NCBI GenBank assembly: GCA_002781365.1
Contig: PETN01000052.1
Location: 1-34,205 of the forward strand
Direction of reading: 5' to 3'
DNA from: Sulfurimonas sp. CG01_land_8_20_14_3_00_36_23
GTDB taxonomy: Bacteria; Campylobacterota; Campylobacteria; Campylobacterales; Sulfurimonadaceae
DNA: 34,205 nucleotides
Shown here: piece by piece, positions 1-34,205 of the stretch
Numbering within the stretch: the first letter of the stretch is position 1
Layout of the letters: each line of letters opens with the position of its first letter
Notes under the pieces: generated by a model
Told to the model about the DNA's origin: nothing
Seen by the model: the letters and a program-made list of their open reading frames with translations, nothing else
Database searches by the model: none
Made by a program: the position numbers and the translations under genes

Positions 1-225
1 CCCAGAAGCTAAGCCTCTCATCGCTGATAATACTGCATCTTTCAGGTGTGGAAATGTAGGTCGCTGCCTAGTTATATCGTTTACTTCACTTTTTACAATC
101 AATCATATTTTTATAATCATCTTATCTACTCTATATCTCTTATTTTAAGCCACTATTGCATACTTTTTTACTCTTTAAAAATAATTTATATGTTATTATT
201 TTGTATTAATTTATTAGGAATAAAT
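1..225. other. Left-edge region upstream of gmhA, no confident gene
   Basis: The first ~100 bases are less AT-rich than the rest of this gap. The minus strand has an open frame of 34 codons from a TTG at 102 to the window edge, preceded by a TGA; it could be the 5' end of a divergent gene, but plus-strand frame 2 is open over the same stretch, so chance is a fair explanation. Bases 100-225 are very AT-rich and probably hold the gmhA promoter. No gene is called. Confidence 0.3.
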
Positions 226-819
226 ATGAAAGAATATATCAAAGATCAAATTAAAAAATCTTATGAAACCAAGCAAGCTATATATGAAAATGATTTTTTA
301 TTAACTGAAATAGAACGTGTGGCAAAAAAATGTGTTGCACTTTATAAAGGTTCGAATAAAACGATTCTTGCAGGAAATGGGGGAAGTGCTGCTGATGCTC
401 AGCATATTGCTGCTGAGTTAGTCGGTCGATATGGCTTTGATAGACCCTCTATTCCATCTTTGGCACTCACTACTGATACATCCAATCTTACTGCTATTGG
501 TAACGATTACGGATATGATAAAGTTTTTTCTCGCCAACTTGAAGGTATGGGACAAAGTGGTGATATTTTTATTGGTATTTCAACATCAGGGAACTCTGTT
601 AACATTATAAATGCTTTTCACAGTGCAAAAGAAAAAGGTATTACAACGGTTGCATTAGTTGGTCGTGATGGCGGAGAAATGGCTAAAATAGCTGATATTG
701 CTCTTATCGTTCCATCTGATTCAACGCCAAGAATTCAAGAGTCTCATATCCTGATTGGTCATATACTATGTGACATAATTGAAAAAGAGATATTTGGTGA
801 TGGAGTTGGACAACACTAA
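226..819 (+). CDS. gmhA: Sedoheptulose-7-phosphate isomerase GmhA
   Basis: Cytoplasmic SIS-domain enzyme that converts D-sedoheptulose 7-phosphate to D-glycero-D-manno-heptose 7-phosphate, the first step to ADP-heptose for the LPS inner core. With the ATG at 226 the protein has 197 residues, normal for the family. The phosphate-binding loop GNGGSAADAQH is at residues 50-60 and a second SIS loop, GISTSGNS, at about 117-124. His60, Glu64, Gln171 and His179 match the zinc ligands known for GmhA. The frame stays open upstream to an ATG at 46, but those extra residues are AT-driven and unlike GmhA, while 226 has an AGGA ribosome-binding site 6 bases upstream. gmhB follows with no gap. Confidence 0.95.
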   Translation: MKEYIKDQIKKSYETKQAIYENDFLLTEIERVAKKCVALYKGSNKTILAGNGGSAADAQHIAAELVGRYGFDRPSIPSLALTTDTSNLTAIGNDYGYDKVFSRQLEGMGQSGDIFIGISTSGNSVNIINAFHSAKEKGITTVALVGRDGGEMAKIADIALIVPSDSTPRIQESHILIGHILCDIIEKEIFGDGVGQH

Positions 820-1353
820 ATGTCAGATACGTTTCAAAAAGCTCTCTTTTTAGATAGAGATGGTGTTATAAATATTGAGAAAGATTATCTCTATAAAATA
901 GAAGATTTTGAATTTATTGATGGTATCTTTGAACTTTGCCGCTATTATCAATCTCAAGGTTATCTTATTGTCGTTATAACAAATCAATCAGGTATTGTTA
1001 GAAATTTTTATACTGAAAATGATTTTAACATTTTAACAACTTGGATGGTGAATGAATTTTTAAAAAATGGTATCACTATATCAAAAGTTTATCATTGTCC
1101 TCATCATCCTGATATAACTGGTGATTGTATTTGTAGAAAGCCCAATCCTGGTATGCTTTTAGAAGCAAGACATGAGTTTAATATTGATTTGAGTAATTCA
1201 ATTCTTGTTGGAGATAAAGAGCGAGATATTGAAGCAGGTCTCAATGCAGGTCTGAAACAAACCTATCTTTTTGATACTTCAGAGAGAGTTGTTACTTCTA
1301 AAGCTTCTTGCATCGTTTCAAAATTAAAAAATATATGGAAAAAAAAATGTTGA
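820..1353 (+). CDS. gmhB: D,D-heptose 1,7-bisphosphate 7-phosphatase GmhB
   Basis: HAD-superfamily phosphatase that removes the 7-phosphate from D-glycero-beta-D-manno-heptose 1,7-bisphosphate, the step between the two HldE activities. The N-terminal DRDGVIN holds the nucleophile Asp12 and acid/base Asp14. A zinc-loop Cys93-x-His95 with Cys103-x-Cys105 just before RKPNPGM is characteristic of Gmh[11 protein letters not shown] at 131-140 is HAD motif IV. The length of 177 residues is typical. The ATG directly follows the gmhA stop, so the pair is probably translationally coupled. Confidence 0.94.
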
Positions 1354-1832
1354 TTTTAAATTGTGGTGGAACATTTAACAAAAGATACAACGCATTAAAT
1401 GGAGAGTTGGAAGTTCCATATGATAATTATTGTGTTGAGCAGATATTAGAGAGTGTTGGCTTTGATTATGCCTTAGCAGGTGTGATATATAAAGATAGCT
1501 TAGAGATGGATATGAATGATAGAAAAATTATCGCAAGCATTATAATGGAATCTAAAGAAGATACATTCATACTAGTTCATGGAACAGACACTATGCATAT
1601 AACTGCTGAGTTTTTATCTGAAATCTTTGATGATAGAAAAATTATAATCACTGGTGCGATGAAACCATTTGAAATTGATAAGGTAGAAGCTAGCTTAAAT
1701 TTTGGAATTGCGATTGGTTTTGTACATGCAAAGCCTGAAAACGGAGTCTATATTTGTATGAATGGGCATGTCCAAAATTCCAAGAATATAGTTAAAAATA
1801 GAACATTAGGGAAATTTGAACTTGTCAGATAA
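1347..1832 (+). CDS. Single-domain asparaginase-like protein
   Basis: About 161 residues corresponding only to the N-terminal domain of the L-asparaginase fold. It keeps the two catalytic threonine regions, CGGTF (Thr9) and HGTDTM (Thr80-Asp81), and the lysine in ITGAMKP (Lys106). Full asparaginases have about 330 residues and complete the active site with a C-terminal domain, which is missing here; the stop is immediately followed by ccoI, so there is no room for it. The ATG at 1347 overlaps the gmhB stop at 1351-1353; in-frame ATGs at 1335 and 1308 are alternatives, and none has a clear ribosome-binding site. It may be a stand-alone enzyme or binding protein; the substrate cannot be read from sequence. 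The 3' end overlaps ccoI. Confidence 0.8.
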
Positions 1833-4224
1833 TATAGCTTGCTCTCATTGTAATTTAGAGTTTTCTCAATCAGTAATGATAGAGGATGGAGAACATTTCT
1901 TTTGCTGTAATGGTTGTAAAGGAGTTTTTCATCTTTTAAGTGACTCAGGACTTGAAAGTTTTTATACCAAGGCGGGTAGTACCACTTTGACACCACCTAC
2001 AAAGCAGTATGAGAATTCATCGAATTTTAATTCTAAGGCATTTTATAGTAAGTTTGTCAGAGTAAATAGTGATGGCTTTAGTGAAGTTTCACTCATTATT
2101 GAAGGTATTCACTGCTCTGCATGTGTGTGGTTAAATGAAAAAGTACTTCATAAGATGGATGGGGTGATTGAAGCTACAATAAATTATACAAATAATAAAG
2201 CCATTATAGTTTGGGCTGATTCTGTTATTAAACTTTCAGAAATAATAGATATGGTTAGAGCGATTGGTTATAACGCTTTTCCATACGATGCGACTCTTCA
2301 AGAAGCACATGCAAACAAAGAGAGAAAAGAGTATTACTTAAGAATGGCAGTGGCGATTTTTGCATCTATGAATATTATGTGGATAGCGATTGCTCAATAT
2401 GCTGGCTATTTTACTGGTATTACACAAGAGATTAAAACAATTTTAAATCTTGCCGAGTGGTTCCTTGCAACTCCAGTTCTTTTTTATAGTGGATGGGTCT
2501 TTTTTAGAGGTTCATATTTTGGGCTTAAAAACCATGTAGTAAATATGGATTTATTGGTTGCCACAGGTGCCTCTTTAACCTATGTCTATTCTATATATAT
2601 TACACTCTTGGAGCAAGGAGAAGCTTACTTTGATTCTGTAAGTATGATTATAACCTTTGTACTCATAGGGAAATTTTTAGAAATTTTAAGTAAGAAAAAT
2701 GTTGCAGATACATTAGATATTCTTGGTAACCATCTCCCAAGTGAAATAAATATTATAAAAGAGGGGCAAATTGTCTCTTGTAAATTAACAGATGTTCTTG
2801 TGGATGATATTGTCGTTGTATCCTCTGGTGAGCGAGTTTTAATCGATGGAGAGATTATCAAAGGAAGTGGCTCTTTTGATGAGTCCAATCTAACAGGAGA
2901 GAGTGAGCCCATTTATAAAAGTGTTGGTGAACATGTTATTAGTGGAACTATTAGTATTGACGCTGATATACATTTTAGGGCAACGAAAGATTTTGAACAT
3001 TCAACACTCTCCAATCTAGTTTCACTCTTAGAAACCGCAATCAATAAAAAACCTAAAATACAGCAGATGGCTAATAGATTATCAGAACATTTTTCTACAA
3101 CAATTTTAGCACTCTCGTTTGTGACATTTATTGTTTGGTGGGCTTGGCCTCATAGTTTTGAGACATCTTTGATGATAGGAATTTCAGTGATAGTTATTGC
3201 TTGCCCTTGTGCATTGGCTTTAGCGACACCGGTGGCAACTTTAGTTGGGCTAAGTTTAGGTGCAAAAAAAGGGATACTCTTCAAAGAAGCAGCGCAGCTT
3301 GAAACTATGGCAAAAGTGGATACTTTGGTCTTAGATAAGACAGGAACACTTACTCTTGGCAAACCAGAAGTTTTAAAAGAGCATATATATGAAGAGTTTG
3401 ACAAGAAGTTACTGTTCTCTTTAGTGAAATCATCTAAGCATCCAGTGGCATGTGGAATCTACAAATATATTAATGAATCTAATACAAATCAAGAAGGGAT
3501 TATTTTAGATGAATACACTCAAGTTCCGGCATGTGGAATTAGTGCTAAGTATATGGGATTAGAACTACTTGGTGGTAACTTGAAGCTTATGCAAAACAAT
3601 AATATAGAAGTAGATTACTCCAATGAAAATACAATATTTTACTTTGCAATTGATAATCGAGTTGTCGCAATTTATGAACTAAGCGATACAATAAAATCTA
3701 ATGCAAAAGAGATGGTTGCAAATCTGAAAAATAGAGGCATTGAAATCATAATGCTTACAGGTGACAATGCTCATATTGCTCAGAAAGTGGCAACTGAAGT
3801 TGGCATTGAACTCTATATGTCTGAACAAACGCCTCAGGATAAGTTGGCATATATAGAAAAATTACAAGAACAAAAGAGAACGATTGTGATGGTTGGAGAT
3901 GGTGTAAATGATATTTTAGCATTAGCACGTGCAGATATAGGTATTGTTATGGGAAGCGGGAGTGACATAGCTGTGGATATTGGAGATGTTGTTCTTTTAA
4001 ATGATTCGCTTCAATCACTAGAAGATGCTTTTAAAATTTCTCGTACAACCTATCAGTTAATTAAGCAAAACCTCGGAATATCTTTGCTCTATAACGCTGT
4101 TACTATCCCTCTTGCTATGGCAGGCTATATCATACCGCTCATAGCGGCTATTTCAATGAGCTTAAGCTCCTTACTTGTAGTTGGAAATTCGATGAGAATT
4201 AAAATTAAATGGACGAAAGGTTAA
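1816..4224 (+). CDS. ccoI: Copper-transporting P1B-type ATPase CcoI (FixI)
   Basis: Inner-membrane Cu(I) pump needed to load copper into cbb3-type cytochrome c oxidase. The 802 residues contain in order a Cys-rich N-terminal module (CSHC at 9-12 and CCNGC at 30-34), an HMA-like domain with CSAC at 100-103, transmembrane helices, TGE at 360-362, the transport motif CPC at 463-465, the phosphorylation motif DKTGT at 507, HP at 542-543 and GDGVND at 694. The Cys-rich N-terminus distinguishes CcoI from CopA. The start is a TTG; an AGGGA lies at 1808-1812, so TTG 1822, six bases into the frame, is an equally possible start. It overlaps the preceding gene and is followed by ccoS. Two copies of the GGCATGTGGAA repeat lie inside it, both read as Ala-Cys-Gly. 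Confidence 0.94.
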   Translation: MNLSDNIACSHCNLEFSQSVMIEDGEHFFCCNGCKGVFHLLSDSGLESFYTKAGSTTLTPPTKQYENSSNFNSKAFYSKFVRVNSDGFSEVSLIIEGIHCSACVWLNEKVLHKMDGVIEATINYTNNKAIIVWADSVIKLSEIIDMVRAIGYNAFPYDATLQEAHANKERKEYYLRMAVAIFASMNIMWIAIAQYAGYFTGITQEIKTILNLAEWFLATPVLFYSGWVFFRGSYFGLKNHVVNMDLLVATGASLTYVYSIYITLLEQGEAYFDSVSMIITFVLIGKFLEILSKKNVADTLDILGNHLPSEINIIKEGQIVSCKLTDVLVDDIVVVSSGERVLIDGEIIKGSGSFDESNLTGESEPIYKSVGEHVISGTISIDADIHFRATKDFEHSTLSNLVSLLETAINKKPKIQQMANRLSEHFSTTILALSFVTFIVWWAWPHSFETSLMIGISVIVIACPCALALATPVATLVGLSLGAKKGILFKEAAQLETMAKVDTLVLDKTGTLTLGKPEVLKEHIYEEFDKKLLFSLVKSSKHPVACGIYKYINESNTNQEGIILDEYTQVPACGISAKYMGLELLGGNLKLMQNNNIEVDYSNENTIFYFAIDNRVVAIYELSDTIKSNAKEMVANLKNRGIEIIMLTGDNAHIAQKVATEVGIELYMSEQTPQDKLAYIEKLQEQKRTIVMVGDGVNDILALARADIGIVMGSGSDIAVDIGDVVLLNDSLQSLEDAFKISRTTYQLIKQNLGISLLYNAVTIPLAMAGYIIPLIAAISMSLSSLLVVGNSMRIKIKWTKG
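3447..3457 (+). repeat. GGCATGTGGAA repeat, copy 1
   Basis: Exact 11-mer inside ccoI, read Val-Ala-Cys-Gly-Ile. It is 81 bases before copy 2. Confidence 0.9.
3528..3538 (+). repeat. GGCATGTGGAA repeat, copy 2
   Basis: Exact 11-mer inside ccoI, read Pro-Ala-Cys-Gly-Ile. Confidence 0.9.
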
Positions 4225-4233
4225 GGAGAATAT

Positions 4234-4449
4234 ATGGATGACTCGATAATAATTATGATGCTATGTGTATCTATTTTTTTAGGAGCAGTAGCTTTATTTG
4301 CATTTTTATGGGCAATAAAAAATGGTCAGTTTGACGATGAAGAGAAGTTTCTAAATGCTACAAAGTTTGATGGAGAAGATGAACTTAACGATGCTGTAAG
4401 TCAAGAGAATAAGAGGAGAGACCTTAAGAAAGATTACAGACCAGAATAA
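4234..4449 (+). CDS. ccoS: cbb3 oxidase maturation protein CcoS (FixS)
   Basis: A 71-residue membrane protein with one N-terminal transmembrane helix (about 4-26) followed by WAIKNGQFDD and an acidic and then basic cytoplasmic tail, the classic CcoS layout. CcoS is needed to insert redox cofactors into cbb3 oxidase, and ccoI-ccoS adjacency is conserved. AAGGAG lies just upstream of the ATG, and the gene begins 9 bases after ccoI, so the two form an operon. A perfect palindrome follows the stop. Confidence 0.92.
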   Translation: MDDSIIIMMLCVSIFLGAVALFAFLWAIKNGQFDDEEKFLNATKFDGEDELNDAVSQENKRRDLKKDYRPE

Positions 4450-4462
4450 AATTCTTGTCTGT

Positions 4463-4488
4463 ATGAATTGCCTTTAAAGGCAATTCAT
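4463..4488. terminator. Palindrome between convergent genes, probable bidirectional terminator
   Basis: A perfect 26-base palindrome centred on TTTAAA, with arms ATGAATTGCC and GGCAATTCAT. It lies between the ccoS stop and the end of the convergent cytochrome c gene. Only weak T-rich sequence follows on either strand, so intrinsic termination is inferred from position and symmetry. Confidence 0.6.
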
Positions 4489-4494
4489 TAACTA

Positions 4495-4788
4495 TTAATA
4501 CATAGTATTAATAGTTTTTGCGAATGCATCAATCTCTTCATCAGAGTATTTGCCAATTTGACCTTTCATAACACTTTTCATCGCTCCACCATAAGTACCA
4601 TGTTTGTAGCCTTTAAGTCTCATTGCAACTTCTTCAGCTGGTAAGCCTTGAACAACATTTGATTTACCTAATGCTTTCTTTTCAAAGTGTTGACCATGAC
4701 AGCTAGCACATACTTTCCCATTTACTTCAGCCATTGCTACTGTACTTAAAGCCATTGCAGCGATAGATGCGATTACGATTTTCTTCAT
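4495..4788 (-). CDS. Small periplasmic class I cytochrome c (c553-like)
   Basis: A 97-residue precursor with a Sec signal peptide (1-20, cleavage after AMA) and a mature domain of about 77 residues. The single haem site is Cys27-Ala-Ser-Cys30-His31; Met70 or Met74 in the GGAMKSVMKG segment is the likely distal ligand. The size and the C-terminal amphipathic helix match soluble electron-shuttle cytochromes of the c553 type, which in Campylobacterota feed cbb3 oxidase or nitrate/nitrite reductases. The ATG is preceded by AAGGG and a TATAAT box. Its position beside ccoI/ccoS suggests a link to cbb3 respiration, but it is on the opposite strand. Confidence 0.9.
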   Translation of the reverse strand: MKKIVIASIAAMALSTVAMAEVNGKVCASCHGQHFEKKALGKSNVVQGLPAEEVAMRLKGYKHGTYGGAMKSVMKGQIGKYSDEEIDAFAKTINTMY

Positions 4789-4816
4789 TTTTTTCCCTTT
4801 TTTTTAAATTCGGTAA

Positions 4817-4822
4817 ATTATA
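4817..4822 (-). promoter_or_regulatory. -10 box for the cytochrome c gene
   Basis: On the minus strand these bases read TATAAT, 29 bases upstream of the ATG. No good -35 is visible, which is usual for sigma70 promoters in Campylobacterota. Confidence 0.55.
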
Positions 4823-4900
4823 GTGGCTTGATTCTTAAATACGTATTAATGATTTTAACGCTATCATTTTATAAATTTAAATTATAGTTAGGTAGATATT

Positions 4901-5908
4901 ATGAAACATATAGAAAACACTCTAGAAGGCAAAACAATCTTAATAACAGGTGGAGCTGGATTCATTGGCTCTAGTTTAGCCTTTTATTTTCAACAGAACC
5001 ATCCAGATGCAAAAGTAGTAGTTTTAGATAGTTTTAGAAGTGGTGAAAAACTCTCAAATGGCAACCTGAAAAGTTTTGGTCACTTTAAAAATCTTTTGGG
5101 CTTTAAGGGAGAAATCATTAGTGGTGACATTAATGATAAAGATTTACTTTTACAATTAGAGACAGATTACAAATTTGATTATATATTCCATGAAGCTGCT
5201 ATCTCTGATACGACTGCACAAGAACAGGATTTGATGATAAAAACAAACGTAAATGCTTACAAAGATTTACTTGAATTAGCTATCGCACATAATGCAAACA
5301 TGATATATGCTTCTTCAGCTGCAACATACGGAAATGCTGACTCTCCACAAAAAGTTGGAAATGAATCCCCACAAAATGTTTATGGTTTTTCAAAGCTTAG
5401 TATGGATAATTTAAGTAGAGAGTATATGCAAAAAAGTGATATCACTATTGTTGGACTAAGATACTTTAATGTTTATGGACCAAGAGAGTATTTTAAAAAT
5501 ACAACTGCTTCAATGGTGTTACAATTTGGACATCAACTCTTAGCAGGTAAAAATCCTCGTCTTTTTGAAGATAGTGATAAAATTCTTCGTGATTTTATAT
5601 ATATAGAAGATATTATTCAAGCAAATATAAAAGCAATGCATCCAAAGCAGAGCGGAATCTATAATGTGGGGACAGGAAAAGCTAGAAGCTTTCAAGATAT
5701 TGTAGATATATTACAACAAGAACTTGGCACTTCGCTCAAATGTGAATATATCCCTAACCCTTTTATAGGAAGCTATCAGTTTCATACAGAAGCAGATATA
5801 AGTTCTAGTAGAGAAGGTCTTGGTTATGAGCCACTCTTTGAGATGGAAGATGCTATAAAAGCTTATGTTCCAGAGATAAAAAGATTATTTAAAGAAGAAG
5901 TCAAATAG
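4901..5908 (+). CDS. hldD: ADP-L-glycero-D-manno-heptose 6-epimerase HldD (RfaD/WaaD)
   Basis: Cytoplasmic short-chain dehydrogenase-type epimerase that makes ADP-L-glycero-D-manno-heptose, the donor used by LPS heptosyltransferases. The NADP-binding GGAGFIG is at residues 17-23, after a short N-terminal extension, and the catalytic YGFSK at 161-165 (Tyr161, Lys165). The later RDFIYIEDI and YNVGTGKARSF segments match HldD. The 335 residues are slightly longer than usual. An AGG-type ribosome-binding site precedes the ATG. The stop is directly followed by the hldE start, so they are co-translated. Confidence 0.94.
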   Translation: MKHIENTLEGKTILITGGAGFIGSSLAFYFQQNHPDAKVVVLDSFRSGEKLSNGNLKSFGHFKNLLGFKGEIISGDINDKDLLLQLETDYKFDYIFHEAAISDTTAQEQDLMIKTNVNAYKDLLELAIAHNANMIYASSAATYGNADSPQKVGNESPQNVYGFSKLSMDNLSREYMQKSDITIVGLRYFNVYGPREYFKNTTASMVLQFGHQLLAGKNPRLFEDSDKILRDFIYIEDIIQANIKAMHPKQSGIYNVGTGKARSFQDIVDILQQELGTSLKCEYIPNPFIGSYQFHTEADISSSREGLGYEPLFEMEDAIKAYVPEIKRLFKEEVK

Positions 5909-7339
5909 ATGAAAATATTAAAAAATTCTATTCCAAATATACTTGTTGTTGGTGATTTAATGATTGATCACTATCTTTGGGGAAGTTGTGATCGAATCTC
6001 ACCTGAAGCACCTGTTGCTGTTGTGGATATTTCAAAAGAGACTACCGTTTTAGGTGGTGCTGGAAATGTTATCAATAATCTAGTGGCACTTGGTGCAAAA
6101 GTAAGTGTAAGTAGTGTTGTAGGAGATGATGATAATGGTATTGAACTTACAAATATGCTCCATACAATTGGTGTGGATTGCAAAAACATAATAACGCAGC
6201 CTAAAAGAAAAACATCGAAAAAAAGCCGTGTAATAGCGGTAAGCCAGCAGGTTCTAAGATATGACAATGAGAGTAAAGAGAATATTTTATCATCCTCTGT
6301 TGAAGGGATTTTAAGCTCCTTATCTCCAAGTATCACTGACTTTGATATGGTCATTTTGTCTGATTATGGGAAGGGTGTTTTAACGGATGATTTATGTCAA
6401 GGAATCATTCAGTTGTCTCGTGAGAAGGGCGTAAAAGTTTTAGTTGATCCAAAGGGAAATGACTTTACAAAATACAGAGGAGCTTATCTTTTAACACCCA
6501 ATAAAAAAGAGGCAATGCTCGCTACCAATATTACTATAAAAGATGATAAAAGCTTAACAGAGGCACTTCTTAAACTAAAAAATGATTGTGACTTAGGTAT
6601 ATCCTTAATAACTCTATCCGAAGATGGAATTGCTACGTATGAAGATGAGCTAAAAAGATTTCCAACGGTTGCAAAAGAGGTATTTGATGTGACAGGTGCT
6701 GGAGATACTGTCATCGCTTCGATAGCATTTGCTTTAAGTTCTGGCATAGATATTGAAGAGAGTGCTAAGTTTGCAAACTTGGCCGCTGGAGTAGTCGTAG
6801 GAAAAATCGGTTCCGCAACAGTTACTTTAAGCGAGATAGAAGAGTATGAAGCTACGTTACATCAAAGTACATCCGATGCACATATAAAAAGCTTTGAAGA
6901 GATAGAATCAATCGTGAGAAGATATGTTAGCAATGGAAAAAAAATAGTTTTTACAAACGGTTGCTTTGATATACTGCATGTTGGTCATGTGAAATATTTG
7001 CAAAAAGCAAAAAGCTTTGGAGATATACTCATTGTCGGACTTAACTCTGATGAGTCTGTTTCTCGTCTTAAAGGTCCGACGCGTCCTATAAATATTGCAC
7101 AAGACAGAGCTTACCTTCTAGCAGCGCTTGAAGCTGTAGATTTTGTTGTTCCATTCTCTGAGGATACCCCTTATGAACTTATAAAAATGATAAGACCAGA
7201 CATTCTTGTAAAAGGTGGTGACTATGAAGGAAAAGAGGTCGTTGGAACTGAATTTGCTGGGAAATTAAAGCTTGTTGATTTTGTCAATGGCAAAAGTACA
7301 ACAAAAACTATAGAGAAGATACAAGGACAAGAATGTTAA
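5909..7339 (+). CDS. hldE: Bifunctional heptose 7-phosphate kinase / heptose 1-phosphate adenylyltransferase HldE
   Basis: Two-domain cytoplasmic enzyme for the second and fourth steps to ADP-heptose. Residues about 1-320 are a PfkB/ribokinase domain, with LGGAGNVINNL near 49 and the active-site signature DVTGAGD at 260-266 (catalytic base Asp266). Residues about 340-476 are a nucleotidyltransferase domain with FTNGCFDILHVGH (HxGH motif) starting at 348 and a KGGDY segment. The 476 residues are the usual length of fused HldE. With gmhA, gmhB and hldD the whole pathway is encoded in the window. The 3' end overlaps the next gene by 7 bases. Confidence 0.96.
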   Translation: MKILKNSIPNILVVGDLMIDHYLWGSCDRISPEAPVAVVDISKETTVLGGAGNVINNLVALGAKVSVSSVVGDDDNGIELTNMLHTIGVDCKNIITQPKRKTSKKSRVIAVSQQVLRYDNESKENILSSSVEGILSSLSPSITDFDMVILSDYGKGVLTDDLCQGIIQLSREKGVKVLVDPKGNDFTKYRGAYLLTPNKKEAMLATNITIKDDKSLTEALLKLKNDCDLGISLITLSEDGIATYEDELKRFPTVAKEVFDVTGAGDTVIASIAFALSSGIDIEESAKFANLAAGVVVGKIGSATVTLSEIEEYEATLHQSTSDAHIKSFEEIESIVRRYVSNGKKIVFTNGCFDILHVGHVKYLQKAKSFGDILIVGLNSDESVSRLKGPTRPINIAQDRAYLLAALEAVDFVVPFSEDTPYELIKMIRPDILVKGGDYEGKEVVGTEFAGKLKLVDFVNGKSTTKTIEKIQGQEC

Positions 7340-7914
7340 AAAAATTAAGCTTAATATCTGCGAGTGCAATATCAGCTTTTGCAATGCATACTGCAGAAAT
7401 AAATGTGAATGATACAGATTTGGAAATTGGTGCTAAGTTAGATATAGCGCAATTTAACAATACAACTGAGCCAGACACTATTTTTACAGGTGTAAGATTT
7501 TTACATGCAACGGATAAGAATAGTGATTTTGCAAAAGGTACGATTAAAGACTTTTATGAATTAAACTTTTTAATGAAAAGAGAAGTGAGTACATCTCCTT
7601 TAGCAATTGGACTTGGAGTGAAATTGAACCACACGGAGAGTTTCACAACAATTCCTTTAGGTGTAGAACTCTCTTATAAACTTCCCGCAGGAGATGTTAT
7701 TCCCCTTTATCTAAGTGGAAGTCTCTATTATGCTCCAGAAGTTTTATCGATGGAAAATGCTAAAAACTTTTTAGAGTATCGTGTGAGTTTTGATATGGAA
7801 GTGATTGAACATGGTAATATTACTGTAGGTTATCGCTCTATTCAAACGAACTATGTTGCACGCGACATGAGTTATAACAAATCAGCCTATATAGGTTTTA
7901 AATTCGCTTTTTAA
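7333..7914 (+). CDS. YfaZ-like outer-membrane beta-barrel protein
   Basis: A 193-residue protein with an N-terminal signal sequence (LSLISASAISAFAMHTA, cleavage about residue 17-20), then alternating short beta-strand-like segments and an aromatic C-terminus (YIGFKFAF), the usual outer-membrane barrel signature. The segments INVNDTDLEIGAKLD, LGVKLNHTESFTTIPLGVELSYKLP and NITVGYRSIQTNY resemble the YfaZ family, whose function is unknown. It overlaps hldE by 7 bases, so it belongs to the heptose operon and may be an envelope protein made alongside LPS. The family assignment is by recall. Confidence 0.75.
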   Translation: MLKKLSLISASAISAFAMHTAEINVNDTDLEIGAKLDIAQFNNTTEPDTIFTGVRFLHATDKNSDFAKGTIKDFYELNFLMKREVSTSPLAIGLGVKLNHTESFTTIPLGVELSYKLPAGDVIPLYLSGSLYYAPEVLSMENAKNFLEYRVSFDMEVIEHGNITVGYRSIQTNYVARDMSYNKSAYIGFKFAF

Positions 7915-7939
7915 ATTAAATATCTAACTCGCACCCCAT

Positions 7940-8938
7940 TTATGCTTTAGCAACAGGGGTATCGGTATTTAGTACCAGATTTACAGCCTTAATAACTTCT
8001 AAGGCTGTAATACTCTTCATACAGTCGTGATGTCCCAGAGGACACTCTCTTTTCATACATGGTGAACAAACCATCTCATGTCTTACTATTTTACTTTTCT
8101 CATTTTTCCATTGGGAAGTCTCTTTATATTTGGTCGGTCCAAAAATAGCAACAGTTGGTACTTGATACGCAGCTGCCACATGCATCGGTCCACTATCATT
8201 TGTAATCATTAAAGAGCAACCTCCAATATTGGCACAGAGCTCTTGGATGTCAGTCTTTCCAGCAAGGTTTGTATAGTTTTGCACATGCCAAGATTTTAGA
8301 TGAGACTCTATCTCGTTTGCCATCTCTACTTCATTTGGTCCGCCAAAAATGAGGATATCAAATCTATCCGAGAACTCTTTTGCGACCTCTGCAAAACGCT
8401 CTGGATACCATCTTTTTGCACTTCCATACGTAGCACCCGCATTGATTCCTAAGGTCGGTTTGTGAAAAGATTTTGGTTCGATGTAAAGTTTTAAAGCTCC
8501 AACCTCTCCATCAAAATTATCCGTATTACTCATTGCTAATTTTGCATATTGAATGCATAGATGCTGCTTTGAAGATATTTTAGGCGTATGGGAAAGTAAA
8601 AAAAGAGAGTGCCATGACCTTTTTGCAATACAAATCACAGTGTCAGTAAAACGAAGTAAAAGAGACGCGTGGAGCTGACTTCTAAAGCTTATAGCGAGAT
8701 GAAACTCCCCTAACTCTTTCGCTAGTTTATAGGTCGCAATGTATCTATTTGAAGCTTTTTTTGTCTCATCGACTATGGCTTTCTCACATTGTGGATGATA
8801 CTTTAATGCTTCTATACTTGCATGACTTCCGACAAAAGTAAGTTTGGCATGTGGAAATTCTTTACATAAAAGTTCAATTGCAGGAGTAGCCATAATAGCG
8901 TCTCCTAACCAATTTGGTAAAATAATTAATATCTTCAC
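7940..8938 (-). CDS. waaF: LPS heptosyltransferase II WaaF
   Basis: GT9 (GT-B fold) enzyme that adds the second L,D-heptose to the LPS inner core at the cytoplasmic face of the membrane. The N-terminus MKILIILPNWLGDAIMATPAI is the WaaF signature, and NDSGPMHVAAAYQVPTVAIFGPT is the C-terminal donor-binding region. The 332 residues are normal. A CSPCMKRECPLGHHDCM segment near the end carries the Cys cluster common in this family. The start overlaps the stop of the upstream PAP2 gene by 4 bases (ATGA). It carries one exact and one near copy of the GGCATGTGGAA repeat. Confidence 0.92.
   Translation of the reverse strand: MKILIILPNWLGDAIMATPAIELLCKEFPHAKLTFVGSHASIEALKYHPQCEKAIVDETKKASNRYIATYKLAKELGEFHLAISFRSQLHASLLLRFTDTVICIAKRSWHSLFLLSHTPKISSKQHLCIQYAKLAMSNTDNFDGEVGALKLYIEPKSFHKPTLGINAGATYGSAKRWYPERFAEVAKEFSDRFDILIFGGPNEVEMANEIESHLKSWHVQNYTNLAGKTDIQELCANIGGCSLMITNDSGPMHVAAAYQVPTVAIFGPTKYKETSQWKNEKSKIVRHEMVCSPCMKRECPLGHHDCMKSITALEVIKAVNLVLNTDTPVAKA
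8846..8856 (+). repeat. GGCATGTGGAA repeat, copy 3
   Basis: Exact 11-mer within waaF, antisense to the gene, read Phe-Pro-His-Ala-Lys. A one-mismatch copy lies at 8279-8289 in the same gene. Confidence 0.9.
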
Positions 8939-9594
8939 TGCTTTTTCTCAATTAAAAGAGAGTATAAGATTTTACTGCTAATAAATACAATAAAAAAAGA
9001 GCTAACGACATCACTTAAAAAATGCCCACCAGCTGAAACTCTTGCAATACTGACTAATACTCCATACGTTGCTGCTAAAGCTATCCACAGACTTTTTCTT
9101 TTGTTTGCCAAGAGAGCTATCCCAATTATAGAAAAAGCTGCGGCTGCATGACCTGAACTAAATGAGTATCCATCTTGATTACTTACAATAAATGCTGGCG
9201 AGAACTCTTTTTTTCCTCCAAAGTATGTAGTCTGATTTGGTCTAGCTCTCTCCCAATTCTCTTTTAAAATTGAGTTTACAATTAATCCAGGAGCTAGGCT
9301 AAAAACTAAGATGATATATAAAAATACTTTTGCATTTAAGTTTAGAATAGATTTTTTCTTAAATAAGTTATATAAAAATATTGTTAGTGCTGAGAATGCA
9401 AAGAAGATAATAACAGGCTTTACAGAAAAGTAAAAAAAACTCTCAAATAGGCTTCCTTTGGCTGGAAAATCTTCTCCATCGTAAAATAGAGTACTAATAT
9501 AAAGATCTATCTGTGGAAAAAAGATAAAAATCGCTGAACTGAGAAGAAATAACCCCCATATATATATGGGTACATTGAAATATTTTTTATTCAT
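8935..9594 (-). CDS. PAP2-family membrane phosphatase
   Basis: Inner-membrane protein of 219 residues with about six hydrophobic segments and the three-part PAP2 signature: KENWERARP, FSSGHAAAA and ARVSAGGHFLSD. The active site should face the periplasm and remove phosphate from a lipid phosphate such as undecaprenyl pyrophosphate or lipid A. In an LPS gene block, a lipid A 1- or 4'-phosphatase (LpxE/LpxF-like) or a C55-PP phosphatase are the likely roles; sequence alone does not decide. The ATG at 9594 is preferred over the in-frame TTG at 9600. It overlaps waaF by 4 bases and follows the glycosidase-like gene by 8 bases. Confidence 0.86.
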   Translation of the reverse strand: MNKKYFNVPIYIWGLFLLSSAIFIFFPQIDLYISTLFYDGEDFPAKGSLFESFFYFSVKPVIIFFAFSALTIFLYNLFKKKSILNLNAKVFLYIILVFSLAPGLIVNSILKENWERARPNQTTYFGGKKEFSPAFIVSNQDGYSFSSGHAAAAFSIIGIALLANKRKSLWIALAATYGVLVSIARVSAGGHFLSDVVSSFFIVFISSKILYSLLIEKKQ

Positions 9595-9602
9595 GGACAA
9601 AA

Positions 9603-10862
9603 TTATACCGCGTCTTTTATTTTTATATATAAAGGAGAAGAGCCGATGTGAAGTGTTGGCTCATTGACTCTCTTGCCTTGCGTGTCAAAAACCTCAAAAA
9701 AATCTTCATTTTTAAGTGTTGTCGGTTTAAGTGACCAGTGAATTTGTAAGAGTTGCTCTTCAGCGAGACATTGAAGAATATAGTAATCTCTTTTTATATC
9801 AAGTCGTAAGAATTGCGCATGCATAAGATTTTGCATCATAAATCTATAAGCTTCAAAGGCAGAGCGTTTTCTCATACCCTCTCTGTTGTCAATAAGCCCA
9901 TATCCAGGAGCGATGAGCTGATGCCACGACACAGAATCAACCTGCTGAGAAGCAAAGGCTAAAAAGTGGTATCGAAGCATATAATCTCTGTAAAGCTCCT
10001 CACTTACACACTCATGTTCACTCGTTGGCGCGTAGGGCGCTGTGCCAGTAATGGGCCAGTTCGTCTCAGTTATATGGAGCTCTTGAGGTGTTTTTGGACT
10101 TGTCCAAACCATGGTACTAAGAAGTGCTATCTTATCAGAGAGATTAAATCCCATCTGCGTATTTTCTGGAGCGCCACGTCTATCTACATAGAGGAGGGCA
10201 GAGAGGGCGTCATACTTATATTTGAAAAAGTTAAAAAGTGTATGGGCTGTGAAATGGTACTCAAAGTCGATAGCACCACTCCCTATAAGTTTGGCATGTG
10301 GAAACTCTGCTACTTTTAAATCATACGCTACTTGAAAAAATCTGTTGTACTCATCGACGCTGAAAAATCCCCATTTGGCTCGGTTAATAGTTGTCCCTAT
10401 CTCAAACATTTCCACATGCCCATCAAGCACTGAAAATAGAGTGCGTAAATCTTTTTTGAGGAGTTCTAAATCTTCTATATGCTCTCTGTCTTGAATGATT
10501 TTAAGTGTTATCTTTTTATTTCCACATGCCACTATGAATTTTTTAAGCGCATCCACTCTCCCTATCTCCCAAAGTTTAAAACGGAGTAAAACTCTTTGTA
10601 CGCCTAGCGCATCTAAAAGTTCTAGAGTCTGCTCAGGTTCTCTTTCGTAATCCACACCCATAGAAAAAAAAGTGCTTGAATCTATCACTTTTCTTTTAAT
10701 AAAAGGCACCATGAGAATAGAAAAAGGGAGTATAAAAAGAGCGGTGAAAACTGTTTTTATGAGTGAGAAAAGTTCTCGCTTTCGCATCTGTTTTTTGTAT
10801 GTTTTGTCTTTGAGTTGGTAAGGCTGGTCGGAATAATTATCCCAAAAAAATGGTTCTTTCAT
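9603..10862 (-). CDS. Membrane-anchored glycosidase-like (TIM-barrel) protein
   Basis: A 419-residue protein with a basic cytoplasmic N-terminus, one transmembrane helix at about 32-54 and a large domain that should be periplasmic. Its fold looks like a (beta/alpha)8 glycoside hydrolase: repeated strand-helix units, FEIGTTINRAKWG around residue 153, HITETNWP around 263-270 with Glu266 placed like a clan GH-A nucleophile, and VSWHQL near 311. The usual Asn-Glu acid/base pair is not obvious; Glu154 is the nearest candidate. No exact family is recognised. It begins a probable minus-strand operon with the PAP2 gene and waaF, suggesting trimming of a surface glycan. It holds three exact copies of GGCATGTGGAA. 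Confidence 0.7.
   Translation of the reverse strand: MKEPFFWDNYSDQPYQLKDKTYKKQMRKRELFSLIKTVFTALFILPFSILMVPFIKRKVIDSSTFFSMGVDYEREPEQTLELLDALGVQRVLLRFKLWEIGRVDALKKFIVACGNKKITLKIIQDREHIEDLELLKKDLRTLFSVLDGHVEMFEIGTTINRAKWGFFSVDEYNRFFQVAYDLKVAEFPHAKLIGSGAIDFEYHFTAHTLFNFFKYKYDALSALLYVDRRGAPENTQMGFNLSDKIALLSTMVWTSPKTPQELHITETNWPITGTAPYAPTSEHECVSEELYRDYMLRYHFLAFASQQVDSVSWHQLIAPGYGLIDNREGMRKRSAFEAYRFMMQNLMHAQFLRLDIKRDYYILQCLAEEQLLQIHWSLKPTTLKNEDFFEVFDTQGKRVNEPTLHIGSSPLYIKIKDAV
10293..10303 (+). repeat. GGCATGTGGAA repeat, copy 4
   Basis: Exact 11-mer in the glycosidase-like gene, antisense, read Phe-Pro-His-Ala-Lys. Confidence 0.9.
10410..10420 (-). repeat. GGCATGTGGAA repeat, copy 5
   Basis: Exact 11-mer on the coding strand of the glycosidase-like gene, read Gly-His-Val-Glu. 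Confidence 0.9.
10520..10530 (-). repeat. GGCATGTGGAA repeat, copy 6
   Basis: Exact 11-mer on the coding strand of the glycosidase-like gene, read Val-Ala-Cys-Gly-Asn. Confidence 0.9.
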
Positions 10863-10924
10863 AAGTGGGATTATATCTTTTTTAAGATAAAATCATAAAT
10901 TAAAATTTTATAGGATTTATAATT

Positions 10925-12250
10925 ATGAAAATATCAGTTATTGGTACAGGTTATGTCGGGCTTGTAAGTGGAGTCTGTTTCGCACAAATGGGAAACAAAG
11001 TGACATGTATAGATATAGATGAGAAAAAAATCAAAAATCTAGAGAAGGGAATTATCCCTATTTATGAGCCTGGCTTAGAGGACATGACTTTAGAAAACTA
11101 TAAAAAAGGGAGTCTCTCTTTCAGTACAAACTCGAGTGAGGCAATTGCAAACTCAAGCATCGCTTTTATCGCTGTTGGAACACCTATGGGACAAGACGGA
11201 AGTGCTGATCTGCAGTACGTACTTGCAGTTGCTAAGACTATTGGTCAAAGTATGAAAGAGTATATGGTGATTGTCGATAAATCAACCGTTCCTGTTGGAA
11301 CTGCAGATAAAGTAAAAGCTACTATCCAAGCTGAGCTTGATGCTCGTGGAGTTGCGATAGCTTTTGATGTTGTTTCCAATCCTGAGTTTTTAAAAGAGGG
11401 TGCTGCGATACAAGACTTCTTACATCCTGACCGTGTGGTTATTGGTGCTGAGAGTGAAAAAGCGATAAACGTAATGCGTGAACTTTATGCACCATTTATG
11501 AAACACCACGACCGATTTATTGCCATGGATATAAAATCTGCAGAGATGACGAAATATGCGGCAAATGCGATGCTTGCGACAAAAATATCTTTTATGAATG
11601 AGATGAGTCAGATTTGTGAGCGAGTGGGTGCAGATATTAACAAGGTTCGTAACGGGATAGGGAGCGATAACCGTATAGGTTACAGTTTTATCTACCCAGG
11701 GTGCGGATATGGCGGGAGTTGTTTTCCAAAAGATGTACAAGCACTTGCAAAAACAGCAAAAGATTTCGGCTATAACCCTAAGATTTTAGACGCTGTTGAA
11801 GCTGTGAATTATGAGCAAAAATATGTGATATCCAATAAAGTAATCAGTAGATTTGGTGAAAATCTTCAAGGCAAAACTTTCGCAGTTTGGGGTCTTAGCT
11901 TTAAACCTGAAACAGATGATATGCGCGAGGCGAGTTCTATTACTATTATCAATGAGCTTACTTCTCGTGGTGCGAAGGTAGTGGCGTATGACCCAAAGGC
12001 GAGACATGAAGCTGAGTCACACTACTTAAGGGGAAATGAAAAAGTCTCCTATGTCGATAGCAAATATGAAGCACTTAAAGATGCAGATGCACTTATTCTT
12101 ATCACAGAGTGGCAAGAGTTTAGAAGCCCTGATTTTGATGAGATGAAAAAACTTCTTAAAAATGCTATTTTCTTTGATGGTAGAAATCAGTTTAGTAAAG
12201 AGAAAGTGAACGCTTATGGTTTTGAATATTTTCAAATCGGAGTGAAATAA
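10925..12250 (+). CDS. ugd: UDP-glucose 6-dehydrogenase
   Basis: NAD-dependent cytoplasmic enzyme that oxidises UDP-glucose to UDP-glucuronate for surface polysaccharide. The N-terminal Rossmann motif is MKISVIGTGYVGLVSG; the central part has SNPEFLKEGAA and the substrate-binding and catalytic GYGGSCFPKD with Cys266; the C-terminal domain has the AVWGLSFKPETDDMREA segment. The 441 residues are typical. AGGA lies 9 bases before the ATG. It is divergent from the glycosidase-like gene across a 62-base promoter region and followed within 2 bases by the DNA ligase gene. Confidence 0.94.
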   Translation: MKISVIGTGYVGLVSGVCFAQMGNKVTCIDIDEKKIKNLEKGIIPIYEPGLEDMTLENYKKGSLSFSTNSSEAIANSSIAFIAVGTPMGQDGSADLQYVLAVAKTIGQSMKEYMVIVDKSTVPVGTADKVKATIQAELDARGVAIAFDVVSNPEFLKEGAAIQDFLHPDRVVIGAESEKAINVMRELYAPFMKHHDRFIAMDIKSAEMTKYAANAMLATKISFMNEMSQICERVGADINKVRNGIGSDNRIGYSFIYPGCGYGGSCFPKDVQALAKTAKDFGYNPKILDAVEAVNYEQKYVISNKVISRFGENLQGKTFAVWGLSFKPETDDMREASSITIINELTSRGAKVVAYDPKARHEAESHYLRGNEKVSYVDSKYEALKDADALILITEWQEFRSPDFDEMKKLLKNAIFFDGRNQFSKEKVNAYGFEYFQIGVK

Positions 12251-12252
12251 GT

Positions 12253-13062
12253 GTGCTGAAGCTTTTTGTCCTAAGTTGGTTTTTGTTTACACATCTAAAC
12301 GCACTCACTTTACAAAAAGCAAAACTCTATAACGACCAAAATATAAGCGGCTGGGTTATGTCTGAAAAACTAGATGGCATACGCGCTTTTTGGGATGGCA
12401 AAAACCTTCTTACCAGAAAAGGTAAAGTAATAAACGCTCCAAAATATTTTACAAAAGAGCTTCCACCCTTTGAATTAGATGGTGAGCTTTGGACAAGACG
12501 AGGGGAGTTTGAAAAGATTCAATCCATTGTTTTAGAGGAAGTTCCACATGCCAAATGGAGTGAGATAAAGTATATGATTTTTGAAGTTCCACATGCCGAG
12601 GGAAACTTTACTTCAAGATTGGCAAGAGTGCAAAAATATAGAGATACGAAACAACTACAGCATGTGGAAATTATTGAGCAAAAGAGATGCAATAACCAAA
12701 CAGAGTTAGACTCTTTTTTAGAGAGTGTTCTTGCTCTGGGCGGTGAAGGCGTGATGATTAAAGATGCTTCAAGAGACTATTTTGAGGGAAGAAGCGACTC
12801 TATTTTAAAAGTAAAAAAAGCGCAAGATATGGAAGCTAAAGTTATTGGCTATAAAAATGGAACTGGGAAATTCTCAGGTTTGATGGGAAGCTTGCAGGTA
12901 GAGTTGCAAAATGGGACGCAGTTTTTTATCGGTAGCGGCTTTAGCGATGCGCAGAGAAAAAATCCGCCTCAAATCGGTGAGATAATCACTTTTAAATACT
13001 ACGGTTTTACAAAATTTAAGAAGCCAAAATTTGCTTCTTTTATGAGAGTGAGAAAAGATTAA
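12253..13062 (+). CDS. Predicted periplasmic ATP-dependent DNA ligase (Lig E type)
   Basis: Minimal ATP-dependent DNA ligase of 269 residues. An N-terminal hydrophobic stretch ending in LNA (cleavage about 18) looks like a Sec signal peptide, so the mature enzyme should be periplasmic. Ligase motifs in order: SEKLDGIRA with the AMP-accepting Lys39 (motif I), FELDGELW (III), GGEGVMIKD (IV) and LKVKKAQDMEAKV (V), then an OB-fold domain ending in a basic tail. No extra DNA-binding domains are present, as in the Lig E group, which has been discussed as acting on imported DNA in competent bacteria. The GTG start has GGAG 10 bases upstream. It sits between ugd and a GT9 gene, an odd place for a DNA enzyme, and has two exact plus one near copy of GGCATGTGGAA. 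Confidence 0.88.
   Translation: MLKLFVLSWFLFTHLNALTLQKAKLYNDQNISGWVMSEKLDGIRAFWDGKNLLTRKGKVINAPKYFTKELPPFELDGELWTRRGEFEKIQSIVLEEVPHAKWSEIKYMIFEVPHAEGNFTSRLARVQKYRDTKQLQHVEIIEQKRCNNQTELDSFLESVLALGGEGVMIKDASRDYFEGRSDSILKVKKAQDMEAKVIGYKNGTGKFSGLMGSLQVELQNGTQFFIGSGFSDAQRKNPPQIGEIITFKYYGFTKFKKPKFASFMRVRKD
12542..12552 (-). repeat. GGCATGTGGAA repeat, copy 7
   Basis: Exact 11-mer in the DNA ligase gene, antisense, read Val-Pro-His-Ala-Lys. It is 45 bases from copy 8. Confidence 0.9.
12587..12597 (-). repeat. GGCATGTGGAA repeat, copy 8
   Basis: Exact 11-mer in the DNA ligase gene, antisense, read Val-Pro-His-Ala-Glu. A one-mismatch copy in the other orientation is at 12659-12669. Confidence 0.9.
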
Positions 13063-14045
13063 TGAATATTTTAGTTGTGCGTACAGATAAGCTTGGTGAT
13101 TTTATTACCTCACTGCCAGCGATGTATGCCTTGAAACAGCATAGCCCAAAGAATAGAATTATCGCTTGTGTGGCACCACTTAACAAAGAGTTGGCATTGG
13201 CATGCACGTCCTCTTTGGTTGAGGGTGGATTTATCGATGAGGTTATTGTTGATGATGGTCTTGGCTTGTGGAGTCTTGTAAAAAAACTTCGGCATGTCCA
13301 AGCAGATGTCTCGATAACTCTTTTTTCAAACACTCGTGTGGCATTGGCTCAGTTTTTAGCAGGCATTCCAAAACGGATTGCACCTGCTACAAAAATCGCT
13401 CAAATATTTTATACCGATAGAGTCAAACAGAGACGAAGTGAAGTAAAAATGGCTGAGTTTGAGTATAACTTGGAACTTACAAAAGCTTTGTTTCCTTCTA
13501 TAAACCTAGAGTATAAAAAGCCACTTTTAGCCTTTAGTGATTCTAAAAATATCTATGAACTCTTTTGTACAAATTACAATATAGACAAAGAGATAATAGC
13601 CTTCCATGTAGGCTTTGGAGGTTCTAGCGATGCAAACTGGAATCTTGATGAGTATGAGATTTTAATAAGAGCAGTTTTAAAACAAGAAAAATATCAAGTC
13701 GTTCTTACTTTTGGACCTGATGAGGTAAAGTTGTGTGAAGAGATGCAGGGTAGATTGCAAAAAGAAGCAGTGCTCTTTTACATTTCAACTGAGGGTATTG
13801 TAAACTTTGCAAAACTCATAAGCAATTTCAAACTTTTTGTAAGTACTTCAACGGGAACTTTTCATTTGGCATCTTTGGTAGGAACTCCAACAATGACCTT
13901 TTTTGCAGCGAGTCTATTCGCGAGTTCTAAGAGATGGAAAGGCGTTGGGGATGAAAAGTTACAACAGAACTTTATGATTCCACATGCCAAAGATGAGAGA
14001 GTAAAATTGTTTGAGAGTGTGAAGAAGAGGCTGAGTGCAGTTTAG
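13062..14045 (+). CDS. GT9 (heptosyltransferase-family) glycosyltransferase
   Basis: A 327-residue GT-B-fold transferase. The N-terminus MNILVVRTDKLGDFITSLPA is the GT9 acceptor-side signature, and VSTSTGTFHLASLVGTPT the C-terminal donor site. It is probably an LPS core transferase using ADP-heptose or a similar donor; it diverges from WaaF, so it could be WaaC-like or a third core transferase. Its ATG overlaps the ligase stop by one base (TAATG). The 3' end overlaps the convergent kinase gene by 4 bases. It has one exact copy of GGCATGTGGAA near the end. Confidence 0.85.
   Translation: MNILVVRTDKLGDFITSLPAMYALKQHSPKNRIIACVAPLNKELALACTSSLVEGGFIDEVIVDDGLGLWSLVKKLRHVQADVSITLFSNTRVALAQFLAGIPKRIAPATKIAQIFYTDRVKQRRSEVKMAEFEYNLELTKALFPSINLEYKKPLLAFSDSKNIYELFCTNYNIDKEIIAFHVGFGGSSDANWNLDEYEILIRAVLKQEKYQVVLTFGPDEVKLCEEMQGRLQKEAVLFYISTEGIVNFAKLISNFKLFVSTSTGTFHLASLVGTPTMTFFAASLFASSKRWKGVGDEKLQQNFMIPHAKDERVKLFESVKKRLSAV
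13978..13988 (-). repeat. GGCATGTGGAA repeat, copy 9
   Basis: Exact 11-mer near the 3' end of the GT9 gene, antisense, read Ile-Pro-His-Ala-Lys. Confidence 0.9.
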
Positions 14046-14785
14046 CTTTTCCCTTTTAGTTTTCTCTTGAACAAAACCTTATCTTTGAGTTTTTTATCAT
14101 GCATTAAAATCTCTGCGATTGCTTTAGCTTCATCAAGGGAAGCGAGCTTTGCATAGGTTTTTGCAATGGTAGTTAAATCCTCTTCATTAAACCAAAGTTT
14201 GTTGAAGTTCTCTAAACCCTCATAATTTACAATAGAGCGAAACTTCATTCTGTTGATGTCAACTAAAGAGAAATGGTAGCCATCATCCTCTTTTTTGATT
14301 AAGATATTCCCCCCTGAATAATCCACATGCCAAACACCTTTTTGATGAATCTCATAAGTAAACTTTGCAAAATCCTCCAAAACCTTCTCTTTATACTCTG
14401 GCTGATCATCTCTGATGTGGGCAATCGTAAACTCATATTTAAATTCACGAGATATAAAATAACTTTTCTTTAAAAGTCCAAATCTAAAGAACTCTATATA
14501 ACCGATAGCTTCTGGAGTAGCGACATTGAGGGCATGGAGTTTTGTGGCATTGTGAAAGGCTTTGTAGGCTTTTGATTTTCGTAAATAGGCATAGACAAAC
14601 TGGTTTAAGAGGTTCGGAACTCTAAAAGCTTTTACGACTGTGTTTATCCCTTCAAGCTCTATCACTTTTAACTCATTTCTTGCGAGATGAATTGTCTCTG
14701 AATTGTCTAGAAAAATGGACTCTATATTTTTAAGGAGAGGGATGAAATTTGGATACTTTTGATTTATTTCAAGTTTATAAGACAT
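14042..14785 (-). CDS. WaaP/InaA-type lipopolysaccharide kinase
   Basis: A 247-residue protein-kinase-like fold. Lys52 in TVVKAF is the ATP-binding lysine candidate, WHVDYSGGNILI (His153, Asp155, Asn160) is the catalytic loop, and LVDINRMKF (Asp176) replaces the DFG metal-binding motif. This pattern matches the LPS heptose/Kdo kinase family (WaaP, KdkA, InaA), which adds phosphate to inner-core sugars in the cytoplasm. Neighbouring GT9 and GT2 genes fit that. It ends convergently with the GT9 gene, the two stop codons sharing TTAG. A near copy of the repeat is at 14321-14331, right at the catalytic His-Val-Asp. Confidence 0.82.
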   Translation of the reverse strand: MSYKLEINQKYPNFIPLLKNIESIFLDNSETIHLARNELKVIELEGINTVVKAFRVPNLLNQFVYAYLRKSKAYKAFHNATKLHALNVATPEAIGYIEFFRFGLLKKSYFISREFKYEFTIAHIRDDQPEYKEKVLEDFAKFTYEIHQKGVWHVDYSGGNILIKKEDDGYHFSLVDINRMKFRSIVNYEGLENFNKLWFNEEDLTTIAKTYAKLASLDEAKAIAEILMHDKKLKDKVLFKRKLKGKS

Positions 14786-14837
14786 GTTTACTTTAGCTAC
14801 TTTGTGGTAAGATTAAATAAAAAATTATTGAGTGTCA

Positions 14838-15590
14838 ATGCAAAAAAATATTACGGCCACAATTATAACATTAAATGAAAAGAAGCACATTAGAGATGTC
14901 ATTTTAAATGTACAGAAAATTTGTAACGAGGTTATCATTGTTGACTCTTTAAGCAGTGATGAGACTTGTCAAATTTCAGAAGAGTTAGGCGCTAAAGTGA
15001 TAGTGCAAAAATATCTTGGAGATGGTGGGCAGAAAGCTTTTTGTGAGCAGTTTGCTACAAATGAGTGGATACTGAGCATAGATGCGGATGAGAGACTTGA
15101 AGATGCGGCGATAGAGTACTTAAGAGATTTTGATTTTGAAAATGCAGAGTATGACGCGTACTCTTTTCGCCGTAAAAGTTTTATCGGCAAAAAATTTATA
15201 AGACAATGGTACCCAGATAGAGTTGTACGACTCTATAGAAAATCGGCATGTTGCTATAACACGAAGGGCGAGCATGGTGCCGTTATTTGTGATAATTTTA
15301 AAGACTTAGATATAGATATGCTTCATTACTCCTTTGATGATTTTGGAGTTTTGGTGAGTAAAGCGGATAGATTTGCGGTTAATTTAGCAAAAGTTCGTTT
15401 TGCTGAGGGCAAACGTGCTGCATGGCATGACCCTTTTACTCACGGAATAGGAGCTTTCTTTAAAGGACTTATTCTCAAGGGTGGAATTTTTGGTGGCTTG
15501 CATGAGTGGCATGTGGCTTTTGCATCGGCTTACAATAGCTACATGAAGTACGTAGTAATGCTTGAGATGGCTGAGAATGAAAAAAAGTAG
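14838..15590 (+). CDS. GT2 LPS-core glycosyltransferase (WaaE/KdtX-like)
   Basis: A GT-A-fold transferase of about 250 residues. The N-terminus ATIITLNEKKHIRDVI, VDSLSSDET and WILSIDADE (metal-binding DxD-type Asp-Ala-Asp) match the WaaE-type family that adds glucose or another hexose to the LPS inner core. YPDRVVRLYRKSA and GEHGAV are also typical. The ATG at 14838 has GAG five bases upstream; GTG 14832 is the alternative. It is divergent from the kinase gene and overlaps the next transferase by 14 bases. A weaker match to the repeat, GGCATGTGGCT, is at 15508-15518. Confidence 0.86.
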   Translation: MQKNITATIITLNEKKHIRDVILNVQKICNEVIIVDSLSSDETCQISEELGAKVIVQKYLGDGGQKAFCEQFATNEWILSIDADERLEDAAIEYLRDFDFENAEYDAYSFRRKSFIGKKFIRQWYPDRVVRLYRKSACCYNTKGEHGAVICDNFKDLDIDMLHYSFDDFGVLVSKADRFAVNLAKVRFAEGKRAAWHDPFTHGIGAFFKGLILKGGIFGGLHEWHVAFASAYNSYMKYVVMLEMAENEKK

Positions 15591-16674
15591 TGTTTTAGAG
15601 CTTTGTCTCTCTCCTGATTTGGGTGGACTTGAACTCTATATGGTGAGGGCTTCGCACTATTTAGATGCAAAAACAGATTGCATCAGCGTTATAAATGAGA
15701 GTGGAAAGTTAGAACAGTATTACGAAAACACAAACTATAAATATGAGAAGATAAAGAGAAACGCAACTCTGTTATCTTTTTTATCCGCTCAAAAACTAGC
15801 AAAAATAATTGATGAGAATAGAGTTGAAGTTGTTCACCTTCACTGGACCAAAGATATTCCAGTGGCGGTCTTAGCAAAACTTTTAAGTAAACAAAAACCA
15901 AAATTAGTTCAAACCAGAAATATGACAATGACTAGGTTTAAAGATGATTTTTATCATAGGTTTTTATATAAAAATATAGATACGATACTTCCTGTGACCT
16001 ACCAAGTAAAAGAGCAGTTAGAGCGATTTATCCCCGAAGATATAAGACCAAAAATCGAAGTTTTATATATGGGTGCAGATACTCCCGAGTTGATAGATGG
16101 AGATAAATATAGAGCCCTTAAAGAGCAGTATAGTTTAAAAGACTCTTTTATTGTTGGAATTGTTGGGCGTATTGAAGAGGGTAAAGGACAATATTTAGTC
16201 ATAGATGCTATAAAAAAACTCTCGCAAAAAAATCTAGATGTAAAAGCGTTGATTGTTGGGCATGCTATGGATGAAAAATATCTTGAGAGCCTCAAAAAAG
16301 AGTTAGTGAAAAATAGTCTTGAAGAGAGAGTGATATTTACAGGATTTACTCGTGAAGCACAGAAGCTAATGCAAATATGTGACACTTTGGTTTTAGCAAC
16401 AGATAGAGAGACATTTGGCTTAGTTCTTATAGAAGCAATGGCATGTGGAATCTGTGTCATAGGAACAAATAACGCAGGACCTTTAGAAATCATTGATGAC
16501 AATAAAACGGGACTCTTGTTTGAGAAAAACAGTAGTGAGAGCTTGGCAGAGAAGATAGAACTGCTTCTCAATGATAAAGAGTTGAAAAGTAGATTGGCAG
16601 AGGCTGGGAGAGAGAAAGCGGAGTGTGTTTTTGAGAGTGAGAAGCAGTTTGAGAAATTAGAAAGGAAGTTATAG
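15577..16674 (+). CDS. GT4-type glycosyltransferase
   Basis: GT-B-fold transferase of about 365 residues. The N-terminal SPDLGGLELYMVRASHYL is the acceptor-side glycine loop, HLHWTKDIPVAVLA follows, and the C-terminal domain has GIVGRIEEGKGQ and the donor site ETFGLVLIEAMACGICVIGT with the E-x7-E motif. The sugar and acceptor are not predictable; a role in the LPS core or O-chain is inferred from neighbours. ATG 15577 is preferred over ATG 15562 because MKKSSVLELCLSP starts like the family and has GAG upstream. It overlaps the preceding GT2 gene. Confidence 0.87.
   Translation: MKKSSVLELCLSPDLGGLELYMVRASHYLDAKTDCISVINESGKLEQYYENTNYKYEKIKRNATLLSFLSAQKLAKIIDENRVEVVHLHWTKDIPVAVLAKLLSKQKPKLVQTRNMTMTRFKDDFYHRFLYKNIDTILPVTYQVKEQLERFIPEDIRPKIEVLYMGADTPELIDGDKYRALKEQYSLKDSFIVGIVGRIEEGKGQYLVIDAIKKLSQKNLDVKALIVGHAMDEKYLESLKKELVKNSLEERVIFTGFTREAQKLMQICDTLVLATDRETFGLVLIEAMACGICVIGTNNAGPLEIIDDNKTGLLFEKNSSESLAEKIELLLNDKELKSRLAEAGREKAECVFESEKQFEKLERKL
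16440..16450 (+). repeat. GGCATGTGGAA repeat, copy 10
   Basis: Exact 11-mer in the GT4 gene, read Met-Ala-Cys-Gly-Ile within the donor-binding motif. Confidence 0.9.
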
Positions 16675-16703
16675 TTTTTGTAATAAAATAAAGGATTTGC
16701 AAC

Positions 16704-17375
16704 ATGAAGAAAACATTACTTTTTTATAATTTATACCCAAAAGTAAATTGGGAAGAGATCACTGCTTCTTTACTAAAAAATGTACCACATGATGAAATTA
16801 TTGTTCATGTAACTTTACCAATTTTTCCACTCTTTAGAAAAAGAAAAGTTATAAATGAACTTAAAAAGTATCCTAATATTAAACAAGTTCTATTTTCAAA
16901 AAATGTTAAGAAAGAGGGTGAAAGCATTGGTTTTGAGAAGTTGAAAAAAGAAGTTGTTTTAAACAATTATTCAATTCTGACCTATGTTCATTCAAAAGGT
17001 TCATCAAAAAAGAGAAAATATACAAAAGAAGTGAAGGATTGGACAGAATTAATGCGTTATTTTGTTATTGAGCGCCTTGATTTGACAAAAAAAGCATTTG
17101 CTGAAGGATATTATCTTTATGGGGTTAATATTAGGGAGTTTGGACACAAATCAATACCAACGACTCCTTTTCATTATTCTGGAAATTTTGTGAGTATTAA
17201 CTTGACGTATTTATGTGAAGCATTACATACTGTAGCATATACAAAAACATACTTTGGTCTTGAAATGTTTTGGGGAAAGTTATGTTCAAGAGATAAAGCT
17301 TTTAGTGCACATGAATCAAATATTGTAAATCACTATGAGGAAGAGTATCCTCCTGAAAAATATCTTAATACTTAA
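16704..17375 (+). CDS. Putative polysaccharide glycosyltransferase with HSKG motif
   Basis: A 223-residue soluble protein not confidently assigned. The strings LTYVHSKGSS, W-x-x-x-M-R-Y, GVNIREFG and FHYSGNFVSIN resemble a family of bacterial capsule/O-antigen proteins related to rhamnan-synthesis transferases, in which HSKG and HYSGN recur. No signal peptide or membrane segment is seen. AAGGA precedes the ATG. It is more AT-rich and Lys-rich than the flanking transferases and has no copy of the repeat, so it may be a recent addition to a variable part of the locus. It overlaps the convergent GT2 gene by 11 bases. Confidence 0.6.
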   Translation: MKKTLLFYNLYPKVNWEEITASLLKNVPHDEIIVHVTLPIFPLFRKRKVINELKKYPNIKQVLFSKNVKKEGESIGFEKLKKEVVLNNYSILTYVHSKGSSKKRKYTKEVKDWTELMRYFVIERLDLTKKAFAEGYYLYGVNIREFGHKSIPTTPFHYSGNFVSINLTYLCEALHTVAYTKTYFGLEMFWGKLCSRDKAFSAHESNIVNHYEEEYPPEKYLNT

Positions 17376-18180
17376 CTAAACCCTTAGAACAGAAAAAAAT
17401 ACTTTTTTTACTCTCCATTAAGGCTTCTGTGAGTGTTGATATTTCGTTATTAAAAACTTTTTTGTGAAACAAATGCACCACATTTGCACTATATCTGCAT
17501 GAATTCATTTTGATTCCAAAATGTCTCATCCTCCTCTCTACATCTGTGTCTTCACCAGTGGTTGGCATGTGGAAATCTTCATCAAAACCATTTATTTTTT
17601 CTAAGTCACTTTTGTAGCAAGAGAAGTTACATCCTACAATATGATTCTCTTTTTTTCTGAACTTTTTGATTAGCTTTAGAATGAATGAATTTGGAGTGAG
17701 ATAGAGTCCATCATCATAATGTCTTACCTCGTCATATTTTAATTTAAAATAGTTATATATATATTGTGAAATAAACTCGTTTATACTTAACTCTCTAGTA
17801 CGAAGAAGTTTTGAGAATTTTTCACCTGGTTCTGTTCTTCTTCCGCAAAGAACTGCGTTTTTTTCCCTAAGTTTTGAATGCGACTCTACGAAAGTAGGGT
17901 AGGGTACACAATCCCCATCTATAAAAATAAGGTAATCATTTTTACTAGCATTTATCGCTCTGTTTAGGGCTCTGTTTTTTTGCCACCCTGTATCTTCTTG
18001 AAAAAGATGTTTTATCTTTGTAGTGTTAAGTGTAGCATAGTAGCTTTTCATCTCATCACTATTACCATCCTCAGAGATAATAATCTCATCAACTTCCTTG
18101 GTCTGATGAAGTAAAGAGTCTATGAGTAGAGTAAGTGCTTCAACATCTTTGTAAACAGAGATTATAACTGTTATGTTCAT
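17365..18180 (-). CDS. GT2-family glycosyltransferase with C-terminal galactosyltransferase-like region
   Basis: A 271-residue GT-A-fold enzyme. The N-terminus MNITVIISVYKDVEALTLLI, IIISEDGNSDE and YLIFIDGDCVPY (metal-binding Asp-Gly-Asp) are GT2 hallmarks. The later VGCNFSCYKSDLEKINGFDEDF and GEDTDVERRMRHFG match the C-terminal module of GT2/GT7-type transferases, Glu-Asp being the likely catalytic pair. The donor is unknown. AGAGG lies upstream of the ATG. It heads away from the O-antigen ligase gene on the same strand, with a 59-base gap. Confidence 0.85.
   Translation of the reverse strand: MNITVIISVYKDVEALTLLIDSLLHQTKEVDEIIISEDGNSDEMKSYYATLNTTKIKHLFQEDTGWQKNRALNRAINASKNDYLIFIDGDCVPYPTFVESHSKLREKNAVLCGRRTEPGEKFSKLLRTRELSINEFISQYIYNYFKLKYDEVRHYDDGLYLTPNSFILKLIKKFRKKENHIVGCNFSCYKSDLEKINGFDEDFHMPTTGEDTDVERRMRHFGIKMNSCRYSANVVHLFHKKVFNNEISTLTEALMESKKSIFFCSKGLVKY
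17564..17574 (+). repeat. GGCATGTGGAA repeat, copy 11
   Basis: Exact 11-mer in the GT2 gene, antisense, read Phe-His-Met-Pro, a frame used by no other copy. Confidence 0.9.
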
Positions 18181-18239
18181 TGCTTATACCTCTTTAAATA
18201 ACATTCAAGGATAATTTCTTTCATGTTTACTCTCTTAAT

Positions 18240-19490
18240 TTAAAGGTTATTAGCCGAAATAAATATTCCAACCATCAGTGCGAACAGTGCCAGTGGAAAT
18301 TGTGCAGAAAACATATTTTCTACTAAACTTGCAACAGAAAAAACAGTTAAAAAGATATATTTTAGATTTGATAACTCTTTGTTTTGTATAGTTAACTTTG
18401 CTATTTGATAAATAATATTTAGATATAAAAACAACCCAACCAAACCTAACTGAACTAGATAGGTCATATAATTATTATGATAATGGGCTATATTTATGAT
18501 ACTCATCATTTCAGGCATATCAGTTTTTATCTTTTCTCTCAAAGCATCCATTTCACTCCCAATTCCCGTTCCTAAAATAGGGTTTTCTATAAATAGCTCA
18601 ACTCCGACTATCCAAGCTCCAAGTCTTTGCCCAAGAGAGCCATTATATTTGTTAGTAGAGTTGTTAGAGAGAGTAGTGGTTTCATGTGTTGACTGATCAG
18701 ATGTTAAGATAGTAGTAGTTTCATGTGTTGATTGATCAAATCTTACTTTAAAGACAGGACTCACATGATAAGCGGTATAAAATATTGTGCTGACTAAGGC
18801 TAACATTGAGAAGAAGGCTATAAATTTATTTTTGATATTTAAAAAACCTACGACAAAAATAGAAACTGCAAATGCCAAATGACCAGTTCTTCCACCATTT
18901 AAAAATAGGTTTGATGTAACTGTTAAGAAATATAAGAAGTAAAATATTTTCCACTTTAACTCTTTTTCAAAGAAAAATCTATTTAATAGAAGGAGTGAGG
19001 CGAAAGTTAAAAACATTGCATATTGCAGATGGTTCATAAATGGGGAAGGGTCCATTGCATCTCCATGCCTTAATTGCCATAATTCGAAAAAAATGCCATA
19101 GGAGAGAATTTCACTTATAAGCATACCCAATAAAAATGCTGAAATAATTTTTGTGAGCTGTTCTAACTTTATCTGTGTAGCAAAGATAAATATAGGCAAG
19201 AGATACCAGTATGTTATTAAAAATATCCAACCACTATAAATATTTTTACTCCACAAAAGAGATACAGTACTAAAGCCAAAAAATAGAGCTATTGAAAACA
19301 CAACTCTGTTTTTGATGAGAGCTTGTATTCTGTTTTTTAGATTTTTATCTAAAAGCCATAGTAAAAACAGTGTTGCTGTTAATATAGATATTCCAGCTCT
19401 TGATATTGGTAATAAAAAAGCATAAACTATTACCAAATAATTTGAGTATTTTTGATAGTCTACACTATTTTGAATTTTGCTTAGAGCCAA
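18240..19490 (-). CDS. O-antigen ligase/polymerase family membrane protein (WaaL/Wzy-like)
   Basis: A 416-residue inner-membrane protein with about ten hydrophobic helices and one large hydrophilic loop (about residues 250-310) before LGQRLGAWIVGVELFIENPILGTGIGSEMD, the signature of the O-antigen ligase/polymerase family. The periplasmic loop holds the catalytic region; HYHNNYMTYLVQLG follows. It may join O-chain to the lipid A core or polymerise repeat units. The loop contains a tandem 13-residue duplication (DQSTHETTT twice). The TTG start overlaps the upstream epimerase stop by 10 bases and has only a weak ribosome-binding site, so the start is uncertain. Confidence 0.82.
   Translation of the reverse strand: MALSKIQNSVDYQKYSNYLVIVYAFLLPISRAGISILTATLFLLWLLDKNLKNRIQALIKNRVVFSIALFFGFSTVSLLWSKNIYSGWIFLITYWYLLPIFIFATQIKLEQLTKIISAFLLGMLISEILSYGIFFELWQLRHGDAMDPSPFMNHLQYAMFLTFASLLLLNRFFFEKELKWKIFYFLYFLTVTSNLFLNGGRTGHLAFAVSIFVVGFLNIKNKFIAFFSMLALVSTIFYTAYHVSPVFKVRFDQSTHETTTILTSDQSTHETTTLSNNSTNKYNGSLGQRLGAWIVGVELFIENPILGTGIGSEMDALREKIKTDMPEMMSIINIAHYHNNYMTYLVQLGLVGLFLYLNIIYQIAKLTIQNKELSNLKYIFLTVFSVASLVENMFSAQFPLALFALMVGIFISANNL
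18672..18737. repeat. Two tandem 39-base units in the O-antigen ligase gene
   Basis: A 27-base core at 18672-18698 recurs at 18711-18737 with two mismatches; the offset of 39 bases equals 13 codons. It encodes DQSTHETTT twice in the large periplasmic loop. Confidence 0.8.
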
Positions 19491-20347
19491 CTTTTCGCTC
19501 GCATCTCTTCAATATACTCTTTAATAGTTTTAGTAGGCTTCCAACCAAGTGCTTCTGTTTTAGCACTTATTACATCTGCTGTCATTCTATTTCCTTTTCT
19601 CTCAGGAAGCATTTCGATTTTTCCGCCAAACATCTCAGCTATCTCTTTGATGGTGTAGGCTTCAGGGGAACCTATTCCAAACTCATCGCCGTATCCATTC
19701 TCTCCAACCAAGATTAAGCCGTTAATGATGTCATCAATATGCGTGAAGTTTCTTTTTTGTGCACCTGGACTTACGACAGTGAGTGGTTCACCATTTTTCA
19801 TCTTCTCTTTAAAAAGAGCAATAAGTGTTGCATATTTTCCAGTTTGAATCTCTCTTGCTCCATAGACATTGTAAAAGTAGGTGATAGCATAGGGTACATT
19901 AAACCACATGCCGTAGTTTTGTACAAGTTCCGTGTTTGTTGCTTTTGTCCACGCATAAGGAGAAGCGCTTCGTCCTAGCCCACCATCGCCAAACTTTGTA
20001 CTGCTCCCTGCGTAGAGTATTTTACAACCAGCTTTACGCACAAACTCTAAGACTGCAAAAATGCCATCTTTGTTAAATCTCCAAACTTTCTCTATGTCAT
20101 CAAAACTCTGTTCCACTCGGGAGTACTCCCCAAGATGATAGACCATATCAGGTACAAATGTAACCAGCGTTTCAATATCAGCTGTAAGACCTTCGATATA
20201 AGTAACATTTGGAACATGGTTCTCTTTAGAACCTGTAAAGTAGTTATCTAATGAATAGACTTCATTATCTGGGTTTTGAGCCAATCTCTCACAAAGATGG
20301 CTTCCAACAAAACCTGCTCCACCTGTTACTAATATTTTTTTCTTCAT
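19481..20347 (-). CDS. NAD-dependent nucleotide-sugar epimerase/dehydratase
   Basis: A 288-residue extended short-chain dehydrogenase. The NAD-binding motif is GGAGFVGSH at residues 9-17; a catalytic triad is seen in YAGSSTKFG and in SPYAWTK (YxxxK); YNVYGARE and FTHIDDIINGLI complete the family pattern. It resembles UDP-glucose 4-epimerase relatives but is short, so the substrate (UDP-hexose or dTDP-sugar) is undefined. It is next to the O-antigen ligase and the GT9 gene on the same strand, suggesting it supplies a sugar for the O-chain. A weak repeat match is at 19902-19912. Confidence 0.82.
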   Translation of the reverse strand: MKKKILVTGGAGFVGSHLCERLAQNPDNEVYSLDNYFTGSKENHVPNVTYIEGLTADIETLVTFVPDMVYHLGEYSRVEQSFDDIEKVWRFNKDGIFAVLEFVRKAGCKILYAGSSTKFGDGGLGRSASPYAWTKATNTELVQNYGMWFNVPYAITYFYNVYGAREIQTGKYATLIALFKEKMKNGEPLTVVSPGAQKRNFTHIDDIINGLILVGENGYGDEFGIGSPEAYTIKEIAEMFGGKIEMLPERKGNRMTADVISAKTEALGWKPTKTIKEYIEEMRAKSWL

Positions 20348-20386
20348 TATTTACAACCTTGAAAATTTGTTAAAAAGTCTAATATT

Positions 20387-21388
20387 CTATAATAAATTAG
20401 CTGATTTTATACTGTCATACACTTGTGCAACGCTGATTTGTTTCATACAGAGATTCTCTTTACAGTTTCTCATAACCTCTGTTTTATAGCAGGGACTGCA
20501 CTCTAAATTTGCACTTAGGATATGCACTTTGTTCACTGGGCTTTGGTAGGGTCCTGTTTCATCTGCAGGTGTTGGGCCAATAAGAGCAAAAACTTCTGTA
20601 TTTACAGCCGATGCTATATGCGCAGTTCCTGTATCAGTTGCTACAAGGGCAGTTGCACCCTCTATAACGCCGATTAAATCAGCCAAAGGAGTTTTACCGA
20701 CTAAATCAATTACGGCATGTGGAAATGGCTTTATCTTATCGAAAAATGCATCTTCATTTTTATTGCCAATAACTACAACTTGAATCTCTTCGCTAAGTTT
20801 TTTTATAAGCTCTCTCCAACTCTCATTTTCCCAAGCCCTATGGTTTAATCGACTCTTTTTTTGATGGGAGTTACTTGGACTGATGATGAGATATTTCTCA
20901 CTTAGGTTGTATTTTTTTTTACACTCCTCTTTGTCTGTCCCCATCAATCTTGGAAAGGATTTTTCATAAACATCTTTGCTTACTACGCTTTTAAAAATAG
21001 ACTTTGTAACATCCACCATATGCTTGCTCTCCTCGTTCAGAGAGATTTCATTGAGTTGGGCACCCACTTTTCGTTTTGCATGTATTGCTTTGATGAGACT
21101 TTTAAACTGTTTTCCTGACTCAAAGTTGATCAGTAAATCGTAAGGTGCATTCTTGGAGTTTTTGATAATCTCTTTTTTATCTTTACTGATAATGATAGGG
21201 ATTTTCTTATGTTTGAGTGGGTAGATATGATGGACTCTGTGGTCTTTTTCAAAGAGTTTTGCCGTTCCAGGAGTAGAAACGAAGTCTACGATTGTATCTT
21301 CACCAAACTCCGATTTTAAAGCATCTATTACACTTGTTGCATAGACTAAATCACCCAACGCGCCACATCTGATTATTAAAACTTTCAT
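20387..21388 (-). CDS. GT9 (heptosyltransferase-family) glycosyltransferase
   Basis: A 333-residue GT-B-fold transferase with the N-terminal MKVLIIRCGALGDLVYATSV and the donor-site segment ATDTGTAHIASAVNTEVFALIGPT. The C-terminal ECSPCYKTEVMRNCKENLCM matches the Cys cluster also seen in WaaF at 7940-8938. It is the third GT9 gene in the window, so the core may have three heptoses, or this one may use another donor. It starts divergently from msbA. One exact copy of GGCATGTGGAA lies inside. Confidence 0.86.
   Translation of the reverse strand: MKVLIIRCGALGDLVYATSVIDALKSEFGEDTIVDFVSTPGTAKLFEKDHRVHHIYPLKHKKIPIIISKDKKEIIKNSKNAPYDLLINFESGKQFKSLIKAIHAKRKVGAQLNEISLNEESKHMVDVTKSIFKSVVSKDVYEKSFPRLMGTDKEECKKKYNLSEKYLIISPSNSHQKKSRLNHRAWENESWRELIKKLSEEIQVVVIGNKNEDAFFDKIKPFPHAVIDLVGKTPLADLIGVIEGATALVATDTGTAHIASAVNTEVFALIGPTPADETGPYQSPVNKVHILSANLECSPCYKTEVMRNCKENLCMKQISVAQVYDSIKSANLL
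20714..20724 (+). repeat. GGCATGTGGAA repeat, copy 12
   Basis: Exact 11-mer in the second GT9 gene, antisense, read Phe-Pro-His-Ala-Val. Confidence 0.9.
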
Positions 21389-21421
21389 ATCTATTCAATC
21401 CAAACTATTTTCTTGTTTGGT

Positions 21422-21437
21422 ATTGTATCAGTATAAT
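21422..21437. promoter_or_regulatory. Divergent promoter region for GT9 and msbA
   Basis: Plus-strand TATAAT at 21432-21437 is placed to serve msbA; on the minus strand 21422-21427 reads TACAAT and is placed to serve the GT9 gene. The two -10 boxes almost abut, so the two directions may compete. Confidence 0.45.
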
Positions 21438-21474
21438 TATTATAGAATTGCATCAGTAGATTAATGGAGAAAAA

Positions 21475-23184
21475 TTGAGAAAAATTTTAAAAAGATATCT
21501 TCCTTACATCAAAGAGTATAAATTACAATATCTATTTGTCTTTGTAGGAATCGTGTTAACCGTTGCTGCTACAACTGCAACCGCGCATATTATGAAGCCT
21601 TTAATGGATGATATGTTTATAGCTAGAAAAGAGGAGATGCTCTATCTCATCCCAATCGCCTTAATCGCTATTTACTTCCTAAAAGCCATCGGTCGTTATG
21701 TGCAGTCTGTATTTATGAACTATATCGGTCAGCATATCGTGACAAGATTTCGTGAGATTTTACTTGATAAAATCATACATCTTGACATGACTTTTCTCTA
21801 TGTAAACAGAAGCGGTGAGCTTATCTCTCGTGTTACAAACGATATCAACCGTATTCAGTATTTTGTATCTAACATGCTCCCTGAACTTTTTCGTGAGAGT
21901 TTAACTGTTATTGCACTTATTGTATATGTTATTTATCTCAATGCAACGCTTGCTTTTTACTCACTTATCGTCGTTCCAGTTGTTATCTATCCGCTTATCC
22001 TCATAGCCAAAAAACTTAAAAAATATTCGCATCGCTCACAGGCTAAAAATGCAGATGTTGTAACGCGTCTTACAGAGGTTTTTAACAACTCTGAAATCAT
22101 AAAAGCAAATGCAACTGAGAAGTATGAGGTAGAGCGTTTCAGTGTTCAAAACTGGCAGTTTTTTAAGATAAATATGAAGTCAGTTTATGTGGGTGAGATA
22201 GTTTCGCCTTTAATGGAGATTATCGGTGCGGCAGGACTTGCAGCAGTTATCTTTGTCGGTGGTAAAGAGGTTTACGATGGTAAAATCAGTGTGGGTGAAT
22301 TTACGGCATTTCTCACAGCAGTTGGTCTTGTATTTCAACCTATCCGCCGTATTGGTTCCATATACTCTAAAATTCAAGATGCGGTTGCTGCGAGTGAAAG
22401 AGTGTTTGAGATACTTGACACACAGAGTCACATAAGCGATGGAGAGAAGCTTTTAGAGCGAGATATTTGGCATGTGGAATTTAAAAATGTAACGCTGAAA
22501 TATCTTGACTCCTTCGCGCTTGATGGTATCAATATAGAGATAAATAGCGGTGAAAATATAGCTTTAGTCGGAGATAGTGGAGGGGGAAAAAGTACTTTTA
22601 TAAATATGCTTTTACGCTTTTATGACCCAGATAGCGGTGTTGTTCTTATCAATGGTATCGATATAAAAGAGTTCAATCAGGTCTCTCTTAAACACCATAT
22701 CTCTCTAGTCTCTCAGCGTATTTACATCTTCCAAGATACACTTGCGGCAAATGTTGCTTATGGTCAAGAGATTGACGAAGCAAAGGTGCATGAGGCATTG
22801 AAATTAGCCGATGCAAGTGAGTTCGTAGCTTCTCTTGAAAATGGCATAGATACTGTGATGAGTGAAGCGGGTACTAACCTCTCTGGCGGTCAGCGTCAGC
22901 GTGTGGCAATTGCACGTGCTATCTATAAACACTCCTCTTTACTCCTTTTTGATGAAGCGACATCTGCGCTTGATAATGAGAGTGAGAAGCGAATCCAAGC
23001 TTCACTCAACCAATATACAAAAGATAAGATTACGATTACTATAGCCCATAGATTGAGTACGATTGAAGATGCGGATAAAATCGTTGTTATGCAAAAAGGA
23101 AAGATTGTGGCATGTGGAAATCATCAAGAGTTATTAAAAAACTCTGAGGTGTACCAAAGATTGGCTGGAGAGTTGCAAAGTTAA
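21475..23184 (+). CDS. msbA: Lipid A-core flippase MsbA-type ABC transporter
   Basis: A half-transporter with fused membrane and ATPase domains, 569 residues. Residues about 1-310 carry six transmembrane helices; the nucleotide-binding domain has Walker A GDSGGGKST from residue 366, the signature LSGGQRQRVAIARA from 469, Walker B LLLFDEATSALD around 490 and the H-loop TIAHRLST. Placement in the LPS block and the family features point to MsbA, moving lipid A-core across the inner membrane; a multidrug exporter is the alternative. The TTG start has GGAG five bases upstream. Two exact copies of GGCATGTGGAA lie in the C-terminal half. Confidence 0.87.
   Translation: MRKILKRYLPYIKEYKLQYLFVFVGIVLTVAATTATAHIMKPLMDDMFIARKEEMLYLIPIALIAIYFLKAIGRYVQSVFMNYIGQHIVTRFREILLDKIIHLDMTFLYVNRSGELISRVTNDINRIQYFVSNMLPELFRESLTVIALIVYVIYLNATLAFYSLIVVPVVIYPLILIAKKLKKYSHRSQAKNADVVTRLTEVFNNSEIIKANATEKYEVERFSVQNWQFFKINMKSVYVGEIVSPLMEIIGAAGLAAVIFVGGKEVYDGKISVGEFTAFLTAVGLVFQPIRRIGSIYSKIQDAVAASERVFEILDTQSHISDGEKLLERDIWHVEFKNVTLKYLDSFALDGINIEINSGENIALVGDSGGGKSTFINMLLRFYDPDSGVVLINGIDIKEFNQVSLKHHISLVSQRIYIFQDTLAANVAYGQEIDEAKVHEALKLADASEFVASLENGIDTVMSEAGTNLSGGQRQRVAIARAIYKHSSLLLFDEATSALDNESEKRIQASLNQYTKDKITITIAHRLSTIEDADKIVVMQKGKIVACGNHQELLKNSEVYQRLAGELQS
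22469..22479 (+). repeat. GGCATGTGGAA repeat, copy 13
   Basis: Exact 11-mer in msbA, read Trp-His-Val-Glu. Confidence 0.9.
23109..23119 (+). repeat. GGCATGTGGAA repeat, copy 14
   Basis: Exact 11-mer near the end of msbA, read Val-Ala-Cys-Gly-Asn. Confidence 0.9.
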
Positions 23185-23273
23185 ATTTATCCGTTTATTA
23201 GTTAAGTTTAGAGATAATCGCAACTATTATTAGAAAAACAAATTTTCGGCTTCATTCGATATAAGGATTCACA

Positions 23274-24641
23274 GTGTTAGATTTTGCAAAATTTACAAAG
23301 TACTCAAAACCAGGTCCTCGTTATACAAGTTACCCTACGGCATTGGAGTTTAGTGCTTCTTATGCGTATGATGAGTATATTAAAAAATTAGAATCACAAG
23401 ACGCTTCACGTCCTCTTAGTCTCTATTTTCATCTACCATTTTGTAGAAATGCCTGTTATTTTTGTGGATGTAATGTTGTCTTTACTTCAAAAGAGGACAA
23501 GATGCTTCGTTATATGGAGTATCTCAAGCGTGAGTTAAAGATACTCTCTTCTCATTTGGATTGTAAAAGAGAAGTGATTCAGATGCATTTTGGCGGTGGA
23601 ACACCAACTTTTTTCAGTGCGCCACAGTTAAAAGAGATTATTGCAGAGATTAAATCCTATTTTCCAAATTTCGTCAGTGATGCTGAGGTGAGTTGTGAGA
23701 TTGACCCTCGCCACATAGATGAAGCGCAGATGAAAGTGATGAGTGAAGCGGGTTTTAACCGTGTAAGTTTTGGTATTCAAGACTTCAATGAAAAAGTGCA
23801 AGTTGCAGTTCATCGTGTACAACCTTACGATATGACAAAAGGGGCGATGGATTTAGCAAGAAAGTACAATATGGTTTCTGTCAATGTTGACCTTATTTAT
23901 GGGCTTCCATTTCAGACTTTGGAGACTTTTAAAGAGACACTTCGTTTAGCAATTACACTCGACCCAGACAGATTTGCAGTCTTTAACTATGCGCATGTTC
24001 CTTGGCTTAAAAAAACGATGCGTAAGATAGATGAGACGACACTTCCTCTTCCTGATGAGAAGCTGCAGATTATGCAATATACTATAGATTTTTTAACTTC
24101 TCACGGTTATAAGATGATTGGTATGGATCACTTTGCAAAACCTGAGGATGAGCTTTTTAAAGCGATACAAAAAGGGGAACTTCATAGAAATTTCCAAGGC
24201 TACACTACAAAAGGTGGAGCGGATTTAATCGGAGTAGGGCTTACTTCTATAGGCGAGGGCGTTGATAGTTATAACCAAAACTTTAAAGAGATGCCGAGTT
24301 ACGAAGAGGCTATCGATGCAGGAAAACTTCCATTTGAACGCGGCGTTGTTTTAAACGAAGATGACCAAATCCGCCAATATGTTATTATGGAACTTATGAG
24401 TAACTTTAAGCTAGACATCAAAAGGTTTGAGAAGCTCTTTAACATAGAGTTTAAAAGCTATTTTGCCGATGCGATTGAGGCACTCAAGCCATTTGCAGAG
24501 GATGAGCTTTTAACGATGGATGAGGAAACTATTAAGTGTTCTGAGACGGGAACGCTTCTTATTAGAAACATTGCAATGCCATTTGATGCCTATATGAAAA
24601 ACCATAGTGCAAATAAAAAGACATTTTCTAAAACGGTGTAA
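23274..24641 (+). CDS. hemN: Oxygen-independent coproporphyrinogen III oxidase HemN
   Basis: Radical-SAM enzyme that converts coproporphyrinogen III to protoporphyrinogen IX without oxygen in haem synthesis. The N-terminal PGPRYTSYPTA is a HemN hallmark; the 4Fe-4S/SAM motif is Cys57-x3-Cys61-x2-Cys64, followed by Gly65-Cys66. FGGGTPTF and the C-terminal HemN domain are present, and 455 residues is full length, unlike the shorter HemW proteins. The GTG start has AAGGA six bases upstream. The next gene starts 2 bases after the stop; HemN beside a GlpC-like protein is also found in Helicobacter. Confidence 0.95.
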   Translation: MLDFAKFTKYSKPGPRYTSYPTALEFSASYAYDEYIKKLESQDASRPLSLYFHLPFCRNACYFCGCNVVFTSKEDKMLRYMEYLKRELKILSSHLDCKREVIQMHFGGGTPTFFSAPQLKEIIAEIKSYFPNFVSDAEVSCEIDPRHIDEAQMKVMSEAGFNRVSFGIQDFNEKVQVAVHRVQPYDMTKGAMDLARKYNMVSVNVDLIYGLPFQTLETFKETLRLAITLDPDRFAVFNYAHVPWLKKTMRKIDETTLPLPDEKLQIMQYTIDFLTSHGYKMIGMDHFAKPEDELFKAIQKGELHRNFQGYTTKGGADLIGVGLTSIGEGVDSYNQNFKEMPSYEEAIDAGKLPFERGVVLNEDDQIRQYVIMELMSNFKLDIKRFEKLFNIEFKSYFADAIEALKPFAEDELLTMDEETIKCSETGTLLIRNIAMPFDAYMKNHSANKKTFSKTV

Positions 24642-24643
24642 GA

Positions 24644-25927
24644 ATGGTCAAAAAAGCTGAAGATATTTTCAATTTTAGTGAAACTGCTGATGATTGTGTG
24701 AAATGCGGGAAATGTATTCCTGTCTGTACGATTCATGGTGTAAATGCAGATGAGGTTACCTCTCCACGTGGTTTTATAGACCTTCTTGGAGCTTATAAAA
24801 GAGGTCATTTAGAGCTTGATACAACGGCAAAAGATATTTTTGAGAGCTGTTTTTTATGTACGAACTGTGTCGATGCATGTCCAAAAGCGCTTCCTGTAGA
24901 TATGATAATAGAGCAGGTTCGCTCAGACATAGCACAAAAGTTTGGTATTGCTTGGTATAAAAGAGCCTTCTTTATGCTTCTGCGTCATCGTTGGATGAAT
25001 GATTTGGCATTTAAACTTGGCTGGACATTTCAGAGTTGCGGATTTAAGATAAAAGCAGAGATTGACTCTATGAACTCTCGCTTTTCTCTTCCTATCTTAA
25101 AAACAGATAGATTGCTTCCAAGTCTTAGAAAAACATCCTTTTTAAACTCACACAAAGAGAATATTGACAATGGCGGCAAAAGAAAAGTTGCTGTTTTTAT
25201 CGGGTGTTTGGCAAACTACAACTATGTGGATATTGGTAACTCTCTTTTAGAGATTTTAGAAGCTTTAGAGATAGACGCCTTTTTAGCAAAAAGCCAAAAA
25301 TGCTGTTCTGCTCCTGCCTATTTTACGGGTGATTTTGATACAGTAGATGCAAATGCTAAATTTAATATCCGATATTTTGAAGAGTTTATGGGTGATGTGG
25401 AAGCTATCATCGTTCCAGAGGCAACATGTTCTGCAATGCTTAAGATTGATTATGAACACTTTTTTCATGACCAGCCAGAGTGGAAGGCGAGAGCAAAAGT
25501 TGTGAAAGATAAAATCTTTATGGCAACAGAGTGGCTTCAACACCACACCCATTTAGAAACGCTTTTAGCTTCAAAGAAAAAAAATACAAAGATAGTCACT
25601 TATCACGACCCTTGCCATGCTCGAAAAATGCAGGGTGTTCATCAAGAGCCAAGAAACCTTATCTCTCAAAACTATAAAATTGTAGAGATGAGTGACCCAA
25701 ATGTCTGCTGTGGATTTGGTGGGGTTACGATGCAGAGTGAAAAGTACCACTTTGCAAAAGCTGCTGGCGTGCCAAAAGCGGCTATGATAGAAAAAACGGG
25801 TGCTGAAATTGTAAGTGCTGAGTGTAGTGCATGCCGAATGCAAATCAATGCTTCTATGAATTATGCAGATGTTAAAACAGTTTTTAAAAATCCGATAGAG
25901 CTTATAGCTGAGGCTTTAAGAGCGTAA
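24644..25927 (+). CDS. GlpC/GlcF-like (Fe-S)-binding protein with CCG domains
   Basis: A 427-residue redox protein. Two 4Fe-4S motifs are near the N-terminus: Cys18, Cys21, Cys24, Cys28 and Cys69, Cys72, Cys75, Cys79. Two CCG-type domains follow, around FIGCLANYNYVDIG/KCCSAPAYFTGD and DPCHARKMQGV/CCGFGG, ending with SAECSACRMQI. Such proteins carry electrons from flavin dehydrogenases (glycolate, lactate, glycerol-3-phosphate) to quinone or heterodisulfide-type partners. No flavin subunit lies nearby, so its partner is unknown. The Helicobacter counterpart is annotated GlpC and also follows hemN. Confidence 0.86.
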   Translation: MVKKAEDIFNFSETADDCVKCGKCIPVCTIHGVNADEVTSPRGFIDLLGAYKRGHLELDTTAKDIFESCFLCTNCVDACPKALPVDMIIEQVRSDIAQKFGIAWYKRAFFMLLRHRWMNDLAFKLGWTFQSCGFKIKAEIDSMNSRFSLPILKTDRLLPSLRKTSFLNSHKENIDNGGKRKVAVFIGCLANYNYVDIGNSLLEILEALEIDAFLAKSQKCCSAPAYFTGDFDTVDANAKFNIRYFEEFMGDVEAIIVPEATCSAMLKIDYEHFFHDQPEWKARAKVVKDKIFMATEWLQHHTHLETLLASKKKNTKIVTYHDPCHARKMQGVHQEPRNLISQNYKIVEMSDPNVCCGFGGVTMQSEKYHFAKAAGVPKAAMIEKTGAEIVSAECSACRMQINASMNYADVKTVFKNPIELIAEALRA

Positions 25928-25936
25928 GGGGAATAT

Positions 25937-25947
25937 TTCCACATGCC
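25937..25947 (-). repeat. GGCATGTGGAA repeat, copy 15 (over the lgt start codon)
   Basis: Exact 11-mer on the minus strand. The ATG of lgt lies inside it, so this is the only copy not fully within a coding sequence. Confidence 0.9.
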
Positions 25948-26773
25948 AAACAATAGCTGGAATCATATCTATGATACCTTCGACCCTGTAGCATTTAGTA
26001 TCTTTTCTCTGCCTGTTCACTGGTATGGGATTATGTATGTGCTGGCACTGCTGAGTGCGCTGTATATTGGTAAGTACTTTATCAAAAGAGATAAGCTTGA
26101 CTTTAAAGAGGGACAACTTGATGCGTACTTTATCTATGTAGAGATTGGTGTGATTTTAGGTGCAAGACTTGGATTTATACTCTTTTACGACACCCAAACT
26201 TTTTACTATATCTCTCATCCGTGGCAAATCTTTAATCCCTTTGTAAATGGTGAGTTTGTCGGTATCCGAGGTATGAGTTATCATGGCGCAGTTTTAGGCT
26301 TTTTAATTGGCACATTTATCTATTCAAAACGCCATAAGGTTGCACTTGGAAAGGTTATGGATTTAGTTGCCATCAGCATCCCTTTAGCGTATGTCTTTGG
26401 TCGTATAGGTAACTTTTTAAATCAAGAGCTTGTTGGGCGTGTTACAGATGTTTCTTGGGGTATTTATGTCGATGGTGTGCTGCGTCACCCTTCACAACTT
26501 TATGAGGCTATTCTTGAAGGTTTTGGAGTCTTTTTTGTTGTCTATGCTTATAGAAGATTTCAAAAGTTCAGTGGTGAACTTATCTTAGTCTATGCTATGA
26601 GTTATGGTGTTTTTAGATTTATCGCAGAAATCTACCGTGCGCCAGATGTACAAATAGGTTATATGCTTTTTAACTCTATCACTTTTGGACAAGTCCTAAG
26701 TTTGAGTATGACTCTCTTTTGTGCTTTTTTATGGGTCTATTTTTATGCAAAGCACAAGAAGTTAAACGCGTAG
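25943..26773 (+). CDS. lgt: Prolipoprotein diacylglyceryl transferase Lgt
   Basis: Inner-membrane enzyme that transfers diacylglycerol from phosphatidylglycerol to the lipobox cysteine of prolipoproteins. The 276 residues have about seven transmembrane helices, the conserved YHGAVLGFLIG, and the signature GRIGNFLNQELVGRVTD with the essential Arg and Asn. GGGG at 25928-25931 is about 11 bases before the ATG, a long spacing partly occupied by the GGCATGTGGAA repeat. It starts 15 bases after the Fe-S gene and is probably in the same operon. The small lipoprotein at 30974-31120 would be a substrate. Confidence 0.94.
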   Translation: MPNNSWNHIYDTFDPVAFSIFSLPVHWYGIMYVLALLSALYIGKYFIKRDKLDFKEGQLDAYFIYVEIGVILGARLGFILFYDTQTFYYISHPWQIFNPFVNGEFVGIRGMSYHGAVLGFLIGTFIYSKRHKVALGKVMDLVAISIPLAYVFGRIGNFLNQELVGRVTDVSWGIYVDGVLRHPSQLYEAILEGFGVFFVVYAYRRFQKFSGELILVYAMSYGVFRFIAEIYRAPDVQIGYMLFNSITFGQVLSLSMTLFCAFLWVYFYAKHKKLNA

Positions 26774-26792
26774 TATTGCGAGTCGATTCCTA

Positions 26793-29042
26793 CTATTTCA
26801 AGCGAGCGAGAGGTTGATCAAAATAGTAGCCTTGTAACTTGTTTACACTAAGTGCTTTAGCTTTTTCAGCGACCTCTTTACTCTCTACAAACTCACCTAT
26901 TGTCTGGATGTTCATCTCTTGGGCAAAAGCGACTATAGAGGAGGTGATGAGTGCAGATTTTTTATCATTCACTACCTCTTTAATAATACTTCCATCAATT
27001 TTAATAAAATCTGCTTGGAGTCGCATAAGATACACAAAATTTGAATACCCTGTCCCAAAATCATCAATGGCAATCTTGCAACCTAAAGCTTTAACTTTGG
27101 TGATAAACTGCTCCACTTTTTCAAAATCATTGATAACTTCACTCTCAACTATCTCAAAAGTGACTCTATGGGCAATATTGTACTCTTGTAACAAATCGTA
27201 AATATATTTGTTAATCTCTTTATCTAAAATGTCATCTATCGTAAGATTCACTGAAAAAATGTAGTTATTTTCTTTAAAGGCTTCAAAACTTTTTTTGATA
27301 ACTATTTTTGTTAGTTCTTTATAGAGTTTGGCTTTTTTAGCAATCTCTAAAAAGAAAAAAGGTGAAATAACTTGTCCATCTTTATCTATGAGTCTGATAA
27401 GTGTTTCATATTTAAAGATGGAGTAGTCTTCACTATTGACGATAGGCTGAAAGAACATAACAATTCTGTCATCCTTTATAGCCTTTTTTATTATTTTTAT
27501 CCATTTGATATTATTTTCATACTCTTTGTTGAGTGAGAAAGCGTCGTTATAAACAACAATGCTTTTAGCATCTCGTCTTGCGACTTTAAGTGCCATATTG
27601 GCAGTTGAGAGTAGCAAGCTGTTTTTCTCATAAGAAATCCCTATTGTAATACTTAGTAAAATCTCTTCATCTCCTATAGAGAGAGGATGTGAATCTATAT
27701 TTTTTATAAACTCTTGCGCACTTTTGAAAACCTCAGTTTCCTCCATCGTTGTTGTTAAAAGAACAAACTCATCTCCATTTAATCGGAAGATTTTACAATC
27801 TCTCTCAGTAGGAATATTTTTTTTCAATAGAGCACTAAATTTGATTAATACATTATCTCCGAATTTATCTCCATATAAGTCATTAATTTGGCTGAAGTTA
27901 TCGATATTTATAAGTATAAGGGATATTTTCTTTTTAATTTTAAGTTCATAAAAAAGTGCATTTCTGTTTTGTAAGCCTGTCAGCTTATCAGTATAAAGCA
28001 TTTTGGTTAATTCAGCTTGCTGGCGAATTAATCTGGTTATATCATGTCTAATAGCAATATATTCAACAATATTTTCATCTTTATCTAAAATAGGAGAGAT
28101 AGTGGTGTCAATCCAGTATCCTGTACCATCTTTTTTCATATTTTGTAGACTACCATGCCATGTCTTCTTTGCTGTTATAGTTGCCCATAATTTTACAAAC
28201 ATTGAAGACTTGTTGTCAGGATGTTTAATGATGTTGTGTTTTTTACCTATAACTTCATCCTCTGTATATCCAGTGATTTTATAGAAATTCTTATTTGCAA
28301 AAGTGATGTTTCCATCTAAATCTGTTTTTGTTACGATAAGGTTTTTATCAATGTTGTCTTTATAGCTTTGTAAATAGGAGAGATTATCAAAAAGTTGTTT
28401 TGTGCTGTTGACCAAAGCTTCATGTTTTTTTTGAATTTTTTTATCGGAGTTTTTCTCTTTTTGATGAATGATGTAGTTTAGTAAAAAGTAAATACCTGAG
28501 AGAGAACATACAATATTCAAGACAAAGAAGAGCTCAATCATCTCTTGAGACATAGGACTCGTATGCCACTCAATCAGCCAGTTGTCAATGAAAGCTGAAA
28601 AAATTACAAGTGCCATAAACGCGTTAAACCAAAAAAGTGACTTTGAGTTTTTATCATAGATTAAATAAGTAACTGGAGCGAAGAAAGCCCAAATCATAAC
28701 ATAGCTGCTAAGAGCAAATCCACCCAGTGACCACATCAAGAAAAATGGGATAAGTAACATAAGTGTCATCTGTATTTTTTGTACAGTTCTAAAGTTTTTT
28801 GTTTTATGAAGATACAATAGATTAAGCAAAGAAAAAAAGGCATAAGAGAAAGCAATAGAGGCTGATAAATAGTGTTCTGTTAAAATATATATTAAAGACC
28901 AGATGATTCCTGCTGGACCCATGATAAGAGGAACGATAGCAATGGAGGTTTTTTCTAACCTTAGAGACTCTCCATCGGTTGATAAAATACCTATCTCAAT
29001 ATATTTTTTAAAATATTTTTTAAAAAAATTTAAAGATTTCAT
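26793..29042 (-). CDS. Membrane PAS-GGDEF-EAL cyclic-di-GMP protein
   Basis: A 749-residue inner-membrane signalling protein. Residues about 35-195 contain about six transmembrane helices in a sensor-like module resembling that of some bacterial adenylate cyclases. A PAS domain follows (DLDGNITFANKNFYKITGYT to EYIAIRHDITRL). The diguanylate cyclase domain has RLNGDEF, with Asn in place of the first Gly of GGDEF. The EAL domain has ETL for EAL, and keeps SVNLT, FEIVESE, IDDFGTGYSNF, DFIKIDGS, a Glu in GEFVES and QGYYFDQP. This suggests a possibly weak cyclase and an intact phosphodiesterase. It has a TATAAT box and GAGG upstream. Confidence 0.9.
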   Translation of the reverse strand: MKSLNFFKKYFKKYIEIGILSTDGESLRLEKTSIAIVPLIMGPAGIIWSLIYILTEHYLSASIAFSYAFFSLLNLLYLHKTKNFRTVQKIQMTLMLLIPFFLMWSLGGFALSSYVMIWAFFAPVTYLIYDKNSKSLFWFNAFMALVIFSAFIDNWLIEWHTSPMSQEMIELFFVLNIVCSLSGIYFLLNYIIHQKEKNSDKKIQKKHEALVNSTKQLFDNLSYLQSYKDNIDKNLIVTKTDLDGNITFANKNFYKITGYTEDEVIGKKHNIIKHPDNKSSMFVKLWATITAKKTWHGSLQNMKKDGTGYWIDTTISPILDKDENIVEYIAIRHDITRLIRQQAELTKMLYTDKLTGLQNRNALFYELKIKKKISLILINIDNFSQINDLYGDKFGDNVLIKFSALLKKNIPTERDCKIFRLNGDEFVLLTTTMEETEVFKSAQEFIKNIDSHPLSIGDEEILLSITIGISYEKNSLLLSTANMALKVARRDAKSIVVYNDAFSLNKEYENNIKWIKIIKKAIKDDRIVMFFQPIVNSEDYSIFKYETLIRLIDKDGQVISPFFFLEIAKKAKLYKELTKIVIKKSFEAFKENNYIFSVNLTIDDILDKEINKYIYDLLQEYNIAHRVTFEIVESEVINDFEKVEQFITKVKALGCKIAIDDFGTGYSNFVYLMRLQADFIKIDGSIIKEVVNDKKSALITSSIVAFAQEMNIQTIGEFVESKEVAEKAKALSVNKLQGYYFDQPLARLK

Positions 29043-29070
29043 GGAGCCTCACTTTGTCATAATTGGCTAG

Positions 29071-29076
29071 ATTATA
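29071..29076 (-). promoter_or_regulatory. -10 box for the PAS-GGDEF-EAL gene
   Basis: On the minus strand these bases read TATAAT, about 29 bases upstream of the ATG, with GAGG close to the start codon. Confidence 0.5.
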
Positions 29077-29116
29077 TCACAAAGTCAAGATTTGAGTATC
29101 ATTAAAACTTATATCA

Positions 29117-29608
29117 TTAATTTCTATCGCGAGGGTGTAGCTTTTTGTCTCTATGAACGGAATCTCTCCAAAAGTGATTGACTACCCAGTAAGCTAAAGA
29201 AGAACCTACAACTGAGTAAAAAAGTGTTCCAGTATAGAGAGGAATGAAAATATTATCGAAGTTTTTACTAAACCACTCTAATGTCATCTCTACAGGTGCC
29301 ACTTCTGAGCCAAGAAAAAACGCACCTGTCAAATACTCCATGTAATACATTGGAGGCATAGTAAAAGGGTTACTTAACCAGCACATTGCAAGTGCAATAG
29401 GAACATTGAACTTAGTGAGCGGCATGACTGCAAGAACGAGTAACATCTGCATTGGCATGGGGATAAAAGCTATAAAGAGACCTATGAAAACAGCTTTTGA
29501 GACCATTCTTCTGTTGGCAGAGAGATACTCTCTTGGAACCTTGTATTTTTTTATAAATGCTTTTAGCTTTTCGCTTTTACTTGTTTTTTTAAGGGTTTTT
29601 CTTATCAT
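29117..29608 (-). CDS. DUF2062 family membrane protein
   Basis: A 163-residue protein with a basic N-terminus (KKTSKSEKLKAFIKKYK) and three or four hydrophobic helices. The segments IGLFIAFIPMPMQMLLVLAV, FNVPIALAMCWLSNPFTMPPMYY and the following EYLTGAFFLG are diagnostic of DUF2062, whose function is unknown. The frame stays open to a TTG at 29635, but the ATG at 29608 gives the usual family start MIRKTLKK. It is divergent from rhlE with a 94-base gap. Confidence 0.8.
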   Translation of the reverse strand: MIRKTLKKTSKSEKLKAFIKKYKVPREYLSANRRMVSKAVFIGLFIAFIPMPMQMLLVLAVMPLTKFNVPIALAMCWLSNPFTMPPMYYMEYLTGAFFLGSEVAPVEMTLEWFSKNFDNIFIPLYTGTLFYSVVGSSLAYWVVNHFWRDSVHRDKKLHPRDRN

Positions 29609-29702
29609 TTTTATACTTATTATTTTAATATGCAAAGATTATAGCTATATAGTACTTAAATGTGTTAAAATTCGACTTATATTTTAAGAAGGTTGTTTAT
29701 TT

Positions 29703-30977
29703 ATGTCATTTGAAAAACTAGGGCTTATCAAGCCACTGCTAGGGGCTATAGGCGAGTTGGGTTATAAGCATCCGACAACTATCCAAAAAAGAGCTATACC
29801 TTTAGTGTTAGCTAAAAGTGACATCTTCGCTACTGCTCAAACAGGCACGGGAAAAACTGCCGCATTTGCACTTCCGATTTTACAAAGACTTAGAAACACC
29901 GAGGCAACAGAAAACCGAGCAATAAGAGCGGTTATCCTCTCGCCTACAAGAGAACTCTCTATTCAAATATTTGACGATATTACAGGTTTCTCAAAACACA
30001 TGAGTCTCTCTTGTGCAGTCTTGGTTGGCGGTAAAGATATTGCAACGCAACAGCGTGAACTCAAAAAAGGTATTGATATTATTATTGCAACACCAGGAAG
30101 ATTTTTAGAGCATGTGGAATCAGGTCTTGATATCTCACATATAGAAATCTTTGTTTTAGATGAAGCCGACAGAATGCTTGATATGGGTTTCGCAAAAGAG
30201 ATAAGAAAAGTGCACCCACTTCTACCTAAACGTCATCAAACACTTCTCTTCTCAGCAACCTACAGTGACAAAGTAAGAAAACTCTCAAAGCTTGTGCTTA
30301 CAAAGCCTGCTTTTATAGAGACATCGAAGAAAAACTCAACTGTAGATGCGATTAACCAGATTGCATACATGGTCGATACAGAGAGAAAGGCGGAACTTTT
30401 AGCATATCTTATAGGTTCTAGAAATTATCCGCAGGTTTTGGTTTTTACTCGAACAAAAGCAAGTGCAGATACGTTAGTTTTAGAGCTTAAAAAAGATGGA
30501 CTCAAATGTGGAATCATCCATGGTGATAAAACACAGGCAAACAGACTTAAAACACTCACTCAGTTTAAAGAGGGTGAGATAAAAGTTTTAGTTGCGACAG
30601 ATATTGCTTCTCGTGGTTTAGATATAGAGAACCTTCCGTATGTTATCAACTACGAACTGCCTGCGGTTGCTGAGGATTATGTACATAGAGTAGGGCGAAC
30701 AGGTCGTGCTGGACGCAATGGTGAGGCTATCTCTCTTTTAGATATTTATGAAAAGTATGATGTAAAAGAGATAGAGAAGTTGATAGGTATGAAGATAGAG
30801 CAACAAACTGTAGAAGGCTTTGAACCAGACCCAACTATAAGAAGAAAAGACCAAGATACCTTTAAAGCAAAAAGTGAACATAAAAAAGCAGAAGTGAAGC
30901 ATGTAAGAAAACCTGCTAAAACTCCTTTTGTAAAACCAGTTTCAAAGAAAAAAAGAAAAACAACTAAGAGAGATTAG
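29703..30977 (+). CDS. rhlE: DEAD-box ATP-dependent RNA helicase (RhlE-like)
   Basis: Cytoplasmic RNA helicase of 424 residues. Motifs in order: Q motif TTIQKRAI, Walker A AQTGTGKT at 45-52, PTRELSIQ, TPGRFLEH, DEAD at 153-156 within VLDEADRMLDMGF, SAT, ARGLDIENLPYVINYE-type motif V as SRGLDIE, and HRVGRTGRAGR. A lysine-rich tail of about 60 residues should bind RNA and is typical of RhlE. AAGAAGG precedes the ATG. The stop overlaps the end of the convergent small lipoprotein gene by 4 bases. A one-mismatch copy of the repeat is at 30109-30119. Confidence 0.92.
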   Translation: MSFEKLGLIKPLLGAIGELGYKHPTTIQKRAIPLVLAKSDIFATAQTGTGKTAAFALPILQRLRNTEATENRAIRAVILSPTRELSIQIFDDITGFSKHMSLSCAVLVGGKDIATQQRELKKGIDIIIATPGRFLEHVESGLDISHIEIFVLDEADRMLDMGFAKEIRKVHPLLPKRHQTLLFSATYSDKVRKLSKLVLTKPAFIETSKKNSTVDAINQIAYMVDTERKAELLAYLIGSRNYPQVLVFTRTKASADTLVLELKKDGLKCGIIHGDKTQANRLKTLTQFKEGEIKVLVATDIASRGLDIENLPYVINYELPAVAEDYVHRVGRTGRAGRNGEAISLLDIYEKYDVKEIEKLIGMKIEQQTVEGFEPDPTIRRKDQDTFKAKSEHKKAEVKHVRKPAKTPFVKPVSKKKRKTTKRD

Positions 30978-31120
30978 TCTCTCTCTAAACCTCTTAATGA
31001 CTCAGAAGAAGCCTTGTTCGCTCTGTCATAGGCTCCATCGTCATGATAAACATCTTTACCAGAACAAGCACTCAACCCAAGCCCTAAAATAACCAATGCA
31101 CTTAATATAAATATTCTCAT
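30974..31120 (-). CDS. Small lipoprotein, 48 residues
   Basis: A short gene found by reading the minus strand. The protein begins MRIFILSALVILGLGLSACSG, a signal peptide with a type II lipobox LSAC, so Cys19 should be lipidated by Lgt. The mature part has about 30 residues, is hydrophilic and ends in LRGLERD. A GGAGAG ribosome-binding site is 5-6 bases upstream of the ATG. The stop shares TTAG with the rhlE stop. Similar tiny lipoproteins occur in Campylobacterota but I do not recognise this family; function unknown. Confidence 0.8.
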   Translation of the reverse strand: MRIFILSALVILGLGLSACSGKDVYHDDGAYDRANKASSESLRGLERD

Positions 31121-31291
31121 ACTATCTCTCCATTTGACCAATATGCGAGGATTATATCATGCCAATTCTAAAAATCAGTGCAATTTTCTAAGAGAAGTTC
31201 AAAGAGAAATTAAATCGTATATAGATTTTTTGTCGTAATAGGTGATTTACATTGCATCTAAGATGAGCAAAAATACTCATCTTAGTAGAAT
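31121..31291. other. Intergenic gap between hcp end and lipoprotein start
   Basis: 171 bases of AT-rich sequence. It holds the hcp-side hairpin at 31258-31285 and presumably the promoter of the lipoprotein gene. No further gene is seen. Confidence 0.5.
31258..31285 (-). terminator. Hairpin downstream of hcp
   Basis: Perfect 10-base stem CTAAGATGAG/CTCATCTTAG with an 8-base loop, 6 bases past the hcp stop. No T-run follows on the minus strand, so it may be a transcript-stabilising hairpin or a weak terminator. Confidence 0.6.
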
Positions 31292-32614
31292 TTATAAAAC
31301 TTTTTTTATAAGTAAGTTTTCAAGGTCTTCTTGCGCATTACCAGTTAAATGTAAATTAAATGTTTGAGCTAAAAAGTGATAGATGTCTTCATTTACAAAT
31401 TGTGGTGGCTTAGGTCCTAAATAGATATCTTTGATTCCAAGACTAAATAAAGCAAGTAAAATTATCACAGCTTTTTGTTCCATCCAGCTTAAAACAATCG
31501 CTATAGGTAAATCATTTATGGGAGTGTTGAGTGCATTACTGATAGCTTTAGCAATCTCTACAGCACCATTGCTATCATTGCATTGACCTAAATCTAAATA
31601 TCTAGGAATATCAGTACCCTGAATATTTCCAAAATCTATATCATTAAATCTAAATTTTCCACAACTTGATGTAATGATTACACAGTCATTAGGAAGATTC
31701 TCTGCCATCTCTCTATAGTAATTCCCAGCACTGCCAGGCGCATCACATCCAGCAATGACAAAAAATTGAGATATTTTTCCACTTCTAATTGCTTCAAGAA
31801 TTTGTGGAGCTAAAGTCAGAATAGTTTTGTAATGGTGCCCAGTGTTTAATGTTGTAACTGCATCCCAACCATCTGCATCATCACATTGTAAGGTACGTTC
31901 TATTAATGCACTAAAATCATTCTCTTCAATTGGAGTTGAACCTTCAACCCCTACAATCTTATATGTGAAAAGTCTATCTAAATATCCACAATTACTTTTT
32001 GGTGGAACAATACAGTTTGTATTTACAACAAAAGTTCCAGGAAATGTTTTCATTACATCTGCTTGGTCAAACCATGCTTTACCGACATTACCTTTTAAAT
32101 GCGAATATTTTCTAAGTTCTGGATATCCATGCGCAGGTAACATCTCTGAGTGCGTATATACATTTATACCTTTACCTTCTGTAGCTTTTAAAAGCGCTTC
32201 AAACATCTCTAGGTTATGACCACTTACAAGAATAGCTTTCCCTTCTACTCTGTTCTGTGAGACTGTTACTGGTGTTGGGATACCAAATTTACTAGTGTGC
32301 GCATTACTAAGTTTGTCCATAACTTCTACCCCAGCAGAACCTACTTTCATGAGCTGGTTTATGTGATTATCAAAGTTAAAGTTTACATTAGTAAGTGTAA
32401 AGTAGAGTGTTTCACTCATTACATCATCTAGCCTTTTTGTCTGAGTAGGTTCTAGTTCGTTTAAGTGCTCTCTGTATGCGGATAGACCTTTGAGTCCAAA
32501 TACCATTATATCTTGAAGTCTTGCCAAGTTTTCATCTTTTCCACAAGTTCCGACACTTGCTCCTGTACTTCCACACCCATTGGGTGAACTCATTTCACAT
32601 TGATAACAAAACAT
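31292..32614 (-). CDS. hcp: Hybrid cluster protein (hydroxylamine/NO reductase) Hcp
   Basis: Fe-S/oxo protein of the cytoplasm linked to nitric oxide and hydroxylamine detoxification. The N-terminal FeS ligands are Cys3, Cys6, Cys14 and Cys24 (spacing 2, 7 and 9). Hybrid-cluster ligand regions are seen in VSGHNLEMFEAL, NTNCIVPPK, IAGCDAPGS, TSSCGKFRFND, DLGQCNDSN and the late SWMEQKAV with Glu and Lys. At 440 residues it lacks an insert of about 110 residues present in E. coli Hcp, as in class III proteins. AAAGGAG precedes the ATG. Upstream is a palindromic CRP/FNR-type site about 41 bases from a predicted start of transcription. Confidence 0.93.
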   Translation of the reverse strand: MFCYQCEMSSPNGCGSTGASVGTCGKDENLARLQDIMVFGLKGLSAYREHLNELEPTQTKRLDDVMSETLYFTLTNVNFNFDNHINQLMKVGSAGVEVMDKLSNAHTSKFGIPTPVTVSQNRVEGKAILVSGHNLEMFEALLKATEGKGINVYTHSEMLPAHGYPELRKYSHLKGNVGKAWFDQADVMKTFPGTFVVNTNCIVPPKSNCGYLDRLFTYKIVGVEGSTPIEENDFSALIERTLQCDDADGWDAVTTLNTGHHYKTILTLAPQILEAIRSGKISQFFVIAGCDAPGSAGNYYREMAENLPNDCVIITSSCGKFRFNDIDFGNIQGTDIPRYLDLGQCNDSNGAVEIAKAISNALNTPINDLPIAIVLSWMEQKAVIILLALFSLGIKDIYLGPKPPQFVNEDIYHFLAQTFNLHLTGNAQEDLENLLIKKVL

Positions 32615-32641
32615 AAAAATCTCCTTTAATTTAAAAAGGGT

Positions 32642-32647
32642 ATTCTA
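32642..32647 (-). promoter_or_regulatory. Predicted -10 box of hcp
   Basis: On the minus strand these bases read TAGAAT. A start about 7 bases downstream would place the operator at 32670-32683 near -41.5, the class II activator position. Confidence 0.4.
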
Positions 32648-32669
32648 GTTGTAATTGAGGTTCTTTTTA

Positions 32670-32683
32670 TTGACCTAGGTCAA
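32670..32683. promoter_or_regulatory. CRP/FNR-family operator upstream of hcp (TTGAC-N4-GTCAA)
   Basis: A perfect dyad TTGACCTAGGTCAA, extended to 16 bases by flanking A and T. The 5-4-5 layout matches FNR/DNR/NssR-type binding sites. It lies between the regulator gene and hcp, centred 62 bases before the hcp ATG. Confidence 0.75.
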
Positions 32684-32687
32684 TAAT

Positions 32688-33323
32688 TTATTGAAGATTT
32701 TTCTCGAGTACTTCTTGATTTAATATAGTAATAACTTTATTTTTTATAGCGATAGCGTGTGAATCTTTTAATTTTTTAATCACCCGAGATAAAGTCTCTT
32801 GTTTCATATTTAACATGGATGCTATTTTTATACGCGAGCGTTGCTCAAAAATTTCTTTATTGTAGAGTATGAGTGATACAACTCGTTGCATGGAGTTTTT
32901 TGATATATTTAAATCAATACTCTGTTCAAGTATTTTTATTTTCGTGCTCATAGAGAAGATGATTTTAAGTGCAAGGTTTGGATTATTATGAAGTGCTAGA
33001 ATGAAATCATCTTTTTTGATACTCCAAATGGTAACATCTGATTCAGCCATGCAGTTTGCAGGGTAGGGGATATCCTCAAAGGTAGCCATCTCACCTATAA
33101 GTGACTCGGCATTGAAGTAGTGCAGGAGTATCTCTTCGTCGTTACTATTATATTTATACATCTTCACACTCCCTTTAACTAGTAAGTGTAAATTCTCAGA
33201 GCTATCGCCTTTGTAAAAGATTATGTTGCCATGAGAAAATTTTTTTTCTATTATATTTCTAGAGATGTTTTGAAGTGATTGCGTGTCTACGTTTGAAAAT
33301 AGATAAAAGTTTTGTAGCTTCAT
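32688..33323 (-). CDS. CRP/FNR-family transcriptional regulator
   Basis: A 211-residue regulator: residues about 10-125 are a cyclic-nucleotide-binding-type sensor domain (GNIIFYKGDSSENLHLLVKGSVKMY, LIGEMATFEDIPYPANCMAESD), then a dimer helix and a C-terminal helix-turn-helix, IKIASMLNMKQETLSRVIKKLK. The Glu and Ser-Arg of QETLSR match the residues that read TTGA half-sites. No N-terminal Cys cluster for an FNR-type Fe-S cluster is present, so NO or redox sensing through haem (as in DNR/NssR) is more likely. It overlaps the upstream cytochrome stop by one base and precedes hcp, so it is probably the regulator of both sites. Confidence 0.9.
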   Translation of the reverse strand: MKLQNFYLFSNVDTQSLQNISRNIIEKKFSHGNIIFYKGDSSENLHLLVKGSVKMYKYNSNDEEILLHYFNAESLIGEMATFEDIPYPANCMAESDVTIWSIKKDDFILALHNNPNLALKIIFSMSTKIKILEQSIDLNISKNSMQRVVSLILYNKEIFEQRSRIKIASMLNMKQETLSRVIKKLKDSHAIAIKNKVITILNQEVLEKNLQ

Positions 33324-33739
33324 TATTGAAACTTGATTCCTTCAAAACTATCATAAAGCCATTCACTAACAGCTTGTTTCTCTCTGTCTGAGAGTTTACC
33401 TTTTTGTGAAGGCATAACACCAAACTTTTCTAAGGCCACAGCACTGCACATACTGTAATCTAGGCTTGGGTTATCAATATACTCTTTAACAAAAGCAATA
33501 ATTAATTGACGCTTTATATCATCATCGTCATCTAGCGTAATTACATTTTGTTTAAGACGATTTGAAATTTCAAGCATTGGTGGAGCTTTGAGAGTGTGCA
33601 TGTTTTTTAGCACTTGGTCTCTACTCATTTTTTCCGCATGACAAGAGGAGCATTTGTTTTTATAAACATTGTACCCCTCACTATAATCGTTGGCAAAAAT
33701 AGTTGTAGATAATAATATAGACAAGAGAAGCGTTTTCAT
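33323..33739 (-). CDS. Periplasmic cytochrome c
   Basis: A 138-residue precursor with a signal peptide (LLLSILLSTTIFA, cleavage about residue 16). The haem site is CSSCH around 30-34; FGVMPSQKG near 108-116 supplies the distal Met, and DREKQAVSEWLYD is the C-terminal helix of class I cytochromes. Two Asp-rich residues runs (DDDDD) lie in the middle. AAAAGG precedes the ATG. It is the first gene of an operon with the CRP/FNR regulator, and an FNR-like site lies 67 bases upstream; a role in electron supply under nitrosative or low-oxygen conditions is inferred from that. Confidence 0.87.
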   Translation of the reverse strand: MKTLLLSILLSTTIFANDYSEGYNVYKNKCSSCHAEKMSRDQVLKNMHTLKAPPMLEISNRLKQNVITLDDDDDIKRQLIIAFVKEYIDNPSLDYSMCSAVALEKFGVMPSQKGKLSDREKQAVSEWLYDSFEGIKFQ

Positions 33740-33799
33740 AAATGAACCTTTTCGTAAAAAATTTATTTTAAAATAGTAACCAAAAAATGAGATTTTTTA

Positions 33800-33813
33800 T
33801 TGACATATATCAA
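33800..33813. promoter_or_regulatory. FNR-like operator upstream of the cytochrome c-regulator operon
   Basis: TTGACATATATCAA on the plus strand, or TTGAT-ATAT-GTCAA on the minus strand: 5-4-5 dyad with one base of asymmetry. It lies 67 bases (centre) before the cytochrome ATG and also upstream of hsp20. Confidence 0.6.
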
Positions 33814-33883
33814 GAAATCAAACATATTTAACGCTACAACTCTTTATGCTACCTAAGGGGCAGAACTACAAAAAAATATTTTC

Positions 33884-33889
33884 TATAAT
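33884..33889 (+). promoter_or_regulatory. -10 box for the small heat-shock gene
   Basis: TATAAT 32 bases before the ATG at 33921, followed by AAAGGAG as the ribosome-binding site. Confidence 0.5.
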
Positions 33890-33920
33890 TACGTCATAAA
33901 ACAAAATAAAGGAGTTCATT

Positions 33921-34117
33921 ATGTTCGTTACACGTTATAATCCAAATAGAAATATGAGAGAATTTAGAAGAGGTTTTGACCTTATTAACAGCATGTTGGA
34001 TGATTATATGCCTGCAACTAAAAAGAGTGCTTTTGGTACAAATTTTACACCTGCTATAAATACAAGAGAGGGTGAGTTTGCATACCATGTTGAGGTAGAT
34101 TTACCAGGTATACAATA
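33921..34117 (+). pseudogene. Truncated small heat-shock protein (Hsp20/alpha-crystallin)
   Basis: The start region, MFVTRYNPNRNMREFRRGFDLIN, and the segment FTPAINTREGEFAYHVEVDLPGI are the N-terminal part and first beta-strands of Hsp20 chaperones, in which VDLPG-[IVMF]-x-K-E-D is conserved. After VDLPGI the sequence leaves the family and stops within 11 codons at 34149-34151. The alpha-crystallin domain, needed for chaperone oligomers, is therefore missing. The break is at an insertion-sequence-like end at 34118. The promoter and ribosome-binding site look intact, so the gene was functional before the insertion. Disrupted, not merely short. Confidence 0.75.
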
Positions 34118-34205
34118 TGCTACCCCAAAAAGTCAAGACAACTTTTTTTAAATCTTAATTCCCTTCATCACCTGTAACCTTATGCCACATCTTCAGCTAA
34201 TTTTA
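34118..34205. mobile_element. Insertion-sequence terminus inserted into hsp20 (partial)
   Basis: From TG at 34118 the sequence reads TGCTACCCCAAAAAGTCAAG and continues with ACAACT and a T-run. TG followed by CCCCAAAAAGT and GACA resembles terminal inverted repeats of IS3-family elements, from memory. The minus strand has an open stretch ending KLAEDVA and a stop near 34180, possibly the transposase C-terminus. The element runs off the window, so family and length are not settled. Confidence 0.5.

Follow-up and report, generated by a model that had tools for sequence, protein, structure and literature searches.

Analysis of a 34,205-nucleotide stretch of DNA from a Sulfurimonas genome, hereafter the window, revealed that a gene for a predicted exported Lig E DNA ligase lies among surface-glycan genes, and that direct adjacency to glycan genes recurs at Lig E loci in Campylobacterota. 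The role of exported Lig E has been open since its discovery, and published surveys reported neither conserved synteny nor neighbors hinting at partners (PMC8455567, PMC12221376); in the synteny survey of PMC8455567, Campylobacterota were represented by Campylobacter. The link to glycan operons in Campylobacterota is contrary to this published view. It spans lineages and names partner genes, which makes the role of Lig E testable in culturable Campylobacterota. We favor, with modest confidence, a reading in which an exported, nick-sealing Lig E is co-expressed with the envelope-glycan program and acts on DNA located at the cell surface or outside it. It would have no dedicated role in connection with GGCATGTGGAA, a dispersed repeat found in its gene. 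This corrects a tempting story, as a repeat-laden ligase need not serve an uptake repeat.

Judged from its sequence, the ligase appears to be an ordinary-looking, canonical Lig E. The gene and its main features are as follows.

12253..13062, + strand: ligE, predicted exported Lig E ATP-dependent DNA ligase (269 aa, GTG start, NF006592)
12253..12303, + strand: signal-peptide-like N-terminus MLKLFVLSWFLFTHLNA, with probable cleavage after A17, followed by LTLQ
12367..12369, + strand: codon for Lys39, the nucleotidyl acceptor in motif I SEKLDGIR, from alignment with solved Lig E enzymes
12859..12873, + strand: G-T-G-K-F, corresponding to the Lig E lysine-fork motif GKGK-aromatic, with the first Lys replaced by Thr
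12922..12948, + strand: F-F-I-G-S-G-F-S-D, corresponding to the Lig E motif F-basic-IGSGF-x-D, with the basic residue replaced by Phe

The NCBIfam model NF006592 (PRK09125 'DNA ligase') matches the product at full length, over residues 16-269, with 358.7 bits against a curated cut-off of 200. A Pfam scan detected DNA_ligase_A_M and DNA_ligase_OB_2 and nothing else. The nucleotidyl-transferase motifs are SEK39LDGIR(A), ELDGELW, EGVMIKD and LKVKK. The catalytic lysine and motifs III-V are present and extra domains are absent, which corresponds to a minimal adenylation and OB core. The nearest solved structures (8u6x, 6gdr and 4d05, E values 2.6e-62 to 9.6e-56) are the Lig E enzymes of Neisseria gonorrhoeae, Alteromonas and Psychromonas (Ngo-Lig, Ame-Lig and Psy-Lig). 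LigE shares with them the two-domain scaffold, all motifs, a predicted leader peptide and a full-length match, and none has a latch or a DNA-binding domain. Differences are found in the two OB motifs defined in PMC6144786, which are highly conserved, yet not strictly defining. LigE has GTGKF instead of GKGKF, and F-F-IGSGFSD instead of F-basic-IGSGF. In alignment with Lig E, the framework of both motifs is retained, and one lysine and the basic residue are substituted; a non-basic residue in the F-x-IGSGF motif is common among the relatives of LigE. Two conserved Lig E DNA-contact positions are changed, which counts against the reading we favor.

The N-terminus of LigE resembles a Sec signal peptide. 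Its hydrophobic peak is 2.16, and a peak above 1.9 is present in 87 of 98 homologues compared to 36 of 120 random ORFs. A hydrophobic N-terminus ending in Ala is conserved among the relatives, and a leader peptide is near-universal in Lig E (PMC8455567). Export is therefore probable. The preliminary description, made from the window alone, had identified the gene as a predicted Lig E-type ligase with Lys39 and with a signal-like N-terminus. The family match and motifs bear out the identification, and the conserved N-terminus supports probable export.

The surroundings of ligE in the window are heptose and LPS-core genes, listed below.

46..819, + strand: SIS-domain protein, GmhA-like by context
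820..1353, + strand: HAD phosphatase, GmhB-like by context
4901..5908, + strand: hldD, ADP-glyceromanno-heptose 6-epimerase (TIGR02197, 345.7 bits, over cut-off)
5909..7339, + strand: hldE, heptose kinase/adenylyltransferase (TIGR02198 and TIGR02199, over cut-off)
7940..8938, - strand: heptosyltransferase II-like protein, GT9 (TIGR02195, 183.8 bits, over cut-off)
8935..9600, - strand: PAP2 phosphatase, LpxF-like
9603..10862, - strand: conserved 419-aa protein, with three exact repeat copies
10925..12250, + strand: ugd, nucleotide-sugar (UDP-glucose) dehydrogenase, 2 nt upstream of ligE, an adjacency conserved in relatives
13062..14045, + strand: GT9-family (heptosyltransferase-like) glycosyltransferase, in a TAATG overlap with the ligE stop
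14042..14785, - strand: Kdo/WaaP-like LPS kinase
14832..15590, + strand: GT2-family glycosyltransferase
15562..16674, + strand: GT4-type glycosyltransferase (Pfam Glycos_transf_1)
18240..19490, - strand: O-antigen ligase family protein (Wzy_C)

The gaps between ugd, ligE and the GT9 gene are +2 and -1 nt. This spacing and overlap are operon-like; co-transcription and a shared function of the three genes are putative. The 419-aa protein has no Pfam or NCBIfam match; in relatives, it is again encoded next to ligE or within the LPS locus.

Similar neighborhoods are observed across the phylum. At 116 Campylobacterota ligE loci, the nearest ORF on each side was called, clustered and annotated via representatives. 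Genes for LPS, nucleotide-sugar or glycosylation functions account for 129 of the 206 direct neighbors. The classes counted were epimerases/dehydratases, nucleotide-sugar dehydrogenases, glycosyltransferases, GalU, Pgi, PglB, ManC, GmhB-like proteins, RmlC, DegT, Wzx and LpxB. When the same BLAST cut-off is applied, glycan clusters take in only 7 of the 621 ORFs drawn from random regions in the genus and none of the 261 from a sample of the source genome, so direct glycan adjacency exceeds the base rate. Consistent with this, the 25 commonest Pfam families among 120 random ORFs included two GT9 proteins as the sole glycosyltransferases. At ligE loci outside Campylobacterota, 0 of 38 neighbors fall in the glycan classes; DAHP synthase, DapB, exonuclease and Fic are among the main clusters there. 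The position of ligE between ugd and a GT9 gene had been described as lacking a glycan explanation, which the neighbor counts contradict.

At least one glycan neighbor is present at 84 of the 116 loci and two at 45; the other 32 have none. Neighbors on the same strand lie within 20 nt in 152 of 206 cases. The glycan partners differ by lineage (ugd/GT9, rmlB/ugd, galU/pgi, pglB, hldD/gmhB and manC), mostly with operon-like spacing, and the ligE-GT9 pair is found in 18 loci with the repeat present or absent. Two families, f1 (50 of 54 loci with a glycan neighbor) and f20 (12 of 13), make up most of the count, which weighs against the reading we favor; f11 has only 5 of 12, and the remaining families have 2/4, 2/4, 2/2, 1/1, 1/3 and, three times, 0/1. 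Long retention within lineages contributes to the recurrence. The LigE tree shows 17 changes of glycan context. These changes and the differing partner genes indicate that one frozen arrangement is not the explanation.

The repeat itself is a feature of the whole genome. The window contains 15 exact copies of GGCATGTGGAA, against 0.01 expected, and the source genome (G000) contains 734; the reversed control has zero matches in the whole source genome. In the sampled part of this genome, exact copies make up 111 of the 149 found when one mismatch is allowed. The 111 sampled copies give the extended consensus TTGGCATGTGGAAAT. Single-base variants among the sampled copies are almost confined to the two ends, leaving a near-invariant core. 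The near absence of core variants and the flank consensus suggest that GGCATGTGGAA is a true uptake-type sequence, and it looks like an uptake-sequence-like repeat of a Sulfurimonas-group genome. Like the Neisseria DUS and the Pasteurellaceae USS, it is short, non-palindromic and dispersed in hundreds of copies with an invariant core. Its copies lie on both strands and some form close inverted pairs (e.g. G000 C1:48611+/48623-), as in those systems. Unlike them, it has a different sequence and a host in a Campylobacterota genus, and its uptake specificity is putative. The literature searched yielded no uptake sequence for Campylobacterota. Among 249 genomes of the order, the source genome alone is rich in GGCATGTGGAA. 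Within the genus (135 genomes), eight genomes have 318-946 copies, ten have 15-152 (G268, G293, G295, G296, G306, G334, G354, G359, G367 and G368) and the rest have at most 7. In the ten low-copy genomes, exact copies are a minority when one mismatch is allowed (e.g. 50/160 in G268, 104/420 in G368 and 83/352 in G306). The repeat looks eroded there, or these genomes use a different dialect; they are a possible natural series of repeat gain and loss.

Three copies are located within ligE, two exact and one near, in agreement with the preliminary description.

12542..12552, - strand: exact GGCATGTGGAA copy, in the codons for VPHA, residues 97-100
12587..12597, - strand: exact GGCATGTGGAA copy, in the codons for VPHA, residues 112-115
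12659..12669, + strand: one-mismatch copy AGCATGTGGAA, in the codons around HVE, residues 137-139

The gene had also been called the richest in the repeat. This is narrowly true within the window, where its density is 2.47 per kb compared to 2.38 per kb for the ORF at 9603-10862, and fails in a 345 kb sample of the source genome, where ligE comes 7th among 292 genes. Given the mean gene rate, the probability of at least two copies in 810 bp is 0.022, and 16 of the sampled genes have at least two copies against 12.2 expected. The density in ligE is thus not special. In other repeat-rich genomes, ligE holds one or two copies, and these occupy the three codon sites seen here (VPHA 97, VPHA 112 and HVE 137), with a single exception near residue 100 in G291; the third site is an exact copy in some relatives. 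The sharing of sites indicates that the copies are inherited and were not enriched independently. With an unremarkable density and homologous codon sites, repeat enrichment was rejected as a clue to ligE function. In the alignment, the peptide VPHA at the first site is restricted to repeat-bearing relatives. The repeat therefore seems to have reshaped LigE at this site instead of serving it.

Lig E might nevertheless repair nicked periplasmic double-stranded DNA during natural transformation, and would then belong functionally to a repeat-based uptake system. A competence role has been proposed for Lig E (PMC10799422), and the preliminary description had suggested that ligase and repeat could be parts of one system. 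We consider this unlikely, with an appreciable chance of being right. Lig E is present in 72 of the 135 congeneric genomes, in 66 of them above the family cut-off. It is found in 16 of 18 repeat-bearing and 56 of 117 repeat-free genomes (p = 0.0016), and the two repeat-bearing genomes without it are 71-75% complete. For genomes at least 90% complete the numbers are 11 of 11 and 38 of 68 (Fisher p = 0.005). The expected co-occurrence thus holds in one direction only, since Lig E is common in congeners without the repeat and is present in many families that lack it. The correlation is also confounded, because the repeat-bearing genomes are close relatives. The rpoB tree groups them together, and Lig E is retained in sister groups that lack the repeat. 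This tree, in which G301 is only a fragment and forms a spurious long branch, does not cleanly support a single repeat clade. In the basal members of the repeat-bearing set (G295, G296 and G354), Lig E belongs to another lineage and its gene has galU/pgi surroundings. The near-universal presence of comEC in the genus (78 of 79 good genomes) fits competence, and for the same reason comEC presence was rejected as a discriminator.

Lig E appears to be independent of the repeat and of an intact comEC in some genomes. In G306, an island some 8 kb long splits comEC. In G368, which is 99% complete, comEC was not found by Pfam or protein search. Their sister G305, with an intact comEC, has 946 repeat copies, and the repeats in G306 and G368 are eroded. 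Both retain a full-length ligE in the order ugd-ligE-GT9, with a dN/dS of 0.17 between them. This retention is suggestive of independence from the repeat, short of proving it, and, together with the repeat-free congeners and the ordinary, inherited copies in ligE, runs counter to the same-system claim. Incoming DNA becomes single-stranded at ComEC, which leaves a narrow window for nick repair. A different observation points to uptake and counts against the reading we favor. The gene for the periplasmic uptake protein ComEA, identified by HHH_3, TIGR00426 and TIGR01259 (NCBIfam), directly adjoins ligE in 4 of 116 loci (L016, L059, L068 and L226), three times on the same strand; we estimate about 0.2 cases in 116 loci for one or two such genes per genome. 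The order in L068 is comEA-ligE-ugd-type dehydrogenase. A general competence role thus stays alive without reference to the repeat, and such a role is possible, not repeat-specific.

Glycan loci are hot spots of exchange, so the neighborhood of ligE could also arise without shared function, as an accessory gene that landed repeatedly at sites of insertion. The patchy presence of Lig E in the genus, the 17 context changes and the 32 loci with no glycan neighbor are consistent with such a history. On the other hand, ugd-ligE-GT9 is long conserved within its lineage at 65-77% ligase identity, rmlB-ligE-ugd is kept through most of family f20, and the conserved arrangements have overlaps of 1-4 nt. 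Rather than variable O-antigen cargo, many of the partners are genes of the LPS core or of precursor synthesis (hldD, galU, pgi and ugd). We regard the chance of a mere passenger as small. That LigE is a cytoplasmic accessory repair ligase, with an uncleaved hydrophobic N-terminus that is not a signal, is very improbable. In some lineages ligE is located beside a gene for a PolB-like 3'-5' exonuclease, a methyladenine glycosylase or an IMS polymerase, which speaks for such a role. The excess of hydrophobic N-termini among homologues (87/98 against 36/120) and the near-universal leader peptide of Lig E (PMC8455567) argue against it.

In the reading we favor, co-expression with the envelope-glycan program, a Sec-type signal peptide would export the minimal adenylation and OB ATP-dependent ligase. 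LigE would be translated from the ugd-ligE-GT9 operon and, as the short gaps suggest, made together with the LPS core. Outside the cytoplasm it may seal nicks in double-stranded DNA; the probable substrate would be DNA in the periplasm, on the cell surface or within the biofilm matrix. LigE is not expected to be a dedicated component of a GGCATGTGGAA system, since the repeat is genome-wide and the ligE copies are inherited at peptide-tolerant codon sites. The gonococcal Lig E belongs to the same family, is exported and has been proposed to ligate extracellular or biofilm DNA; its knock-outs have biofilm and adhesion defects (PMC10799422, PMC12221376). Unlike ligE here, the gonococcal gene is, going by published work, not part of a glycan operon (PMC12221376), and the conserved glycan operon likewise sets LigE apart from the known Lig E enzymes, for which no synteny was reported (PMC8455567). 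How an enzyme outside the cytoplasm obtains ATP is unexplained for Lig E as a whole, which counts against the favored reading. More specifically, Campylobacterota Lig E could be a functional part of the surface-glycan program and maintain DNA that is attached to, or interwoven with, the glycan surface or the biofilm matrix. We put this forward tentatively, as a serious possibility toward which we do not yet lean. If true, it gives Lig E a conserved pathway context, against the published view.

Several other features were observed near ligE or in related genomes. In Arcobacter-like genomes (L029, L042 and L051), ligE adjoins an oppositely oriented prepilin-like (N_methyl) gene. In Campylobacter-like genomes (L084, L086, L251, L252, L255 and L257), a gene for a PolB-like 3'-5' exonuclease overlaps or abuts ligE. 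For Cj1669c, the literature describes only a slight down-regulation under oxidants. The island in comEC of G306 (L297, C15:14000-25000) contains genes for a TnsA-like endonuclease, a KwaB-like protein (Kiwa defence), a radical SAM protein and a UDG-family protein.

Other uptake-like dialects were sought by k-mer scans of about 14-40 kb each from some 22 repeat-free genomes with Lig E. Comparable non-palindromic motifs were absent from the scanned stretches except for one cluster in G348. The palindrome TTACATGTA(A/G) is strongly over-represented in numerous genomes of the family (L111, L113, L121, L123, L160, L172 and others); it is common to genomes with and without Lig E, and was rejected as a Lig E-linked dialect. 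The cluster in G348 (L165) consists of TTGCGTTTG and TGCGTTTGC, which occur 18 and 15 times in the 24 kb around ligE, compared to 1-2 expected.

Follow-up and report, generated by a model that had tools for sequence, protein, structure and literature searches.

In Pseudomonas aeruginosa, the haem-dependent regulator DNR responds to NO and controls the nir, nor and nos genes. Control of hcp, which encodes the hybrid cluster protein, was predicted for the regulator HcpR in delta-proteobacteria, cyanobacteria and Porphyromonas (Rodionov 2005, PMC1274295). In that study, HcpR sites at hcp are given as TTGACnnnnGTCAA, two cyanobacterial genomes contain no further site of this sort, and hemerythrin- and cytochrome c-like genes often belong to HcpR regulons (PMC1274295). 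The HcpR protein of P. gingivalis is described as binding haem through a conserved Met, Met68 (PMC12750200). In Wolinella, nitrate, NO and N2O are the signals for NssA, NssB and NssC, whose targets are nap, nrf and nos (PMC6682613, PMC8139620, PMC12285233). A study of the Campylobacterota worked with TTGA-N6-TCAA as the consensus for Nss-type targets and found exact sites starting 48-49 bases before predicted starts (PMC11539149). Hcp proteins of class III are characterised by the loss of about 100 middle residues (PMC10502027).

Here we describe a locus on a contig of 34,205 bases, taken whole (the window), which belongs to a genome of 2.43 Mb in 102 contigs, rated 100% complete. Among the closest relatives that our searches gave for this genome are G220 and a MAG with the label Sulfurimonas sp. 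N3_29, so that the host is probably a Sulfurimonas-like campylobacterote. Judged by its genes and sites, the locus is an hcp-cytochrome-regulator system of the HcpR/Nss/DNR type of hcp control, with a cytochrome c as an added, little-described member.

Predicted promoters of a cytochrome c-regulator operon and of hcp have operators at similar positions

All genes of the block lie on the minus strand and are transcribed in the order operator 1, cytochrome c, regulator, operator 2, hcp (Table 1). An initial sequence-only reading had reported two 14-mer palindromes, and both are present at exactly the coordinates claimed. They were also said to bracket the cytochrome, regulator and hcp genes; this holds for the cytochrome and the regulator, but hcp lies beyond the second site, outside the interval that the two sites enclose. 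The regulator and cytochrome genes have a stop/start overlap of 1 nt. The same reading had placed the hcp site about 41 bases from a predicted transcription start, in agreement with the predicted TAGAAT, which puts the centre of operator 2 near -41.5; TACTAT puts that of operator 1 near a predicted -40.5. An operator-to--10 geometry of this sort is that of a class II CRP/FNR promoter (centre at -41.5, an activator position). The site positions would favour activation over repression.

Table 1. Features of the block in order of transcription, with positions in the window.
Feature	Position	Strand or sequence	Remarks
Operator 1	33800..33813	TTGACATATATCAA, reads TTGATATATGTCAA on minus strand	Putative promoter of cytochrome c-regulator operon
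Predicted -10 TACTAT of cytochrome operon	33773..33778	minus	Starts 21 nt after operator 1; prediction only
Cytochrome c gene	33323..33739	minus	Class I monohaem, 138 aa, signal-type N-terminus, CSSCH, KAPPM, Cys98, Met109
CRP/FNR-family regulator gene	32688..33323	minus	211 aa, QETLSR recognition helix, one Cys
Operator 2 (putative hcp promoter)	32670..32683	TTGACCTAGGTCAA, perfect palindrome	4 bp past regulator stop codon
Predicted -10 TAGAAT of hcp	32642..32647	minus	Starts 22 nt after operator 2
hcp	31292..32614	minus	440 aa, class III-like hybrid cluster protein / hydroxylamine reductase

The Hcp protein resembles class III enzymes

The hcp product scores 523.8 bits against TIGR01703 (cut-off 360.8). 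The best of its seven PDB sequence matches is the class III Hcp of Methanothermobacter marburgensis (7e0l, full-length alignment 1-435, E = 6e-116). Matches to class I and II proteins are only partial, residue 19 onward aligning to class I residue 127-132 onward. As in the M. marburgensis enzyme, the middle region of class I/II is gone and the rest of the protein is kept, making the window Hcp about 100 residues shorter than these classes. It differs from that enzyme in having no rubredoxin domain and a longer Cys-rich N-terminus (C-x2-C-x7-C-x8-C, by eye). With no signal or haem motif, it is predicted to be cytoplasmic.

The regulator is a CRP/FNR-family protein with a single cysteine

The regulator combines a cNMP_binding domain (72 bits) with an HTH_Crp_2 domain (35.6 bits), and its AlphaFold model (pLDDT 87.7) has the CRP/FNR fold. 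Going by this model, its structural match is of the general CRP/FNR kind, DNR of P. aeruginosa (3dkw) taking rank 49 in Foldseek. By phmmer, the same structure is the best full-length bacterial PDB match (E = 5e-13); unlike DNR, the window's regulator belongs to a genome in which nosZ and NorB-type targets were not found. The QETLSR recognition helix and the lack of a Cys cluster noted in the sequence-only reading are both evident. Cys91 is the only cysteine and the N-terminal cluster of FNR is absent, so that no FNR-type [4Fe-4S] cluster is expected. An alignment of 31 rows contained no invariant His, Met or Cys as a haem ligand.

The arrangement is similar to that of HcpR, as a CRP/FNR protein lacking the Fe-S Cys motif adjoins hcp and a TTGACnnnnGTCAA-type site precedes hcp. 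It is unlike HcpR in the class III-like Hcp and in the apparent co-transcription of the regulator with a cytochrome c, judged by gene overlap. Positions 180 and 181 in CRP numbering were mapped onto the regulator by motif. On this numbering, the window protein has Gln/Glu and its relatives have Pro at the 180 equivalent, the specificity residues reported for HcpR1 being Ser/Pro at 180 and Glu at 181 (PMC1274295). FNR, DNR and NssR had been named together as proteins that bind TTGAY-N4-RTCAA-like sites. TTGAY sites are indeed found here, but NssR proper makes a poor model of DNA recognition, since the C. jejuni protein is reported to read TTAAC-N4-GTTAA and has A180/Q181, against Glu at 181 in the window's regulator (PMC1274295). 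At residue 175, which is Pro in nearly all of 30 relatives, the window's regulator has Gln; this residue stands beside the invariant Glu176, and its position is reported to determine DNA specificity (PMC1274295).

The neighbourhoods of the regulator's orthologues in G220 (53% identity) and N3_29 (55%) encode a hemerythrin, a SUF-type protein and small cytochromes c; that of G220 additionally encodes NapA and NapH. In G220, where no hcp was found, 18 kb contain four operators: napA, a DUF2249-like gene and the cytochrome orthologue are each preceded by one, and the fourth is close to a small cytochrome. A search of plasmid proteins returned distant CRP/FNR relatives only.

Regulators encoded within about 3 kb of hcp account for 24 rows, the window included, in a tree of 52 regulator relatives drawn from the Campylobacterales only, with no reference HcpR sequence among them. 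These rows require 8 state changes, at least 5 of them forced by well-supported branches. The tree therefore led us to reject a single orthologous, hcp-specific sensor, because the hcp-linked regulators are spread over several branches; as they do not form one clade, linkage to hcp identifies no single conserved sensor. On this phylogeny, different CRP/FNR paralogues appear to have come to adjoin hcp several times, with the type of operator unchanged.

Placement rather than number distinguishes the two sites

Motif counting was dropped as evidence, as there was no excess in the window or the genome. TTGA-N6-TCAA with at most one mismatch was found 29 times in the window (39 expected), TTGAY-N4-RTCAA 25 times across the genome (19 for the reversed pattern) and TTGAC-N4-GTCAA with at most one mismatch 62 times across the genome (65 in the control). 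These counts are no higher than chance and prove nothing; the significance of the sites therefore lies in their placement and conservation. The 23 strict genome sites outside the window are all inside predicted ORFs, in a sorting that covers exact TTGAY-N4-RTCAA matches. Among the strict sites of the genome, only the two in the window have TANNNT 21-22 nt on and, 55-60 nt on, a start codon accompanied by an RBS-like motif. A genome scan had been proposed with the sequence-only reading, for TTGAC-N4-GTCAA upstream of nitrate/NO genes; the strict TTGAY-N4-RTCAA sites are promoter-like at these two positions only. The idea of a self-contained, autoregulated regulon drew support from the sequence: operators at a class II position precede both transcription units and no further promoter-like strict copy occurs in the genome. 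As such an operator stands before the regulator's own operon as well as before hcp, autoregulation would follow.

The intragenic site C8:7851, with TACATT at 21 nt and an ORF at 74 nt downstream, was rejected as a promoter (no RBS, polysaccharide-type cluster by eye). Another intragenic strict site overlaps the start codon of a trigger-factor-like gene. Operator 2 was also rejected as a terminator hairpin: a scan found none there, and among relatives the centre of the site varies whereas TTGAY and RTCAA are constant. The variable centres at hcp argue for protein binding over an RNA hairpin.

The hcp operator is conserved in position across the order

The hcp gene was found in 76 of 298 genomes of the order and in 12 of 151 genomes of the family. 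We compared 83 hcp loci, made up of the window and 82 others (the 75 remaining order matches and 7 further family matches). TTGAY-N4-RTCAA is present within 300 bp upstream of hcp at 71 of the 83 loci, which are phylogenetically related and do not represent 71 independent events; the looser TTGA-N6-TCAA is present at 73, and the strict site is missing at 12. In the same loci, outside those upstream stretches, 19 strict sites were counted in 681,349 bases, or 0.008 per 300 bp. TANNNT lies exactly 22 nt past the operator at about 70% of the 71 loci. A second peak at 26 nt (21%) comes mostly from loci where two sites overlap at a shift of 4 bp and the second site is again 22 nt away, and each remaining offset within 10-35 nt accounts for at most 8% of loci. 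On this comparison, the positional conservation of the hcp operator is not a product of chance. The operator is kept at most hcp loci without a regulator within reach.

This amounts to a testable rule for the whole order, in which hcp would be read from a promoter of class II CRP/FNR type, its operator and -10 a constant 22 nt apart, whatever CRP/FNR protein is present. No description of such a fixed hcp promoter architecture was found in the open-access literature, which misses most subscription journals.

Two overlapping operators 4 bp apart (TTGATTGAGATCAATCAA) precede hcp in L145, L148, L149, L151-L155 and L159-L164; they may offer a choice between two positions or between two regulators. 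In loci L180-L188, L190, L192-L194, L196 and L197, which belong to one family, a CRP/FNR gene is near and convergent with hcp, and the operator lies at -109 to -142 from the hcp start, farther than at most other loci.

A periplasmic-type cytochrome c recurs with the same operator

The cytochrome carries CSSCH, matches cytochrome c families weakly, and its model weakly resembles cytochrome c6 (best Foldseek E = 0.03). The signal-type N-terminus and the CxxCH haem motif predict a periplasmic protein. Invariant in 17 aligned sequences are C30, C33, H34, KAPP (51-54), C98 and M109. Cys98, invariant in 17 of 17, lies outside the haem motif and is unusual for a small class I cytochrome c.

Relatives of the cytochrome were gathered in two sets sharing one genome (L019 = L245), giving 58 loci in combination. 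A strict site lies within 200 bp upstream of the cytochrome at 9 of 19 loci in one set (window included) and 15 of 40 in the other, where TANNNT follows at +22 in 14 of the 15. Taken together, 23 of the 58 relatives have a site at their own promoter (within 200 bp) and 12 more have one before the operon rather than the gene itself; 35 of 58 thus have a site at their own or operon promoter, and the remaining 23 have none at either their own promoter or that of a recognised operon. At 11 loci (L207, L230, L234, L240, L241, L247, L249, L255, L257, L258 and L263) the cytochrome is directly preceded by an FmdE-like gene, an assignment that is weak (PF02663, 17.6 bits, under the 22.9 cut-off). TTGAY-N4-RTCAA precedes the FmdE-like gene in 11 of 11 of these operons, making this gene a candidate new member of the regulon. 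In L134, L144 and L212, from families other than that of the window, hcp and the cytochrome are neighbours read in the same direction; in L134 the cytochrome is downstream of hcp, whose promoter has the operator. The cytochrome relatives L074, L075 and L076 (G191, G287 and G269, of one genus) each contain one in-frame TAG, either because they are decayed copies or because the stop lies at the very end of the match.

Within the family, the cytochrome gene is present in 72 of 151 genomes against 12 for hcp, and both occur in 10 of the 12 hcp-bearing genomes (P = 0.010, uncorrected for kinship). The notion of an hcp-specific cytochrome is weakened by this difference in frequency, as many relatives without hcp carry the cytochrome. 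A role for the cytochrome as electron donor, raised as a possibility in the sequence-only reading, is unlikely where direct donation to Hcp is meant: one protein is predicted to be periplasmic and the other cytoplasmic, and the presence of the cytochrome gene in many relatives without hcp weakens the idea further. Because they would be in different compartments, the two proteins are better regarded as co-regulated than as direct redox partners.

Nor did the open-access literature, with most subscription journals outside it, yield a description of the cytochrome itself, which appears to be a regular partner in the hcp-type stress response. Tentatively, and with rather more doubt than confidence, we suggest that this family of small haem proteins (CxxCH...KAPPM...invariant Cys...MPS) may be a standing, undescribed part of the nitrogen-oxide stress response of Campylobacterota. 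Whether encoded singly or in operons that also contain hcp or the gene of the FmdE-like protein or of a hemerythrin, its members would be controlled from this class II operator, and in the periplasm they would trap NO or serve as NO-reactive carriers of electrons. The family would persist even in genomes that no longer respire nitrate and whose regulon is down to one autoregulated block.

Nitrate, nitrite and N2O respiration genes were not found in the genome of the window

Neither napA (partial 26%-identical matches only) nor nrfA was found in the 102-contig assembly, in which a gene may nonetheless escape a search. nosZ was not found either, by a model that exceeded its cut-off in 0 of 14 control genomes. 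No NorB-type oxidase gene was found, ccoN being the sole COX1-family gene. With these four genes covered by the search and not found, any NO would have to come from outside.

The locus resembles the Nss systems in phylum, CRP/FNR family, TTGA-N6-TCAA sites and similar distances (PMC11539149). It is unlike NssA/B/C in that nap, nrf and nos targets were not found in the genome, although the locus of the G220 orthologue does have a site before napA. The regulon looks reduced to the cytochrome-regulator-hcp block, and a regulator once tied to nitrate respiration may now serve a reduced stress regulon with hcp. The window would then be a case where the response appears to be kept without the usual genes of nitrate, nitrite and N2O respiration.

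A probable two-promoter stress module and its alternatives

Gene order, sites, promoter geometry, conservation and the lack of strict sites with promoter features elsewhere in the genome were observed directly. We infer the identity of the binding protein, its ligand, the direction of control (activation) and the substrate of the enzyme. The block is probably an autoregulated, two-promoter stress module against nitrogen oxides, whose own regulator would occupy both operators near -41 and switch on its operon and hcp. The regulator, of the HcpR/DNR/Nss kind, would be a CRP/FNR-type activator that forms homodimers and lacks an Fe-S cluster; the cytochrome c-regulator operon would supply it at a low level. 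Its sensor domain would meet nitrogen-oxide stress, most likely NO, perhaps via haem; NO as the signal is suggested by family resemblance and by the enzyme. Once activated, it would occupy the TTGAY-N4-RTCAA site of each promoter, centred near -41, and recruit RNA polymerase as a class II activator, raising expression of its own operon and of hcp. The cytoplasmic class III-like Hcp may then reduce NO or hydroxylamine, and the periplasmic monohaem cytochrome c would be a co-induced electron carrier or NO-binding protein.

Both sites could instead be used mainly by another CRP/FNR protein, the regulator gene of the block being a passenger or a second input. The genome encodes at least one further CRP/FNR-like protein (C39, 19% identity), most hcp loci keep the operator with no regulator nearby, making trans-acting control the rule in the order, and hcp-adjoining regulators come from several branches. 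However, both promoter-like sites flank the block's regulator gene and no other promoter-like strict site was found in the genome, as expected of a dedicated local regulator, and the recognition helix still reads Glu-Thr-Leu-Ser-Arg; we regard control by another protein as unlikely. The same holds for a module that would serve not NO defence but redox metabolism or the assimilation of nitrogen, with hydroxylamine reduced as in the reverse-HURM route. Hcp has been proposed as the hydroxylamine reductase in nitrate ammonification of Nautilia (PMC3701875, PMC5401914) and is described as abundant in nitrate-grown Sulfurospirillum (PMC4585668), and a report of hydroxylamine reductase outside the hydroxylamine stress response in W. 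succinogenes (PMC4585668) counts against the stress module. Nevertheless, with napA and nrfA not found in a search for these two, nosZ and NorB-type genes, there would be no nitrate route to feed Hcp, and the assimilatory role seems rather improbable.

The sites might also be chance palindromes in an AT-rich genome. The counts in window and genome, no higher than in controls, speak for this, but position-specific conservation at 71 of 83 hcp loci with a constant -10 spacing, and likewise at the cytochrome promoter, speaks against it. For the class of sites a chance origin is refuted, and for the two sites of the window it is scarcely credible. Operator 1 might also drive the divergent plus-strand ORF from 33921, which we take to be an Hsp20-like small heat-shock gene, instead of or besides the cytochrome operon. 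On the plus strand the site is overlapped by a sigma-70-like pair at 33800-33828, and the gene starts 107 bp from operator 1. Against this, the plus strand has no TANNNT 15-30 nt after the site (the only one is at 31 nt), whereas the minus-strand spacing fits and is conserved among cytochrome relatives, leaving control of the Hsp20-like gene a slim prospect. Without a Pfam match, this ORF (33921-34150) loses its resemblance to Hsp20 (by eye) near 34115 and then stops, and the contig ends about 55 bases past its stop. Such a truncated ORF at the contig end suggests an inserted element or a repeat there.
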